From assembly GCF_014279815.1 (NCBI RefSeq), contig NZ_CP047941.1, forward strand, positions 1,116,001 through 1,180,000: DNA of 64,000 bases. The letters run 5' to 3'. The notes under the pieces were generated by a model. It was not told the DNA's origin and did not search any database. It was given only the letters and a program-made list of their open reading frames with translations. Shown one piece after another: positions 1-64,000 of this stretch (positions within the stretch are counted from its first letter, which is position 1; each line of letters opens with the position of its first letter). A program made the translations under genes and the position numbers. The DNA comes from Synechococcus sp. NOUM97013. GTDB lineage: Bacteria > Cyanobacteriota > Cyanobacteriia > PCC-6307 > Cyanobiaceae.

Positions 1-1379
1 TGGCGCAGTTGCTGGACTTCTTCGTATTTGAGGTCAATCCAGTTGTCGATGAAGTCCTTGGTGAACACACCACCTTCCAGAAGGTAGTGATGATCAGCAT
101 TGAGGGCTTCCAGTGCTCCGTTCAGGGAAGCGGGCACCGTGGCGATCTGCTTGAGCTGCTCGGCAGGGAGTTCGAACAGATCGACGTCCACGCCTTCGCC
201 GGGGTCGATCTGATTCTTGATACCGTCAATGCCAGCCATCATCATGGCGCTGAAGGCCAGATAAGGGTTGGCGAGGGCATCGCCTGAGCGGAATTCGAGG
301 CGCTTGGCCTTGGGGCTTGGCCCTGTCAGTGGAATGCGCACAGCAGCCGAACGGTTGCCTTCGGAATACACGAGATTCACCGGCGCTTCAAAGCCCGGCA
401 CCAGTCGCTTGTAGCTGTTGGTGGTGGGGTTGGTAAAGGCGAGGAAGGATGGGGCGTGCTTGAGGATGCCGCCGATGTACCAACGAGCAGTCTGGGACAG
501 GTTGGCGTAGGTGCCTTCACCGAAGAACAGCGGCTGGCCACCCTTCCAGAGGCTCTGGTGCACGTGCATGCCGGAGCCGTTGTCATTGAAGACCGGCTTG
601 GGCATAAATGTGGCTGTTTTGCCGTACTGCTTGGCCACGTTGCGCACGACGTACTTGTATGTCATCACGTTGTCGGCGGCCTGAATCAGTTCGGCGAACT
701 TCATGCCGAGCTCGTGTTGGCCTGCACCAGCCACTTCGTGGTGGTGCTTTTCGATGGGGATGCCCAGCTCAGCCATCTTCAGGAGCATTTCCGAACGGAT
801 GTCCTGGGCTGTGTCGTTGGGGGCAACTGGGAAGTAACCCTCTTTCTCTTGAATCTTGTAAGCGAGGTTTCCGCCCTCTTCCACTCGACCGGTGTTCCAA
901 GCCGCTTCGATGGTGTCAACGCTGTAGAAGCTGCCGCCTTCGGCCGAGTTGTAACGAACGTCGTCAAACAGGAAGAATTCCGGCTCAGGGCCGAAGAAAG
1001 CCATATCGGCCAAGCCTGTGCTGGAGAGATAGGCCAGGGCTTTCTGCGCCAGGGCACGAGGGCAGCGCTCGTAGGGCTCGCCGGTGCGCGGGTCCTGGAT
1101 CGAACAGATCAGGCTGAGGGTCTTATGGCGATAGAAAGGATCGATCCATGCGGTTGAAGGATCGGGGACCATCGCCATATCCGAGGCGTTGATGGCCTTC
1201 CAGCCGCGGATGGAGGAACCGTCGAACGCCAGGCCTTCAGTGAACGACTCAGGCTCGATCAGGTCTTGGCAGACGGTGAGGTGCTGCCACTTGCCATGCA
1301 GGTCCGTGAACTTCAGGTCGATCAGCTCAATGCCTTCTTCCTTGATCAGACGAAGGACGTCCTGTGCTGTTTTGGCCAT
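1..1379 (-). CDS. glnA: Glutamine synthetase type I, 3' end beyond window
   Basis: Makes glutamine from glutamate, ammonia and ATP; it is the entry point for ammonium in cyanobacteria. About 459 residues are visible and the C-terminal end runs off the left edge (type I enzymes are about 473 residues). The N-terminus starts MAKTAQDVL as in cyanobacterial GlnA. The [10 protein letters not shown] and [14 protein letters not shown] active-site segments and the NRSAAVRIP segment are present. The tyrosine that is adenylylated in enterobacteria is Phe here (DLFELPAEQ, codon 174-176), so control by adenylylation is not expected; cyanobacteria are known to use small inactivating proteins instead. The frame stays open upstream to another ATG at 1460, so an extension of 27 residues cannot be excluded. 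Divergent from apcF. I saw no perfect GTA-N8-TAC NtcA site. Confidence 0.96.
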
Positions 1380-1591
1380 AGCGGGGGCGTGTTCCCGGAA
1401 TTCGGTACGACCGTAAATATCGCTCAGTACCCGCTTTGTATCAAGGGGCACCTTTTTCATTTCTGTGTGCATGGCTTCGACCGTCTGTCGTGTTGGTAAC
1501 CGTTTCTGTCAGATTCACGTGATCCCCTTTGCTGGCACGGTTTCGCGCGGTTGCCGGTGTTAGCTTCCGGCCAAAGTGAACAGGGCCCCGC

Positions 1592-2116
1592 ATGCGCGAT
1601 GCCATCACCGGTTTGATCGGCCAGTACGACCAGCTCGGTCGTTATCTCGATCGCTCCGCCATCGATCGCATCGAGAGCTATCTCGAAGAAGCGGACGTGC
1701 GTGTTTTGGCCGTCGAGATCATCAATCGGGAAGCAGCCGAGTTGGTGCGTGAAGCCAGCCAGCGTCTGTTTCAGGCTGATCCTGAATTGCTTCTGCCCGG
1801 AGGGAATGCCTACACGACGCGGCGCCTTGCGGCCTGCCTGCGCGATATGGATTACTTCCTTCGCTACGCCAGCTACTCCTTGATTGCTGGCGACAGCACG
1901 ATCCTCAATGAGCGAGTCCTCAACGGACTCGATGACACCTACAAAAGCCTCGGAGTTCCCACCGGTCCCACCGTGCGCAGCATGGTTTTGCTCGCTGATG
2001 TTCTTTGTGAGCGCCTTCTGAATGAGGGTGTGTCCCAGGCCAGCTGCGCTTTGGTGCGCCAGCCGTTTGAGCACATGGCGTCCGGTCTGGCCGCCAGCGA
2101 CGTGCGTCAGCGCTGA
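1592..2116 (+). CDS. apcF: Allophycocyanin beta-18 subunit
   Basis: Phycobiliprotein of the phycobilisome core. In known systems ApcF replaces one beta subunit in the core trimer that also contains the linker-terminal emitter ApcE. 174 residues, within the usual range for the family. The chromophore-binding cysteine is in the ACLRDMDYFLRYASY segment, and the asparagine that is methylated in beta subunits is in GGNAYTTRR. The starting residues MRDAITGLI fit ApcF better than ApcB. It stands alone and is divergent from glnA, with about 210 bp between the two starts that must hold both promoters. Confidence 0.93.
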   Translation: MRDAITGLIGQYDQLGRYLDRSAIDRIESYLEEADVRVLAVEIINREAAELVREASQRLFQADPELLLPGGNAYTTRRLAACLRDMDYFLRYASYSLIAGDSTILNERVLNGLDDTYKSLGVPTGPTVRSMVLLADVLCERLLNEGVSQASCALVRQPFEHMASGLAASDVRQR

Positions 2117-2226
2117 GACCACTCCTGCAAATCATTTCAAGCGGCATCGGACTGGCACCGTCGTCCTCTCGGCTGCCCGATCGATGCGTAGGCTTTTCGC
2201 CATTGATTCCTAACCCGGCTTCGCCG

Positions 2227-3405
2227 ATGACGCACTCACACCTTCCGGTTGACTCGTCCCATCGGCGCTCCATTGGTCCCATTGCAACGCCTGATCGTCT
2301 GTTGCTCGGACCAGGACCTTCCAATGCCCACCCCACCGTTCTAAAAGCTCTTTCCCGGACTCCGATCGGTCATCTCGACCCGCTTTATGTCGAATTGATG
2401 GGTGAGGTGCAGGAGCTGCTGCGTTACGCCTGGCAAACCGATAATCGCCTCACGTTGCCCATGAGTGGCACCGGCAGTGCTGCGATGGAGGCCACATTGG
2501 CCAATACCGTCGAGCCTGGTGACACCGTGTTGGTGGCGGTGAAGGGGTACTTCGGCAACCGGTTGATGGACATGGCCGGCCGCTATCGGGCCAATGTTCA
2601 GGTGATTGAAAAAGCCTGGGGTGAAGCCTTCAGTCTCGACGAACTGGAAGCAGCCCTGAAGCAGCACAAGCCCGCCATCCTGGCGATGGTGCACGCCGAG
2701 ACCTCCACAGGGGTATGTCAGCCCATGGACGGTATCGGTGACCTTTGCCGTGAGCACGACTGCCTGCTGCTGCTTGACACCGTCACCTCCCTGGGCGGCG
2801 TTCCACTTCACCTGGATGCCTGGAAGGTCGACATGGCCTACAGCTGCAGCCAGAAAGGCCTGAGCTGTCCTCCTGGCTTGGGTCCCTTCACTATGGGCCC
2901 GCGTGCCGAAGCCAAGCTCGCAGCGCGCAAGGACAAGGTGCCGAACTGGTACCTGGATGTCTCTCTGTTGAACCAGTACTGGGGAAGCGATCGCGTTTAC
3001 CACCACACCGCGCCAGTGAATATGAACTTCGGCATGCGCGAAGCCCTGCGTTTGCTGTCCGATGAAGGTCTTGAGAACGCTTGGGCACGTCACCGCAAGA
3101 ATGCTGAGGCTCTCTGGAGCGGTCTCGAATCCCTTGGCCTTGAGCTTCACGTTCCTGAAGAGCTCCGCCTTCCGACCCTCACCACCGTCCGCATCCCCTC
3201 CGACGTCGACGGCAAGGCCTTCTCCTCCCATCTGCTCAACACCCACGGCATCGAAGTTGGCGGTGGTCTCGGAGTGCTCGCCGGCAAGATCTGGAGAATC
3301 GGCCTGATGGGCTACAACTCCACACCCGAGAACGTTGCACGACTGCTCAATCTCTTCGAGACCGAGTTGCCCCGTTTCCGTCAGGGAGTCGCCGTCGCTG
3401 CCTGA
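2227..3405 (+). CDS. spt: Class V aminotransferase, serine/alanine-glyoxylate type
   Basis: PLP-dependent aminotransferase close to alanine-glyoxylate and serine-glyoxylate aminotransferases, which work in the photorespiratory glycolate pathway. The N-terminal LLLGPGPSNAHP, the MSGTGSAAMEA cofactor loop and the YSCSQKGLSCPPGLGP segment with the lysine that should bind PLP are all visible. About 392 residues from the ATG at 2227; another in-frame ATG at 2203 would add eight residues. The 3' end overlaps the end of tadA on the other strand by 59 bp. The exact amino donor cannot be read from sequence. Confidence 0.88.
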   Translation: MTHSHLPVDSSHRRSIGPIATPDRLLLGPGPSNAHPTVLKALSRTPIGHLDPLYVELMGEVQELLRYAWQTDNRLTLPMSGTGSAAMEATLANTVEPGDTVLVAVKGYFGNRLMDMAGRYRANVQVIEKAWGEAFSLDELEAALKQHKPAILAMVHAETSTGVCQPMDGIGDLCREHDCLLLLDTVTSLGGVPLHLDAWKVDMAYSCSQKGLSCPPGLGPFTMGPRAEAKLAARKDKVPNWYLDVSLLNQYWGSDRVYHHTAPVNMNFGMREALRLLSDEGLENAWARHRKNAEALWSGLESLGLELHVPEELRLPTLTTVRIPSDVDGKAFSSHLLNTHGIEVGGGLGVLAGKIWRIGLMGYNSTPENVARLLNLFETELPRFRQGVAVAA

Positions 3406-3874
3406 ACCATCGGGCCAGTAGGTCCGATGCTTCGGTTTCCATCACGCCGCCCAGTACATCCATGTGATGGTGGGCGCTTGGATGGTTCGCGAGGTCAACT
3501 GTTCCTCCAAGTCCTCCACGTTTGCGGTCAAAAGCGCCGTAGATCACGCGTCCGACCCTGGCCTGCACGAGGGCTCCGGCGCACATTGGACAGGGTTCCA
3601 GGGTCACGATCAACGTGCATTGATTCATCCGCCAATCACCAGTGATCCAGGCTGCCTGACGCAATGCCACCAGCTCCGCATGCCCCATGGGGTCTGAGGC
3701 CCATTCGCGTCGGTTGCTGCCGTGACCGATGCATCGCCCTCTTTCATCAAGCACGACTGCGCTGACAGGGATTTCCCCCGTCTCTCCCAGCCGTTCAGCC
3801 CTCACCAGCAACCGCTGCATCCAGGCATGGATCTGATGCTCCTCCAAGGCGACTGGTGTCAGCCGAACACCCAT
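3347..3874 (-). CDS. tadA: tRNA(adenine-34) deaminase
   Basis: Zinc enzyme that converts adenosine to inosine at the wobble position of tRNA-Arg(ACG). 175 residues. The deaminase signature is complete: HAE at residues 65-67 (zinc ligand and proton shuttle) and PCPMCAG at about 94-100 (two cysteine ligands). The ATG at 3874 gives the normal N-terminus. It converges on the aminotransferase gene with 59 bp of shared coding sequence and is divergent from the PLP decarboxylase. Confidence 0.9.
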   Translation of the reverse strand: MGVRLTPVALEEHQIHAWMQRLLVRAERLGETGEIPVSAVVLDERGRCIGHGSNRREWASDPMGHAELVALRQAAWITGDWRMNQCTLIVTLEPCPMCAGALVQARVGRVIYGAFDRKRGGLGGTVDLANHPSAHHHMDVLGGVMETEASDLLARWFRQRRRLPDGNGATRSRRD

Positions 3875-3916
3875 GCCATTCGCTCACGTTCGTCCAATGT
3901 GCCATCGCAGGCGAGA

Positions 3917-5356
3917 ATGACTATTCCTTCCGCTGAGTCCTTGTTCGGATCCACTAGAGACTCATCGGCGTCGACGGATCTGTCTGCGTTTGCCTCACCC
4001 GAGGCTTTGGATCCGCAGCTTCAGCGGTTTCTCGAAGAAGCCAGTGGTCGACTCTGTCAATGGCTTGGGTCAGCATCGCAACGCGCACCCTTGCCATCCC
4101 TGCGACTGCTGCCCGAGGCATACCCGGAAGCGACTGGGCTGGGAGCAGCCCGCCTTCTGGAAGATCTGCAGCAGGTGATGGATGGTGCTTATCAGCCCAC
4201 CCATCCCGGTGCTCTGGCGCATCTGGATCCACCACCAAACACGGCCTCGATCGCTGCAGAGCTGATCTGCGCTGGCCTCAATAACAATTTGCTCGCCGAG
4301 GAACTGTCTCCCAGCCTGAGTCAGCTCGAACGTCAGCTTTGTGGTTGGTTTGCGTCCCGATTTGATCTGCCGGAAGGGGCTGGTGGGGTTGCGGCCAGTG
4401 GTGGTTCGCTCAGCAATCTCACGGCTCTGGTGACAGCGCGTCATCGCATGGGCCTCGATCAGGCTGCCGATGCTGTGGTGCTGGTCAGCGACGATTCTCA
4501 TGTTTCGCTCGTGAAAGCGGCTCGGATCATGGGGCTCCGCCCGGATGGAATCCGTCCAATTCCTGTGGATGCCGCTGGGCGCATGCAAGTGGCTGCGCTG
4601 GAGTCGGAACTAGACCGTTTGCAAGATCAGCAACGCCCTTGTTTGGCGGTCGTGGCGACTGCTGGCACCACTGTGCGAGGTGCCATCGATCCACTCCAGG
4701 CTTTGGCCAAGGTCTGCCGGGAGCGCAGTCTCTGGCTGCATGTGGATGGAGCCATTGGTGCTGTATTCGGGTTGTGCGACAGCACGGCACCTCTGCTGGA
4801 TGGGATCGCCGCTGCCGACTCCATCACCGTCAACCCCCAGAAGCTTCTCGGCATCGCCAAGACGTCATCGCTCCTGCTGGTTCGTGATCAGACCGCTTTG
4901 CAGGAGACCTTCCACACGGGATTGCCCTACATGGAGCCCGCTTTAACGGGTGTTCACGGTGGTGAACTGGGTCTTCAAGGCAGCCGCCCTGCAGAGATCC
5001 TCAAGCTCTGGTTAGGACTGCGGCAACTGGGAGAAAACGGCATCGCCAGCGTGCTTCAGCAGGCTTTGGCCCGACGCCATCGCTTGGAGAGTCGTCTTGA
5101 CACGTCCCGGCTCGAGATCATCTCTGGACCGCTGCATCTGCTGGCCTGCACGCCCTGCGGAGCCGATGCGGAGCGCAGCGCGCGTTGGTCTGCCTTGATG
5201 CGCCAGCGACTTCTTGATCAGCAGATCATGGTGTCGCGTCCTTTGCATCACGGTCGTCACCTCATCAAGGTTGTGCTGGGCAACCCCCACACGTCTGACG
5301 CGTTGATCGATCGGCTGGGAGCTCTGCTCAACGACACCAGCGAGGAGGATCTCTGA
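3917..5356 (+). CDS. Group II PLP-dependent decarboxylase
   Basis: Pyridoxal-phosphate amino-acid decarboxylase of the glutamate/aspartate/diaminobutyrate/aromatic group. 479 residues from the ATG at 3917. The frame is open further upstream, but that would run into tadA. Key segments are HPGALAHLDPPPN near the N-terminus, ASGGSLSNLTAL, HVDGAIGA with the cofactor-binding aspartate, and SITVNPQKLLGIAK with the Schiff-base lysine. Substrate is uncertain: L-aspartate or L-2,4-diaminobutyrate are possible. Its stop codon overlaps by one base with the start of the following small membrane protein, so the two are probably translated together. Confidence 0.85.
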   Translation: MTIPSAESLFGSTRDSSASTDLSAFASPEALDPQLQRFLEEASGRLCQWLGSASQRAPLPSLRLLPEAYPEATGLGAARLLEDLQQVMDGAYQPTHPGALAHLDPPPNTASIAAELICAGLNNNLLAEELSPSLSQLERQLCGWFASRFDLPEGAGGVAASGGSLSNLTALVTARHRMGLDQAADAVVLVSDDSHVSLVKAARIMGLRPDGIRPIPVDAAGRMQVAALESELDRLQDQQRPCLAVVATAGTTVRGAIDPLQALAKVCRERSLWLHVDGAIGAVFGLCDSTAPLLDGIAAADSITVNPQKLLGIAKTSSLLLVRDQTALQETFHTGLPYMEPALTGVHGGELGLQGSRPAEILKLWLGLRQLGENGIASVLQQALARRHRLESRLDTSRLEIISGPLHLLACTPCGADAERSARWSALMRQRLLDQQIMVSRPLHHGRHLIKVVLGNPHTSDALIDRLGALLNDTSEEDL

Positions 5357-5601
5357 TGGCGGCACAACCACCCACCCGAGGCCGTTGGGTCGCCATTGTC
5401 ACCGGGGCAATGTCGGTGCTGATCGGCGTGATCTACCTGGTGCTGATCACTGTTCTCGATAGCCGCGGCCCGATGCGTCCTCCTCCGCCCGAAGCCCTGG
5501 CTGGGGCGGAAGCCGTTTCTTCGCCTCCTGCTGAAGAGGTTCGACCACCCGCCGCAATGCTGCGTCCAGAAACTCTTTTAGGGAGCGATCGCGACGGTTG
5601 A
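5356..5601 (+). CDS. Small single-span membrane protein, unknown
   Basis: 81 residues with one hydrophobic segment at about residues 11-33 and a proline- and alanine-rich tail. It follows the decarboxylase with a one-base overlap and has a clear purine-rich ribosome site (GAGGAGG) just upstream. The last 155 bp overlap the 3' end of the GTPase gene on the other strand, which is unusual. I do not recognise a family. The good start signal and coupling make it likely to be real, but the tail could be partly a by-product of the opposing gene. Confidence 0.6.
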   Translation: MAAQPPTRGRWVAIVTGAMSVLIGVIYLVLITVLDSRGPMRPPPPEALAGAEAVSSPPAEEVRPPAAMLRPETLLGSDRDG

Positions 5602-7045
5602 GTTCGAAGTGGTGTTGCACCACATCCTGGATTCCGCCATCTCCCCAGTCTTGATCCTGTTGGAAGTAGGTGATGAAGCTTGAGCCAGCAATTCGCGTGA
5701 GCCACCCTGCCGCAACACCCTGCACGGCTCGTCCCAGCAGCAGGGTGGGGAGATTCACGCTCAGAGCAGTTCCGATCAAGGCAACTCCTCCTTTGACCAC
5801 GCCAAGACCGGCCAGCGTCCGGCCGACGGAGACCGCCAGTTCCTGGGCCCGGTTACGCGTCAGTTGGATGCCGTACACAGCTCCCAGCTCCATCACCATC
5901 TGGGCATTCACCGCAGCGGTGCCGAGCAGATCTACCCCCGGTAACGGAGTTGCCGCCACCACCCCAGCACTGATCCAGGTGTAGCGATCGACGATGCGGC
6001 GGGCTTCCTGCGACCGCTGACGATCCAGCAGATCACGGCCTGCGGCACCAAGGTCCTTGCATTGCAGAAGGATGTTGTCGGCCAGCAGCTCGTCGCCATC
6101 GGCATGGAGCACCGCCGCCAGACGTCGCACCAACAAGCCGATCTCTGGAGGTGGTTGCAGCGGCCGCTGCCCTGGTCTTGGCAGGGATTGCGGGCAGGCG
6201 CTGGTGGGAATCACATCGTCGGCCTGCAACCAGCCAGCACAACGCTGCCTCAGCAGCAGCAGCAGACGCCGTTCTTCCTCCTCACCGCGCAGATCGCATT
6301 TGTTCAGCACCAAGAGCAAGCGCTTGCCGAGTCCGGAGAGGCTGTGCACCACGTCCAGTTCGCTGCGTCGCAGGTCCCCGTCCACCACCACGATCATCAG
6401 ATCCGCCCGACTGGCGTGCTGCCGGGCTTCCTGTTCTCGGCTGCGTCCATCCATGCCGGATTCCAGGATTCCTGGCGTATCGACCAGTTGCACGCCCCGG
6501 TCCAGACCACGCAACCGCAGGCGATAACGCTGACTCTCACTGGTAGAACCCATGGCGGCACCGACATCGCCGACGATGTCGCGCAGCAGGGCGCGGATCA
6601 GGGATGTTTTGCCACTGGATCCAGTGCCGAAGACCACCACCACCAGATCACCGCGTTCCAGTTCTCGCGCGACCCGCTCCCGTTCCTTCTGCAGTGATTG
6701 CCGGGCCACATCGTCTTGAAGCCGCTCTAAGAGTCGGTCGACGCTGCCGAGGCTGCGCTCCGCTGCTTCCCGTCGGCTGGTCGGAGCAGGCATGGCCGCG
6801 TCGTTGAGCTGCGAGCCTGGTTTCGAGCGTTGTCTCCATTGCCGAAACCAGGGCAATCCGACCTGCATGACGGCGGCAACGATCAAAATTGCTCCGATCA
6901 GCAGCACAGGACCCACGAGCCAGGCCGGCAGCCAGTAGCTCAGATCCCAGAGCAGATTGCGAATTCCCTGAAGCACCAGTCCAATGACCATCAGTGCGAT
7001 CAGAGCTGCGGCACCGATCAGGATCCAGCGGGTTGAACCTTTCAT
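5447..7045 (-). CDS. Membrane-anchored GTPase with DUF697-like C-terminus
   Basis: 532 residues. Two hydrophobic segments (about 7-27 and 40-62) are followed by a coiled linker and a small GTPase domain: P-loop GTGSSGKT at 140-147, DTPG near 190 and NKCD near 248. The C-terminal part has hydrophobic helices (TPLPGVDLLGTAAVNAQM region) like the DUF697/YcjF family found with such GTPases. Probably inner-membrane; the cellular role is unknown. The start ATG overlaps the stop of the upstream penicillin-binding protein gene (ATGA), placing it last in the bioY-lspA-pbp operon. Confidence 0.85.
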   Translation of the reverse strand: MKGSTRWILIGAAALIALMVIGLVLQGIRNLLWDLSYWLPAWLVGPVLLIGAILIVAAVMQVGLPWFRQWRQRSKPGSQLNDAAMPAPTSRREAAERSLGSVDRLLERLQDDVARQSLQKERERVARELERGDLVVVVFGTGSSGKTSLIRALLRDIVGDVGAAMGSTSESQRYRLRLRGLDRGVQLVDTPGILESGMDGRSREQEARQHASRADLMIVVVDGDLRRSELDVVHSLSGLGKRLLLVLNKCDLRGEEEERRLLLLLRQRCAGWLQADDVIPTSACPQSLPRPGQRPLQPPPEIGLLVRRLAAVLHADGDELLADNILLQCKDLGAAGRDLLDRQRSQEARRIVDRYTWISAGVVAATPLPGVDLLGTAAVNAQMVMELGAVYGIQLTRNRAQELAVSVGRTLAGLGVVKGGVALIGTALSVNLPTLLLGRAVQGVAAGWLTRIAGSSFITYFQQDQDWGDGGIQDVVQHHFELNRRDRSLKEFLDAALRRVVEPLQQEAKKRLPPQPGLRAEEDASGRGYREQ

Positions 7046-9177
7046 GCGCCGTTCAAACCTCCACGCCCTGCCGCGCGGATGATGTCAGCCCAGAGCGAAG
7101 CTGCAAGCGCACTGGATCCAGCTGAGGGGCTGTTGTCATCGTTTCCTAGCCAGATGCCCAGAACCCATTGGCGTTTGGGCTCGAAGCCCACGAAGAGAAG
7201 ATCCCGGCCGTCATTGGTGGTTCCTGTTTTTCCACCTTCTTGGCCACCCAGAAAGGCTGCGCGTCCTGTGCCGTTTTGTACGACAGCCCTGAGCAGACTC
7301 TGCATCTGCTGAGCACTGTTCTGGCTGATGGCTTGGCGCCCCCTGTGGTTTGCACGGTCAAGGTTTCTGCATCCGCGCAGACTTTCTTCGCGGCAGGTTT
7401 CCCCATCCATCAGGCGACGGATGGTGCTGGGTGTCCGCCATTCCCCCTGATTGACCACGGCGGCATAGGCGCCGGTGAGTTCCAGCAGTCGCACTTCGCT
7501 CTGACCGAGGGCGAGACCTGGCACCGGATCCAGCGGACTGGTGATGCCAAGTGCCTTCGCCTGACGCACCACTTGATCCAGCCCCACGCGCTGGGCCAGG
7601 CGCAGAGCGGCTGGATTGTTGCTGGTGGCAAAGGCACGACTGAGGCTGAGACGACCTTTGCAAGTGCTGTCAAAACGCTGACCGCGCCAGGTGAGTGGGC
7701 TGCAGTCAATGGTGTCTGTCGGTTGGATGCCAGCTTCTAGAGCCGCCAGATACGTCATCAACTTGAAGGTGCTGCCTGGTTGACGGAGCGCCATGGACGC
7801 CCGGTTGAACTGACTGAACTCGTAGTCACGGCCTCCAGCGATGGCCAGCACACCGCCGCTGCGGCTGTCGATCACTACTGCGGCCCCTTCGCTGATCCCC
7901 AGGTCCTTGGTGGTGCTGAGCAGGTTGCGCAACTGCCGCTCCAGCACCGACTGCAGCACGGGGTCGAGATGGGTTTCGATTAGAAAATTGCCTTCAGCGG
8001 CCACTTCCGGACCCACCAGTGCCGTGAGATCCCGGCGCACTTGATCGGTGTAGAAGGGCGCATCACGACCTGCGGCCGTGCCGCTGCAGGCACCAGAGGC
8101 AAGTTGAATCGGCTGCCGACGCGCGGTTCTTGCCTGATCCAGGGACAGTCGACCAGCGTCGGCCATCTTGTTGATCACCCGGTTGCGTGCTTCGAGGGCA
8201 CGTTGCGGACTGACGCACGGATCGTGGCCGTTGGGCGAGGGCAGCAGACCCACAAGCAAAGCTGCTTGCTCGATGTTCAGATCTCCAGCGGAGCGGTCGA
8301 AATAGGTGCGGGCCGCATCTTCGAAGCCCCAGCCCACGCCGAGGTACACCCGGTTGAGATAGCTGAGCAACAGCTCGCCTTTGCTGAAGCGGCTCTCCAG
8401 CTGCAGGGCCACCAGCAGCTCGCGCCATTTGCGGCCAAGCGTGTCGCCCTGGCCCACCAGCTCGGGATAAAGGCTGCGAGCTAGTTGTTGGGTGAGGCTG
8501 CTGCCTCCTTCCAGCACGCGTCCTCCAGTCAGGTTGGCGGAAAAGGCTCGCAGCGTTCCGATCGGATCGACGCCTGGATGCCACCAGAAGCGATTGTCTT
8601 CACTGCTGAGCAGGGCATCCACCAGAACCGGAGCAAAGGCGTCGAGTTGATCCAGTTCGCGGTGACGGCTGGAGTCCACCGAATTCAGGGGTTGATTGTT
8701 GCCGTCGTAGATGGCCAAAGGTCCACGCACGCTGGCCAGCCGTCCGCGCACGGGGACTTGCATGGCCGCCATCGCTAGCACCAGCACTGCGCCGCCAAGG
8801 CCAGAAAGAAGGCCATAGCCAAGGACGCGCTTCACGCGAAGGCCCAACCGTTGGCTGTCAAAACGGAAGCTGAGCGAGGGTGGATCGTCAGTGCTGTCTG
8901 GCGCCAGGCTGACGCAGTCCCCGTCCTGCAATTCAAGTTCTTGGATGCGTCGCCCTCGCCACCACAAGCCATTGGTGGAGTCGAGATCGCGGATCAGCCA
9001 ATGGCGACCGCGTCGTTCCAGCAGTGCATGCCGGCGGCTGACTGCACTGTGGTCAATGCAGATTTCCAGGGCGGTGTCACGCCCAATCCGGTAACCCTCG
9101 CCCAGCAGGGGAATGGTGCGGACTCCCTGGTCGTTTTGATGAACAGTGAGCTGGGCTGGCCCCCGCTGGTCAGGCAT
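7042..9177 (-). CDS. Class A penicillin-binding protein with N-terminal FHA domain
   Basis: Bifunctional peptidoglycan synthase of 711 residues. Residues about 20-105 form an FHA phosphothreonine-recognition domain (IGRD, SAVSRRH, DSTNG motifs), followed by a membrane span at 117-139. The glycosyltransferase-51 domain has SSEDNRFWWHPG and GGSSLTQQLARSLYP. The transpeptidase domain has GSTFK (catalytic Ser and Lys), SNN and KTGTT. FHA fused to a PBP suggests control of wall synthesis by Ser/Thr phosphorylation, with the FHA domain placed in the cytoplasm (inference). The start overlaps the lspA stop by 8 bp, and the stop overlaps the GTPase start. Confidence 0.93.
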   Translation of the reverse strand: MPDQRGPAQLTVHQNDQGVRTIPLLGEGYRIGRDTALEICIDHSAVSRRHALLERRGRHWLIRDLDSTNGLWWRGRRIQELELQDGDCVSLAPDSTDDPPSLSFRFDSQRLGLRVKRVLGYGLLSGLGGAVLVLAMAAMQVPVRGRLASVRGPLAIYDGNNQPLNSVDSSRHRELDQLDAFAPVLVDALLSSEDNRFWWHPGVDPIGTLRAFSANLTGGRVLEGGSSLTQQLARSLYPELVGQGDTLGRKWRELLVALQLESRFSKGELLLSYLNRVYLGVGWGFEDAARTYFDRSAGDLNIEQAALLVGLLPSPNGHDPCVSPQRALEARNRVINKMADAGRLSLDQARTARRQPIQLASGACSGTAAGRDAPFYTDQVRRDLTALVGPEVAAEGNFLIETHLDPVLQSVLERQLRNLLSTTKDLGISEGAAVVIDSRSGGVLAIAGGRDYEFSQFNRASMALRQPGSTFKLMTYLAALEAGIQPTDTIDCSPLTWRGQRFDSTCKGRLSLSRAFATSNNPAALRLAQRVGLDQVVRQAKALGITSPLDPVPGLALGQSEVRLLELTGAYAAVVNQGEWRTPSTIRRLMDGETCREESLRGCRNLDRANHRGRQAISQNSAQQMQSLLRAVVQNGTGRAAFLGGQEGGKTGTTNDGRDLLFVGFEPKRQWVLGIWLGNDDNSPSAGSSALAASLWADIIRAAGRGGLNGA

Positions 9178-9676
9178 CGCTGGGCCCCTTCCTTTGGGTC
9201 AGTGCGTCGATGGCGAAACACAGCACCGCGAGGTTGATGGCGATGTCGGCCCAGTTGAAGATCGGGAACTGGATCGGCACCAGCTCCAGGAAATCAGTGA
9301 CGTGGCCAAGCCGCAGGCGGTCAATCCCGTTGCCGATCGTTCCTCCCAGCAGGAAGCCGAGGGCTAGGCCCATCCAAAGATCGTGGCGTGGTTCTCGCCA
9401 GATCCAGATGGCGACGCCGATGGCCACCACCACACTGAGACTTCCCAGCATCGTGGTGGCATCGGTGAACAAGCTGAATGCTGCACCGGTGTTTCGCACC
9501 AGATGCAGTTGCAGCAGCCCTGGGATGAACGGTGCTGTTTCACCCGGCCGCATCACGCTGGTGATCCAGTGTTTGCTCAGTTGATCGAGGATGATCATCA
9601 AGGCGCTCAGGACCAGCACAGTTCCGCGGCGCAGGAGTGCTCCTGAACGTCTTGGTTGTCCGACCTGACGACTCAT
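9170..9676 (-). CDS. lspA: Lipoprotein signal peptidase
   Basis: Inner-membrane aspartyl peptidase that removes the signal peptide from prolipoproteins after diacylglyceryl transfer. 168 residues, four hydrophobic segments. The catalytic aspartates lie in the conserved VRNTGAAFS/GGTIGNGIDRLRLGHVTDF and FNWADIAIN regions, and LDQLSKHW is the usual N-terminal motif. The ATG at 9676 overlaps the bioY stop (ATGA), which selects this start over a longer open frame. Second gene of the bioY-lspA-pbp-GTPase operon. Confidence 0.94.
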   Translation of the reverse strand: MSRQVGQPRRSGALLRRGTVLVLSALMIILDQLSKHWITSVMRPGETAPFIPGLLQLHLVRNTGAAFSLFTDATTMLGSLSVVVAIGVAIWIWREPRHDLWMGLALGFLLGGTIGNGIDRLRLGHVTDFLELVPIQFPIFNWADIAINLAVLCFAIDALTQRKGPSDA

Positions 9677-10251
9677 TCGATCAACAACACGCGACGGGTG
9701 ACGCGGGCAATCAAGCCCGCCGCACAACAGAGTGCAAGCTGGGCGGCCAGTGGCCCGAGGCTGAAGCTGACGATCAGCTCTACAAGCGGTGCATTCCATC
9801 GGTTGAGTAGGGCACCCAGCAGGAGATTCAACAGACCGCAGGCCTGGATGGTGAGCAGGCCGGCGATGGCGGCCAGTGTCAGGCGAGGAATGTCATTCAT
9901 GCCGCTCTGCTGCCCCAAACGTCCGGTGAGCCAGGAGGCCGGGATGAAACCCGCGAGGTAGCCAAATCCAGGTGTCAGCACGTAGGCGATACCGCCTCCC
10001 CCATGGAATACCGGAAGATCCACCAGGCCAATGGTGAGATACGCCACCGAAGCGATAACACCGGCTCTGGGGCCGGCAACCAGGGCACAGATGAGCAGGG
10101 CAGGCACCTGCCAGGTGCTGGGAAGGCTTAGCAGGCTCGGGGGAAGATCAGGTTGCGGCAGAACGAGGGCAGACGGAATCAGGCTCCCGACCAAAATCAG
10201 CAGCAATCCGGCGAGTGCGCCGCTCCAGGTGGCCAGTGCCCGCACGGGCAA
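9673..10251 (-). CDS. bioY: Biotin transporter substrate-binding subunit BioY
   Basis: S component of an ECF-type biotin importer. 192 residues with about six hydrophobic segments. The family segments AGPRAGVIASVAYLTIGLVDLPVF, GGGGIAYVLTPGFGYLAGF and the C-terminal aromatic/small-residue helices are present. No ATPase or transmembrane ECF partner lies beside it, so it must use shared components or act alone. First gene of a leftward operon with lspA; divergent from sipA, with about 50 bp between the two starts. Confidence 0.9.
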   Translation of the reverse strand: MPVRALATWSGALAGLLLILVGSLIPSALVLPQPDLPPSLLSLPSTWQVPALLICALVAGPRAGVIASVAYLTIGLVDLPVFHGGGGIAYVLTPGFGYLAGFIPASWLTGRLGQQSGMNDIPRLTLAAIAGLLTIQACGLLNLLLGALLNRWNAPLVELIVSFSLGPLAAQLALCCAAGLIARVTRRVLLIE

Positions 10252-10301
10252 ACGTCAGCTCGCACCATCCTGCTGTAAGAGAGAGGCGTTGCCCAGCTGT
10301 G

Positions 10302-10529
10302 ATGACCGTTTCCATTGGTGACCAGGTGCGACTGATCCGCACCCAGACCTTTCTCAAGACGGCAGACCCCATGCCGATGTTGCGTCCTCCTGACCTGGTC
10401 ACCACCGATGAGATCGGCTTGGTGACGGCGCTTCATCCTGCTGAAACAGCGGCGGTGCGCTTCCCCAGGGGCTCCTTTCTGATTTCTCTTGACCAGCTCA
10501 CTTCCGCTGATGCGACAACGGGTGATTGA
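10302..10529 (+). CDS. sipA: SipA-like regulator (NblS-interacting protein family)
   Basis: 75 residues. Matches the small SH3-like SipA family (DUF3148): start TVSIGDQVRL, KTADPMPMLRPPDLV in the middle and VRFPRGSFLI near the end. In freshwater Synechococcus, SipA binds the histidine kinase NblS, which controls high-light and stress responses. The ATG at 10302 gives the family N-terminus; an upstream in-frame ATG at 10215 would run into bioY. Confidence 0.87.
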   Translation: MTVSIGDQVRLIRTQTFLKTADPMPMLRPPDLVTTDEIGLVTALHPAETAAVRFPRGSFLISLDQLTSADATTGD

Positions 10530-11828
10530 TCATCCTGGCGTCCCTGCCAAAACGTCCTGCATCCAGAAACGTTCCAGTTTGGCCAGGGTGTCGGACGGTC
10601 CGCAGAGGCTCAGCTGAGGCTTTTGCAGATGACGCTGAGCGGCAGCGAGCAGATCGCCCGATTGCAGCGTCTCAAGTTCCTGCAGGCATTGCTGGTCGTG
10701 TTGATCAGGAAGGCCGAGACCGCGAAGCTGAGCCCGTCGTTCGGCTCGCTGACCCGTGGTCTGGGATGCGTGGGCCAAGTGACCACGGAATTTGGCTGCA
10801 GCCAGGTGAAGATCAGCCGCATCGATGCAGTCCTCGAGTAACTCGCTCCAGCTCGCCATCAGCAGCTCCAGCGTGAGTGCGGCGCGGTCCACGCCGGTGG
10901 AGGCATGCATCACAAATGGCGCAGCGCCGGCTCGTGCTGGGTGATGCACGCCGACGTCGTAGGCCACACCATGCTCTTCCCGCAGCCGGCGGAACAGCAG
11001 GCTCGACATGCCGGATCCCAGGTGCGCCTGCAGAAGCCTCAGAGCCAGGTCATCGGGATGGCCATGGGGGAGTGATGCACGTCCCAGCATCAGCACCACC
11101 TGTTCCGTCGCCAGGGACTGGAGACTGATGGACGATCGATCACTCGTCTTCGCAGATGCGTCATCTGCAGAAGCGGAATACGCCGGAACCTCCCACGCTT
11201 TGGTCTGGTCCCCAGGGGACTGGGACGAGCTTGGTCCAAACCACTTCTCTAGCTGCTCGCTCGCGTCAGTGGGAATGGCCCCTGAGAGGGCCAACACGGA
11301 CCCTTCACTTTCAAGGTCATCAGCCAGGCGCCGCAGCTGCGGTCGCGACAACTGCTCCAGGTCCTGGGCGATGCCCAGCGGGTCGTGGCCGTACGGTCCC
11401 TGGCCGTAGGCGATCTGTCGCCATCCATCAAAGGCGCGATGGAAGGGGTCTTCGCGTTGACGCTGCAGAGCCTGCAGGCTCAGCTCGCGTTCCAGGGCGA
11501 TCTGGCTCTCATCTAGGTGCGGTTGACGCACCATCCAGCCCACGGCAGGCAGGAGCCGATCGGCATCCAGATCGCGGCACTTGAGACTGATCAGGATGCC
11601 GTCTTCGTGGGTGTCACAGCGCAGTCCGGCACCGCAACCTTCCACGAGATCAGCTAGCTCCAGGTGATCAAGCGGGCCACAGCCGCGGCTGAGGACGGAT
11701 CCCAGCAGTTGATGCCCGCCGCGCTGACCCTGTTGATCGCGGCCGCTGCCACGGCGAATCCACAACTTGGCGGAGAGCACCCCGGGGGTGACCACCGGAT
11801 CGAGGACCAGATCACTGCGGTGTGTCAA
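10530..11828 (-). CDS. M16 peptidase-like protein, probable non-catalytic partner
   Basis: About 432 residues with the M16 fold (for example the PYGHDPLGIAQDL and REEHGVAYDVGVHH segments), but without the HxxEH zinc motif seen in its upstream neighbour. In many two-gene M16 systems one subunit is catalytic and the other only shapes the chamber; that is the inferred role here. The start is chosen as TTG at 11828, because it overlaps the stop of the upstream gene (TTGA); the frame is open further upstream inside that gene. Ends just after sipA on the opposite strand. Confidence 0.85.
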   Translation of the reverse strand: MTHRSDLVLDPVVTPGVLSAKLWIRRGSGRDQQGQRGGHQLLGSVLSRGCGPLDHLELADLVEGCGAGLRCDTHEDGILISLKCRDLDADRLLPAVGWMVRQPHLDESQIALERELSLQALQRQREDPFHRAFDGWRQIAYGQGPYGHDPLGIAQDLEQLSRPQLRRLADDLESEGSVLALSGAIPTDASEQLEKWFGPSSSQSPGDQTKAWEVPAYSASADDASAKTSDRSSISLQSLATEQVVLMLGRASLPHGHPDDLALRLLQAHLGSGMSSLLFRRLREEHGVAYDVGVHHPARAGAAPFVMHASTGVDRAALTLELLMASWSELLEDCIDAADLHLAAAKFRGHLAHASQTTGQRAERRAQLRGLGLPDQHDQQCLQELETLQSGDLLAAAQRHLQKPQLSLCGPSDTLAKLERFWMQDVLAGTPG

Positions 11829-13120
11829 GCGATTTCCTCCGGTCGGGCGATCAGGGTGAAGGCGTTCTGCGGTTGGAGGAGCGGCATCACGCCCGCGCTG
11901 AGCGATGCAGCATCCCACTGCGCCAAATCCTCAAGGGGTGCCAGCAAATCCCGGTGCCGACCCCACAACATCTGCGTGCCGACACTGGCGGCCACAGCCC
12001 CAGGCGCTTCGAGGCTGAAGCGATGGCCATTACCAACCAATTGGAGGGCCCTGTCAAATTCCTCGGCGGTGACCGGTTCGCTCAGGGTTCGTTGCAGCTG
12101 GCTGTGCACTTCCTGTTCGACCATCTCCAAGTGCTCCTCGGGGCAACAGGCCTCAAGCATCACCAGGCTTCCCTGTTCGAGGGTGGTCACATCCATGTCG
12201 ATGGTTTCGACAATCTGCAGGTCTTCACGCAGGCGCTCCACCAGTCGGCTGCGCCGTCCCTCCGCCAGAACCGTCGTGGCTAGATCAGCACCCGCGATGG
12301 CCAATTGATCCGCTGCTGCCGCCACGGGCCAGATCATCAGCAACCGTGCCGCTTCAAGGCGTTGAAACTGGCGACTGTCGCGGCCACATTGAAAAGGCAA
12401 AGAACTGGTTTCAGCGGTTGAGGGGGGTGCCTCGCTGCGTTCCAGCCCCATCAAGGGGCTGTCCAGCACTTGCTTGATCAGATCTTCCTGCAGGTGGCCC
12501 GCCAATGACAGGCAGCAGTTGCCACCGCGGTAACGCCGCTGGTGGTAGGCCTTCATTCCGTTCGGATTCATCGCCCGAAGACTGGATTCCCAGCCAAGGA
12601 TCGGTCGTCCATAGGCATGAGGTGCAAGGCAGAGCCCGAGGGCTGTCTGAAGCACCTGATCGTCCGGTTGATCGCTGTACTGGGCAATTTCCTCCAGCAC
12701 CACGTCCCGTTCCATGTCGAAGCAGTCCTGGTCCAGTGCGGGGTTCAGCACCAGGTCAAGAAGGAGATGGAGGGCTTCGCCGGCTTCCTGGGTGGGGACG
12801 AGCACGTGGAAGTGCACATCGTCAAAGCCCGTGGCTGCATTGCTGCTACCACCGAGCGCCTCGATTCTTCGGTCGAATTCACCGGGGCCAAACGCGCGGC
12901 TGCCTTTGAACACCATGTGTTCTAGGAAGTGAGCGATCCCTTCCTCTCCATCGTGTTCCCAGGCGCTGCCTCCGCGGCACCAGAAATCGAGGCAGGTGAG
13001 GGCCGCATCCGGCATGGAGGCCGTGACAAGGCTGCTGCCGTTCCGGAGCGTGCGGTGGTCAAGCAGCGGACTGGATGGGATCGCAGTCAGGGTCCCGTGG
13101 CAAAGTCCCATTCTGTGCAA
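11825..13120 (-). CDS. M16 family zinc metallopeptidase
   Basis: 431 residues. Carries the inverted zinc motif HFLEH at 64-68 inside [13 protein letters not shown], and a downstream glutamate in [12 protein letters not shown] near 147 as the third ligand. Resembles bacterial processing-peptidase-like M16 proteins. Pairs with the downstream M16 protein lacking the zinc motif; the two genes overlap by four bases and probably form a heterodimer. Divergent from pcyA with only about 15 bp between the two starts, so the promoters must lie inside coding sequence or the true start is downstream. Confidence 0.9.
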
Positions 13121-13135
13121 TCACGGATCGAATTG

Positions 13136-13870
13136 ATGCCTGCGTCCACGAGCGGTCGGGAGATGCATCCGCTGGTGGTCGCTTTGGCCTCCCGCATCCG
13201 TGACTGGCGCGAGGATCTTCCACAGCTCAGTCCGCTCGCAGTTTCGGGTGATCTGGAGGAGATCATCGGCACTCTCGATGGCGAGGATCTGTTCATCCGC
13301 AATGAAGTGCACTGCTGCCGCGGCTTGCGCAAGTTGCACCTGGAAACAGCCCGTCTTGGGTTGGGGCTCCAGATCCTTCATTGCGTCATCTTTCCTGATC
13401 CGCGCTTTGATCTGCCGGTGTTTGGTGCTGACATCGTCGCTAGCCCAGCAGGCATCTCGGCCGCCATCGTCGACCTCTCACCCGTTGGGGATCAACTGCC
13501 GGAGCGAATTGGTCGTGCTTTGGAACGCACCCCTACGCCGGCGTTCGAACAGGTGCGGGAGCTCCCCACATGGGGAACGATCTTTTCTCCCTTTGTGCGC
13601 TTCATCCGACCCACCAGCGACCAGGAACAGGACTGGTTCGTTGATCTGGTGGGCGCCTATCTAACGGTCCTGGGGGATGCGGTGCGGACGACGTCCCCCG
13701 ATCCGAAGGATGCCTCTTCTACTCTGTCGCGATACCACGGACAGGTGTCCTATTGCCGGCAACAGAAACGCAACGACAAGACACGGCGCGTTCTGGAGAA
13801 GGCCTTCGGGACGACCTGGGCAGATCGCTACATCGAGGAGATGCTGTTCGACGAACCGGCACCACTGTGA
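13136..13870 (+). CDS. pcyA: Phycocyanobilin:ferredoxin oxidoreductase
   Basis: Reduces biliverdin IXalpha to phycocyanobilin in a four-electron ferredoxin-dependent reaction; supplies the chromophore of phycobilisomes. 244 residues. Family landmarks are [15 protein letters not shown] with the conserved Glu and His, the [16 protein letters not shown] segment with the conserved Asp, and a C-terminal [15 protein letters not shown] run. ATG 13136 is preferred over an open frame reaching 12929, which would run through the M16 gene. The stop overlaps the GTG start of the following membrane-fusion protein (GTGA). Confidence 0.94.
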
Positions 13871-14778
13871 AGCAGGGCCGCGGGATCTGGATCGGAGCCA
13901 GCCTGCTTGCTGTCCTGGTGATTGCTGGTGCCGCAACCATGCTGCGAAAGCCCGAGGCGGTCGAAAGCCCTGCCTCTGTCACCACGATTGAACAGCCTCG
14001 CCAAACCGAAGCTGTGGCAGCACTCGGCCAGTTGCAGCCGGCCGGCGAGGTGCGCCGCCTGGCAGCACCAGCAAGTGGGATGGCCGGATCCCCCAGGGTG
14101 ACATCCCTGCGCGTCAAGGAAGGCGATGTCGTGACCCGAGGCCAAGTGCTGGCCGTCTTTGATAACCGTCCCCAGATTGAGGCGGATTTGGCTGCTCAGG
14201 ACGAGCGCATCCGCAGTGTCGACATCGAAATCCCTTTGCGTCGCCGTGAGGTGGCCCGTTACGCACAGGCTGCTCGTGTCGGGGCAGCCACCGCTGTTCT
14301 GTTGGAGGAAAAGCAGGATGAATTGACCCTGCTGCAACGCAAGCGGGTGGAGCTCCTTGCTGAACGCCGCTCGTTGCAAGCTGATTTGAACGACAGCGAA
14401 CTTCGTTCCCCAATTAATGGAGTCGTCCTGAAGGTCCACACACGCGAGGGCGAGCGCCCAGATACCGATGGTGTTCTGGAGGTCGGGGCGAGCCAATCCA
14501 TGGAAGCGTTGATTGAGGTCTATGAATCCGATATCAATCGCATCGCGATGGATGAAAGGGTCACGCTCATCAGCGAAAACGGTGGTTTTGAGGGTGAACT
14601 TGAGGGACAGGTGGCTCAGATCAGCCCTCAGGTGCGTCAGCGCCAAGTGCTTTCCACTGACCCCACCGGTGATGCCGACGCGCGCGTCGTGGAGGTGTTG
14701 GTTCGGCTTGATGCCGCATCCGCGGAGCGCGTGGCCCGATTGGCGGGCCTCAAGGTGATCGCACGCTTTCAGTCCTGA
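13867..14778 (+). CDS. devB: DevB-like membrane fusion protein of an ABC exporter
   Basis: Periplasmic adaptor of the HlyD type. About 303 residues from the GTG at 13867, which overlaps the pcyA stop. One N-terminal membrane span (about 8-27), then a biotinyl-lipoyl-like barrel ([22 protein letters not shown]), a helical hairpin with coiled-coil character, and a second barrel half ([12 protein letters not shown]). Together with devC and devA it forms a DevBCA exporter; in heterocystous relatives this exports glycolipids with a TolC partner, but the cargo in a unicellular marine strain is unknown. The stop overlaps the devC start. Confidence 0.88.
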
Positions 14779-15950
14779 TGATCCGTCGGTTCTGGAATGG
14801 ACGAAGAATTCCTTTGGCTTCGCTGATGTTGGTGCGTCAGCCGGTTCGTCTGGCTGTTGCATTGGCGGGCATCAGCTTCGCCGGGATTCTGATGTTCATG
14901 CAGCTGGGGTTCCGCGATGGACTGTTTGATGCCAGCGTCACGGTGCATCGTCTTTTTGATGCAGACATCGTGCTGATCAGTCCGCGCTCCACCAGCTCGG
15001 TGAGCATGGCCGGATTTCCGCGTCGCCGGCTGGTCCAGGCCATGGCGCTGCCGGAGGTGGAAGGCATCACCCCGGTGAACTGGAATCTGCTCCTGTGGCG
15101 AAATCCTGAAACGCGCGGAACTCGTTCAATCTTGGCTTTGGGATTTGAACCAGGGGATCCACTGTTTGTTGATCCAACCCTGGCTCCCAAGGCGCAGCTC
15201 CTGACCCAGAAAGGTCGTGTTCTCTTCGATGAAAAGTCACGACCGGAATTCGGACCTGTGGCGGAGTGGTTCAAGGACGGCCGCGTTGTTGAAAGTGAGA
15301 TCTCTGGAAAGCGTGTTCGTGTTGCCGGTTTGATCGGCCTTGGAACCTCCTTCGGCGCCGACGGCAACATGCTGACCAGCCGTGAAACATTCAGAGAGCT
15401 GCTTCCGAACACACCCCCGGGGAGCATTGAAGTTGGCCTCGTTCGTCTGAAAGCCGGTGCTGATCCTGAGGCAGTGGTGCAGCAACTGAATGCCTTGCTT
15501 CCTGATGACGTCACCGTGCTGACCAAAGACGGTTTCATCGATTTCGAACAGAACTACTGGCGATCCAGCACCTCGATCGGCTTCATCTTCACTCTTGGTG
15601 CAGCCATGGGGTTCGTCGTCGGCTGCGTGATCGTGTATCAGGTTCTCTATTCCGACGTCAGTGATCACCTGCCGGAATACGCCACCTTGATGGCCATGGG
15701 ATACAAACTCACCACATTGTTGGGGGTGGTGGTTCGTGAAGGCCTCCTGCTGGCTCTGTTTGGCTACTTGCCGGCTTATGCAGCTGGCCAGGGGCTCTAT
15801 TGGTTGGTGCGAAGTGCCACGCAATTGCCGGTTGGCATGGATCTCACCAGAGCAACGACGGTCTTTTCCATGATCCTGGTGATGTGCATGGCATCCGCAG
15901 GACTGGCCATGCGTCGTCTAGTCGATGCGGATCCAGCGGAGATTTTCTGA
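14778..15950 (+). CDS. devC: DevC-like ABC exporter permease
   Basis: 390 residues. MacB/FtsX-type permease: one N-terminal membrane span (about 24-44), a large periplasmic domain, then three C-terminal spans (about 268-292, 312-338, 356-378). The start ATG shares one base with the devB stop. Conserved DevC features include the MQLGFRDGLFDAS segment after the first span and the YATLMAMGY coupling helix before the last spans. Works with the DevA ATPase encoded four bases downstream. Confidence 0.9.
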   Translation: MIRRFWNGRRIPLASLMLVRQPVRLAVALAGISFAGILMFMQLGFRDGLFDASVTVHRLFDADIVLISPRSTSSVSMAGFPRRRLVQAMALPEVEGITPVNWNLLLWRNPETRGTRSILALGFEPGDPLFVDPTLAPKAQLLTQKGRVLFDEKSRPEFGPVAEWFKDGRVVESEISGKRVRVAGLIGLGTSFGADGNMLTSRETFRELLPNTPPGSIEVGLVRLKAGADPEAVVQQLNALLPDDVTVLTKDGFIDFEQNYWRSSTSIGFIFTLGAAMGFVVGCVIVYQVLYSDVSDHLPEYATLMAMGYKLTTLLGVVVREGLLLALFGYLPAYAAGQGLYWLVRSATQLPVGMDLTRATTVFSMILVMCMASAGLAMRRLVDADPAEIF

Positions 15951-15954
15951 GGCG

Positions 15955-16680
15955 ATGACAGTTCTCTCCAATGCAGCTAGATCGCCAGGGGCCCAAGTGG
16001 CCAGCACGGTGAATATCACTGATCTATGTCATTGGTATGGCCGTGGATCCACCCGACGTCAGGTTCTCCAGTCGGTTGATCTTCAGATTGCCCCGGGTGA
16101 GGTGGTGCTCCTGACCGGTCCGTCCGGTTGCGGCAAAACCACTCTTCTGACCTTGATCGGTGCCCTCCGACAAGTGCAGCATGGTGACGTACGTGTGTTT
16201 GGTCAGCAGCTGCATGGGGCTGGTCGCCGTCAGCGGCAGCAGCTGCGTCGCAGCATTGGGATGATTTTTCAGGGCCACAATCTGTTGCGCTGCCTGACGG
16301 CGGAGCAGAACGTTCAAATGGGTGCTGATCTCCTGGAAGGTTTCAGCTACCGGGGACGTCGTGATCAAGCCAGAGAGTGGCTGAGGGCTGTGGGTCTAGA
16401 AGACCATCTCAACAAGCTGCCCCAGGATCTTTCCGGCGGACAGAAGCAACGTGTGGCCATTGCCCGTGCGTTGGCAGCCCGTCCTCGCTTGCTTCTCGCG
16501 GATGAACCCACCGCAGCACTCGACAGCACCACGGGTCGTGAAGTGGTGGAACTGCTGAAACGTCTGGCCCGAGATCAATCCTGTTCTGTGCTGATGGTCA
16601 CCCACGATCCGCGAATTCTCGATGTGGCAGACAGGCTGGTGAAAATGGAGGACGGTCGACTCATCCAGGCTATTGAGTAA
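15955..16680 (+). CDS. devA: DevA-like ABC exporter ATPase
   Basis: 241 residues. Walker [11 protein letters not shown]-loop in MIFQGHNLL, signature [15 protein letters not shown], Walker [13 protein letters not shown] and switch histidine in MVTHDPR are all present. Closest to the LolD/MacB/DevA type of ATPase. The ATG at 15955 lies just after the devC stop; an earlier in-frame start at 15925 inside devC is less likely. Last gene of the pcyA-devBCA unit. Confidence 0.93.
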
Positions 16681-16715
16681 GTTGGACAAAGTTCAACTGA
16701 ACCCTCAAGTTCCGC

Positions 16716-16871
16716 ATGGCCAAGCGCAGAAACCTCAAGAAGGAAAAGCAGGAGCGCAACCGCGCCTATGCGCGCAAGTTCAAGAAGCGCAAGATGCGCA
16801 ATGACGGCCGCGGCGAAGGTGCCGGTAATGGCGTGACTGGCACTGCCAACAACGGTGGTGCTGCTGACTGA
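16716..16871 (+). CDS. Tiny highly basic protein, unknown
   Basis: 51 residues starting MAKRRNLKKEKQERN and ending in a Gly/Asn/Ala-rich tail. The first 28 residues are about half Lys and Arg, the profile of an RNA- or ribosome-associated peptide. It starts 35 bp after devA and is followed within 25 bp by a strong terminator, so the pcyA-devBCA transcript, or a promoter of its own, ends here. I do not recognise a named family. The codon pattern and the terminator placement support a real gene. Confidence 0.75.
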   Translation: MAKRRNLKKEKQERNRAYARKFKKRKMRNDGRGEGAGNGVTGTANNGGAAD

Positions 16872-16893
16872 TTGCGGTCACATCTGTCTTCTT

Positions 16894-16915
16894 GGGGCCT
16901 TCGGGCCCCTTTTTT
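16894..16915 (+). terminator. Intrinsic terminator
   Basis: Perfect stem GGGGCC/GGCCCC with a UUCG tetraloop followed by a run of six T. Ends the devA/small basic protein transcript. Confidence 0.92.
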
Positions 16916-16956
16916 CATGCCTTTAGGCTGATCACCTTCGGTTTTGTCCAGCGCGG

Positions 16957-17889
16957 ATGTTCATCAGCGTCGTCATTCCCACCTACAACCGACGCGCCAT
17001 CCTGGAGAAGTGCCTGAGCGCTCTTGAGCTTCAGGACGCCTGCGGCGAACTTGATGAGTACGAAGTGGTGGTGGTCGACGATGGCTCCACTGACGGCACA
17101 CCCGATTGGCTGCGATCCAATGCCGATCGGTTCCCCAGGGTGCGATTGTTCGAGCAGATCCATGGTGGACCTGCCGAGGGCCGCAACCGCGGCGTTGCTA
17201 ACGCCCGGGGTGACGTCATCGTCTTCATTGACAGTGACCTTGTGGTCACGCCTACGTTTCTTGGCTGTCATGCCAGGGCGCTGTCCAAGCAATGGGCCAG
17301 GTCCGGCTCCCGTCTCTGCTTCACCTATGGAGCTGTCATCAACACGGCAGATTTCGACCACCCCACAGGTGAGCGTCACAAACTGCGCGATCTGTCATGG
17401 GCCTATTTCGCGACGGGAAATGTCGCGATCGACCGTGCCGTGTTGGAACAATCCGGTCTGTTTGATCAAGGCTTCAGGCTCTATGGCTGGGAAGACCTTG
17501 AGCTTGGGGAGCGGCTGCGTCAGATGGGGGTTGAGCTGATTCGCTGCCCCGAAGCCGTCGGCTACCACTGGCATCCTGCCTTCCGGCTTGAGCAGATTCC
17601 TGATCTGATCAGGGTTGAAGGGGAGCGAGCCCGAATGGGATTGGTTTTTTACAGGAAGCACCCCAGTCGGCGCGTGCGCATGATCATTCAGTTCACTTGG
17701 ATGCACCGTTTGCTCTGGGGACTGCTCACCCTGGGTGGACTTCTCAACGAACGCAGTCTTCGGCCGTTGCTCGCTTGGCTGGTCCGTCGCGGTCAACCCT
17801 CCCTGGCCCTCGAACTGCTGCGCTTGCCTCTCAATCGGATCGGCGTGGAAGCGCTCTACCGAGAGGCTCGTGTTCAGGGCCTGCGCTGA
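16957..17889 (+). CDS. Family 2 glycosyltransferase
   Basis: 310 residues. GT-A fold: SVVIPTYNRR at the N-terminus, VVVVDDGSTDGT with the nucleotide-sugar-binding aspartate, and FIDSDL as the metal-binding DxD. A C-terminal hydrophobic/basic tail (about 225-310) may attach to the membrane. Likely adds a sugar to a polysaccharide or lipid carrier; donor and acceptor cannot be read from the sequence. No other sugar genes lie next to it. It follows the terminator at 16894 and is followed by the rpsB leader. Confidence 0.88.
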   Translation: MFISVVIPTYNRRAILEKCLSALELQDACGELDEYEVVVVDDGSTDGTPDWLRSNADRFPRVRLFEQIHGGPAEGRNRGVANARGDVIVFIDSDLVVTPTFLGCHARALSKQWARSGSRLCFTYGAVINTADFDHPTGERHKLRDLSWAYFATGNVAIDRAVLEQSGLFDQGFRLYGWEDLELGERLRQMGVELIRCPEAVGYHWHPAFRLEQIPDLIRVEGERARMGLVFYRKHPSRRVRMIIQFTWMHRLLWGLLTLGGLLNERSLRPLLAWLVRRGQPSLALELLRLPLNRIGVEALYREARVQGLR

Positions 17890-17929
17890 ACGGCGCTTTG
17901 TTAAGTTCACAAGGTCCTTTCAAACCGCA

Positions 17930-17995
17930 CACCTGTCTGTTTCGGGTGCTGGATGTGACCTGAACTCCTGTTCATCACACCATCCCTGACAGGTG
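17930..17995 (+). promoter_or_regulatory. Inverted repeat in the rpsB leader
   Basis: CACCTGTC at 17930-17937 is an exact reverse complement of GACAGGTG at 17988-17995, upstream of the rpsB ATG at 18024. The arms could pair in the leader mRNA and bring an AGGTGGAGG tract into a hairpin. In other bacteria S2 represses its own operon through a leader structure; whether this is equivalent is inference. Confidence 0.4.
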
Positions 17996-18023
17996 GAGGC
18001 GAACCCGAAACCCAACAACAACC

Positions 18024-18740
18024 ATGGCTGTCGTCACTCTCTCCGAGATGATGGAGGCTGGTGCCCACTTCGGACACCAGACCCGTCGCTGGAACCCCAA
18101 GATGTCGCGCTACATCTACTGCGCGCGCAATGGGGTGCACATCATTGACCTCGTGCAGACTGCTGTCTGCATGAACAACGCCTACAAGTGGACGCGTTCT
18201 GCAGCCCGCAGTGGCAAGCGTTTCCTCTTCGTTGGTACCAAGAAGCAGGCTTCCGAAGTGGTGGCCCATGAAGCAGCCCGTTGCGGTGCTTCCTACGTGA
18301 ACCAGCGCTGGCTGGGCGGAATGCTCACCAACTGGACCACCATGAAGGCCAGGATCGATCGTCTGAAGGATCTGGAGCGCATGGAGTCCAGTGGCGCTAT
18401 TGCCATGCGCCCGAAGAAAGAAGGTGCGGTGCTTCGCCGCGAGCTCGATCGTCTGCAGAAATACCTCGGCGGTCTGAAGAACATGCGCCGTCTTCCCGAT
18501 GTGGTGGTTCTTGTGGACCAACGTCGTGAAACCAACGCTGTGCTTGAGGCGCGCAAGCTCGATATTCCTTTGGTTTCCATGCTGGATACCAACTGCGATC
18601 CCGACCTCTGTGAGGTGCCCATCCCCTGCAACGACGATGCCGTTCGCTCTGTGCAGCTGGTGCTGAGCCGTCTGGCAGATGCCATCAACGAGGGTCGTCA
18701 CGGCTCCAATGAGCAGCGTGGTGACGACGGCCAAGGCTGA
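18024..18740 (+). CDS. rpsB: 30S ribosomal protein S2
   Basis: 238 residues. Small-subunit protein that joins late in assembly and helps S1 bind. [27 protein letters not shown] is the standard N-terminus, and the [18 protein letters not shown] and DTNCDPD segments are typical. Followed by tsf, the usual order in bacteria, with a hairpin in between. Confidence 0.98.
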
Positions 18741-18762
18741 GTCAAACCACCTCTAGATCCAT

Positions 18763-18800
18763 GCCGCCCTCCTGCCGATGCGGGAAGGCGGCTCTTCTTA
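18763..18800 (+). terminator. Hairpin between rpsB and tsf, possible attenuator
   Basis: GCCGCC at 18763-18768 pairs with GGCGGC at 18787-18792; the stem extends by TCC/GGA after one mismatch and is followed by a pyrimidine-rich tract (TCTTCTTATT). It could end part of the rpsB transcripts and so lower tsf expression relative to rpsB. Confidence 0.55.
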
Positions 18801-18828
18801 TTCCCCCCACTCTTCACCCGTTCATCCG

Positions 18829-19488
18829 ATGGCTGTTGCCGTATCCGCCAAGCTCGTCAAGGAACTCCGCGACAAGACCGGCGCTGGAATGATGGACTGC
18901 AAGAAAGCCCTTGCAGCCACCGAAGGTGATGCCGAAAAAGCCATCGAATGGCTGCGTCAGAAGGGCATCGCCAGTGCAGAGAAAAAGTCCGGTCGTACCG
19001 CTGCAGAAGGTGCCATCGGTAGTTACATCCACACCGGTGCCCGAGTTGGTGTTCTGGTTGAAGTCAACTGCGAAACAGATTTCGTGGCTCGTGGCGACAT
19101 GTTCCAGGAATTGCTTCGCGACGTCGCGATGCAGGTGGCTGCTTGTCCTGGAGTTGAGTACGTGACGACCGCCGAGATCCCCTCTGAAATCCGTGAACGG
19201 GAGAAGTCCATCGAGATGGGGCGTGACGATCTCGAAGGCAAGCCTGAGCAGATGAAAGAGAAGATCGTTGAGGGTCGAATCAACAAGCGCCTCAAGGAAT
19301 TGGCTCTAATGGAACAGCCCTTCATTAAGGACAGCTCACTCACCGTTGCCGAGCTCGTCAAGCAAACTGCGGGCAAGATCGGTGAGAACGTCAAAGTGCG
19401 TCGTTTCACCCGCTACACCCTTGGTGAAGGCATCGAAGTCGAGGAGAACGACTTCGCGGCAGAGGTCGCTTCCATGACCAAGTCCTGA
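18829..19488 (+). CDS. tsf: Translation elongation factor Ts
   Basis: 219 residues, the short form found in cyanobacteria. Nucleotide exchange factor for EF-Tu. The N-terminal UBA-like module ([21 protein letters not shown]) and the core [13 protein letters not shown] motif are clear. The ATG at 18829 gives [10 protein letters not shown]; the frame is open back to 18778 but that stretch overlaps the hairpin. Confidence 0.97.
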
Positions 19489-20629
19489 TCTTGATCACGG
19501 TGTCGGAACGTCCTCAGGGCCATGACCCCGATGTGCAGTTGGCACGTCTGGGTCAGCGTTGTCGATCCCTGGCACCAACCCTCTATCGGGAGCAAGCTCT
19601 TTACCTTCAACGGGTGCGGAGCTTGCTTCCGTCAGCAGTGAAAACTGCGATTCAAAATCTTCTTTGTACGCTTCCATCGGACCAGACAGAGGCGTTGGAT
19701 GAGCATCAGCTGCAGTTCCAAAAGCGCATTGATGCGCTGCTGCAGCGGTCCTCTTCACTGATCACGGTCGAGCAACTTCTGGTGCTGTCAGCTCGGCTCA
19801 AGAAGGAGGATCGACGTCTGCGCATGCAGCAGCTTCAGGCGTTCACAGAACGCGGATCTGAGCGCGCGGACGCTACAGAATTGGATGACGCGACGTCCAC
19901 ACCACCCGCAGCATCGGTGGGAGTCGAATTAAGTCTGGATCTTCCGCTTGAGCGTCCTGATCTGATTGAGGGATTGCTGCCTGTCGATCCTGCATTGATG
20001 CCATCGGAGCCGACCTCTCACTCAGAGTCTCTGGACCTTGCCGCGTCATCGTCGTTGGATCCTGGATCGGAGCCGTCCGAACTGGATGTGTTGCGTTCGC
20101 TGTTTGTGATGGCTGGGGATTCTCTGGAATCCACAGAGGCTGAATCAGATCGACGCCCTGCTCTTGATCCTCAGGAGAGCAATGCCGTTGACCCTCTGGA
20201 CACCAATGATCAGCTGATGCCTGAGACCGCGAGTGGTTTGTTGCATTGGTTGGATTGCTTGGACGCCGCTTTGATCCGTCGACTGCGCAATCTCTCCCAT
20301 GCCGTCAATGTGGAGCTGATGCGTGCCGGGATCAATCGCAGTCTTCTGCCCATTCAGCTGCTCGACGCTGTGATCAGTGGTCAGCTTCCTTCCCAATCGG
20401 CACCCTCCAACCTGTTGAAGCTGACCCTGCCTCTGACGTTGATGACAGAGGAGCAGTCAATGCAGACGCTTTGTGTGTTGGTGAGACCCGCTGATCTCGA
20501 ATTCGATGATCACGGCTTGCGGCGAATTCGTGCTCGTCTTCGTTTTCAACGCGGGGAACTCGGCAGTTGGCTTCTGAAAGAGCGACACTGGCAGCGTCGT
20601 GCGCGAGTTCGGGAGGTCCAAACCCATTG

Positions 20630-23158
<2,529 letters not shown>

Positions 23159-23218
23159 GCGGCCCTTGAGACTCCATCCCATCGCTCATACGATTCTTGA
23201 GCTCTGGTGAGTTGTCGG

Positions 23219-23944
23219 ATGCGTCGTCCCTGGAACGATGTGGTGATTGCAGACTGCGGTGAGTCCCTGGCATCGCTCAAGACTCATTTCCTTTGCCTGG
23301 AACCGCATCCTTATGCGCGGGTGGGAGCTCCCTATGGCGAGGGTGCGGATCCCTACAGGCTTCGATCCGGCGTGCTGGAGCGATTGCAGAGGGCTCAGGA
23401 TCAGCTGTCGCTTGCAAACGATCCCGTTGCAGGACCTCTGCAGTTGGCCATCTTTGATGCCTGGAGACCGGTGCAGGTGCAGGCCTACATGGTTCAGCAT
23501 GCAGTGGCAGAGCTTTGCCAGCAACGGGAAATTGACCCCCTCGATCCGGCCCAGTCCGAAGCGCTGGCGCTGGCTCAGTCTGACGTGAGTCGATTTTGGG
23601 CACCGCCAAGTCGTGATCCCGGGATGCCACCCCCCCACAGCACAGGTGCGGCAGTGGATCTCACCCTTGCTGACACCGCCGGGACGGTGTTGCCGATGGG
23701 GGGTGAGATTGATGCCATTGGTGAGGAGTCGATCCCGGATGTTCATGCATCAGCAGCGGAGCAGGATTCATCGAGTGATGCTGCTCTCTGGCATAGGAGG
23801 CGATGCCTGCTGCATGACGTGATGCGTTCAGCAGGCTTTGTCCGGCACCCGAACGAATGGTGGCATTTCAGTCACGGAGACCAGCTGTGGGCCTGGTCGG
23901 TGAAAGCTAAACGGGCGATCTACGCCTCGGTTCCCAGCAGCTGA
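23219..23944 (+). CDS. VanX-like D-Ala-D-Ala dipeptidase (M15D)
   Basis: About 241 residues from ATG 23219 (GTG 23207 is also possible). Zinc peptidase of the VanX/DdpX family: FDAWRP contains the conserved arginine, HSTGAAVDL holds the first His and Asp ligands (about 140-147), and EWWHF supplies the catalytic Glu and last His (about 218-222). Probably recycles wall-derived D-Ala-D-Ala or similar dipeptides; no resistance genes lie nearby. The last 25 bp overlap the end of sir on the other strand. Confidence 0.85.
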   Translation: MRRPWNDVVIADCGESLASLKTHFLCLEPHPYARVGAPYGEGADPYRLRSGVLERLQRAQDQLSLANDPVAGPLQLAIFDAWRPVQVQAYMVQHAVAELCQQREIDPLDPAQSEALALAQSDVSRFWAPPSRDPGMPPPHSTGAAVDLTLADTAGTVLPMGGEIDAIGEESIPDVHASAAEQDSSSDAALWHRRRCLLHDVMRSAGFVRHPNEWWHFSHGDQLWAWSVKAKRAIYASVPSS

Positions 23945-25731
23945 TGCACCGATTGATCTCCCAAGCGGTTGACGTGAGCTCCGAAACTGCGACGAACTCC
24001 GCACTGTTTCCAATCGATCAGCAGCGGTTCAAGGGTTGATTCCAGCTGATCGAGGGGCATTTTCTGCAGGAACGGACGCGCCAGTGTCTGGAGGTTCGGT
24101 GTGCCTCCAAGCCACAACTGGTATTGATTGACGCCACTCCCCACCAGGCCGAGTTCGGCCATGTAGGGACGGGCACAACCATTCGGGCAGCCAGTCATGC
24201 GCACCAGCAAGGATTGGTCGATCTCCAGACGTTGCAGCAGGGCATCCAGGCGGTCAAGCACAGAAGGAAGCGCCCGTTCCGCTTCGGTAATGGCCAAGCC
24301 GCAGGTGGGCAGTGCTGGACATGCAATCGCATGCCGCGCCAGCGGTGCAGGTTCACCTGGGAGTTCAAATCCCAGGGTTGCCAGTGCAGCTTTGATGGCG
24401 GGTTTCTGGGGCGCCCCGATGTTGCACAGCAACAGATCCTGATTGGCGGTCAGACGCACTTCCAGCTGATAGGTCTGAACAAGCTTGCGCAATCCGGATT
24501 TGACCTCACCTGCGAGCCGTCCGCAGGTCAGGGGGAGCCCCACAAACCACAGGCCCTTCTTTTGACGATGCCATCCCAAGTAATCCTCCAGCTTGGGACG
24601 CGCCTCCAGGCGAAGGCCCTTCAATTCACCTTTGAAATAGGTCGATTTGAGGGTGGAGCGGAACCAACTGATCCCCTTGTTGTGGAGCAGGTATTTCATC
24701 CGCGCGTGCTTGCGCACCTCACGGTCACCGTGATCACGCTGCAAGGCCATGATCGACTGCAGCAGATCAAAAATGTCATCCGCTTTCACGTAGCCGAGGG
24801 CATCGGCGGTTCGCGCAAAGGTGTCGTCTTGGTTGTGGGTTCGGCCCATGCCACCACCCACATAGACGTTGCAGCCTTTCAAGGCACCGGAGGGGTCAGC
24901 AAAGGCGACTAGACCGATGTCTTGGGTCAGTAGATCGACTGAGTTGTCACCAGGAACGGTGACAGCCACCTTGAATTTGCGCGGTAGGTAGGTGTCGCCG
25001 TAGAGCGGTTCGGCATCACTGCCTGAATACACCCCACCATCCCTTTGCCGGGACCGCGCTTTGCGCACGGCTGAAGTGGGTTGGAACCTGTAGCTGTGGT
25101 CGCCATCGATCCACATGTCGAGGTAAGACCCCTCTGCGGCTTCAGGGCTGAGCAGATCCGCAATTTCATCGGCGAGCTTGCGAGCCGCTGGGTATGCACC
25201 TTTCTCAAACGGGGCCGGAGGTGCCATCACGTTGCGGTTGATGTCTCCGCAGGCCGCCAGTGTTGAACCCAAATTGCTGATGATCGTGCCGATCACCGTT
25301 TTGAGATCTGCCTTGGGCACGCCGTGCATCTGGAAGGCCTGGCGCGTGGTGGCGCGAAGCGTTCCGTCGCCGTAGCGATCGGAGAGATCATCCAGGGCAA
25401 CAAACAGGTCGGCAGGGATTCGTCCACCTGGGTTCCGCAGCCGCAGCATCATCTGCCAGCAGCGAACCTTGTCGGTTTTGCGCAGCTCGCGATGGTTCTG
25501 CTGGTAGCTGCCGTGGAACTTCAGCAGTTGAACGGCGTCTTCACTGAAGCGGATCTCTTCGTTGCCAAGTTCCGTGAGCAGAGGTTCGCGCAGATGGCCG
25601 CTGTAGAGCTTGCGTTTTTCTGCTTTTGACAGGGCCGTGTCAATCGACTCTGTCCGATCGGCAGGACCATCTAATGCCGTGTCGAGGGCAACTGCCTGCT
25701 TATTGGAGGTAGCTGTCACACCTTGGCTCAC
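23920..25731 (-). CDS. sir: Ferredoxin-dependent sulfite reductase
   Basis: Reduces sulfite to sulfide with six electrons from ferredoxin. 603 residues. Two nitrite/sulfite reductase ferredoxin-like half domains; the cysteines binding the 4Fe-4S cluster and siroheme are in ACPALPTCGLAITEAERALP (C-x5-C) and TGCPNGCARPY (C-x3-C). TRQAFQMHGV and NRNVMAPPAPF are typical of the siroheme pocket. Divergent from glyS, with the two coding starts about 73 bp apart. The sulfide product would feed MetY, encoded at 41583. Confidence 0.95.
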   Translation of the reverse strand: MSQGVTATSNKQAVALDTALDGPADRTESIDTALSKAEKRKLYSGHLREPLLTELGNEEIRFSEDAVQLLKFHGSYQQNHRELRKTDKVRCWQMMLRLRNPGGRIPADLFVALDDLSDRYGDGTLRATTRQAFQMHGVPKADLKTVIGTIISNLGSTLAACGDINRNVMAPPAPFEKGAYPAARKLADEIADLLSPEAAEGSYLDMWIDGDHSYRFQPTSAVRKARSRQRDGGVYSGSDAEPLYGDTYLPRKFKVAVTVPGDNSVDLLTQDIGLVAFADPSGALKGCNVYVGGGMGRTHNQDDTFARTADALGYVKADDIFDLLQSIMALQRDHGDREVRKHARMKYLLHNKGISWFRSTLKSTYFKGELKGLRLEARPKLEDYLGWHRQKKGLWFVGLPLTCGRLAGEVKSGLRKLVQTYQLEVRLTANQDLLLCNIGAPQKPAIKAALATLGFELPGEPAPLARHAIACPALPTCGLAITEAERALPSVLDRLDALLQRLEIDQSLLVRMTGCPNGCARPYMAELGLVGSGVNQYQLWLGGTPNLQTLARPFLQKMPLDQLESTLEPLLIDWKQCGVRRSFGAHVNRLGDQSVHQLLGTEA

Positions 25732-25804
25732 ACGTGCGCTGTCGTTCTATTTGAAACTAGCGAAGCGGCGTCCAATAAAGTCGCCACCTGCATTGGCACG
25801 TGGT

Positions 25805-27964
25805 TTGGCGAACACGTTTCTGCTCGAGATCGGTACCGAGGAACTCCCGGCAGATTTTGTGCGCTCAGCTCTTCAGCAATTGGAGCGACGTGTTCGCACC
25901 GATCTGAAGGAGCTGCGGCTCGATCACGGTGCGCTGACGGTCACGGGAACGCCTCGCCGTCTTCTGGTGGAAGTGAGTGATCTGATCGACGCACAGCCGG
26001 ATCTTGAGGAAGATCGCAAAGGTCCCCCTGTCTCCCAGGCACTGGTGGATGGCCAGCCAGGGCCTGCGGCCATCGGCTTCGCTAAACGCTGTGGGGTCGA
26101 TCCTCAGGACCTTGAACCCCGTGACACGCCGAAGGGCCCTTGTCTGTTCGCACGCGTCTGCACGCCTGGTCAGGACAGCTCCGCGCTGCTTCAGTCCTGC
26201 ATCCCCCAATGGATTGATGCGCTGCAGGGCCGGCGATTCATGCGCTGGGGTAGCGGTGAGCAGCGATTCAGTCGCCCTGTGCGTTGGCTTGTCGCCTTGC
26301 TGGGTGATGCCGTGGTTCCCGTCACACTGGCGTCCTCTGATCCTGTTGTTCACAGTGGCCGTCGCAGTCGTGGCCATCGTCTGCATCAGGAACTGGATGA
26401 GGTTCGTTCAGCGGATGACTTGCGGTCCCAGCTGGCAGCAGCGGGCGTCGTGGTGGATCGTCAGGAGCGTGCCCAAAGCATCCGATCCGCGATCGCCGAT
26501 CAAGCAGTCGCCTGCGGCGGCGAAGCGGATTGTCCTCAGGGCTTGTTTGAGGAGCTGGTGGATCTGGTCGAATCGCCCCGTGTGCTCAAGGGTGAAATCG
26601 CTGACCAATATCTCGATCTCCCCCCAGAAGTGATCGTCACCGTGATGCAGTCGCACCAGCGCTATGTGCCGCTCAAGCGCCCGCAGGCCAGCGCCGATCC
26701 GTTGCAGCTTGAGGCGCGCAGTGTGCTGCTGTCCGACTACCTGCTGGTGAGCAACGGGCTGCCGGATGCCTCCGCAACGATCGTGAGTGGCAATCAGCGC
26801 GTGCTGGGGGCCCGTCTCGCCGATGCGGAGTTTTTCCTCACAGTGGATCGCAGGCAGCCGAGCGAAGACCGTCGCCAGGCGCTGGATCGTGTCACGTTTG
26901 CCGAAGGCCTCGGCAGTCTTCTGAACCGCAGCGAGCGGATCAGTTGGGTGATGAATCAGCTGGTGAAGGCACTCGGCATCGACGAGACCCTTGCCGGCCA
27001 TGCGCGGCGTGCGGCTCATCTCTGCAAGCACGATCTGGTTAGCCAGATGGTGGGTGAATTTCCTGAACTGCAGGGACTGATGGGTGGGAAGTACCTGCTG
27101 GAAGAAGGCGAGCCCCGTGAGGTGGCCCTTGCTGTGGCGGAGCACTACCAACCAGCAGGGGCTGGCGAAGCTCCGCCATCCAGTGATGCCGGAGCCCTGC
27201 TGGCACTGGCTGAGCGCTTTGAGCTGCTCCTCAGCATCTTTGCCAAGGGCCAGCGGCCGACGGGATCGTCGGATCCCTACGCGTTGCGTCGTGCTGGCAA
27301 CGGCATTGTTCAGATTCTCTGGGATCGCAGTTGGCGTTTGCCGCTGCAGACCTTGTTCAGTCAGGCTGCAAGCCACTGGGCAGAACTCTTCCCGGCTTTC
27401 AAGGTTGAAGCGGCGTCGCTTGCTGAGGATCTCGGCCAGCTGTTGCGCCAGCGCATGGTGTCCCAGTTTGAGGAGGATGGCTTCCCGATTGATTTGGTGC
27501 AGGCCGTCAGCGGGGAGGGCGTCACCAGTGAGCGCTTGCTGCAGGACCCTGTTGATGCACGTGAGCGGCTGCTGCTGCTTCAGCAGCTGCGATCCGATGG
27601 TCAACTTCAGGCTGTTCAGGCGGTGGTGCAGCGTGCTTCGCGTCTGGCAGAGAAAGGTGATCTGCTCGCAACGCAATTGACGACCGCTGAGGTGATTGAT
27701 GCCGGTCTGTTCGATTCCCCCAGCGAAGCGGGTCTGTTGGCTGAACTCGAATCACTCAGCCCCCTGGCTGAAGCCTGTGATTACAGCGGTTTGGCCGCTG
27801 GTCTTCAGGCTGCGGCCGTCGCCCTCGAGGCCTTCTTCGATGGTGACAAAAGCGTGATGGTGATGGCGGACGATGCGTCTGTGCGTCGCAATCGTCTGAA
27901 TCTGCTGGGAGTGTTGAGGAATCAAGCATCGGTGCTGGCGCGTTTCGACAACATCCAGGCCTGA
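25805..27964 (+). CDS. glyS: Glycyl-tRNA synthetase beta subunit
   Basis: About 719 residues, normal for the beta subunit of the alpha2-beta2 enzyme. LLEIGTEELPADFV at the N-terminus is diagnostic, and the HD-like and C-terminal anticodon-binding regions are intact (GEFPELQGLMGGKYL, FFDGDKSVMVMADD). The start is chosen as TTG 25805 because the family begins close to FLLEIGTEELP; the open frame reaches 25610 but overlaps the start of sir. The alpha subunit gene is not in the window. Confidence 0.93.
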   Translation: MANTFLLEIGTEELPADFVRSALQQLERRVRTDLKELRLDHGALTVTGTPRRLLVEVSDLIDAQPDLEEDRKGPPVSQALVDGQPGPAAIGFAKRCGVDPQDLEPRDTPKGPCLFARVCTPGQDSSALLQSCIPQWIDALQGRRFMRWGSGEQRFSRPVRWLVALLGDAVVPVTLASSDPVVHSGRRSRGHRLHQELDEVRSADDLRSQLAAAGVVVDRQERAQSIRSAIADQAVACGGEADCPQGLFEELVDLVESPRVLKGEIADQYLDLPPEVIVTVMQSHQRYVPLKRPQASADPLQLEARSVLLSDYLLVSNGLPDASATIVSGNQRVLGARLADAEFFLTVDRRQPSEDRRQALDRVTFAEGLGSLLNRSERISWVMNQLVKALGIDETLAGHARRAAHLCKHDLVSQMVGEFPELQGLMGGKYLLEEGEPREVALAVAEHYQPAGAGEAPPSSDAGALLALAERFELLLSIFAKGQRPTGSSDPYALRRAGNGIVQILWDRSWRLPLQTLFSQAASHWAELFPAFKVEAASLAEDLGQLLRQRMVSQFEEDGFPIDLVQAVSGEGVTSERLLQDPVDARERLLLLQQLRSDGQLQAVQAVVQRASRLAEKGDLLATQLTTAEVIDAGLFDSPSEAGLLAELESLSPLAEACDYSGLAAGLQAAAVALEAFFDGDKSVMVMADDASVRRNRLNLLGVLRNQASVLARFDNIQA

Positions 27965-27997
27965 CCAAAGCTGAGAGTGACCTTGTTCTCCAATCAA

Positions 27998-28030
27998 AAA
28001 CCCCGGCTGGACCGAAGTCAGCCGGGGTTT
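27998..28030. terminator. Bidirectional intrinsic terminator between glyS and chlP
   Basis: Perfect 11-bp stem AAACCCCGGCT/AGCCGGGGTTT with an 11-nt loop; A-run on one side and T-run on the other, so it can end both convergent genes. Confidence 0.9.
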
Positions 28031-28054
28031 CGCAGCGAGCTGCTGGAAGCGGAT

Positions 28055-29449
28055 TCAGCTGGTGGTCACCGTGGAGCGCTCTTCACTGCTGGCCGTGGCG
28101 TCATTGTCGTTGGATGAATCGCCACTCTGCGCCTGCGCTTTGATCGCTTGAGCGGCTTCCTCTGCAAGGAAGTCACCGTCCGAACGGCCAACGGCCGAGG
28201 GCACAGCGTCGTAGTCGGCCGGTGCGAGGGCCTGACCGCGCAGAAGGCTTCCCAGGGTCCGCAGGGTGAGTTTGATCTGCTGCCAGGGATTCATCATCAC
28301 CACCCGCTTGTAGAGGTAGCTGTCGAACGTCAGTTTCTGGACATCACGGTCATCGCACATTTCCACGAAGGCTTCTCGAGCCGCGTCGTTGCGATAGAAA
28401 ATCCTCTGGAGAATGTCCAGAACGGCGTAAGTGGCACCGTATTTGCGATCCCAGCGCTTCAAATAGGTGGATTTGATCTCCTTCTCCGTTGGAATCTTGG
28501 AGCCGTTGGCTGAGATTTCAACGATCGCTTCGGCACACATGCGGCCACTCTTGGCAGCAAAGTAAATGCCCTCTCCAGAGCTTTTGGTCACATAACCGGC
28601 GGCATCACCCACGAGGGCCATGCGGCCGACGACACGACGGGGCCTGGGATGCTCTGGAATCGGGTGGGCTTCGACCTTGATCACTTCGCCCTTGAACAGA
28701 CGCTTACGCGCCCGTTCACGGATTCCTTTCTGGAGGCCCTTGATCAGGGACTGGTTTTGCTGCATCGTGCCGGTGCCAACGGCCACGTGGTCGAACTTGG
28801 GGAAGACCCAGGCATAGAAATCGGGAGAGACGTCCGTACCGACGTACATCTCAGCCAGATCTTCGTAGTAGGTCATCTCTTCGGCAGGAAGCTTGATGCG
28901 TTCCTGGAAGGCGATCGCCACGTTGTAGTCACCAGCGTCCATCGCCTTGGCAACACGGGAGTTGGCCCCGTCCGCTCCGATGATCAGATCCACATCAAGG
29001 GTCTTCAGCTCACCGGTGGGGCCGCCAGAGCTGTAGTCGGCGTAATGAAGGGTGTAGGGACCCTCACGGTTGGTGCCGGTGTCGATCTTCTGAACGAGAC
29101 CATTGATGAGGGTGGTGCCGAGGTCTGCAGCACGGTTACGCAAGAAGGCGTCGAACACCTCGCGGCGACACATGCCGATGTAGGCGTCGTTGTCGTAGCC
29201 CAGGGGATCAAGTTTGATATCCACCTCTTTATTGGAGGGGGAAATCATCTTCATGTTCCGCACTTTGCGGTCGATGATGGATTCCGGAAGCTCGAACTCC
29301 TCGACCATGCACAGGGGGATGGCGCCACCACAGGGTTTGGCGTTGTCCAGCTTGCGCTCAAACAACCAGGTGCTGATCCCAGCTTTGGCCAGAATTTCGG
29401 CTGCGCAAGATCCGCTCGGACCTCCACCGATGACGGCAACTCTCAGCAT
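28055..29449 (-). CDS. chlP: Geranylgeranyl diphosphate/chlorophyll reductase
   Basis: Saturates the geranylgeranyl tail to phytyl for chlorophyll and tocopherol. 464 residues from ATG 29449, which gives MLRVAVIGGGPSG. FAD-binding GxGxxG-type motif (GGGPSGSCAAE) at the N-terminus, CGGAIP, and the GDAAGYVTKSSGEGIYFAAKSG flavin segment. The frame is open upstream to about 30118, but that part overlaps the carboxypeptidase gene and has no family similarity, so it is not used. The C-terminal 30 residues are Ser/Asp-rich and poorly conserved. Confidence 0.95.
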   Translation of the reverse strand: MLRVAVIGGGPSGSCAAEILAKAGISTWLFERKLDNAKPCGGAIPLCMVEEFELPESIIDRKVRNMKMISPSNKEVDIKLDPLGYDNDAYIGMCRREVFDAFLRNRAADLGTTLINGLVQKIDTGTNREGPYTLHYADYSSGGPTGELKTLDVDLIIGADGANSRVAKAMDAGDYNVAIAFQERIKLPAEEMTYYEDLAEMYVGTDVSPDFYAWVFPKFDHVAVGTGTMQQNQSLIKGLQKGIRERARKRLFKGEVIKVEAHPIPEHPRPRRVVGRMALVGDAAGYVTKSSGEGIYFAAKSGRMCAEAIVEISANGSKIPTEKEIKSTYLKRWDRKYGATYAVLDILQRIFYRNDAAREAFVEMCDDRDVQKLTFDSYLYKRVVMMNPWQQIKLTLRTLGSLLRGQALAPADYDAVPSAVGRSDGDFLAEEAAQAIKAQAQSGDSSNDNDATASSEERSTVTTS

Positions 29450-29559
29450 CTCAGCCCACTCCGCTGGATCATTAATTTGAAAGCTACCACTGCTGAGTGC
29501 GGTTCTGCTGCCTGATCTGGCGCCCCGCCTTACGATCGAAACAACATTGAATTGATGGT

Positions 29560-30318
29560 GTGTCGAGGGCTGTCGCCACCCGCAGCAGGAAGCGTGACAA
29601 CAGCCGCGACGACATTCCTGTTGCTCGCCGCAGTCCATCGTCCCGCCCTCGCAAAAGAAGTGGGATGGGGCTGGGCATCCTGATCGGCTTCGGATTGCTG
29701 GCTTCAGCGTCCGTGGCAGCCCTGCTGTTGATCCCCGATCTTCTTCCCTTCCGCCAGTTGCCACCTGTTGTGGAAGGCATCGATGAGCAACCAGGAGTGG
29801 ATGGACGCTTGCTCGGACATTTCCCTTACGACGAGGCCACCATCGAGCAGCTCGTGCCAGTGGAGGCAGGGATTGAACTGCACCGGGATGCAGCGCGATC
29901 GCTTTCAGCCATGACACGTGCGGCGTCCGCCGACGGTGTTGATCTGAGGCTGTTGAGCGGTTATCGCTCCCAAGATCTTCAGAAAAGCATCTTTTTTGAT
30001 GTGAAGTCTGAGCGCAATCAGACCGCAATGGAACGGGCCAAGGTCTCGGCTCCCCCTGGATATTCCGAACACAGCACCGGTTATGCCGTGGATCTTGGAG
30101 ACGGCGACGATCCTGCAACCAATCTGTCCGAAAGCTTCGAGCAGACCAGGGCCTTCCGCTGGCTTCAGGATCATGCCGCCAGTTATCACTTCACGCTGTC
30201 GTTTCCTGCTGTCAATCCCCAGGGGGTGAGCTACGAGCCTTGGCACTGGCGTTTTGAAGGTTCTGCGGATGCCTTGCGCCTGTTTGAACCAGCCAGGCGT
30301 CTTTCCATTGGGGGTTGA
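29560..30318 (+). CDS. Membrane-anchored D-Ala-D-Ala carboxypeptidase, VanY/M15B type
   Basis: 252 residues starting with GTG. A basic N-terminal stretch, a membrane span at about 37-59, then a periplasmic M15 domain: SGYRS at 133-137, SEHSTGYAVDLG at 169-180 (zinc ligands His and Asp) and EPWHW at 226-230 (catalytic Glu and His ligand). Trims the last D-Ala from peptidoglycan stems. Second M15 peptidase in this window. The stop is next to the start of the U32 gene. Confidence 0.9.
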   Translation: MSRAVATRSRKRDNSRDDIPVARRSPSSRPRKRSGMGLGILIGFGLLASASVAALLLIPDLLPFRQLPPVVEGIDEQPGVDGRLLGHFPYDEATIEQLVPVEAGIELHRDAARSLSAMTRAASADGVDLRLLSGYRSQDLQKSIFFDVKSERNQTAMERAKVSAPPGYSEHSTGYAVDLGDGDDPATNLSESFEQTRAFRWLQDHAASYHFTLSFPAVNPQGVSYEPWHWRFEGSADALRLFEPARRLSIGG

Positions 30319-30320
30319 TC

Positions 30321-32876
30321 GTGAGCATCCTCCCGGAACTGCTTGCGCCCGCTGGTGATTGGGCAGCCCTCAAAGCCGCTGTGGCTGAGGGTGCCGATGC
30401 GGTCTATTTCGGGGTTGAAGCGTTCAACGCACGACTGCGGGCCGAAAACTTCCGTCAGGACGAACTCCCGCAGATCATGCGCTGGCTTCATGCCAGGGGT
30501 GTGAAGGGGTTTCTGACCCTCAACGTGCTCATCTTCACTGCCGAACTGCAAGACGCCGCTGAGCTGCTCGACAACGCATGGCGTTCAGGCGTGGATGCCC
30601 TCATCGTTCAAGACCTGGGGCTTTGTCTGCTGGCGCAGCAACTGGTCCCTGAGTTGGGTCTGCATGCATCCACCCAGATGTCCATCACCAGCGCTGCAGG
30701 TGTGGCTCAGGCCGCCGCTGCCGGTTGCGACCGGGTGGTGATGGCAAGAGAGCTGACCCTCAAGGATCTGGAACGACTTCAGGGACAGCTGCAGAAGCGC
30801 CAACTCGCCATGCCTCTGGAGGTGTTTGTGCATGGTGCGTTGTGCGTGGCTTACTCCGGTCAGTGCCTCACCAGTGAATCCCTGGGACAGCGCAGTGCCA
30901 ATCGTGGTGAGTGTGCACAGGCCTGTCGTCTGCCTTATCAACTGGTGGTTGATGGCATCGAACGCGATCTTGATGATCAGCGTTATCTGCTTTCACCCCA
31001 GGATCTGGCGGCCTGGTCGCTGGTCCCAGAGTTGGTGCGGATCGGGATCAGCAGCTTCAAGATCGAGGGACGTCTCAAGGACGCCAAGTATGTGGCGGCT
31101 GTCACCGATGTATATCGGCGCTGCCTTGATGGCGCTGTCGTGGATCCTGAGGCGACCGAACAGCAGCTCGAACTTGGTTTCTCACGGGGTCTCAGCACCG
31201 GCTGGTTAGAGGGAATCGACCATCCAGCTCTTGTGCATGGTCGTTGGAGCAAAAAGCGCGGGCCGTTGATCGGACACCTCAGTGCTGTTCAGGCGCGGGG
31301 TTGGCTGGAGGTGAACACCGATGTCCAGCCGCAGCGCGGACAGGGTCTCGTGCTGGAGGTGTCGGCTGCTGACGATGGTCCCTTTCAACCGCCCCGGGAG
31401 GTGGGTGGACGAATCATGGATGTGCAGCCGTCAGGACGTCATCGCTGGAGGCTGAGACTGGGTCCTGGCCGAATCCGTCTGGATGGTCTCCGGCCAGGTG
31501 CATCCATTTGGCTTACCAGTGATCCGCAATGGGAGACCACCTGGCAGCGACGCGCAGACCGTGAGACATCACCCAACGACACCCCGCTTGCGCTGAAGGT
31601 GCATGGGCGTTGTGGAGAACCACTTTCTCTGGAGCTGGTCTCACCGATACCTCCGGATGGCGTTCCTCTGCAGGTCAGCAGCGATGTCTGCCTTGAGCCG
31701 GCCCGGGACCATGGATTGGATCAGAGACGGCTTGACACTCAGCTCGGCCGTTTGGGGGGCACGGGATGGCGGCTCGAGCGGGTCACTGTTGATCTGGATC
31801 CGGGCCTGTTTCTGCCGCTGGCGGCGCTCAATCGCTTGCGTCGATCTTTGTTGCAACGCATGGCGGACGTCGGCATCGTGCCCGATCCGACGGTTCAGCC
31901 GTCCACCACGCTGGCTGAACTCTCGACGGACAGGCGGGATGCAGTCTTGGCGTCCTGCCTGCCCGGAGTGCCGGATGCGGAGCCTCAGGAGACTTCCGAC
32001 CTGGTGGTGATGGTGCGCAGCCTGGAGCAACTGAAGGCGCTGCAGACCCTTGATAAGGCCGTGCCGCTGCGCGCTGTTGTGGCTGACTTGGAACAACCAC
32101 GTGAATTGCGTGAGGCGGTGGCCATCGGCCGGGGCTGCTGGCCCGATGGTCTTTGGCTGACGGGGCCAAAGATGGTGCGTCCTGATGAACGTTGGACCCT
32201 TGAACCCCTGCTGCGGGCCTCTCCTGATGGCTTTCTGGTCCGCAATGCTGACCAGCTCGAGCTTTTGAAGGGAGTTGCCCCATGTCGGGGTGATTTCAGC
32301 CTCAATGTGGCGAACCCCCTGGCGCTGCGTTGGTTTCTCGAGCACTGGGGACTGGAACGCGTCACCGTCAGTTGCGATCTGAACCTGCAGCAGTTGCTTG
32401 ATCTCAGCGATGCCTCACCCTGCGATCGCTTGGAGGTCGTGCTGCATCAGCACATGCCGCTGTTTCACATGGAACACTGCCTGTTCTGCGCGTTGCTGTC
32501 CGACGGGCATGACCACACCGACTGCGGCAGACCGTGTGAACAGCACACTGTTCACCTGCGCGACCGCAGCGGGGTGGATCATGCGCTCAAGGCCGATCTC
32601 GGCTGCCGCAACACCTTGTTCAACGGCACAGCACAGACGGGCGTTGAAGCCCTGCCTGTGATGCAAGGGGCTGGATTGCGTCACTTCCGACTTGATCTTC
32701 TTGATGAGGATGCTGATGCCACCCGTCGACGGGTTCGTCTCTACGGAGAGGCGTTGCAAGGTCGCATTCCTTCTGAGGCGGTATGGCGCCAGGAACAGAT
32801 CGAGCATCGCCTTGGTGTCACGCGCGGCAGTCTTCAGATTGACCGTCCACGCAGCACCGGATCGATCTCACGTTGA
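30321..32876 (+). CDS. U32 peptidase family protein, RlhA/YdcP-like
   Basis: About 851 residues from GTG 30321; TTG 30315, overlapping the previous stop, is an alternative. U32 core: ELLAPAGDWAALKAAVAEGADAVYFG, VFVHGALCVAYSGQC and the GECAQACRLPY cysteines, with a second set of cysteines near the end (CLFCALL, CGRPCE). Together these match the iron-sulfur U32 proteins that hydroxylate RNA (RlhA on 23S rRNA, TrhP on tRNA). Length and the long middle/C-terminal region fit the RlhA/YdcP branch better than TrhP. RNA target is inference. Confidence 0.82.
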   Translation: MSILPELLAPAGDWAALKAAVAEGADAVYFGVEAFNARLRAENFRQDELPQIMRWLHARGVKGFLTLNVLIFTAELQDAAELLDNAWRSGVDALIVQDLGLCLLAQQLVPELGLHASTQMSITSAAGVAQAAAAGCDRVVMARELTLKDLERLQGQLQKRQLAMPLEVFVHGALCVAYSGQCLTSESLGQRSANRGECAQACRLPYQLVVDGIERDLDDQRYLLSPQDLAAWSLVPELVRIGISSFKIEGRLKDAKYVAAVTDVYRRCLDGAVVDPEATEQQLELGFSRGLSTGWLEGIDHPALVHGRWSKKRGPLIGHLSAVQARGWLEVNTDVQPQRGQGLVLEVSAADDGPFQPPREVGGRIMDVQPSGRHRWRLRLGPGRIRLDGLRPGASIWLTSDPQWETTWQRRADRETSPNDTPLALKVHGRCGEPLSLELVSPIPPDGVPLQVSSDVCLEPARDHGLDQRRLDTQLGRLGGTGWRLERVTVDLDPGLFLPLAALNRLRRSLLQRMADVGIVPDPTVQPSTTLAELSTDRRDAVLASCLPGVPDAEPQETSDLVVMVRSLEQLKALQTLDKAVPLRAVVADLEQPRELREAVAIGRGCWPDGLWLTGPKMVRPDERWTLEPLLRASPDGFLVRNADQLELLKGVAPCRGDFSLNVANPLALRWFLEHWGLERVTVSCDLNLQQLLDLSDASPCDRLEVVLHQHMPLFHMEHCLFCALLSDGHDHTDCGRPCEQHTVHLRDRSGVDHALKADLGCRNTLFNGTAQTGVEALPVMQGAGLRHFRLDLLDEDADATRRRVRLYGEALQGRIPSEAVWRQEQIEHRLGVTRGSLQIDRPRSTGSISR

Positions 32877-32941
32877 GATAGGGTGCATCCGTTGCGCCAA
32901 TTGGCGCCGTAGAGACTGCCCGCCCCTTTTTACCGACACTC

Positions 32942-34744
32942 ATGAGCGCCCAGCAAAAGGCGATTCGCAACATCGCGATCATCGCCCACGTTGACCATGG
33001 CAAGACGACCCTGGTCGACTCGTTGCTGGCTCAATCAGGCATCTTTCGTGACAACGAAGCGGTGCCCACTTGCGTCATGGACTCCAACGATTTGGAGCGT
33101 GAGCGTGGAATCACCATTCTGTCCAAAAACACCGCTGTCACCTACAACGACACGCGGATCAACATCGTTGACACCCCTGGCCACGCTGATTTCGGTGGTG
33201 AGGTCGAGCGTGTGCTCGGCATGGTGGATGGCTGTCTGCTGATTGTTGATGCCAATGAGGGGCCTATGCCCCAGACCCGCTTCGTGCTGAAGAAGGCCCT
33301 GGAGCAGGGCCTGCGCCCGATCGTGTTCGTGAACAAAATCGACCGGGCGCGGGTGGATCCTGAAACTGCCGTCGACAAGGTTTTGGATCTCTTCCTTGAG
33401 CTGGGCGCTGACGACGATCAGTGTGATTTCCCTTACCTATTCGGCAGTGGCCTGGGTGGTTTCGCCAAGCCCGACATGAAGACGGACAGCGACAACATGC
33501 GTCCGCTGTTCGATGCGATTCTGCGCCATGTTCCGCCCCCGGTTGGCGACGCAGACAAGCCCCTGCAACTTCAGATCACCACCCTTGATTATTCCGATTT
33601 CCTCGGTCGGATCATCATCGGCCGTGTTCACAACGGTGTGATCAAGCAGGGGCAAAGCGCCTCATTGATCAAAGATGATGGCAGCGTCAAAAAAGGTCGA
33701 ATCAGCAAACTTCTCGGTTTTGAGGGTTTACAGCGGGTCGAAATTGAGCAGGCATCCGCAGGTGATCTGGTGGCTGTCGCAGGCTTTGACGATGTCAACA
33801 TCGGCGAAACCATTGCTTGTCCGGACGAGCCCAAGGCTCTGCCTCTGATCAAGGTGGACGAACCCACTCTGCAAATGACCTTCGTGGTCAATGACTCACC
33901 TTTTGCAGGCAAGGAAGGCAAATTCGTCACCAGCCGCCAAGTGCGTGATCGCCTGCAACGGGAGCTGCTCACCAACGTGGCCCTGCGTGTGGAAGACACG
34001 GATTCGCCGGATCGCTTTGCTGTGAGCGGTCGTGGGGAGCTTCACCTCGGCATTCTCATCGAAACCATGCGTCGTGAGGGTTACGAGTTCCAGGTGTCCC
34101 AGCCTCAGGTGATCTACCGCACCATTGACGGCACTCCTTGTGAGCCCGTTGAAACGCTCGTGATGGATGTGCCGGAAGCGGCCGTCGGCAGCTGTATCGA
34201 AAAGCTTGGAACCCGCAAAGCTGAGATGCAGAACATGGAAACAAGCGCGGACGGTCGGACGCAGCTGGAATTCGTTGTGCCCTCACGCGGGCTGATCGGT
34301 TTCCGCGGCGAGTTCATTCGCGCCACGCGCGGTGAAGGAATCATGAGCCATTCCTTTTTCGAATACCGTCCGATGTTGGGTGAATTTGAGACCCGTCGGA
34401 ATGGTGTGCTGATCGCTTTCGAAGAAGGCACGGCCACGTTCTATGCCCTGAAGAATGCCGAAGATCGCGGTCAGTTCTTCATCTCTCCCGGCACCAAGGT
34501 TTACAAGGGCATGATCATCGGCGAATACAACCGCCCGCAGGATCTGGAAATCAACGTCTGCAAGACCAAGCAGCTCACCAACATGCGTTCCGCCGGTGCG
34601 GAAGAACTCGACACACTTCAGGCTCCTGTTCAGATGACGCTCGAGCGAGCACTGGAGTACATCGGCCCTGGCGAGATGCTCGAGGTCACTCCTGAATCCA
34701 TCCGTCTGCGCAAGCTGCCGGCTAAGAAAATGGCCAAGCGTTGA
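32942..34744 (+). CDS. typA: Ribosome-associated GTPase TypA/BipA
   Basis: 600 residues. Translational GTPase related to EF-G that helps ribosome assembly and stress adaptation. G1 [11 protein letters not shown]2 region RERGITI, G3 [16 protein letters not shown] and G4 NKIDR are intact, and the C-terminal domain ends in [15 protein letters not shown] 32942. The stop overlaps the start of the DUF309 gene. Confidence 0.97.
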
Positions 34745-35100
34745 GCCTGGTTGACGACCCTCGTTTCCCTCAAGCCTTGGAGTTATTCAACTCCGGGGCT
34801 TGGTACGAAGCGCATGATGCCTTTGAGGAGTTGTGGCACGAACAGATGGATCCGGAGCGAAAGTTGCTCCAAGCCATTGTTCAGATTGCTGTCGCTCACG
34901 TGCATTTAGAGCGAGGCAACACGCGCGGATGCACCATCCTTCTGGGTGAAGGCCTCGGTCGTCTTCAACCCTCGTTGCCGGTCGCACTTGGTCTTGACTT
35001 GACGACGCTTCACACCGTTGTTTCAGATCGCTTGTCGGCACTGCAATCCGGTCAGGACCCGGAGGTTTTTCCGCCACCCCGCTTGCTCCCCGCGAACTGA
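34741..35100 (+). CDS. DUF309 family protein
   Basis: 119 residues from TTG 34741, overlapping the typA stop (TTGA). All-helical DUF309 fold: FNSGAWYEAHDAFEELWHEQ near the N-terminus and LLQAIVQIAVAHVHLERGNTRGC. The HD/EExW pattern resembles a helical metal site, but no function is established. Translationally coupled to typA. Confidence 0.85.
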   Translation: MSLVDDPRFPQALELFNSGAWYEAHDAFEELWHEQMDPERKLLQAIVQIAVAHVHLERGNTRGCTILLGEGLGRLQPSLPVALGLDLTTLHTVVSDRLSALQSGQDPEVFPPPRLLPAN

Positions 35101-35169
35101 TTCCGTGGGACGATGCATCCACGTTTGATCATTTGGTCCACGGTCGTGTCTCATTTGTTTCCACGATCT

Positions 35170-35610
35170 ATGGCCATGCTTCATCGGTGCGCAGCTCTGA
35201 TCGCTGGATTGTCATTTTCCTTGGCAGCGGCGACCAGCGCTCAGGAGCTCATGGCTCCCCAAAGTGATGCTCCCGCCGATGACGGGTTGATCACCATCGA
35301 ATCCGACAGTCAGAGTGCCGACAATGTCACTGGAGTGGTGACGGCCACTGGCAATGTTCGCATCGTTTATCCGACGCGTGGCATGGTAGCTACGTCAAGG
35401 CAAGCCCAATATTTCAGTCGAGAAGGACGATTGGTGCTCAGTGGTGATGTGGATGTTGTCCAGAACGATGGCAATTCCATCAGCGCTGAGCGGGTGACTT
35501 ATGACCTGAATGATGAGCGGGCGTTGGCCATGCCCAGCATTGGTGGTCAGGTGCGTTCAACCATGATGATTCGCCCTGACAACACGGCGAGGACTCCTCT
35601 CACACCATGA
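35170..35610 (+). CDS. lptA: LptA/OstA-like periplasmic LPS transport protein
   Basis: About 146 residues with a signal peptide (hydrophobic run up to ATSAQEL). The mature part has the OstA-like beta-jellyroll pattern (TIESDSQSADNVTGVVTATGNVRI, LVLSGDVDVVQNDGNSISAERVTYDL). Bridges LPS from the inner-membrane LptB-FG complex to the outer membrane. ATG 35170 gives the best signal peptide; ATG 35113 is a longer alternative. The stop overlaps lptB. Confidence 0.82.
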   Translation: MAMLHRCAALIAGLSFSLAAATSAQELMAPQSDAPADDGLITIESDSQSADNVTGVVTATGNVRIVYPTRGMVATSRQAQYFSREGRLVLSGDVDVVQNDGNSISAERVTYDLNDERALAMPSIGGQVRSTMMIRPDNTARTPLTP

Positions 35611-36335
35611 GTCTTAGTTTGAATCGTGTGTCGCTCACTTTGGGTGGGCGCCCGCTGGTGAAAGATCTGACACTCACCCTGGAACCAGGTGAGGTGATCG
35701 GTCTGCTTGGACCTAACGGTGCGGGCAAGACCACCAGTTTCAATCTGGTGATTGGTTTACTCAAGCCTGATCAAGGCGAAGTGTTGATGGATGGTCATCC
35801 GGTGGCCAGCTTGTCGATGCCACAACGGGCTCGTCTTGGCATTGGCTATCTCCCGCAGGAGCCGAGTGTGTTTCGCCAGCTCACAGTGCAAGAAAACCTT
35901 GAGTTGGTGTTAGCGCAGAGTGGCCTTGCCCGTGCACAAACGCGAGAACGACTGCATCAGTTAATCGATGATTTTCATCTTGAGCCGTTTCTGAATCGTC
36001 GTGGTTTTCAGCTCTCAGGTGGTGAGCGGCGTCGCTGTGAAGTGGCCCGTGCCTTGGCAGTGGGTCTTGAAGGGCCGCGGTACCTACTGCTCGATGAACC
36101 GTTTGCGGGTGTTGATCCCCTCGCTGTGGCTGACCTTCAGCAACTCATTCATGCGCTGAGGCAACGTGGCATGGGAATTCTGATCACGGATCACAACGTC
36201 AGAGAAACCCTTGCCATCACAGACCGGGCCTATATCCTCACCGACGGCAGCATTTTGGCGTCGGGACTTTCTGAAGAAGTGGCTTCGGATCCTTTGGTCC
36301 GACGTCACTACCTGGGCGAGGGGTTTCAACTGTGA
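35607..36335 (+). CDS. lptB: LPS export ABC transporter ATPase
   Basis: 242 residues. Walker A GPNGAGKTT, Q-loop YLPQEPSVFRQLT, signature LSGGERRRCEVARAL, Walker B LLLDEPFAGVDP and switch His ITDHNV are all intact; the YLPQE and EPFAGVDP segments are characteristic of LptB. Starts on the lptA stop (ATGA) and its stop overlaps the permease start, so lptA, lptB and lptF/G are one operon. Confidence 0.95.
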   Translation: MSLSLNRVSLTLGGRPLVKDLTLTLEPGEVIGLLGPNGAGKTTSFNLVIGLLKPDQGEVLMDGHPVASLSMPQRARLGIGYLPQEPSVFRQLTVQENLELVLAQSGLARAQTRERLHQLIDDFHLEPFLNRRGFQLSGGERRRCEVARALAVGLEGPRYLLLDEPFAGVDPLAVADLQQLIHALRQRGMGILITDHNVRETLAITDRAYILTDGSILASGLSEEVASDPLVRRHYLGEGFQL

Positions 36336-37498
36336 TGGACATGTGGTTGCAACAGATTCGTGCCTGGATGCGACGGATTCCGCTGCTTGATCGCTGGTTA
36401 CTCGGTGAACTGATCGGGCCGCTTCTCTTCGCTGTTGCGGCGTTCACGGTGGTGTCACTTTCTTTGGGGGTGATGTTTGAGCTGGTCCGCAAAATCGTGG
36501 AGTCGGGCCTGCCGGTTTTGATTGCCATTCAGGTGCTTCTGCAGCGCTTGCCCAGTTTTCTGGTCATCTCATTCCCGATGGCAACGCTGATGGCCACATT
36601 GCTTGCTTACAGCCGTCTTTCTGCCAACAGTGAGTTGACTGCCTTGCGCAGCGTTGGTGTGACGGCAACACGCATGATCGCTCCTGCGTTGGTGCTGGCC
36701 GTGCTGATGACCAGTCTCACCTTTGTTTTCAATGACGTGGTGGTTCCTCGGGCTAATCGTGCCGCCGAAGTCACGTTGCGCAGAGCTCTGGGTAAGGCCG
36801 TTGCAACCGAAAAGGGCGACAACATTGTCTATTCACGTTTCGGCAGGGTCGAACAACCCGATGGTTCCACGAGCAAGGGATTGGTTCAATTGTTTTATGC
36901 CCGTCAGTTTCGTGATGGGACGATGAATGGTGTGACTGTCCTCGATTTTTCTCGTCCTGGATTTACCCAGATGCTGGTGTCCAAGAGTGCGCAATGGAGC
37001 AAGCAAGATGCCAAATGGGAATTCCTCAATGGCCAGATTCTTACTCTGACTCCTTCGGGCAGCACCACTTCAGCTGATTTCGACCGCTATCTCTATCCAC
37101 TCAGTGCAGCGCCGATTCGCATCGCCAAGCTTCCGAAAGATGCCAATGACATGACTGTTGCAGAGGCTTTGCAGGCCGAAGAGTTGTTGCGACAGGCTGG
37201 TGATATCAAGGAAGCTCGGCGTCTGCAGGTGCGGATTCAAGAGAAGTTCACGTTGCCGACTGCGTGTTTGGTGTTCGCCTTGATTGGGGCGAGCCTTGGT
37301 GCCAAACCCAACAACCGCACCAGCCGTAGCCAGGGATTCGGCATCAGTGTTGTTTTGATTCTTGTGTACTACGTGTTGAGCTTCAGCTTCAGTTCCCTTG
37401 GCGTGAAGGGCACCCTTCCACCACTGCTGGCCGCCTGGTCGCCTGTGCTGATTTCGCTTGCGGGTGGAGGATTCCTACTGCGGCAAGCCAGTCGATGA
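36332..37498 (+). CDS. LptF/LptG family LPS export permease
   Basis: 388 residues starting GTG (36332) or ATG (36335). Six predicted spans, three on each side of a periplasmic beta-jellyroll domain (about 135-285). PLLFAVAAFTVVSLSLGVM and SELTALRSVGVTATRM are typical of YjgP/YjgQ proteins. Only one permease gene is present, as in other cyanobacteria, suggesting that it acts as a homodimer or pairs with a copy elsewhere. Confidence 0.92.
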   Translation: MMDMWLQQIRAWMRRIPLLDRWLLGELIGPLLFAVAAFTVVSLSLGVMFELVRKIVESGLPVLIAIQVLLQRLPSFLVISFPMATLMATLLAYSRLSANSELTALRSVGVTATRMIAPALVLAVLMTSLTFVFNDVVVPRANRAAEVTLRRALGKAVATEKGDNIVYSRFGRVEQPDGSTSKGLVQLFYARQFRDGTMNGVTVLDFSRPGFTQMLVSKSAQWSKQDAKWEFLNGQILTLTPSGSTTSADFDRYLYPLSAAPIRIAKLPKDANDMTVAEALQAEELLRQAGDIKEARRLQVRIQEKFTLPTACLVFALIGASLGAKPNNRTSRSQGFGISVVLILVYYVLSFSFSSLGVKGTLPPLLAAWSPVLISLAGGGFLLRQASR

Positions 37499-37513
37499 CG
37501 CAACCCTGCAGAA

Positions 37514-38509
37514 TTGGTGTCATCTTCTATCGCAGCCCTGGTGTCTGATTTGGGATTCACCGGTCTTGAAGCGTTCGTCTCCGAGCCTGTGCTTTTGCTG
37601 GGTTTGCTTGCGTTTGGATTGCTTCTGACGGCTCTCCCATGGAGTTTTTGGGCGCTGTCCAATGGTCAAAGTTCAAGCGGAGTGCGTTCGTTGATCGCCC
37701 TCTCGAATCTGCTTCTGACTGCGCAGCTGGTGTTGCGTTGGTGGCAGTCAGGTCATTTCCCGATCAGCAACCTCTATGAGTCGCTTTGCTTTCTTGCCTG
37801 GGCCTGCACGTTGACGCAGTTATTGGTGGAGCGGAACTGGCCGTCTCCTCTGGTCGCGGCTTCAGCGACACCGATGGGGTTGGGTTGCATCGCTTTTGCC
37901 AGCTTTGCCTTGCCTGACCAACTTCAGCAAGCGTCTCCTTTAGTGCCTGCGCTGCGCAGCAGCTGGTTGGTGATGCATGTGAGCGTGATCATGGTCAGCT
38001 ACGCCGCTTTGATGATTGGTTCACTTTTGTCTGTGGCCGTGTTGCTGACTGATCGAAGTGATGCGCTTGAACTGCGCAGCAGCTCGATTGGTTCCGGTGC
38101 TTTCCGTCGTTCGTCTCTTCTCGCCACTGACGGCGGTGTTGCGATTCAATCCTCCGAGTCGCTTGAATTGTCTTCGGTTGCCTTCAGCCGTACAGAGCAG
38201 CTCGATAGCCTCAGTTACCGCACAATCACCGTTGGTTTTCTGCTGCTTACCGTCGGGATCATTAGTGGAGCCGTTTGGGCTAATGAAGCCTGGGGTAGCT
38301 GGTGGAGCTGGGATCCAAAGGAAACCTGGGCTTTGATCTGCTGGCTTGTTTATGCCGCTTATCTTCATACGCGTCTGAGTCGTGGTTGGCAAGGACGGCG
38401 CCCAGCGTTAGTGGCTTCAGCAGGTCTTGTCGTGATTGTTGTCTGCTATATCGGAGTCAATCTTCTTGGCATTGGTTTGCACAGCTATGGTTGGTTCTTC
38501 GATAGCTAG
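37514..38509 (+). CDS. ccsA: Cytochrome c biogenesis protein CcsA
   Basis: 331 residues. Multi-span membrane protein of system II that presents heme for attachment to c-type cytochromes on the lumenal side. The tryptophan-rich WWD signature ([28 protein letters not shown]) is intact, along with the conserved histidines (VMHVSVIM and near the C-terminus GLHSYG). Start by TTG 37514 or GTG 37517, just after lptF/G. The partner Ccs1 is not in the window. Confidence 0.93.
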
Positions 38510-38620
38510 TTCTTTTGCTATGAGCCTTTTTTAGAATCTCTCTCTTCACTGAAAACTCGAAAATTTCTCCGGTGAATATCTTGGTGATTGCTGTATTACA
38601 GATCGATTTCATTGGGTTTG

Positions 38621-39004
38621 ATGGGTAAAGCACGATTTCGCGGTTTATACCTTCAAAACACGGGTCACCCACTGTGTTTTTCGTTTGTTACTTATACACC
38701 TCAAACTCGAGAGCAGATGGTTGCCTGTGGGGATTTGGGTCAAGATGAGGAGTACTTCAATCCTGTTATTTTTGATTTCCTCCTATTTGTTTCAGAAGGG
38801 ATACTGGGATGGTCCTATGCTGATCTTTTCCCCATTGGATATGATGATGTCAAAATTGTTGCTTCGCGGATAAGAGGGGCTGGCATACAGCATGAATATC
38901 TGATTGGCATTAAACAGGATTGTTGGAATGAATCGATGGATTCCGCGTTGAGTCATTTGCGGATTGTGATGTCAGACGCGTCCTGGAAGGGAAGCCCGAT
39001 CTAA
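38621..39004 (+). CDS. Unknown protein in AT-rich island
   Basis: 127 residues from ATG 38621; the frame opens earlier at TTG 38588. No signal peptide. The sequence is aromatic-rich (YLQNTGHPLCFSFVTYTP, FDFLLFVSEGILGW) and looks like a folded globular protein. Base composition is more AT-rich than the neighbouring ccsA and the gene stands alone. I recognise no domain. Could be an acquired gene. Confidence 0.6.
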   Translation: MGKARFRGLYLQNTGHPLCFSFVTYTPQTREQMVACGDLGQDEEYFNPVIFDFLLFVSEGILGWSYADLFPIGYDDVKIVASRIRGAGIQHEYLIGIKQDCWNESMDSALSHLRIVMSDASWKGSPI

Positions 39005-39696
39005 CATCTTAAGTGAATCAGTCGCGTCGACTCTGGTTTTCATCACAGTTCCAGTTCCTGTCATCTGTCTTTAATGTTATAATGTCGAATTTTTTGCTAC
39101 ATATATACGATGATTGTCTATTCACGATTTAGTTATATAGTATCATTTAATGGGTGCTGAAATGATGGGATTAAATACTTAGATGATGCCAGATTGATTA
39201 ATCTGGCATCGACCTCATTAGAGAAGAAACAGGAAGATCACGATAAACGAGGATCCGATGAGAAAAAACTTATCTGGACCGTTATCAATATCGAAAGGCT
39301 CGTAGGGTTCAGGAATCATGAAAAGCTGTTGATCAAGGTTCAATCTAGTCAATCGCTGAACGGTTCTGTGGTCGAGAGAGTGATCTTTGCCTTAACTCCT
39401 TTGCCTATAGAGAAGGGTTTTGAGTTCACCAGCTTTTGTCAGAGCTCCTCACGTCAGGCTATGGGATTACAAGATGATGTTTCCTGATCAATCTATATTC
39501 ATCAGTCGTTTGACGATATGACGATGCCTTGTCAGCTTGGGGATCTAAGTGTTAAGGGTCTTGTGTCCGACTGTCTCTCATTGAGGCTTTTTGCTTGAAA
39601 AATTGATTCTGTATAACAATGATTTTTGCTTTTATTGATCAACGGACGCCAGCTTTGATTACGCAAGGTCTCATTTTGATTGAATTGCTGATCTGA
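39005..39696. other. AT-rich spacer with hairpin and a doubtful frame
   Basis: Roughly 690 bp with no convincing gene. It contains a perfect hairpin at 39185-39210 and a TTG-started frame of 97 codons (39194-39487, plus strand) whose composition is not protein-like enough to call. Short T-rich and A-rich tracts occur throughout. Confidence 0.5.
39185..39210. repeat. Perfect 11-bp inverted repeat
   Basis: GATGCCAGATT at 39185-39195 and AATCTGGCATC at 39200-39210 with a 4-nt loop. No T-run follows on either strand, so it is not a standard terminator. Confidence 0.8.
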
Positions 39697-39891
39697 CTAT
39701 CGAAATCCGAAATTGGTCTCGGCCTTGTTGTGTAATCGAACACGTTCTTCGGCCATGGCATCCAGCAAGAGAGAAACGTACCTGTCATCCGCGCCGATCT
39801 CTTGTTTCAAACTTTCCAAGAGCGCGTTGATGGATTGAACAGCTTCAGGAATTTGCTTTGAAAGATGCTCTTTTGTTGGTTTGTATTTCAC
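39697..39891 (-). CDS. Small helical protein, unknown
   Basis: 64 residues from a GTG start (39891). Amphipathic helical composition with heptad-like spacing (EAVQSINALLESLKQEIGADDRYVSLLLDAMAEE). No ribosome site is obvious. It lies 24 bp downstream of a possible arginine-rich micro-gene on the same strand. I do not recognise it; plausible but not certain. Confidence 0.45.
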   Translation of the reverse strand: MKYKPTKEHLSKQIPEAVQSINALLESLKQEIGADDRYVSLLLDAMAEERVRLHNKAETNFGFR

Positions 39892-39915
39892 GTCAAAAAA
39901 ATAATAAGTCTGAAT

Positions 39916-40068
39916 TTATCTCGTGACTCGCTTTGGTTCTGTCTCAGGGCTGACGTTTTGCAGTGCCAGGGGCCATCGTCGCCTTGTCCGCTTTCTGCGA
40001 TTGTTCGGTTTCTGTTTGCGTGTGTCTGAGGCCTGTGGCTGGAGTTTGTGGCTTGATGATGGCGTCAA
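39916..40068 (-). CDS. Possible arginine-rich micro-protein
   Basis: 50 residues from a TTG start. The middle, TRKQKPNNRRKRTRRRWPL, is strongly basic, like nucleic-acid-binding peptides. The frame is closed by stops on both sides. No ribosome site is visible. Composition is striking, but coding status is unproven. Confidence 0.35.
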   Translation of the reverse strand: MTPSSSHKLQPQASDTRKQKPNNRRKRTRRRWPLALQNVSPETEPKRVTR

Positions 40069-40196
40069 GAGTGCTGATCAGCTTTGCTTGCTTTGGTCGT
40101 GATGGTCACTCTTTTGCATTTTTTTATTTTTTGAGCTGATTCTGCGACAGTATCACGAAAAAACTAGGCTATTTTAAAGGGCCATTTTCGATTTTG

Positions 40197-40370
40197 ATGT
40201 CACCCGCCGACCTGTCGTCTTTGAAGTGGGAGGCCGATGGTGAGATGTCAGCTCAGGATACGTTTGCTCTTGTTCGCCGGCTCGCCAAGGTTGAGCAACA
40301 GGATAATGCATCGTCTCTGTTGCACTTGTCTTCAAAGCACAGTCACTCGAAGCGAAAGATCAAGCCTGAA
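40197..40370 (+). CDS. Small protein of 57 residues, unknown
   Basis: Starts ATG 40197: MSPADLSSLKWEADGEM, followed by a helical segment (DTFALVRRLAKVEQQ) and an Ala/Leu-rich end. The codon usage resembles nearby real genes more than the AT-rich flanks do. AAAGGG lies about 18 bp upstream, too far for a strong ribosome site. It converges with the small gene at 40384. Confidence 0.5.
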
Positions 40371-40383
40371 TGAGTTTTTAGTA

Positions 40384-40659
40384 TCAACGACCGAACTCAT
40401 TCTTTGTTTTTTGCTCAAAGCCACGTTCTCCATCGCATCTGAGCTGCAGTCTGAGCTTTTGGTACTGAAGGATGGCTTTTTCTCGTTCCAGATGAGGAAA
40501 AAGCTCCATGGCTTCAGATTCATTCAAAGGCTCCAGGAGCCAATCTTCTGTTGCTTCAGGTGCGACTGCTTTGGCTGAGCGTTCCCATTGTGGCTTAATC
40601 GGAAGCCATTTGATCATGGATCTCCTCCATTGATCCAGAAGCTGGAGGGGATGAATCAT
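40384..40659 (-). CDS. Small protein downstream of metA, unknown
   Basis: 91 residues; ATG 40659, with a second ATG at 40617. Trp- and Pro-rich N-terminal half (IKWLPIKPQWERSAKA), then an acidic and basic helical half (LFPHLEREKAILQYQKLRLQL). Begins 10 bp after the metA stop on the same strand, so it is likely the last gene of the metY-metA operon. Family not recognised. Confidence 0.6.
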   Translation of the reverse strand: MIHPLQLLDQWRRSMIKWLPIKPQWERSAKAVAPEATEDWLLEPLNESEAMELFPHLEREKAILQYQKLRLQLRCDGERGFEQKTKNEFGR

Positions 40660-40668
40660 GTTTGGGCT

Positions 40669-41562
40669 TCAGGCTTGAAAGCTCACACGTTGATAGCAGA
40701 ACCAAAGCCACTGTTGAAATAACAAATTGCGATGGGATCTCCATAACGTTTGGGGATGATCTGCGTCAAAGTTTTCTGGTGGTGGCACGTCACCACGCGC
40801 TTTATCCCGTTCCATTTCGGCCACAATTCTGCCGACGGTGTACTCGGGGTGTCCGAGATGCATGAGTTGCCGTTGATCCGGGGTCTCAAAGATGGTGTAC
40901 CCAACCGATTCGCCATGGGCCAGTAATCGCAGTCTTCCCTGTCGTTGCGCTGCTTCCATAGCTGCGTCGGGTAAGGCTGCATGTCGACTCTGTGGACACA
41001 GAAACTCATCGTTCTGAGTCCCCATCAGTGAATGGCCTGGGACCAAACTTCGCATCGGAAATACGCCAAACAATTTTTTCTCAAGAGCAACCTTGTTGAC
41101 TCCTGCCAGGTAGGCCATAGCGAAACCTGCCCAACAGAGGCCGAGTGTGCTGGCACACATGTCTTTGGCCTCGTTGATCAGTTTGACAAGTTCCGGCCAG
41201 TAGCGAACCTCTTCAAAATCGAGGTGCTCAACAGGGGCGCCTGTAATGATTAAACCATCCAGAGGCCGTTCTGCATTGGCCTCTTCCCAGCTCATATAGA
41301 GTTCATTGAGGTGGGATTGGTCCCAGCTTTTGTAGGCATGAGACTTCAGACGAATCCAAATTGGTTCAATCTGAAGCACAGACAACCCAAGCGGATGCAG
41401 CAAATTAAATTCGTATTGTTTGCCCAAAGGCATGATATTGAGAATTCCAATTCGTAATGGTCTTATGTCTTGCCTCTCCGCTTGCTCTGGTTTGATCCAG
41501 GAGATTCGGTTTCTTTCGACAGCGGTGATCTTGTGGTAATTCGGTGGCAGGATCAGTGCCAT
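40669..41562 (-). CDS. metA: Homoserine O-acetyltransferase of the MetA/HTS family
   Basis: Activates homoserine for methionine synthesis. 297 residues from ATG 41562, which has GGGAGG at good spacing; TTG 41571 is poorer. MetA fold landmarks: IRPLRIGILNIMP, catalytic cysteine in STLGLCWAGFA, and the His/Glu of the triad in HLGHPEYTV. The residue that distinguishes acyl donors (Gly in succinyl-, Glu in acetyl-specific enzymes) is Glu here, in DGLIITGAPVEHLDFEEV, so acetyl-CoA is the predicted donor. This fits the O-acetylhomoserine sulfhydrylase encoded just upstream in the same operon. Confidence 0.92.
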   Translation of the reverse strand: MALILPPNYHKITAVERNRISWIKPEQAERQDIRPLRIGILNIMPLGKQYEFNLLHPLGLSVLQIEPIWIRLKSHAYKSWDQSHLNELYMSWEEANAERPLDGLIITGAPVEHLDFEEVRYWPELVKLINEAKDMCASTLGLCWAGFAMAYLAGVNKVALEKKLFGVFPMRSLVPGHSLMGTQNDEFLCPQSRHAALPDAAMEAAQRQGRLRLLAHGESVGYTIFETPDQRQLMHLGHPEYTVGRIVAEMERDKARGDVPPPENFDADHPQTLWRSHRNLLFQQWLWFCYQRVSFQA

Positions 41563-41582
41563 TAAGTTCAACCTCCCTTTCT

Positions 41583-42938
<1,356 letters not shown>

Positions 42939-42964
42939 CTAGCGTTCAGTTGACCAAGTCGGCT

Positions 42965-43642
42965 TCAAACAGCATCGGGTTCAGGCTTTTCGCTGTCAGC
43001 GAGCGACGGCAGCGTTTGACGCAGCAGGGGCGTCAGCTGAGTGCGAACCTCGTTTCGAAAGGATTCAGCGGTGGCTCCAACCAACACGGGATAGGGCTGC
43101 TCTCCACTGTCCTCAACGAGGTGCCGCCATTTGCTGTTCTCCTTCTCCTTCAACGTGATCAGTGCTGACTGGAAGTCGTAGCGACTTGCATGCATCTGAT
43201 CAGCAGGCAAGGCCGCAGCCTGAGCTGTCATCTGGGTCCGGAAGCTATCGAAGGCCTTCGCCTTCAAGGTGTCAGGCAAGCCAAGCACGGGTTCGTAATA
43301 ATCGAGAAGTCGTAGTTCCTCCTCGAGCAAAATCGGCCAAGCCCCTCGGTCTCCTTCATTCAGCGTCATGGCAGCCTCGGCTTCCGTCATCGCATCCAGG
43401 TGGAAGCGCAGCCAGCGGTAATAGGACTTTTCCTGAGTGCTTTTCTTGGTCGCTGCTTTTCCTGTGACCAACGCTGGTAGTGCTGCCTCGGCCTTCCGCA
43501 GAAACAGGCGGTCTTCCCGCTCAAGATTCATGGCACCCCAGCGCTGCCGGTAGTCCCAGAGTTCCGCGTAGCGATTCACATCCTCGGCAGACCAGCCGAG
43601 ACCAGCCAGTTCATCGGCACGATGGGTGAGTTCCTTAGCCAC
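42965..43642 (-). CDS. Conserved protein of unknown function
   Basis: 225 residues, soluble, mainly helical, with many acidic and basic residues and several Trp/Tyr (WSAEDVNRYAELWDYRQRWGAMNLEREDR at the N-terminus). No signal peptide or known motif. Located between the transglycosylase and metY on the same strand. Length and codon pattern support a real gene; no function can be given. Confidence 0.75.
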   Translation of the reverse strand: MAKELTHRADELAGLGWSAEDVNRYAELWDYRQRWGAMNLEREDRLFLRKAEAALPALVTGKAATKKSTQEKSYYRWLRFHLDAMTEAEAAMTLNEGDRGAWPILLEEELRLLDYYEPVLGLPDTLKAKAFDSFRTQMTAQAAALPADQMHASRYDFQSALITLKEKENSKWRHLVEDSGEQPYPVLVGATAESFRNEVRTQLTPLLRQTLPSLADSEKPEPDAV

Positions 43643-43728
43643 GCAGCTTGATCAGTCCTGTATTCAGAAGCGTAGATGGCAGAGGCTTGAGCAATGCTTC
43701 GTGGATGGCCGGTCCAATGAAATGGTCG

Positions 43729-44718
43729 TTACCGGTTCGGTGGAGCACTGTGAGGGTGCTGTTCGAGATAGGTCTCGACCGGCATTGGACGGTCACTGGC
43801 GTAGCCCTCATTGAGCCAAAGATCACCGGCTGACGAGGCGTAATGAATTTGCCATTGATGCAGGCTGCGATACCTGAGGGGGTTCTGCTTGAGCAGAGCG
43901 GAATAGTGGAGAACGGCCTTGCCGTAATGATCGCTGTTGTTGTAGCCCCACAATCCTTTGCGGATGTCGTCGAGTCCCCCTCTGCGGACGAGGTAGCGCG
44001 CTGCTGCATGGATGGAGTCCCAAGGATCGCGAATGTCCCCTCCTTGGCCGATTCCTGGCTCTGCCCAGGTGGTGGGAAGGAACTGCATGGGGCCCTGGGC
44101 ATTGGCCACTGAAACTCCGTCGATGCGCCCCATCCCTGTTTCCACCAGATTCACAGCTGCCAGAACTTCCCAGTCAATGCCTGTGGCTGTTGATGCGCTG
44201 CGGTAAGCCTTGAGCAGGTCTTCCGCGGGTGCCGGAGCTTGGATTCTCCAGGCCGGAAGCAGGCTCGATGCTGGTCCTCGATGCATGGCCAGAAATTCTC
44301 GACGGGCGGCGACGTGGTGATCAAAGACCCAGTGCCATTGAGGGGCGAGTTGATTTCGCACCGCCTCACTCAAGCTGGGGTCGCGCGACAGCACCCGATA
44401 AATCACCTGTTGCTGATGTGCAAGCTCCTCAACCTTCTCGGATGGGATTTCGGGGTTGATGGCAGCCGATTCAACAACCGCGATCAGCTCGGCGATCTGC
44501 ACGGGGTGCGACGGAACCGTTGGGTACTGCCGGCCATTGGGCGCAAAGGGCAGTTCGTCTCGCGTTGGTAACTCAGCAGCCACGTCCATGGTCTGCGTGC
44601 CTGCATCACGCTGACCATGGGTGTTCAAGGTCTGGCATGACACGGTGAGTGGTGCGAGCAACAGGGGCATTCCCACCAGAACAGGCATCCAGTTTTTGCT
44701 TAGTGGCTTCAGATCCAT
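43729..44718 (-). CDS. Lytic transglycosylase (SLT domain), exported
   Basis: 329 residues from ATG 44718, which overlaps the upstream stop (ATGA). The N-terminus is signal-like, with a cysteine after TVS that could be lipidated. The C-terminal half is a lysozyme-like SLT domain: VLAAVNLVETGMGRIDG with the catalytic Glu, ANAQGPMQFLPTTWAE, DPWDSIHAAARYL and GLWGYNNSDHYGKAV. Cuts glycan strands of peptidoglycan. A longer open frame to 44892 overlaps the DOMON-like gene and is not used. Confidence 0.88.
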   Translation of the reverse strand: MDLKPLSKNWMPVLVGMPLLLAPLTVSCQTLNTHGQRDAGTQTMDVAAELPTRDELPFAPNGRQYPTVPSHPVQIAELIAVVESAAINPEIPSEKVEELAHQQQVIYRVLSRDPSLSEAVRNQLAPQWHWVFDHHVAARREFLAMHRGPASSLLPAWRIQAPAPAEDLLKAYRSASTATGIDWEVLAAVNLVETGMGRIDGVSVANAQGPMQFLPTTWAEPGIGQGGDIRDPWDSIHAAARYLVRRGGLDDIRKGLWGYNNSDHYGKAVLHYSALLKQNPLRYRSLHQWQIHYASSAGDLWLNEGYASDRPMPVETYLEQHPHSAPPNR

Positions 44719-45290
44719 CACCACTGCAAAAAGCTCCTGCGATCGTGAAAGTCTGGTTTGTCCCCGGGGTGTTGCAGTGCCCAATAACTCAGCGCACCTG
44801 TGCTTGTTTCCAAAACAGCTGTGATGGCTAACTCCGGAAGCCGAGGTTCCGTCCACCAAGGTGCCAAGTTCAGTGTGATGCCGCAGCAACACTCCCGATC
44901 ATTTTGTTTCCAGGTCGTTGTCGGGGTGACAGCTTCAGGCTCTTCCCTTCCACCGCTGCGATATGCATCGAAGTGATAGAGATTCCAGTGGCCTGAAGGC
45001 GCCACATTCAGCTCCCAGTACTGCTCAGAGTCTGGTCTGGCGAAAAAAGCTTCAAAGCAGGTGTGCTTCCAGAGATTGTCTTGCCTCTCTTCGCTTAATT
45101 CGCTCCCTGGCGAGGCTTTCAGGTTTTTGAGGGCATTGCTCTCGTGATTGGCCTGAAGGTTGAACGTCAGTTCCAGCAATCCTGTCTCCAGCCAAAGCAC
45201 CTCGGCAACCATTCGCAGCGAAGGCTGTGGATCCGACTCAAATGGATGAAGCCTGCAGACCTGCCTCACCATCACGGGGTGTCTACCCAT
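44718..45290 (-). CDS. DOMON-like domain protein
   Basis: 190 residues from ATG 45290 (a second ATG at 45272). Beta-rich; the LWKHTCFEAFFARPDSEQYWELNVAPSGHWNLYHFDAYRSG segment matches the DOMON-like carbohydrate-binding family known from cyanobacteria. No signal peptide is evident, so its site of action is unclear. Translationally coupled to the lytic transglycosylase, which suggests a shared role in envelope or glycan handling (inference). Confidence 0.75.
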   Translation of the reverse strand: MGRHPVMVRQVCRLHPFESDPQPSLRMVAEVLWLETGLLELTFNLQANHESNALKNLKASPGSELSEERQDNLWKHTCFEAFFARPDSEQYWELNVAPSGHWNLYHFDAYRSGGREEPEAVTPTTTWKQNDRECCCGITLNLAPWWTEPRLPELAITAVLETSTGALSYWALQHPGDKPDFHDRRSFLQW

Positions 45291-45612
45291 TGTTCAAGAT
45301 CCCTGCTGTGAACGTGCTGGTCCGCATCAATGTCCTGTTTGGACTGGGGTGGTTATGGGCGGGTGGACCCCTCTTTACATAAGCACCTTCGGTTGTGGTT
45401 GTCTGCTGGTGCTGCAGCCGTACTGATCAAATCGCAAGCTTTGTCTTGCCTTGCTTGAGTTGCCCTGGTTCATTTGTTGATGCAGGACTTGGTTTTGATG
45501 GATGGAGACAGCGGTGAAGTCCTTGTCTTTTCAGTGCGATGAATGAATGATGAAAGACATCTGACAGTGTGTTTTCTGCCAGACTCCAAAATTCATCAGC
45601 GGACCTTATTTG
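45291..45612. other. Intergenic stretch
   Basis: About 320 bp without a supported gene. It holds a GTG-started frame of 24 codons (45308-45382) for a hydrophobic peptide, too short to call, and presumably the promoters of the divergent neighbours. Confidence 0.5.
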
Positions 45613-45831
45613 ATGACTGCCCTCGATCCTTACTTCTTTCTTGAGTGGTTGTCTGCCTGGTTGGTGCTCAATTGGGGTGCGCATTTGGCTTTGAGACAGA
45701 ATGCTGAAGAACCTGGGCGGGTTCGGCAATCCTGGCCTCGTTTGGCTGAGCAGTTCCCATACATTCTCCACGCCGCTGTGATCGGCTGGCTGATCCAATG
45801 GAGCTGGCAGTTGATTCCTCCGATTGGATAG
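45613..45831 (+). CDS. Small two-span membrane protein, unknown
   Basis: 72 residues from ATG 45613. Two hydrophobic segments (YFFLEWLSAWLVLNWGAHLAL and ILHAAVIGWLIQWSWQLIPP) joined by a charged loop, rich in Trp. No family recognised. Ends 13 bp before the convergent DUF3721 gene. Confidence 0.6.
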   Translation: MTALDPYFFLEWLSAWLVLNWGAHLALRQNAEEPGRVRQSWPRLAEQFPYILHAAVIGWLIQWSWQLIPPIG

Positions 45832-45844
45832 GGATTGTCAAGAA

Positions 45845-46078
45845 TCAATGGTTGTGGTCATGGCCGCTGTGGTCATCGTTGCCGACGTTGTCTTCCTCGC
45901 AGGGGAGCCAGATTCCTTCCCATTCATACGCACCTTCACAGCCAAGCTCCTGAGCTTTGGTTAAAGCTTCTGCCTTGGTGGCATATCCGAAGTCATCCTC
46001 TGCAGCCACTGACGATGCCGACAACAGTCCAACAACGGTGACGCTGGCGCCCATCAGCAGATGGATGAGAGGTGTCAT
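45845..46078 (-). CDS. Exported DUF3721 protein with His-rich tail
   Basis: 77 residues: signal peptide (cleavage likely after SSVAA), a short DUF3721-type domain (YATKAEALTKAQELGCEGAYEWEGIWLPCEE, with two cysteines) and the tail DDHSGHDHNH. The tail could bind metal ions. Role unknown. A second DUF3721 domain, also flanked by histidines, is encoded at 56061. Confidence 0.72.
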   Translation of the reverse strand: MTPLIHLLMGASVTVVGLLSASSVAAEDDFGYATKAEALTKAQELGCEGAYEWEGIWLPCEEDNVGNDDHSGHDHNH

Positions 46079-46150
46079 GGGATGTCTGCGCTCTAAACAA
46101 TTGAAAGCAGCTGTAGCTGTTGTGCTGGTGACCCTTTGCTTTGACGCGGT

Positions 46151-47287
46151 TTAACGCTGTCGTGACAGCTCACTGACCAGAGTCTGAATGGCCGGCCACT
46201 GCGCTTCGATTGATTCAGTTAAGGCGAACTGAACCCGCGCGCGATCCAAGTTCTGGTTAGCTCGTTCCGTTCGGAAATAGCGATCGCCATTGAGGTGATC
46301 CGTGAGAAAACGCAGGCCGAGTTCAAGAGGGATCAGGCGAATGCAGTCGGGCAGATAGTGGAAATCTTCCGATGTGAGAAAGGAACGCCCGATGCTGAGA
46401 TACCCCTCAAGTATCGCTCGGCACAGCTGGAGATCAAACGACACCTGATCGAGCGTCAGTGTTTCCTCTCCGAGTCGGTTGCAACCGGAACGCAGGCAGT
46501 CACCAATGTCGTAGTGCACAAGCCCAGGCTTCACAGTGTCGAGATCGATCAGGCCGACTGCTTGACCGCTGTCTTCATCGATCATCACGTTATTGATCTT
46601 GGGATCTCCGTGAATCGGTCGACGATGAAGCGCCCCTAATTCGCAGGCCTTTTCGAGCACATCAAGGCCCTCTCTCCGTGCGTTTACAAAATCGACAGCT
46701 GCGTTCAGGTGATCGTCAGTGCCGGGGGTCGCGTTTGCCAAGACTGCATCAAACTCAGCCAGATAGGCGGGCGTGACATGGAAGTTTTCCAGGGTGTCTG
46801 CCAATTCCTTGGTTGGCAGATCACTGATCAAGTGATGGAACATTCCCAAGCCGTAACCCAGTTCACGGGCCTGGGTGGCGTTTTCAATCACATCGCTTGT
46901 GGTGGCTGCTCCGATGTAGCTGATTGACCTCCAGAATTCGCCTTGATGTTCCACCCAATGTCCATCGTCATCCAGGGTGGGTAACACTTTCGGGACTTCC
47001 CAGCGCCTGCCTGTGAGTTCGGGAGGTTGAGCGGCGAGTTTTTGCTCGACGTGATCGCCCAAACGGAGAAGATTGCGCATCACCAGTTCTGGTTGTTCAA
47101 ACACCTCTGTGTTCAGGCGTTGCATGACAAAGGCCTGGCGAGTGGCACTGTCGGCAAGCGTCACCAAAAACGTGTCATTCACATTGCCGGATCCCAGCTG
47201 CTGGATCCCGGCAATTTGTTCAGGCGGATGAAAAAGCCCAGCAATGGTCTGCAGGATCGAAGCGGAACCTGAAGCGGGTGCAGACAC
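46151..47287 (-). CDS. Phosphotransferase-family kinase, NahK-like
   Basis: 378 residues of the aminoglycoside-phosphotransferase/choline-kinase fold. Catalytic loop IHGDPKINNVMID and metal-binding GLIDLDTVKPG are intact; the N-terminal ATP-binding part has LGSGNVNDTFLV. The HGDPKINN pattern is close to N-acetylhexosamine 1-kinases (often mislabelled mucin desulfatase). Probably phosphorylates a sugar; the substrate is inference. Confidence 0.75.
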   Translation of the reverse strand: MSAPASGSASILQTIAGLFHPPEQIAGIQQLGSGNVNDTFLVTLADSATRQAFVMQRLNTEVFEQPELVMRNLLRLGDHVEQKLAAQPPELTGRRWEVPKVLPTLDDDGHWVEHQGEFWRSISYIGAATTSDVIENATQARELGYGLGMFHHLISDLPTKELADTLENFHVTPAYLAEFDAVLANATPGTDDHLNAAVDFVNARREGLDVLEKACELGALHRRPIHGDPKINNVMIDEDSGQAVGLIDLDTVKPGLVHYDIGDCLRSGCNRLGEETLTLDQVSFDLQLCRAILEGYLSIGRSFLTSEDFHYLPDCIRLIPLELGLRFLTDHLNGDRYFRTERANQNLDRARVQFALTESIEAQWPAIQTLVSELSRQR

Positions 47288-47380
47288 GTCTTATCGCATG
47301 GGTCTCAATGCGAAACATCGCGCCTTTTGAGGTGTATGCCAGCAAAGAGTGTGCGGAAAATCAGCCGGGAAGGCGGCAGC

Positions 47381-48553
47381 ATGGGTGCCGATCGCTCAAC
47401 GGCGCTGGTGCCAAGGATTCTCCATACGGCTGATTGGCAGATCGGCAAGCCTTACCGCTGGGTCGACGATGGTCAGAAACAGGCGCGTCTGCAGCAGGAG
47501 CGCGTTGAGGTGGTTGGCCGAATCGCCGAGATCGTGCGTCAGGAGCAGGTAGACGCGGTCTTGGTGGCAGGGGATCTGTTTGATTCCAGCACCGTTCCCG
47601 CGGCCACAGTGATGGAGGTGTTGGAGGTGGTGGGCTCCATGTCCTGCCCTGTTCTTGTGATTCCCGGGAATCACGATCACGGGGGTGTCGGAGGGATCTG
47701 GCGACGTGAAGACCTTCAGCGTCAGATGCAGGACCGTGCACCCAACCTTCAGCTCCTGCTCTCCTCTGAGCCAGTTTTGGTGGCGGGAATCACGGTGCTG
47801 CCGTGTCCACTGTTGCGTCAGCACGAAAGCCGCAACCCATTGCTCTGGCTTGAACAACTCGATTGGCAGGCGCTTGATTCATCAGCACCCAGGGTGGTTC
47901 TTGCCCACGGATCGGTTCAGGGGTTTGGTGGTGATGATTCCGTCAATCGGTTGGCCTTGGATCGATTGCCATCGGATGAACTCGATTACGTGGCGCTCGG
48001 TGATTGGCATGGGTTGATGTCGGTGAATCGAAAGGTCTGGTACGCCGGAACGCCCGAACCTGATCGCTTCCCTAATGGTCCTGATGACAAGCGTTCACAA
48101 GTGTTGTTGGTTGACTTGGAACGTGGTCTCCCCGCGGGGGTGAAACCTCACGCGACAGGTCGGTTCCAGTGGCATCGCATCACGATGACGCTCAAGAGTG
48201 ATGGTGATCTGGCAAGGCTTGAGCAGCGCATGAGCGACTGCTTTGGCCGACGTGTTGGGCGTGATCTGTTGCGTCTTGAACTGAACGGACAGTTGGGTTG
48301 GTCTGCTCACCAGAACCTTCAGAATCGGTTGGAGGATCTGCAACAACAGTTGTTGCATTTACGCCTGCGAGGGGAGTTGCATCGTCTCCCGACAGCGCAT
48401 GAACGTGATCAATTTCTAGATGGCTTGGAGAGTCCTCTGGTCAGTGCGATTGCAAGCGATCTCCAAGAGGAGCTCGAGCAAGCCGTCGATCCTGTTGCCG
48501 AGCAGGCTCTGATCGAACTTCAGCGTCTTTGTGCCATCGACCCATGCGCTTGA
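47381..48553 (+). CDS. SbcD/YhaO-like metallophosphoesterase
   Basis: 390 residues from ATG 47381. Nuclease-type calcineurin fold: HTADWQIGKP (first metal motif, with Gln where classical SbcD has His), VLVAGDLFDSS, VIPGNHDHGG and VLAHGSVQG followed by ALGDWHG. The C-terminal 150 residues form the capping/partner-binding region. Overlaps the following SMC-like ATPase by 10 bp, so the two should form an Mre11-Rad50-type complex for DNA repair. Confidence 0.87.
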   Translation: MGADRSTALVPRILHTADWQIGKPYRWVDDGQKQARLQQERVEVVGRIAEIVRQEQVDAVLVAGDLFDSSTVPAATVMEVLEVVGSMSCPVLVIPGNHDHGGVGGIWRREDLQRQMQDRAPNLQLLLSSEPVLVAGITVLPCPLLRQHESRNPLLWLEQLDWQALDSSAPRVVLAHGSVQGFGGDDSVNRLALDRLPSDELDYVALGDWHGLMSVNRKVWYAGTPEPDRFPNGPDDKRSQVLLVDLERGLPAGVKPHATGRFQWHRITMTLKSDGDLARLEQRMSDCFGRRVGRDLLRLELNGQLGWSAHQNLQNRLEDLQQQLLHLRLRGELHRLPTAHERDQFLDGLESPLVSAIASDLQEELEQAVDPVAEQALIELQRLCAIDPCA

Positions 48554-51207
48554 TTCGCTGCCGACTGGAGAGTGTTCGCCGGCATCGAGCCTTGGAGCTC
48601 AGCTTTGCCCCGGGATTGACGTTGGTCGGCGGTTCGAATGAATCCGGCAAGAGTTCATTGGTGGAGGCGATGCATCGCGCCCTGTTCGTCAAAGCCACCG
48701 CCACAGGAGCCGCCATTCGAGACCTTCGGTCGCTGACCCATGCAGGGCACCCCCTGGTGGAGCTGGATTTCGAGTCCAAGGGGCACTGCTGGTCACTGCA
48801 GAAGTGCTTTCGCGGAGCGGGTGGAACCAGCCGACTCAGTCGAACTGGGCAAGCTGCTTTGCTCGGTGCGGATGCGGAAGATCATTTGGCCACCTTGCTG
48901 GGTGTTGATGAGACCATCGGCAGCCGTCAGGCGAACCGAATTCTTCCCACGCGTTGGTCCCATCTATGGGTGATGCAGGGTCTGGCGGGTAGAAATCTTC
49001 TCGCGCTGGATGCGGAGTACTACGACCTGAATGGCTTGATTGCAGCGCTGGAAACTCAGGCGGAAGAGTCCCTCCAGTCGCCACTGGACCAGCATGTCTA
49101 CGAACAACTGGAGTCGTTAGTCGCAGCAAGCCTCACCAGTCGAGGGGTCAAGCAGAACAGCGACCTTTGGAAGCGGCGTCAGGAACTCAAGCAAGCGATC
49201 GAGGCGCGAAACGAGGCCCAAGAACGATTGACGGCCTATGAACATGCCTGTCGTGACCTGGATGGGAATGAACAAGCTCTCAGTGATCTGGAGCATCAAG
49301 CTCCTGAACTGCAGCGTCTTCGCGACCAACACACAGCTCTGAAGGATCTTCAGCAGCGCCTGGCTCCTCTGCGCCTGCAACAGCAGCAATGGGCTCAGGA
49401 GCTCAGTGGGCTGACAGGTCTGACCAAGGCCATCAAGACGGCAGAGATCGCCATGGTTGAAGCCCGCCGTGAGCTTGAAAGTCAGGTTCAATCCTCTCAG
49501 GACCGCATTCAAGACTTGAAGTCACAGCAGACGAAGCTGGATCAACAGGATTGTCAGCGTCAACGCCTAGAAGAACGAGGTCAATCCCTGCGGCGACGTC
49601 AGGATCAACAACGCCTATGCGCCAGCATTAATCAGATTCAACGCCGCCGTGAGCAACAGCTAAAACTCGAAAAGCAGCAGGTTGAGCTCCGGCGTGCTTT
49701 GCAGAGAATGCCTGGTGGGGATGCCAAAGCCCTGTCTGATCTGCAAGCCCAGCATCGTCAATTGCGAGAGCTGGAGATCCGTCTTCAAAGCATGGCGTCG
49801 CGCATTGAGGTGCTCTCCTCAGATCTCGTGGTGACTGTTGATGGTGAATCCATTGTCACCGGCGAGGTTCTTCAGCGGGCAGGGGCCTTTCGTATTGCCG
49901 TTGGTGATGACGTTGAGATCGCAGTGAGCCCAGGAGAAGGCACAGGTTGTTCAGAGTTGATTGCAGAACAGGAGCGTGCTCGGACGCAATTGCAAGCTGC
50001 ATTGACGCTTTGGGGAGTTGACAGTGTGGAGGCTGCCGAAGCTCAGTTCCGCAGCCGTGAGCATCAGCAGCAGGCGTTGTCATTGACGGATGCACGTCTG
50101 CGTCAACTGGTGGAGCAAGACGGCTCAGCGGAAGGTTCTGAAGCTCTTGAGAAATTGCAGGCCCAGCTCGATGCTCTGCAGCAGCAGGATGCCGAGCTTG
50201 AGCCTGAGGACATGGCTGGCGAGATTGTTGATCTTGATCAAGCGCTCGCAGAATGCCGCCAGCAATACCGCGCTGTGCAGGAGCTACTGCGCTCCTTGAA
50301 ACAGCGTCTGGATCAGTCCGATCAAGCCCATCAGCGCAACGAGCGTCAGTTGCAGGAGCACCGACTGCAACTGGAGCGCCTGCGGGTGGAGCACCGCCAG
50401 AAGATGGATCAGAAACAGGCGATTGAGGAACGGCTGGGATCGCCCGATCAGATCCGCACCCGCCTTGAGGCCGTTACTCAGGAGTGTGACCAGCTTCAAC
50501 AGAGACTGCATCAGCTTTGTGAGGCCAGCGGGTTGGCTGGGGGTCTGGATGCTTCGCAGGCATTGATTGCCCTGGATGAGCAAGAACAACGTCTCAATCG
50601 ACAACTTGCGGATCTCAATCGCGAACGAGGTGCTCTGCTGGAGCGGTGCGAGCGACTCGGCAACCGCGAGCTCCATGCTGAGTTGGAGGAAGCCATTCAG
50701 CGGCAGGAGGTGGCTGTTCAGGCCGAAAAGCAGGAGACACAACTTGTGGATGCGCGCGTGATGCTGCTGAAGCGTTTTCAATCGGCCCGGTCCGACCTGT
50801 CGCAGCGTTATTCCGCGCCGCTCAGCACCAGCATTGATGGCTTCCTTGCTCCACTGCTGCAGAAGTCCGGCGATCGTTCCGAACTTCGTTTTGATGCAAA
50901 GGAGGGATTCAGTGATCTGCGCTTGCAGCGTTCAGGTCAAAGCATGGATTTTGCTCAGCTCAGTGGAGGCCTGAAAGAACAATTGAATGCAGCCGTTCGA
51001 ATGGCCATGGCACACACCTTGTCTGAGGCCCATGACGGTTGTTTGCCTTTGCTGTTCGATGACGCGTTCACCAACACAGACCCTGTGCGCCTGAAGGTGG
51101 TGAAAAGCATGTTGCGTCAGGCTGTGGATCTCGGTCTTCAAGTCGTGGTGTTGAGCTGTGATCCTGATCCCTATGTTGAGATTGCTGATCACGTGGTTTC
51201 GCTGTAG
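48544..51207 (+). CDS. SMC-like ATPase of the SbcC/YhaN type
   Basis: 887 residues from ATG 48544. Walker A GGSNESGKSS at about 29-38, long coiled coils (about 190-420 and 480-760), the ABC signature AQLSGGLKEQLNAA, Walker B LPLLFDDAFTNTDP and a D-loop close to the C-terminus. Between the coils is a short beta-type domain (DLVVTVDGESIVTG region) and not the CxxC zinc hook of classical SbcC/Rad50; no CxxC occurs anywhere. Partner of the upstream metallophosphoesterase. Confidence 0.88.
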   Translation: MRLIRCRLESVRRHRALELSFAPGLTLVGGSNESGKSSLVEAMHRALFVKATATGAAIRDLRSLTHAGHPLVELDFESKGHCWSLQKCFRGAGGTSRLSRTGQAALLGADAEDHLATLLGVDETIGSRQANRILPTRWSHLWVMQGLAGRNLLALDAEYYDLNGLIAALETQAEESLQSPLDQHVYEQLESLVAASLTSRGVKQNSDLWKRRQELKQAIEARNEAQERLTAYEHACRDLDGNEQALSDLEHQAPELQRLRDQHTALKDLQQRLAPLRLQQQQWAQELSGLTGLTKAIKTAEIAMVEARRELESQVQSSQDRIQDLKSQQTKLDQQDCQRQRLEERGQSLRRRQDQQRLCASINQIQRRREQQLKLEKQQVELRRALQRMPGGDAKALSDLQAQHRQLRELEIRLQSMASRIEVLSSDLVVTVDGESIVTGEVLQRAGAFRIAVGDDVEIAVSPGEGTGCSELIAEQERARTQLQAALTLWGVDSVEAAEAQFRSREHQQQALSLTDARLRQLVEQDGSAEGSEALEKLQAQLDALQQQDAELEPEDMAGEIVDLDQALAECRQQYRAVQELLRSLKQRLDQSDQAHQRNERQLQEHRLQLERLRVEHRQKMDQKQAIEERLGSPDQIRTRLEAVTQECDQLQQRLHQLCEASGLAGGLDASQALIALDEQEQRLNRQLADLNRERGALLERCERLGNRELHAELEEAIQRQEVAVQAEKQETQLVDARVMLLKRFQSARSDLSQRYSAPLSTSIDGFLAPLLQKSGDRSELRFDAKEGFSDLRLQRSGQSMDFAQLSGGLKEQLNAAVRMAMAHTLSEAHDGCLPLLFDDAFTNTDPVRLKVVKSMLRQAVDLGLQVVVLSCDPDPYVEIADHVVSL

Positions 51208-51230
51208 CCCCGAGCGCATAGCGCTTGGTG

Positions 51231-52772
51231 TTAGAGCGCGTTCTCAATCACATTCATGGCTCTGAGATAGGCAGGTGTTTCGTTGGCACCGTCTTGTTCC
51301 TCCAAGCCGTTGTCATCACCGATCAGTCGTCGTGCATTGTCAGCGACCACGGCGTTCACTAGCAGATCCATCGCTTCGTTTTGTTCGAGATTCTGCAGTG
51401 CTTCGGCGTAGCGACGGCTGTGGGTTGGTCGCACTGATTCTTGGCAATAGTTCGACAATTCACGGCTTTCTGTCATCACCGAAAAAGCCACATCCTTGGT
51501 TGCTGAATTTCCGTAAATAGCCATGTAGAGAAGATTCACCATGGATGCATCGTGAACAGGAATGGCATATTTGCGGGCAATCTGAGGCCAATATCTCAAG
51601 GCCTTGAGACCTTCAAGGCCGCCTTTGCGAAGCCCCTCGTCTTCACACCATCGCTCCAGTTCTTCCATGGATTGAGGGCAGCGCTGTTCCCTGCGCATTC
51701 GTTCCGCCATCACCTGACCGGCTTGGAAATTACGGGTGGGTTTGCCTGAAACGGGCTGCATCATGCTGCCGCGCACATCCGCAACCATGGCGGTGAGTTG
51801 AGCAAAAGTGTGGTCGCGAACTTTCTCCATGTCGCCACCACGCACCAAAGCCGCTTCGATGCGCTGCACCCCGTAGCCCAGCTCAGTCAGGGCGAAGGGC
51901 TGACGGTTGTAAAGGCTTTGTCTGTTGCGACGGGCCATCGACACGGTGGCGGCCTGGTCTAGACACTGATCCAGCAGAAGCGTCAGCAAGGTCGGCAAGA
52001 CCCCGGGATTGTCTTGGTGATAGGCATACCCGAATCCTGCGAACACCGAGGACATGTTCTTAGCGGCCTTGATGTATTGGCCTTCAACGTTGTGCACTCC
52101 AGCAGACACCTGAATGTTTGGGGAGAGGCGGTCGAGCATGCGTGCTCCCAAGAGTGCTGTCAGGGCATTGGGATGACAGAAATTGGCCGTGAAACTGTCG
52201 AGGGGATTGCGCAGAGCTCCATGCCGATGGAACCCGGAGAAAAATCCCAGACTGGGCACCTTTTCACAGAGCACATAGGACTCGTTGGCGATGTTGTCAT
52301 GACCAAATGAGCCGGCGAGACAGGCCAACACCACGTGCTGCCGTCCGAGTTCTTCCCTCAATCGGCAAGCTTCATGAAGATCCTCTTCCACATGGTTACT
52401 GTTCGCACTCAGCACCACCAGCTCACAACGTTTCAGCAGGTCGGCCAGAGAGTTGACGCGTCGCCCTCCTTCGTGGGCGTGCGTTCCCATGCGTTCCACG
52501 GAAGCGACATGTTGGGGATCCATTCCATCCAGAGCGGATTGGGCAAAGGCTCCAAGTAGATCGCGTCCGGGCCGAGGTGCGAGCAGAAGATTGTCTTCAT
52601 CCCTTTGCTGCATCGCGCAGTTGTAAGCAAGGGATGCTGGATAAAGGCCAACGCTGTAGAAGCCCACCTTGCCCCGCTCCAGTTCCCAGACCCGTTGACG
52701 GACCTGATTGCGATCCAGGCTGTGTGGGAAGAAGCCGTTGGATTGCATTTGCTCAGAAAGGCTGAGACTCAT
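51231..52772 (-). CDS. GpsA-like dehydrogenase-fold protein, function unknown
   Basis: 513 residues, soluble. The first half looks like a Rossmann domain (GKVGFYSVGLYPAS, then LKRCELVVLSANSNHVEEDL). The middle VEGQYIKAAKNMSSVFAGFGYAY resembles the catalytic KN segment of glycerol-3-phosphate dehydrogenases. The glycine-rich nucleotide loop is atypical and the C-terminal 150 residues are extra. It may be a divergent NAD(P)-dependent dehydrogenase; substrate unknown. Divergent from the GST gene. Confidence 0.65.
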   Translation of the reverse strand: MSLSLSEQMQSNGFFPHSLDRNQVRQRVWELERGKVGFYSVGLYPASLAYNCAMQQRDEDNLLLAPRPGRDLLGAFAQSALDGMDPQHVASVERMGTHAHEGGRRVNSLADLLKRCELVVLSANSNHVEEDLHEACRLREELGRQHVVLACLAGSFGHDNIANESYVLCEKVPSLGFFSGFHRHGALRNPLDSFTANFCHPNALTALLGARMLDRLSPNIQVSAGVHNVEGQYIKAAKNMSSVFAGFGYAYHQDNPGVLPTLLTLLLDQCLDQAATVSMARRNRQSLYNRQPFALTELGYGVQRIEAALVRGGDMEKVRDHTFAQLTAMVADVRGSMMQPVSGKPTRNFQAGQVMAERMRREQRCPQSMEELERWCEDEGLRKGGLEGLKALRYWPQIARKYAIPVHDASMVNLLYMAIYGNSATKDVAFSVMTESRELSNYCQESVRPTHSRRYAEALQNLEQNEAMDLLVNAVVADNARRLIGDDNGLEEQDGANETPAYLRAMNVIENAL

Positions 52773-52895
52773 TCCAATAACAGGATGGGTGTGGGTGGAG
52801 GGTGGTCGTACTTCCAGTCTGCTTCACCAGCTTGCCCCTCTCTCCGCCGTCAATGATGGTTTGGGAGGGCTGCGATTTGGCTGCAGAGGCGTGAT

Positions 52896-53480
52896 TTGAC
52901 GATCAAATTGTTCGGAGGGCCAAAAACACGTGCCTCCATGCCGCTCTGGTACATGGAGGAGAAGCAGATTCCTTATGAGTTGCTCGAGCTGGATCTGCGT
53001 GCCAATAAGCATCGTCAGCCTGATTTTCTTGCGATCAATCCATTTGGAAAGCTGCCGGTGCTTGTGGATTCAGGCGTGCTGACTCCAGGCGGTGAGCTTC
53101 TGACGTTGTTCGAAAGCGGCGCGATTCTTCTGCACCTCGCGGAGCGCTACACCGACGACATCAGCACAGCTGCCGAGAAGGCGCTCACCAACCAGTGGTT
53201 GCTGTTTGCCAACTCCACGTTGTCGATCGCGCTGTTTGTGCCGACCAGTCGTGAGCGCGATTTTCCTCGGCTGATGGCGGTGCTCGACCAACAGCTGGAT
53301 CCTGATCGTCCCTTGGTCGGTCACTGCTGGGGGGCTGCAGATTGTGCTGTGCAAGCCCATCTGGCCTATTTGCCTCTGTTTTACCCAGAGATGGATTTAT
53401 CGGCCTATCCAGTGATTCAGGAGGTCATTCGTCGCACCCATGCCCGCCCCGCCTATCGGCAGGTGATGGGCTTGGGGTGA
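52896..53480 (+). CDS. Glutathione S-transferase family protein
   Basis: 194 residues from TTG 52896. N-terminal thioredoxin-like domain (LFGGPKTRASMPLWYMEEKQIPYEL, NPFGKLPVL with the cis-proline, FESGAILLHLAERY) and an all-helical C-terminal domain (GHCWGAADCAVQAHLAYLP). Likely a detoxification or thiol-transfer enzyme. Its stop region lies at a possible GTG start of stpA. Confidence 0.85.
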   Translation: MTIKLFGGPKTRASMPLWYMEEKQIPYELLELDLRANKHRQPDFLAINPFGKLPVLVDSGVLTPGGELLTLFESGAILLHLAERYTDDISTAAEKALTNQWLLFANSTLSIALFVPTSRERDFPRLMAVLDQQLDPDRPLVGHCWGAADCAVQAHLAYLPLFYPEMDLSAYPVIQEVIRRTHARPAYRQVMGLG

Positions 53481-53539
53481 TTGGCGATCCACGCCGTGCA
53501 TGGGAAGGTGATCACCAGTGCTGGCAAGAAGCAACACCG

Positions 53540-54751
53540 ATGGATCTTGACGCGTTGCATCAGGAGCTGGTCTCCAGCCCAGATCTGCTGATTGTTCAAG
53601 ACCTGGATGGTGTCTGCATGCCTTTGGTGCGGGACCCATTAACGCGCCAGTTGCCAGCTGATTACGTTCAGGCCGCCTCAAGCTTGCGTGGCAGTTTCTC
53701 GGTGCTGACCAATGGTGAGCATGAAGGCCGACGCGGTGTGAATCGCCTGGTGGAGCAGGGGCTGGATGATCCGGGTCGAGCGAAGCGGGATGGCTTGTAT
53801 CTACCGGGATTGGCGGCCGGTGGTGTTCAGCTGCAAGACGAATTTGGTCGCTTGTCCCACCCAGGGGTGAGTGATGAAGAAATGGCGTTTTTGGCCGCAG
53901 TCCCCGATCACATGGCATCTCTGCTCGCTCAGGCCCTGCCGGAGCTGATGCCCGAGCTCGGCCCTGATGAGCTTCAGACCGAAATCGATCGCGCCATTCT
54001 CGATATGCAGGTGGCGCCGACGATCAATCTCAACAGCCTTTACTCCAGGGTTGCTGGAGATGTGCTCCGTCAGCGTGCGCTACAGGGGATGTTGGAAAGC
54101 GTGATGCAGAAGTTGATGGCGATGGCTGCAGCCCAGGGGTTGTCGGAGTCTTTCTTTCTGCATGTCGCTCCGAACTTGGGTCGTGATGCTCAAGGGAAAG
54201 AGCGCTTGAAACCCGCCACGGAGGGTGATGTCGGCAGTACGGATATCCAGTTCATGCTGCGTGGCTCGATCAAGGAGGTGGGCTTGCTGGTGTTGATCAA
54301 TCGCCACATCGCCGCACGCACGGGTACGGCTCCGTTGGGTGATGACTTCAACGTCCGCACTGCACCCCACGATCACGACTCCCTGATTGAACTCTGCAAG
54401 CAGAGGATCGCCCGTGATCAGATGCCTCATCTTGTTGGGGTCGGTGACACGGTCACATCCACACCCTGCCCATCCGGTGAGGGGTGGTTGAGAGGTGGGA
54501 GTGATCGAGGTTTCCTCACGCTCCTTCAGGAGCTGGGAGCGACCTTCGGACAATCCAATCGTGTGGTGCTTGTCGACAGCAGTGGCGGTGAAGTGGACCG
54601 ACCGTCGTTGTCGGATGGAACGCTTGCAGGAATTAGTGACCCTGACGATCTGCTCCAATTTGACGTCTGCATGCCGGGTGGCCCGGATCAATATGTTGCG
54701 TGGTTTGTGGACATGGCGAGAGCGCGAAGCTTGGCGGGCTTAGGCCGTTGA
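53540..54751 (+). CDS. stpA: Glucosylglycerol-3-phosphate phosphatase
   Basis: Dephosphorylates glucosylglycerol-phosphate, the last step in making the osmolyte glucosylglycerol, a main compatible solute of marine Synechococcus. 403 residues from ATG 53540; GTG 53477, overlapping the GST stop, would give about 424. HAD-like motif LIVQDLDGVCMPLV with the nucleophilic aspartate, VLTNGEHEGRRGVN, and VGVGDTVTSTPCP near the C-terminus. The synthase GgpS is not in the window. The stop overlaps the TTG start of arsS. Confidence 0.83.
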   Translation: MDLDALHQELVSSPDLLIVQDLDGVCMPLVRDPLTRQLPADYVQAASSLRGSFSVLTNGEHEGRRGVNRLVEQGLDDPGRAKRDGLYLPGLAAGGVQLQDEFGRLSHPGVSDEEMAFLAAVPDHMASLLAQALPELMPELGPDELQTEIDRAILDMQVAPTINLNSLYSRVAGDVLRQRALQGMLESVMQKLMAMAAAQGLSESFFLHVAPNLGRDAQGKERLKPATEGDVGSTDIQFMLRGSIKEVGLLVLINRHIAARTGTAPLGDDFNVRTAPHDHDSLIELCKQRIARDQMPHLVGVGDTVTSTPCPSGEGWLRGGSDRGFLTLLQELGATFGQSNRVVLVDSSGGEVDRPSLSDGTLAGISDPDDLLQFDVCMPGGPDQYVAWFVDMARARSLAGLGR

Positions 54752-55758
54752 CATCGTCAGAATCAACACCAGCTGCGTCCGCCAAGCTGACCATTTCAAC
54801 GCCACCGTTCAGTCCGGAATCGCCGTCCTTTCCTCCGCTTCGTCGTCAGCGCTTGTCGACCTTGCAGGTGAATCTGGGATACCGCTGCAATCAGTCCTGC
54901 AGCCATTGCCATGTGAATGCAGGCCCTTGGCGCCAGGAAATGATGGCCCAGGACTTGATTGAGCTGATCCCCAAGGTGCTCTCAGCTCAGAATTTGGCCT
55001 GTTTGGACCTCACCGGTGGGGCCCCAGAACTCCACCCACAGTTTCGGTGGCTTGTGACTGCCGCGCGTGCCTTGGGTGTGACCGTGATTGATCGCTGCAA
55101 TCTGACGATTCTGAGTGAACCCGGCCAGGAGGATCTGGCTCGTTTTCTTGCTGATGAAGGTGTTCGCGTCGTGGCATCACTGCCCTGTTATGAGCAGGAG
55201 CGTGTTGACTTGCAGAGGGGGCAGGGGGTGTATGAACGCAGCATTGCCGGGCTCAAGCTGTTGAATCAGCTTGGTTATGCCCAGCCTGGTTCATCGCTGG
55301 AGCTGGATCTGGTGTTCAATCCGTTGGGTGTTGCATTGCCACCCCCGCAAGCCTCATTAGAGGAGCAGTACCGAGAGGCCTTGTGGCAGACCCATGGCAT
55401 CCGCTTCTCCCATCTGCTCACGATCACCAACATGCCGATTCAACGCTTTGCGCGGGATCTCCAACATCAGGGTGCCCTGGAGAGCTATATGACGACCCTG
55501 AAGGCAGCGCATCGTCCCGACAACCTGAGCCAAGTGATGTGCCGGAGTTTGATCAGCGTCAGTTGGACGGGATCACTCTTCGACTGTGATTTCAATCAGC
55601 AACTCGACCTGCCGACTGCTGGAACCGCGCGTCAGCTGATTGATCTTCTTGATGAAGACGATGCCCTGGTGGAGCAGCCCATTGCCGTGGCTGATCACTG
55701 TTTTGGCTGCACGGCTGGAGGTGGATCCTCTTGCGGGGGTGCCCTCAGCTCTGGGTGA
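54748..55758 (+). CDS. arsS: Arsenosugar biosynthesis radical SAM protein
   Basis: 336 residues from TTG 54748, overlapping the stpA stop (TTGA). Radical SAM cluster motif CNQSCSHCHVNAGP and a C-terminal DUF3641-like cysteine cluster (CRSLISVSWTGSLFDCDFNQQ, CFGCTAGGGSSCGG) as in ArsS. This family joins 5'-deoxyadenosyl to dimethylarsenic on the way to arsenosugars. The usual partner ArsM is not adjacent. The end overlaps the mini-SepF gene by 14 bp. Confidence 0.85.
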   Translation: MTSSESTPAASAKLTISTPPFSPESPSFPPLRRQRLSTLQVNLGYRCNQSCSHCHVNAGPWRQEMMAQDLIELIPKVLSAQNLACLDLTGGAPELHPQFRWLVTAARALGVTVIDRCNLTILSEPGQEDLARFLADEGVRVVASLPCYEQERVDLQRGQGVYERSIAGLKLLNQLGYAQPGSSLELDLVFNPLGVALPPPQASLEEQYREALWQTHGIRFSHLLTITNMPIQRFARDLQHQGALESYMTTLKAAHRPDNLSQVMCRSLISVSWTGSLFDCDFNQQLDLPTAGTARQLIDLLDEDDALVEQPIAVADHCFGCTAGGGSSCGGALSSG

Positions 55759-56041
55759 CTCTTGTGGTGGCTGGGGTGAACAGGAACACCAGCTCTCCCA
55801 ACCGATACTGCTGACCGTCAAGGGCGCGCACCCCACCGGAGACGAAATCGGCAGTTCGTTGGGCTGTGTTCGCATCCATCTTGCTCAGATCCAGCACCAC
55901 GGTCTGTTGCTCGCGCACCGCCAACACGGCTGACATGCCTTCATCGATGGAATGAGGACAGATCAGAATGAACGTATGCGAACCGTTGGCAGCTTGAGGA
56001 TTCATCACTGCCAGCCTGCCAATCTTTGAGCTCGGCTGCAC
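55745..56041 (-). CDS. Short SepF-domain protein
   Basis: 98 residues from GTG 56041; ATG 56005 would give 86. Nearly the whole chain is a SepF domain: TVVLDLSKMDANTAQRTADFVSGGVRAL followed by YRLGELVFLFTPATTRV. SepF tethers FtsZ to the membrane, but the N-terminal membrane-targeting helix and linker of normal SepF (about 190 residues in cyanobacteria) are missing. Probably a paralogue; role unknown. Confidence 0.75.
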   Translation of the reverse strand: MQPSSKIGRLAVMNPQAANGSHTFILICPHSIDEGMSAVLAVREQQTVVLDLSKMDANTAQRTADFVSGGVRALDGQQYRLGELVFLFTPATTRVTQS

Positions 56042-56060
56042 GAAGCGTCATCATGCGCCC

Positions 56061-56528
56061 ATGACTGAATCTTCAACACCTGATTCCTCACCAGCGCATT
56101 GCGGGAGTAAGCCCAAGCGTTTTGCTGTGGGGATTGCTCCACTGGGAACAGTTTCCATCGGCATTGTCCCGATGGGCGTCGTCTGCATTGGTGTGGTGCC
56201 GATGGGGGTGGTCTCCATCGGAGTGGTTGCGATGGGAGTGATCAACCTGTCTATCGTCGGGATGGGCTTGTTGGCAGTTGGTGTCAACACGATGGGTGTT
56301 TGGACAGCTGGTCCGATGAGCATGGGGCTGGTCCGCTTGGGTGGATCGAGCCAGGGTCATGACCACAGCGCTCACCACGGATCAGACCGATCAGAGGATC
56401 CGCGTTACTTGGCTTACCCAACTCGCGCTGAGGCGGAGGTGCAGGCGAAATTGATCGGTTGTGAGGGGGTGCATCAGATGGGCAGCCACTGGATGGCCTG
56501 TTCAGAGCATCCAGCCGATCACCACTAG
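56061..56528 (+). CDS. Decapeptide-repeat membrane protein with C-terminal DUF3721 domain
   Basis: 155 residues. Residues 24-93 are seven tandem 10-residue repeats of the form G-[IV]-x-x-M-G-x-[VIL]-x-[IVL] (examples GIVPMGVVCI, GVVPMGVVSI), giving a strictly periodic, glycine-spaced hydrophobic block. A His-rich linker (GHDHSAHHGS) leads to a DUF3721 domain (AYPTRAEAEVQAKLIGCEG, CSEHPADHH). The repeats may form a membrane-embedded or beta-solenoid structure. Function unknown. Converges with a Fur-family regulator 5 bp away. Confidence 0.78.
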   Translation: MTESSTPDSSPAHCGSKPKRFAVGIAPLGTVSIGIVPMGVVCIGVVPMGVVSIGVVAMGVINLSIVGMGLLAVGVNTMGVWTAGPMSMGLVRLGGSSQGHDHSAHHGSDRSEDPRYLAYPTRAEAEVQAKLIGCEGVHQMGSHWMACSEHPADHH

Positions 56529-56532
56529 AACT

Positions 56533-57000
56533 TCAACGGCAATCTGGACAGATGCCTCGCACATTCAGGCTCGAATCAATCAGTTCGAAATCGAATTGAT
56601 CACAGGAGTCCCTTCCGGCTTGAAGCACTGCTTCGCTTTCAAACTCTTCGGTTCGACCGCAGCGGACACAGACCAGGTGGTGGTGATGAATATGCTCCTC
56701 GTCGGCCAGTTCAAATCGACTGCCTCCCTCGCGCAGCTCCAGCTCCTGCAGGAAATCCATCTCCACCAGCAACCTCAGCGTTCGATAGATGGTGGCCAGG
56801 GACACCTTGGACTGTTGATCCACTAATTGGCGGTGCACCTCTTCTGCACTGAGATGACTGCCGCTGCCGATCTCCTCGAACAGATCCAGCACAAGCCGAC
56901 GCTGAGGGGTCATGCGTCTCCCGTCCTGGTGCAGACCCTTTTTCAGGGTTCCATTCGCTTCAGCCGGTGAGCTTGCTGGCGACATGGAGAACGAAGGCAT
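56533..57000 (-). CDS. Fur-family metal-responsive regulator
   Basis: 155 residues. Winged helix (RRMTPQRRLVLDLFEEIGSGSHLSAEEVH, SLATIYRTLRLLVEM with the recognition helix), then HIHHHHLVCVRCGRTEEFES and a terminal CPDC, giving the two CxxC pairs of a structural zinc site and the histidine metal site. Closest to Fur/PerR of cyanobacteria; iron, zinc and peroxide sensing cannot be told apart by eye. A perfect palindrome lies 5 bp upstream of the ATG, so self-regulation is likely. Confidence 0.88.
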   Translation of the reverse strand: MPSFSMSPASSPAEANGTLKKGLHQDGRRMTPQRRLVLDLFEEIGSGSHLSAEEVHRQLVDQQSKVSLATIYRTLRLLVEMDFLQELELREGGSRFELADEEHIHHHHLVCVRCGRTEEFESEAVLQAGRDSCDQFDFELIDSSLNVRGICPDCR

Positions 57001-57004
57001 CGTT

Positions 57005-57028
57005 TCTCAATAGTACGCACTATTGAGA
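57005..57028. promoter_or_regulatory. Perfect palindromic operator candidate at the Fur-family gene
   Basis: TCTCAATAGT and ACTATTGAGA separated by ACGC: two exact 10-bp arms. It ends 5 bp before the start codon of the Fur-family gene, in the place expected for an autoregulatory site. It does not match the classic Fur box. Confidence 0.7.
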
Positions 57029-57157
57029 CTCAAGAACAAGGGGTGTTCCAAAGCAGGCGCATGGTTGGGTGGATGATCATCGAATGCATGGAAAAGTGAA
57101 CCCGATATGGTGGGTCGGTTCTTGCTGAGATGAGTGTCAGTCCCCTGGACCGTGACG

Positions 57158-57370
57158 ATGCGCTTTATCGCAAGCGGTCTGTTTCTGATCGCTCATGGTC
57201 TGCTTGTGTTGGAACACATCGCATTGGGGACAGCACTGCACGGTGTCGCTGAGGTGTTCCTAGCTCCCTGGGCTCTGCGTCATCGAGCCTGGGACCTGAT
57301 CGTGATCGGTTTGATTTTCTGTATTTTCGATTTATGGGGCACGCTGCGCTTGGTCAACGTGATTGGTTGA
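57158..57370 (+). CDS. Small two-span membrane protein, unknown
   Basis: 70 residues from ATG 57158; GTG 57134 would add eight. Two hydrophobic stretches (FIASGLFLIAHGLLVLEHIALG and LIVIGLIFCIFDLWGTLRLV). No family recognised. The stop overlaps the end of the convergent exported protein by 17 bp. Confidence 0.6.
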   Translation: MRFIASGLFLIAHGLLVLEHIALGTALHGVAEVFLAPWALRHRAWDLIVIGLIFCIFDLWGTLRLVNVIG

Positions 57371-57719
57371 TCGGTAGCGATTCCATCCACCAGCGGTAGA
57401 CACGTCCAGCACGGTCTTGACGGCTCGCGGGAATGGTGACGACAACAAGCTTTTGATCGTTCATCCGGTAGTCGTATCGACAGAAGCCAACCCCTGTTCC
57501 AGAGCAAGAAGCCAACGACGAGAGGCTGTTCCCAGCAAGCGCATACTCAAAAGGCTTGGCTTGATCCTCAGGCGCAGGTTGCCAACCCGATGCTGTCAGC
57601 GTCTGGTCAACAAGCAGGATGGATTGCCCTGCTGAGAGGTTGGGTGACAGCGTGTCGGCAGTCGCTGCGGATATCAGGTTGGTCACCGCAAGTCCAAACA
57701 GGACAAGGAAGCAGCGCAT
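57354..57719 (-). CDS. Exported protein of unknown function
   Basis: 121 residues with a clear signal peptide (cleavage probably near SAATA). The mature part is about 100 residues with two cysteines (SCSGTGVGFC) that may form a disulfide, and ends in VYRWWMESLPINQSR. No domain recognised. Confidence 0.65.
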   Translation of the reverse strand: MRCFLVLFGLAVTNLISAATADTLSPNLSAGQSILLVDQTLTASGWQPAPEDQAKPFEYALAGNSLSSLASCSGTGVGFCRYDYRMNDQKLVVVTIPASRQDRAGRVYRWWMESLPINQSR

Positions 57720-57774
57720 GCCAGTCGCGATCGCTCTTCAGGCTTAGCCATGGAGCTGCGTTTGGTGCCACAAC

Positions 57775-57960
57775 TCACGCCTGCTCGTCTTCCGCTTCAC
57801 GGGCTCCGACCACCAGAGCTGCAAGAAAGGGAAGGATCGCTAGAGCCGTGAGAATTTCCATGATGATCTGTCGATGACTGATCATCACGGGTTGATCCAC
57901 AAGCCTGCCGTTGTCATTGTTACTGCACAGGGTCAGCTTTGCTGTGCTGGTTTTGTTCAT
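57775..57960 (-). CDS. Small single-span membrane protein, unknown
   Basis: 61 residues from ATG 57960 (ATG 58023 gives 82). One hydrophobic segment, IIMEILTALAILPFLAALVVG, with an acidic tail. No family recognised. Confidence 0.5.
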   Translation of the reverse strand: MNKTSTAKLTLCSNNDNGRLVDQPVMISHRQIIMEILTALAILPFLAALVVGAREAEDEQA

Positions 57961-58168
57961 TGGATTGCGTCCTGGTCTGTGGAACAGCAGGCGTGGATTC
58001 AGGATCCGTGAAATGTCTTCCACTCGCGGTCATTCTCTTTTCCTAACGGCACTTTGCGATCTTCTGTTGTGATCTGCAGAGTTGCTCTTGTTGAACCAAG
58101 ACAAATCAGTTGTTGAACGATGATTTTTGCTTTAGTGTCGTTGAAATTATTTGTTCTGATGTCGATCG

Positions 58169-58711
58169 GTGGAACGCGAATTGGCTAATCCAGCAAAGAA
58201 GCGACAGACACGGAATGAGCAACTGATGCTCTCTGCCCAATTGGCATTGGGAGCATTACTGGCCTACTGGATTGGCTTTCATTTTACGAGTTTATTTCCT
58301 GATTATCTTCCGAAGATTGGAGGTTTGTGGTCAGCTATCTCAGTGGTCGTGGTGATTCAGGCAACTCGGCGCGAAACCACCAGCTCCGCATTCCTCAGGA
58401 TCATCGGATCTGCTATTGGTGCTCTGGTCAGCGGTCTATATCTTTCATTCTTTAAATTTAGCGCCATTGGATTGGGTCTTTCTGTTCTGATCACTGGTCT
58501 CATCTGCACAACATTGAACAGGCCGAGCTCCAGCCGACTGTCCGCTATCACGGTTCTTGTGGTGATGGTGACAGCAAGTCTGGATTCAGCATTGAATCCC
58601 ATGGTCAATGCCTTGCTTCGTTTGACTGAGTCATTCATTGGCTCGATCATTGCTTTTTTGGTTGTTGTGTTATGGCCTCGGCCTTGGGGCCGACGCTCAG
58701 TCGATTCCTAA
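58169..58711 (+). CDS. FUSC/aromatic-acid-exporter-like membrane protein
   Basis: 180 residues from GTG 58169. About five hydrophobic segments; YLPKIGGLWSAISVVVVIQATRRETTSSAFLRIIGSAIGALVSGL matches the N-terminal half of FUSC/ArAE-type proteins. Only the membrane half is present. Possible exporter of organic acids; substrate unknown. Confidence 0.7.
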   Translation: MERELANPAKKRQTRNEQLMLSAQLALGALLAYWIGFHFTSLFPDYLPKIGGLWSAISVVVVIQATRRETTSSAFLRIIGSAIGALVSGLYLSFFKFSAIGLGLSVLITGLICTTLNRPSSSRLSAITVLVVMVTASLDSALNPMVNALLRLTESFIGSIIAFLVVVLWPRPWGRRSVDS

Positions 58712-58754
58712 GAAGCCTGTGACTCTTTTCTATCCCCAAGATTGAGACCCTCTG

Positions 58755-59249
58755 ATGCCTTCCAAGCCAAGAAACCGTGTCGGCGAAATCTATGGTCGTC
58801 TTACTGTGGTGAGGCCATCAGATCGCAGAACGAAGGGTGGTAATGCCTATTGGTGGTGTCGTTGTGTTTGTGGTCGAGAAAGAGAAGTCCCCAGTGACAA
58901 GCTTTCACACAACACAACGCGGCGTAAGCCTGTGGTGACGGCCTGTCTCGAATGTTCAAAAGAACTGCAGGTTGAAGGTGTCTATGCGAAGAACGATCGT
59001 GAGGAGGCAGAGCGTCGCGAACAGGCAAAACGGAACCGAGAACAGCTGATTGGTCAGGTTCCTAGTACCTGGTTGAGGATGCCGTTAACGGATGCCCATG
59101 CCCGGGAACTGGGAGAGGTTCTGTTTTTCCGAGGCACCCGTTGCTTGCGAAATCACCTCGCTCCTTATCGGATCAATGGAGGATGTTTGGCCTGTGCCGG
59201 GCAGGTTCCTTCTGCCGTTGTCACAAATCCCCATCAGGAATTGATCTGA
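58755..59249 (+). CDS. Zinc-ribbon protein, phage-like type
   Basis: 164 residues. NRVGEIYGRLTVVRPSD followed by WWCRCVCGRERE and a later CLECSK resembles the small zinc-ribbon domains that accompany AP2/HNH proteins in phages. A second cysteine pair (CLRNH, CLACAG) lies near the C-terminus, after a charged helix. Probably binds nucleic acid. No other phage genes are near. Confidence 0.65.
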   Translation: MPSKPRNRVGEIYGRLTVVRPSDRRTKGGNAYWWCRCVCGREREVPSDKLSHNTTRRKPVVTACLECSKELQVEGVYAKNDREEAERREQAKRNREQLIGQVPSTWLRMPLTDAHARELGEVLFFRGTRCLRNHLAPYRINGGCLACAGQVPSAVVTNPHQELI

Positions 59250-59821
59250 TCAATCTTAATTGAGCATTAAGGTGCGTTATAGATTTTCTATCTAAAATGT
59301 CAATATTTATTGATTAAATCACTGAGAGTCGTCCCACAATGTCCCTGATTCTCTCAACGGTCGTTCATGAGCCAAGATCTCAGGCTTTTTGGGCCGAGCA
59401 ATGCCAAGATGATAAGAAAATGCAACCGACTAAAACTAGGCACATGCTTTCTAGAGTCAATTTGCACGGATTGTCGGGAATGAAACAAAACAATCCTTAA
59501 TTAAATCAAGAGATGAGCCATTCGTAATTGATTTCGATTGAACTGCAAGATGAACTGTTGCAGAAGGTCGGGTCATTTGGCCGCAATGAATTCAGATCTA
59601 GATGCTGAATAGACGAATCAGAAGATTAAGACCGTTTGCTTGGCTCATTTTTATGAGTCGACCTTGTGGTTGTTAGGTCTATTCGTTTTTGCTGCTGGGT
59701 GCGAGCTCAAATGGCAAAAGATCACACCAAGGTGTCAGATTCTGTACTCGGTTAATCGCGTTGTCACGTCTTGGCCATTATTCAACCAGATTTGTTGATT
59801 TGGATGTGCTCTTTTTGAGTC
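59250..59821. other. AT-rich intergenic stretch
   Basis: About 570 bp with no supported gene. A 53-codon frame at 59339-59500 (plus strand) exists but has no ribosome site or protein-like pattern. No terminator of standard form was seen. Confidence 0.5.
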
Positions 59822-60019
59822 TCAGAATTTCCGCAGTTCCCGTTGTGGCGATGCTGGATTTCTTCCTGATGCTGCCGGCGCTGATGGTGCATTTGATGCA
59901 TTCACTTCATTCGACGGATTCACGCAATCTCTTGGTTCTTTGATTGCTAACACAATCACAGCCATCGCCAATAGAGCAATGGCTACTGAGTGAATCGGTG
60001 ATTGAAAGGACTGATTCAT
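59822..60019 (-). CDS. Small membrane-anchored or exported protein, unknown
   Basis: 65 residues from ATG 60019. N-terminal hydrophobic segment HSVAIALLAMAVIVLAI, then a soluble Asn-, Ala- and Pro-rich tail ending PQRELRKF. Looks like a small anchored periplasmic peptide. No ribosome site is evident; medium-low confidence. An opposite-strand frame at 59689-59943 is less protein-like. Confidence 0.45.
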   Translation of the reverse strand: MNQSFQSPIHSVAIALLAMAVIVLAIKEPRDCVNPSNEVNASNAPSAPAASGRNPASPQRELRKF

Positions 60020-60199
60020 GTTGGCATGCTCATGTCACTTTGACTGGAATATCTTGGAACAGTGGTGATCGTTTGATCAGTGAGATCAAGCGTTGAGTTT
60101 CAACTGGTTTGATCGAATAATGGCAGATTGATGCAAAAACGAAGTGATTAGCTTTAAACTTCACTGCCTAAAAGGTTTGTGTAATTATTGAAACCCAGC

Positions 60200-60355
60200 T
60201 TAGGCTGTCTTTTTTTTCATCCAGCCCAGCAACATTTCCACCACTTCCCCTCTGCTGCTAGTCCCCCACTCACGCTGTCGCTTGTCCAGCATTGCCACCA
60301 ATTCAGGGCTGAGTTCAACAAGGTTGTCTTGTTCGTCGCGAGACTCCATAACCAT
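60200..60355 (-). CDS. Ribbon-helix-helix-like mini-protein
   Basis: 51 residues: MVMESRDEQDNLVELSPEL is followed by a helix, a GTSSRGEVVE turn/helix and LLGWMKKKTA. The pattern of one short strand (NLVELS) and two helices separated by a Gly-Thr-Ser turn is that of MetJ/Arc DNA-binding dimers. ATG 60355 or 60349. No antitoxin partner gene is seen next to it. Confidence 0.6.
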   Translation of the reverse strand: MVMESRDEQDNLVELSPELVAMLDKRQREWGTSSRGEVVEMLLGWMKKKTA

Positions 60356-60570
60356 CGGTCAGTGCAAAGCTTTTTTAGCTCTGGTCAGACCATTTGTCCT
60401 GTTGTCCGCCGTGCTGCTTTGCTCTAGCCAATGCCAGCGTGTACAGCGTGACGCATCTCTGTGTTAATTGGATGGCCGCCTTGGAATGGTCAATGCACCA
60501 GTCTCGGTTGGTGCATTGACTGGAGTATTGCCGCTAACGGTGAGCCTTGCGCAGACAGATCTGCGTCGTT
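60356..60570. other. Spacer downstream of ycf54
   Basis: About 215 bp without a gene; includes a perfect inverted repeat at 60489-60520. Confidence 0.5.
60489..60520. repeat. Perfect 11-bp inverted repeat after ycf54
   Basis: GTCAATGCACC at 60489-60499 and GGTGCATTGAC at 60510-60520 around a 10-nt loop. It lies 3' of ycf54 on the minus strand. No U-run follows, so it may be a stabilising 3' hairpin or a protein site, not a standard terminator. Confidence 0.8.
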
Positions 60571-60891
60571 TCAGCTGACCGATGCCAGCGGATCAGGGAT
60601 TGCATCCGTGGGTGCTTCGAATTTCCCTTCAAGCACAAACTCAAGTCGCAGCTTCATGAAGGTGATGAAGTTGGCATCTGTGGATACGACTGCTGCAGCC
60701 GGTTGGGGTAGTTGGTCCTTGATTCCAGACAACGCTGGACTGTTCAGGAATGCAGGTTGCCGAACCAGCCAGAAATCAATCTCCTTGTTCTCTTCGGCGT
60801 AATGGCGACGTCGTTCTTTTAGAACTTCCTCAAGCGGCTCTTCCTGAGTCAGAAAGCGTTCGCTTGCGGCAACGAAGTGATAGGTGGTCAT
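60571..60891 (-). CDS. ycf54: Ycf54, subunit of the Mg-protoporphyrin monomethyl ester cyclase
   Basis: 106 residues. Needed for the oxidative cyclase (AcsF/ChlE) that forms ring E of chlorophyll. Family segments: MTTYHFVAASERFL, EEVLKERRRHYAEENKEIDFWLV, PQPAAAVVSTDANFITFMKLRLE and IPDPLASVS. Lies 5 bp downstream of pdxJ on the same strand. Confidence 0.92.
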   Translation of the reverse strand: MTTYHFVAASERFLTQEEPLEEVLKERRRHYAEENKEIDFWLVRQPAFLNSPALSGIKDQLPQPAAAVVSTDANFITFMKLRLEFVLEGKFEAPTDAIPDPLASVS

Positions 60892-60896
60892 GGCGC

Positions 60897-61637
60897 TCAG
60901 CTTCCAAACAAGGGCTCACGACGGGGATTCTGTATCAAAGCCCGCATTTCACTCACAGCAGCTTTCAGGCCTACAGCCAGGGCCCTCGCAATGATGGTGT
61001 GACCGATGTTCAGCTCCTCCATCCCCTCGATGGCCGCGATGGGTTCCACGTTCTGATAAGTCAGGCCATGGCCCGCGTTCACCCTCAGTCCCATTGACCG
61101 AGCCGATGCAGTGGCCTCTGTCAGTCTTGCCAATTCCTGCGGTTGTTTTTGCCATTCGGCTTCCGCGTAGGTGCCTGTGTGGAGTTCAACCCAGCGTGCG
61201 CCTGTCTCAGCACAGGCTTTCAGTTGGACTGGATCGGGATCCACGAACAGGCTTACAGGGATTCCAGCCGTCTGCAGTCGCTGGATCATCTTGCTGAGAG
61301 TTCCCAGCTGCGTTGCTACATCGAGGCCGCCTTCGGTTGTGACTTCCTCGCGTCGTTCCGGCACGAGCGTCACCATGTCGGGTTGGATGCGCAGCGCAAT
61401 CGAGACCATCTCCTCTGTCGCAGCCATTTCGAGGTTCAAACGGCTGCGCACCGTTTGCTTCAGCAGTTCAACGTCTCTGTCTTGGATGTGGCGCCTGTCT
61501 TCACGCAGGTGAACGGTGATGCCATCGGCTCCCCCTAGTTCCGCAAGGAGTGCCATGGGAACTGGATCAGGTTCGACGGTGCGCCTGGCCTGGCGCACGT
61601 TGGCGATATGGTCAATATTCACCCCAAGGCTGGCCAC
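60897..61637 (-). CDS. pdxJ: Pyridoxine 5'-phosphate synthase
   Basis: Condenses 1-deoxy-D-xylulose 5-phosphate with aminoacetone phosphate to give pyridoxine phosphate. 246 residues starting with GTG 61637. TIM-barrel markers: [49 protein letters not shown] and [12 protein letters not shown]. Divergent from the acyltransferase. Confidence 0.96.
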
Positions 61638-61750
61638 GACGCGTTTCCGACTGGCTCTGAATCCTATTCAGTTCCACCTGTGTGACGGCCGCAGGATCAA
61701 CTGCCCAGCCGATTGGATCCAGCCGGATTCTCACCGGTACTTTTTAAGGA

Positions 61751-62467
61751 GTGGAAGTTCGGACCGCGGCGGTGTCCAGCAGCCTGGCGACACGTGCATC
61801 AGCCCTTGAAACGGATATCAATCCGTTCTGGGCCCCTTTGGCCATGTTCCTCACTCAGGACGTGGCTTTGCATTACCTGCGTGATCGCATCGTGCTCGGT
61901 GCTGAAAATCTCCCGAAACAAGGTCCCGTTTTGTTGGCGCCTACCCATCGAGCTCGTTGGGACGCGCTGATGATCCCGATGGCTGCTGGGCGTCGAGTGA
62001 CCGGTCGTGATTGTCGTTTCATGGTCACGCGCACCGAAATGTCAGGACTGCAGGGATGGTTTCTCCACCGCCTGGGTTGTTTCGCCGTGGATCAACAGAA
62101 ACCTTCGCTAACCACCCTTCGTTTTGCCCTGGATCTGCTCGAAAGCGGACAGCAACTGGTGGTCTTTCCCGAAGGTCGGATCAATCGCACTGATGAACCG
62201 ATCAAGCTCGAACAAGGCTTGGTGCGTCTTGCTCAGCTGGCGCATCGCCATGGTGTGAACGTGCAGGTTGTGCCAGTGGGACTTGCCTACAACCCTGCAC
62301 GACCTGGTCCGCGTAGTCGTTCGGCCATCTGCTTCGGTCCTGCACTGACTGTGCAAGGAAAAGGGAAAGAAGAGACCCTCCGTTTCAACCACGAACTGGC
62401 GGCCAGCATGCATACGGCTGAACAAGCGGCCCGGGAGTGCATCAATCGACCACTCCATTGCACGTAA
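61751..62467 (+). CDS. plsC: 1-acyl-glycerol-3-phosphate acyltransferase-like protein
   Basis: 238 residues. PlsC family: H-x4-D motif in THRARWDALM and FPEGRINRTDEPIKLEQGLVRLA. Makes phosphatidic acid for membrane lipids; other acyl acceptors are possible. The start is uncertain: GTG 61751 has AAGGAG almost touching it, and ATG 61844 is a shorter option. Confidence 0.85.
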   Translation: MEVRTAAVSSSLATRASALETDINPFWAPLAMFLTQDVALHYLRDRIVLGAENLPKQGPVLLAPTHRARWDALMIPMAAGRRVTGRDCRFMVTRTEMSGLQGWFLHRLGCFAVDQQKPSLTTLRFALDLLESGQQLVVFPEGRINRTDEPIKLEQGLVRLAQLAHRHGVNVQVVPVGLAYNPARPGPRSRSAICFGPALTVQGKGKEETLRFNHELAASMHTAEQAARECINRPLHCT

Positions 62468-62477
62468 AGTCCGCGCA

Positions 62478-63026
62478 ATGAAAATTGGTTCCATGCGTTC
62501 ACGCCTTTTCTGTTCAGCGTTAGCCCTGACGGCAGGCTTGATCGCCAGTCCAGCCATGGCGCAGTCGGCGTCGGACGCCTCCAATTCAGCCACCAAGGTC
62601 CTTGCTTCGACTGGCTCTGGTTTCAACGTTTCAGCTGTTGAGGCCTTGATCGAACGCGGTGATGCCGCCGTGGCAGCGGGCAACCTTGCGCAAGCCAAGA
62701 AGGACTACGACAACGCCAGAACAGCCTCCAAGCAGTTGCTGGCCTTTTATCGCGATTTATCCGGTGCTTTCCGAGGCCTCGATGCCCGGATTCCGCGCGA
62801 GATGGATACCAAAGGTCGTGAAGCGCTTGCCCTTTTGGCCCAGTCCAATCTCCGTCTTGCAGCCCTCTTCCGCCGCCAAGGCCAACCGGAAATCGCTGTC
62901 CCAGTGTTGGTCGAGGTTGTTCGTCTGATGACTCCCGCCAAACCGGAAGGCCAAAAGGCTTACCAGAGCTTGATTGAACTTGGATTTGTTGAAACCCCAT
63001 ACCGTGGGGCCAGTGCTCAGCCGTGA
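62478..63026 (+). CDS. Exported helical-repeat protein, unknown
   Basis: 182 residues. Signal peptide ending about ASPAMAQ. The mature part has TPR-like helices (ERGDAAVAAGNLAQAKKDYDNARTASKQLLAFYRDL, NLRLAALFRRQGQPEIAVPVLVEVVRL). Probably a periplasmic scaffold. Begins 10 bp after the acyltransferase stop. Confidence 0.78.
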   Translation: MKIGSMRSRLFCSALALTAGLIASPAMAQSASDASNSATKVLASTGSGFNVSAVEALIERGDAAVAAGNLAQAKKDYDNARTASKQLLAFYRDLSGAFRGLDARIPREMDTKGREALALLAQSNLRLAALFRRQGQPEIAVPVLVEVVRLMTPAKPEGQKAYQSLIELGFVETPYRGASAQP

Positions 63027-63083
63027 TGCCAGGCGGCATTGGCCACCATCTGCCAGCATCAGGGCAGTTCACTCAGTGAGTTC

Positions 63084-63317
63084 ATGGTCCAGCCGGACGC
63101 CGTCTGCTCCGCGATCCGTCGTGCCATCCCGGACGCTCAAGTGAGCGTTGAGGATCTCACAGGTGGCGGAGATCACCTCCAGGTCAGTGTGGTGTCCGCG
63201 GCTTTTGATGGTCTGAACAAAATCCGTCAGCACCAGTTGGTGTACCGGGCTCTTAAGGAAGAGCTTGCTACGGAAGCGATTCATGCTTTGGCATTGAACA
63301 CTTCGACACCGTCCTGA
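63084..63317 (+). CDS. bolA: BolA-family protein
   Basis: 77 residues from ATG 63084 (open frame to 63039). BolA fold: [44 protein letters not shown], including the conserved histidines. BolA proteins bind monothiol glutaredoxins through a shared 2Fe-2S cluster; the Grx gene follows 26 bp later, a common and telling pairing. Confidence 0.92.
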
Positions 63318-63343
63318 ATTCTTCACCCTAAAACTTTTTCAAA

Positions 63344-63667
63344 ATGGACACTCAGACGAAAACCCGAATTGAAAGCCTGATCAAGTCGAGCCCTGTCTTC
63401 GTCTTCATGAAGGGGACCAAGTTGATGCCGCAGTGTGGGTTTTCGAACAATGTGGTTCAGATCCTCAATGCGCTGGGCATCAGCTTTGAAACCTTTGATG
63501 TTCTCTCAGATATGGAGATTCGCCAGGGGATCAAAGAATTTTCTGATTGGCCCACCATTCCTCAGGTTTACGTTCAAGGTGAATTTATGGGGGGTTCAGA
63601 CATTCTCATTGAGATGTATAACGACGGTACCCTCAAGGAAAAGCTCGACATTGCTCTTGCGAGCTAA
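63344..63667 (+). CDS. grxD: Monothiol glutaredoxin, CGFS type
   Basis: 107 residues. CGFS active site in KLMPQCGFSNNVVQIL, FIFMKG-type strand (VFVFMKGTK), WPTIPQVYV with the cis-proline and GGSDILIEM for glutathione binding. Carries 2Fe-2S clusters with BolA. The last 35 bp overlap the convergent hydrolase gene. Confidence 0.95.
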   Translation: MDTQTKTRIESLIKSSPVFVFMKGTKLMPQCGFSNNVVQILNALGISFETFDVLSDMEIRQGIKEFSDWPTIPQVYVQGEFMGGSDILIEMYNDGTLKEKLDIALAS

Positions 63668-64000
63668 TCTCTGAACTCAGGAATTTGCTGACTGCATCAA
63701 TGTATTCATCATTGCCGTCGATGTAGGTCTTATGGCCTGCATCAGGCAAGATTGTCAGTTGTGCTTCGTTTCCTATCTGAACTTTCGCATCTTGCAAAGT
63801 TCCTGGTGTTGCTGTGTCGTGCTCACCGCATATCAATAGGGTCGGAACTGAGAGTTGACTCAAATTCGGGAAGAGATCAAGATCTCCAAGTACGCCTGAA
63901 TGCTCAAATTCACTCTGCCCCCACATCTGGTTGTAGAGGGATCCGTTGGTTCGCCGACGTTCTGCATTCAGTGTGTTAGTTGAATGACTTTTCCTTGAAA
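63633..64000 (-). CDS. Prolyl-iminopeptidase-like alpha/beta hydrolase, 5' part beyond window
   Basis: C-terminal 122 residues only; the frame is open to the right edge. MWGQSEF, LSVPTLLICGEHDTATP with the acid residue of the triad and LPDAGHKTYIDGNDEYIDAVSKFL with the catalytic His fit the S33 family. The nucleophile serine lies outside the window. Confidence 0.8.
   Translation of the reverse strand, partial: SRKSHSTNTLNAERRRTNGSLYNQMWGQSEFEHSGVLGDLDLFPNLSQLSVPTLLICGEHDTATPGTLQDAKVQIGNEAQLTILPDAGHKTYIDGNDEYIDAVSKFLSSEISSQEQCRAFP

Follow-up and report, generated by a model that had tools for sequence, protein, structure and literature searches.

A conserved inverted repeat in front of a picocyanobacterial fur gene is probably the operator through which Fur controls itself

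Do an exact palindrome, the Fur-type regulator gene behind it and the repeat-protein gene that converges on this regulator form a metal-sensing unit of their own, as the first-pass annotation of this DNA suggested, or is the palindrome an element of the regulator gene itself? The locus lies in a stretch of 64,000 nucleotides (the window), which is part of a single-contig genome of 2.55 Mb. Since the regulator has its closest named relatives in records labelled Synechococcus (89-91% identical), we take the source to be a marine picocyanobacterium, and its family is termed here the picocyanobacterial family. Fur is a central iron regulator, and picocyanobacteria are primary producers that are often limited by iron. 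Two fur loci on NYVG01 contigs (L007 and L008) carry a gammaproteobacterial bin label, yet they encode the same Fur protein at 90% identity within a Synechococcus-type fur region; this label is probably wrong and the contigs mis-binned.

The regulator gene, fur, occupies positions 56533-57000 on the minus strand and encodes 155 amino acids as listed. Its product belongs to the Fur family, with the FUR domain (PF01475) matched over residues 26-147 at an E-value of 4.9e-33, over the Pfam cut-off. The first Met that six near relatives (L004-L009) have in common with the window protein is residue 6, and because this is the only Met shared, the true start is probably at 56985, which gives 150 amino acids. 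Orthologues were matched in 104 of the 121 genomes of the picocyanobacterial family, including all 76 good ones. The protein reads SRFEL and TEEF, with Glu at both ligand positions, and CVRC and CPDC, which make two CxxC pairs. Fur is told apart from PerR by a Glu in place of an Asp at these positions, and the Glu residues together with the CxxC pairs argue for Fur (iron) over PerR. Among the NCBIfam models, none of which reaches its own cut-off, a Fur model scores best (109 bits, cut-off 220), and a PerR model (77 bits, cut-off 180) scores above one Fur model (73 bits). The product is very probably the picocyanobacterial orthologue of Fur, its role in iron regulation being transferred from FurA of Anabaena.

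Positions 57005-57028 form an exact 10-4-10 palindrome, TCTCAATAGT-ACGC-ACTATTGAGA, as the first reading had it. It had also been placed over the start of the regulator, from which it is in fact separated: it stands upstream of the listed ATG (57000), with 4 bp in between. The same stretch can be read as two 9-mers, TCTCAATAG and CTATTGAGA, with six bases in between, and both arms read TCTCAATAGT and contain the TCTCAATA core of the cyanobacterial FurA box. With up to three mismatches allowed, the palindrome matches one place in the window and one in the whole genome. Taken alone, a palindrome with arms of this length is near chance level, as the window holds three exact palindromes with arms of at least 10 and a spacer of at most 8, compared with 0-1 per sequence in ten shuffled versions. 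The other two lie at 39185-39210 and 60489-60520 and have arms of 11 and 12 bp. The significance of the palindrome thus appears to arise solely through comparison among fur loci, and it becomes convincing because the fur upstream regions of many cyanobacteria carry the same inverted repeat. On its exact match, its uniqueness, its conservation and its Anabaena FurA half-site, we propose 57005-57028 as the 24-bp form of a Fur autoregulatory operator.

Conservation within the picocyanobacterial family was examined in 111 fur loci (that of the window, six named ones and a further 104 found in 103 genomes). Two loci with less than 60 bp upstream (L161 and L166) were excluded, leaving 109 regions for the consensus, the free-spacing scan and the counts of PerR presence. 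The fixed consensus TCTCAWTARNNNNTAYTRTTGAGA was found in 94 of these regions with up to four mismatches and in 92 with up to three; the same regions reversed gave 4 and 3, respectively, and shuffled regions gave 1 in 1090 at up to four mismatches. A free-spacing scan with the half-sites TCTCAAYAR and YTRTTGAGA detected a site in 95 of the 109 regions at up to three mismatches (shuffles, 0.7%), and all 95 sites scored have six bases between the 9-mers. As the consensus and the half-site patterns were written after part of the data had been seen, the counts for the family and for the first 16 loci outside it are optimistic. An alignment of 94 regions shows high information in the operator columns and in one further A (92/94), falling to near zero on both flanks. 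Many family sites are imperfect palindromes that keep a T:T mismatch (TCTCATTAG / CTATTGAGA). The free-spacing scan left 14 regions without a site. Five of them, four from one genus (g9; L168-L171) and one from another (g49; L167), belong to the most diverged Fur proteins (46-48% identity), two (L129 in G059 and L131 in G111) have a site with one mismatch further upstream, and the remainder are L031, L040, L098, L104, L106, L111 and L148. When the 121 genomes were scanned in full at up to two mismatches, 79 of them contained a match; matches away from fur were few and came mainly from genomes no larger than about 2 Mb, with about 20 in the reversed control.

Outside the family, 56 cyanobacterial fur loci were collected, 16 from a class-wide fur search and 40 hand-picked across families with their sequence unseen. 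The fixed 24-base consensus fails here, with 7-9 mismatches in all of the first 16 loci, and the match appears once the spacing is allowed to vary; the free-spacing scan was therefore applied. It detected a site with up to three mismatches in 51 of the 56 upstream regions (shuffles, 1.3%), including 38 of the 40 loci whose sequences were retrieved once the half-site was already known. Two operator-like sites stand before fur in three of the loci (L178, L180 and L181) and, in the accessible part of PMC4005646, before furA of Anabaena. The number of bases between the 9-mers is seven in 44 of the 51 sites, six in four and eight in three. By these scans, the putative fur operator is an old element, deeply conserved among cyanobacteria, and in picocyanobacteria the spacing of its half-sites is one base shorter than in most other cyanobacteria. 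The link between palindrome and regulator proposed in the first-pass annotation is strengthened accordingly in one respect, namely that the site stands before orthologous fur genes both in the family (95/109) and outside it (51/56).

The half-sites are thus 16 bp apart in most of the sampled lineages versus 15 bp in all 95 picocyanobacterial sites. It is conceivable, although we hold it only tentatively, that picocyanobacterial autoregulation uses a different geometry between Fur dimers on this ancient operator. With one base removed, the two bound Fur units would be rotated by about 35 degrees relative to each other, and a different dimer-dimer geometry would therefore be required, perhaps matched by changes in the dimer contacts of picocyanobacterial Fur itself. 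The spacer change of one base offers a simple way to probe co-operation between Fur units on DNA.

The position of the repeat relative to the fur promoter suggests how it may act. A likely -10 element, TACTAT, lies inside the putative operator on the minus strand (57010-57015); it is predicted from the 94 aligned sites, in which the corresponding columns of the family consensus TAYTRT show the first T in 88, the A in 91 and the last T in 94. A very weak -35-like hexamer, TTGTTC, may be placed 18 bp further upstream (57034-57039, minus strand). Across the family, columns -10 and -9 weakly favour T (48/94) and G (53/94), and the first T of TTG (17/94) is not favoured. A plain sigma-70 scan at its threshold reported no promoter in front of fur. 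The operator likely overlaps the fur -10 element, which is the arrangement of a simple repressor. We consider it very probable that the palindrome is Fur's own operator and that Fur represses its own gene through it when iron is sufficient, the binding of Fur, repression as its direction and iron as its signal all being transferred from Anabaena FurA. Under sufficient iron, metal-loaded Fur would occupy the two TCTCAATA half-sites, mask the -10 region and repress the transcription of fur; iron shortage would release Fur from the site and allow fur to be transcribed. In Anabaena, FurA reportedly binds the furA promoter (title of Hernandez et al. 2006). According to the accessible part of PMC4788461, Anabaena FurA rises under iron limitation, which fits a release of Fur from its site when iron is short. 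A fixed operator of this kind would be a precise place at which to measure or change iron feedback in picocyanobacteria.

We also checked whether the palindrome marks a wider regulon. The genome scan that had been proposed for this purpose returned, at up to three mismatches, a single place, the fur site, and no further copies before other genes of this genome. Its core, CAATAGT-N4-ACTATTG, has two other exact matches, each in a 23S rRNA gene, and three further ones with two mismatches (L075-L077). A regulon defined by the palindrome was rejected, the other core matches being at chance level or in rRNA, and the palindrome seems to serve fur alone in this genome. No TCTCAATA-type site was found upstream of L224, which by eye we take to be an idiA/futA-like gene; Fur would therefore need other sites elsewhere. 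The long-chain flavodoxin family TIGR01752 has no match in the genome.

Boxes of the 7-1-7 form are bound by Fur-family dimers. The canonical Fur/Zur box of this form (TGATAATNATTATCA type) occurs at 31 places elsewhere in the genome at up to two mismatches, versus four in a reversed control. A scan of the whole genome for the TGATAAT-N-ATTATCA-like core at the same threshold does not place 57005-57028 among them, so the palindrome is indeed unlike the standard Fur box, as had been noted; it is not undescribed in kind, its half-site being that of the Anabaena FurA box. The 7-1-7 boxes were first read as Fur boxes; a cluster of them at 994-1010 kb lies beside znu-like and CobW-like genes, and they may belong to Zur. 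The surrounding region (G000:C1:985000-1015000; L172 and L173) contains znu-like ABC genes, a CobW-like GTPase gene, several 7-1-7 boxes and two DUF3721 copies, and looks like a zinc or metal island, the znu-like and CobW-like names being our own assumption, assigned by eye.

The gene that converges on fur encodes a GLTT-repeat and DUF3721 protein of 155 amino acids (56061-56528, plus strand), with both domains over the Pfam cut-off (PF01744, GLTT, 59.1 bits; PF12518, DUF3721, 58.5 bits). The convergence of this His-rich repeat protein with the regulator was correctly seen at first, with a distance of 5 bp that we correct to 4 bp (56529-56532). Such a gene converges on fur in 19 of the 111 loci; in 18 of these, including the window, it has both GLTT and DUF3721, and in one (L040) the DUF3721 part only. 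A more widely kept convergent neighbour is an arsS-like radical SAM gene (54700-55758, plus strand; TIGR04167, E 1e-133), which lies within the fetched flanks of at least 57 of the 111 loci and always points at fur. Most of these flanks covered about 1.5 kb and some stopped at a contig end, so that both neighbour counts are minimum values. More widely, arsS and fur face each other, and in some lineages the DUF3721 gene is placed between them. On the minus strand, divergent from the DUF3721 gene, 55745-56041 encodes a 98-residue protein with little beyond a SepF domain (PF04472), which has homologues in 15 of the 111 loci, window included. On the other side of the operator, a small divergent ORF of 78 amino acids (57134-57370, plus strand) is found in near relatives only (9/111 loci, window included).

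Besides the repeats, the DUF3721 proteins conserve an N-terminal HCG (17/18) and, in their DUF3721 part, Cys, His and Met residues that could serve in metal binding. The His-rich linker varies, and some homologues (L019, L023, L030 and L032) lack it. Structure prediction gave a poor model (mean pLDDT 45, pTM 0.26), in which only residues of about 121-150, a helix and a hairpin, are of moderate confidence. No relative was found in the PDB at an E-value of 1 or in phage records, and no paper on DUF3721 (PF12518) was found in the accessible open-access literature. The genome has four DUF3721 domains in all, the second one in the window lying at 45893-45985 on the minus strand. Our preferred guess is that the protein is a small one of the membrane or cell surface that binds metal and stands outside the switch.

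The idea from which the analysis started, that fur, the palindrome and the GLTT/DUF3721 gene make up one metal-response unit, appears quite unlikely to us; in such a unit the DUF3721 protein would bind metal and be co-regulated with fur or antagonised by it through convergent transcription. The idea draws on the 18 loci (19 of 111 with L040) in which these proteins converge on fur, on the conserved Cys, His and Met, and on two of the other three DUF3721 copies, which lie in the region with genes that we presume, by eye, to be for metal uptake. However, no operator-like site was found upstream of the DUF3721 gene, where even the best match in each of the 19 loci has 5-8 mismatches and the nearest 7-1-7 matches have three (L015, L019 and L040), or five in the window. 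Adjacency to DUF3721 is also confined to a minority of fur loci, arsS being commoner (57/111), and the convergent genes have no common promoter. The DUF3721 gene is, as far as these comparisons go, a gene neighbour of fur, and a shared metal-response unit is not supported. The small undescribed metal-sensing unit of the first-pass annotation therefore gives way to a widespread Fur orthologue with an occasional convergent neighbour that has no related box upstream, and the impression of a new module is corrected to a core that is most likely Fur autoregulation.

Another protein than Fur could also bind the palindrome and control fur, be it PerR/FurC-like, Zur or an unknown core regulator, which we regard as unlikely. 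PerR is known to control fur in other bacteria, and this genome holds two other Fur-family members, Zur (L003) and a protein without CxxC pairs, presumably PerR-like (the name is taken from Anabaena FurC). At E 1e-20, 24 of the 76 good genomes show no match to the PerR-like gene; the operator is kept in 21 of these 24, and in 45 of the 51 that have both the gene and a readable upstream region, in a tally that omits the six named loci (L004-L009), which may overlap with other genomes in the set. Because those 21 genomes keep the site, the PerR-like paralogue would not be needed, and PerR is unlikely as a general binder, though a very diverged PerR could be missed at this threshold. The possibility that the window regulator is itself a Zur of the SynZur type was rejected, its similarity to SynZur (7ne9) being 46 bits versus 180 bits for L003. 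In the accessible part of PMC9337993, eight Zur-dependent genes of strain WH8102 are named (synw0968-0973, bmtA and synw0360), together with zur itself as an artefact of the construct; fur does not appear among these genes. Zur is unlikely to bind the fur operator because fur is absent from these named targets and because SynZur and the window protein are only distantly similar. The half-site shared with the Anabaena FurA box and the single site in the genome, with no second one for a wider regulon, also speak against another regulator. Finally, an exact inverted repeat near a start codon might form a hairpin in the leader RNA of fur or serve as a terminator, but this is very improbable: many family sites keep a T:T mismatch that is unexpected in a hairpin, the likely -10 element within the repeat would place it upstream of the transcript, and the scan reported no terminator-like site at the repeat.

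Autoregulation by Fur through the palindrome thus remains the preferred reading, and it can be set beside known systems. SynZur of Synechococcus WH8102 (PDB 7ne9; PMC9337993, accessible part) is, like the window regulator, a Fur-family metalloregulator of the same bacterial group, and its orthologue here is L003, not the window regulator. Unlike the 7-1-7 box, the palindrome at fur is even-centred, with TGAGA-like halves pointing outwards. In the accessible open-access literature, no description was found of the inverted repeat across cyanobacteria or of its one-base contraction, which is weak evidence of absence; the operator is known in kind, and its class-wide conservation and one-base-shorter picocyanobacterial spacer may be new details. 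The closest likeness is to FurA and the furA boxes of Anabaena sp. PCC 7120, which share the Fur orthologue type, the half-site TTCTCAATAA and predicted boxes before the regulator's own gene. As far as PMC4005646 is accessible, the Anabaena FurA consensus AAATAAATTCTCAATAAAT contains the half-site TCTCAATA, and its Table 1 lists predicted furA boxes ATAAATATTCTCAATAAGC and TGTTATATTCTCAATTAAC, at 90 and 42 bp from the ATG, respectively, the predictions being made with a matrix trained on eight footprinted sequences. Whereas that Anabaena consensus is 19 bp long, the picocyanobacterial fur gene of the window is preceded by one compact, perfectly symmetric site of 24 bp, with six bases between its 9-mers.
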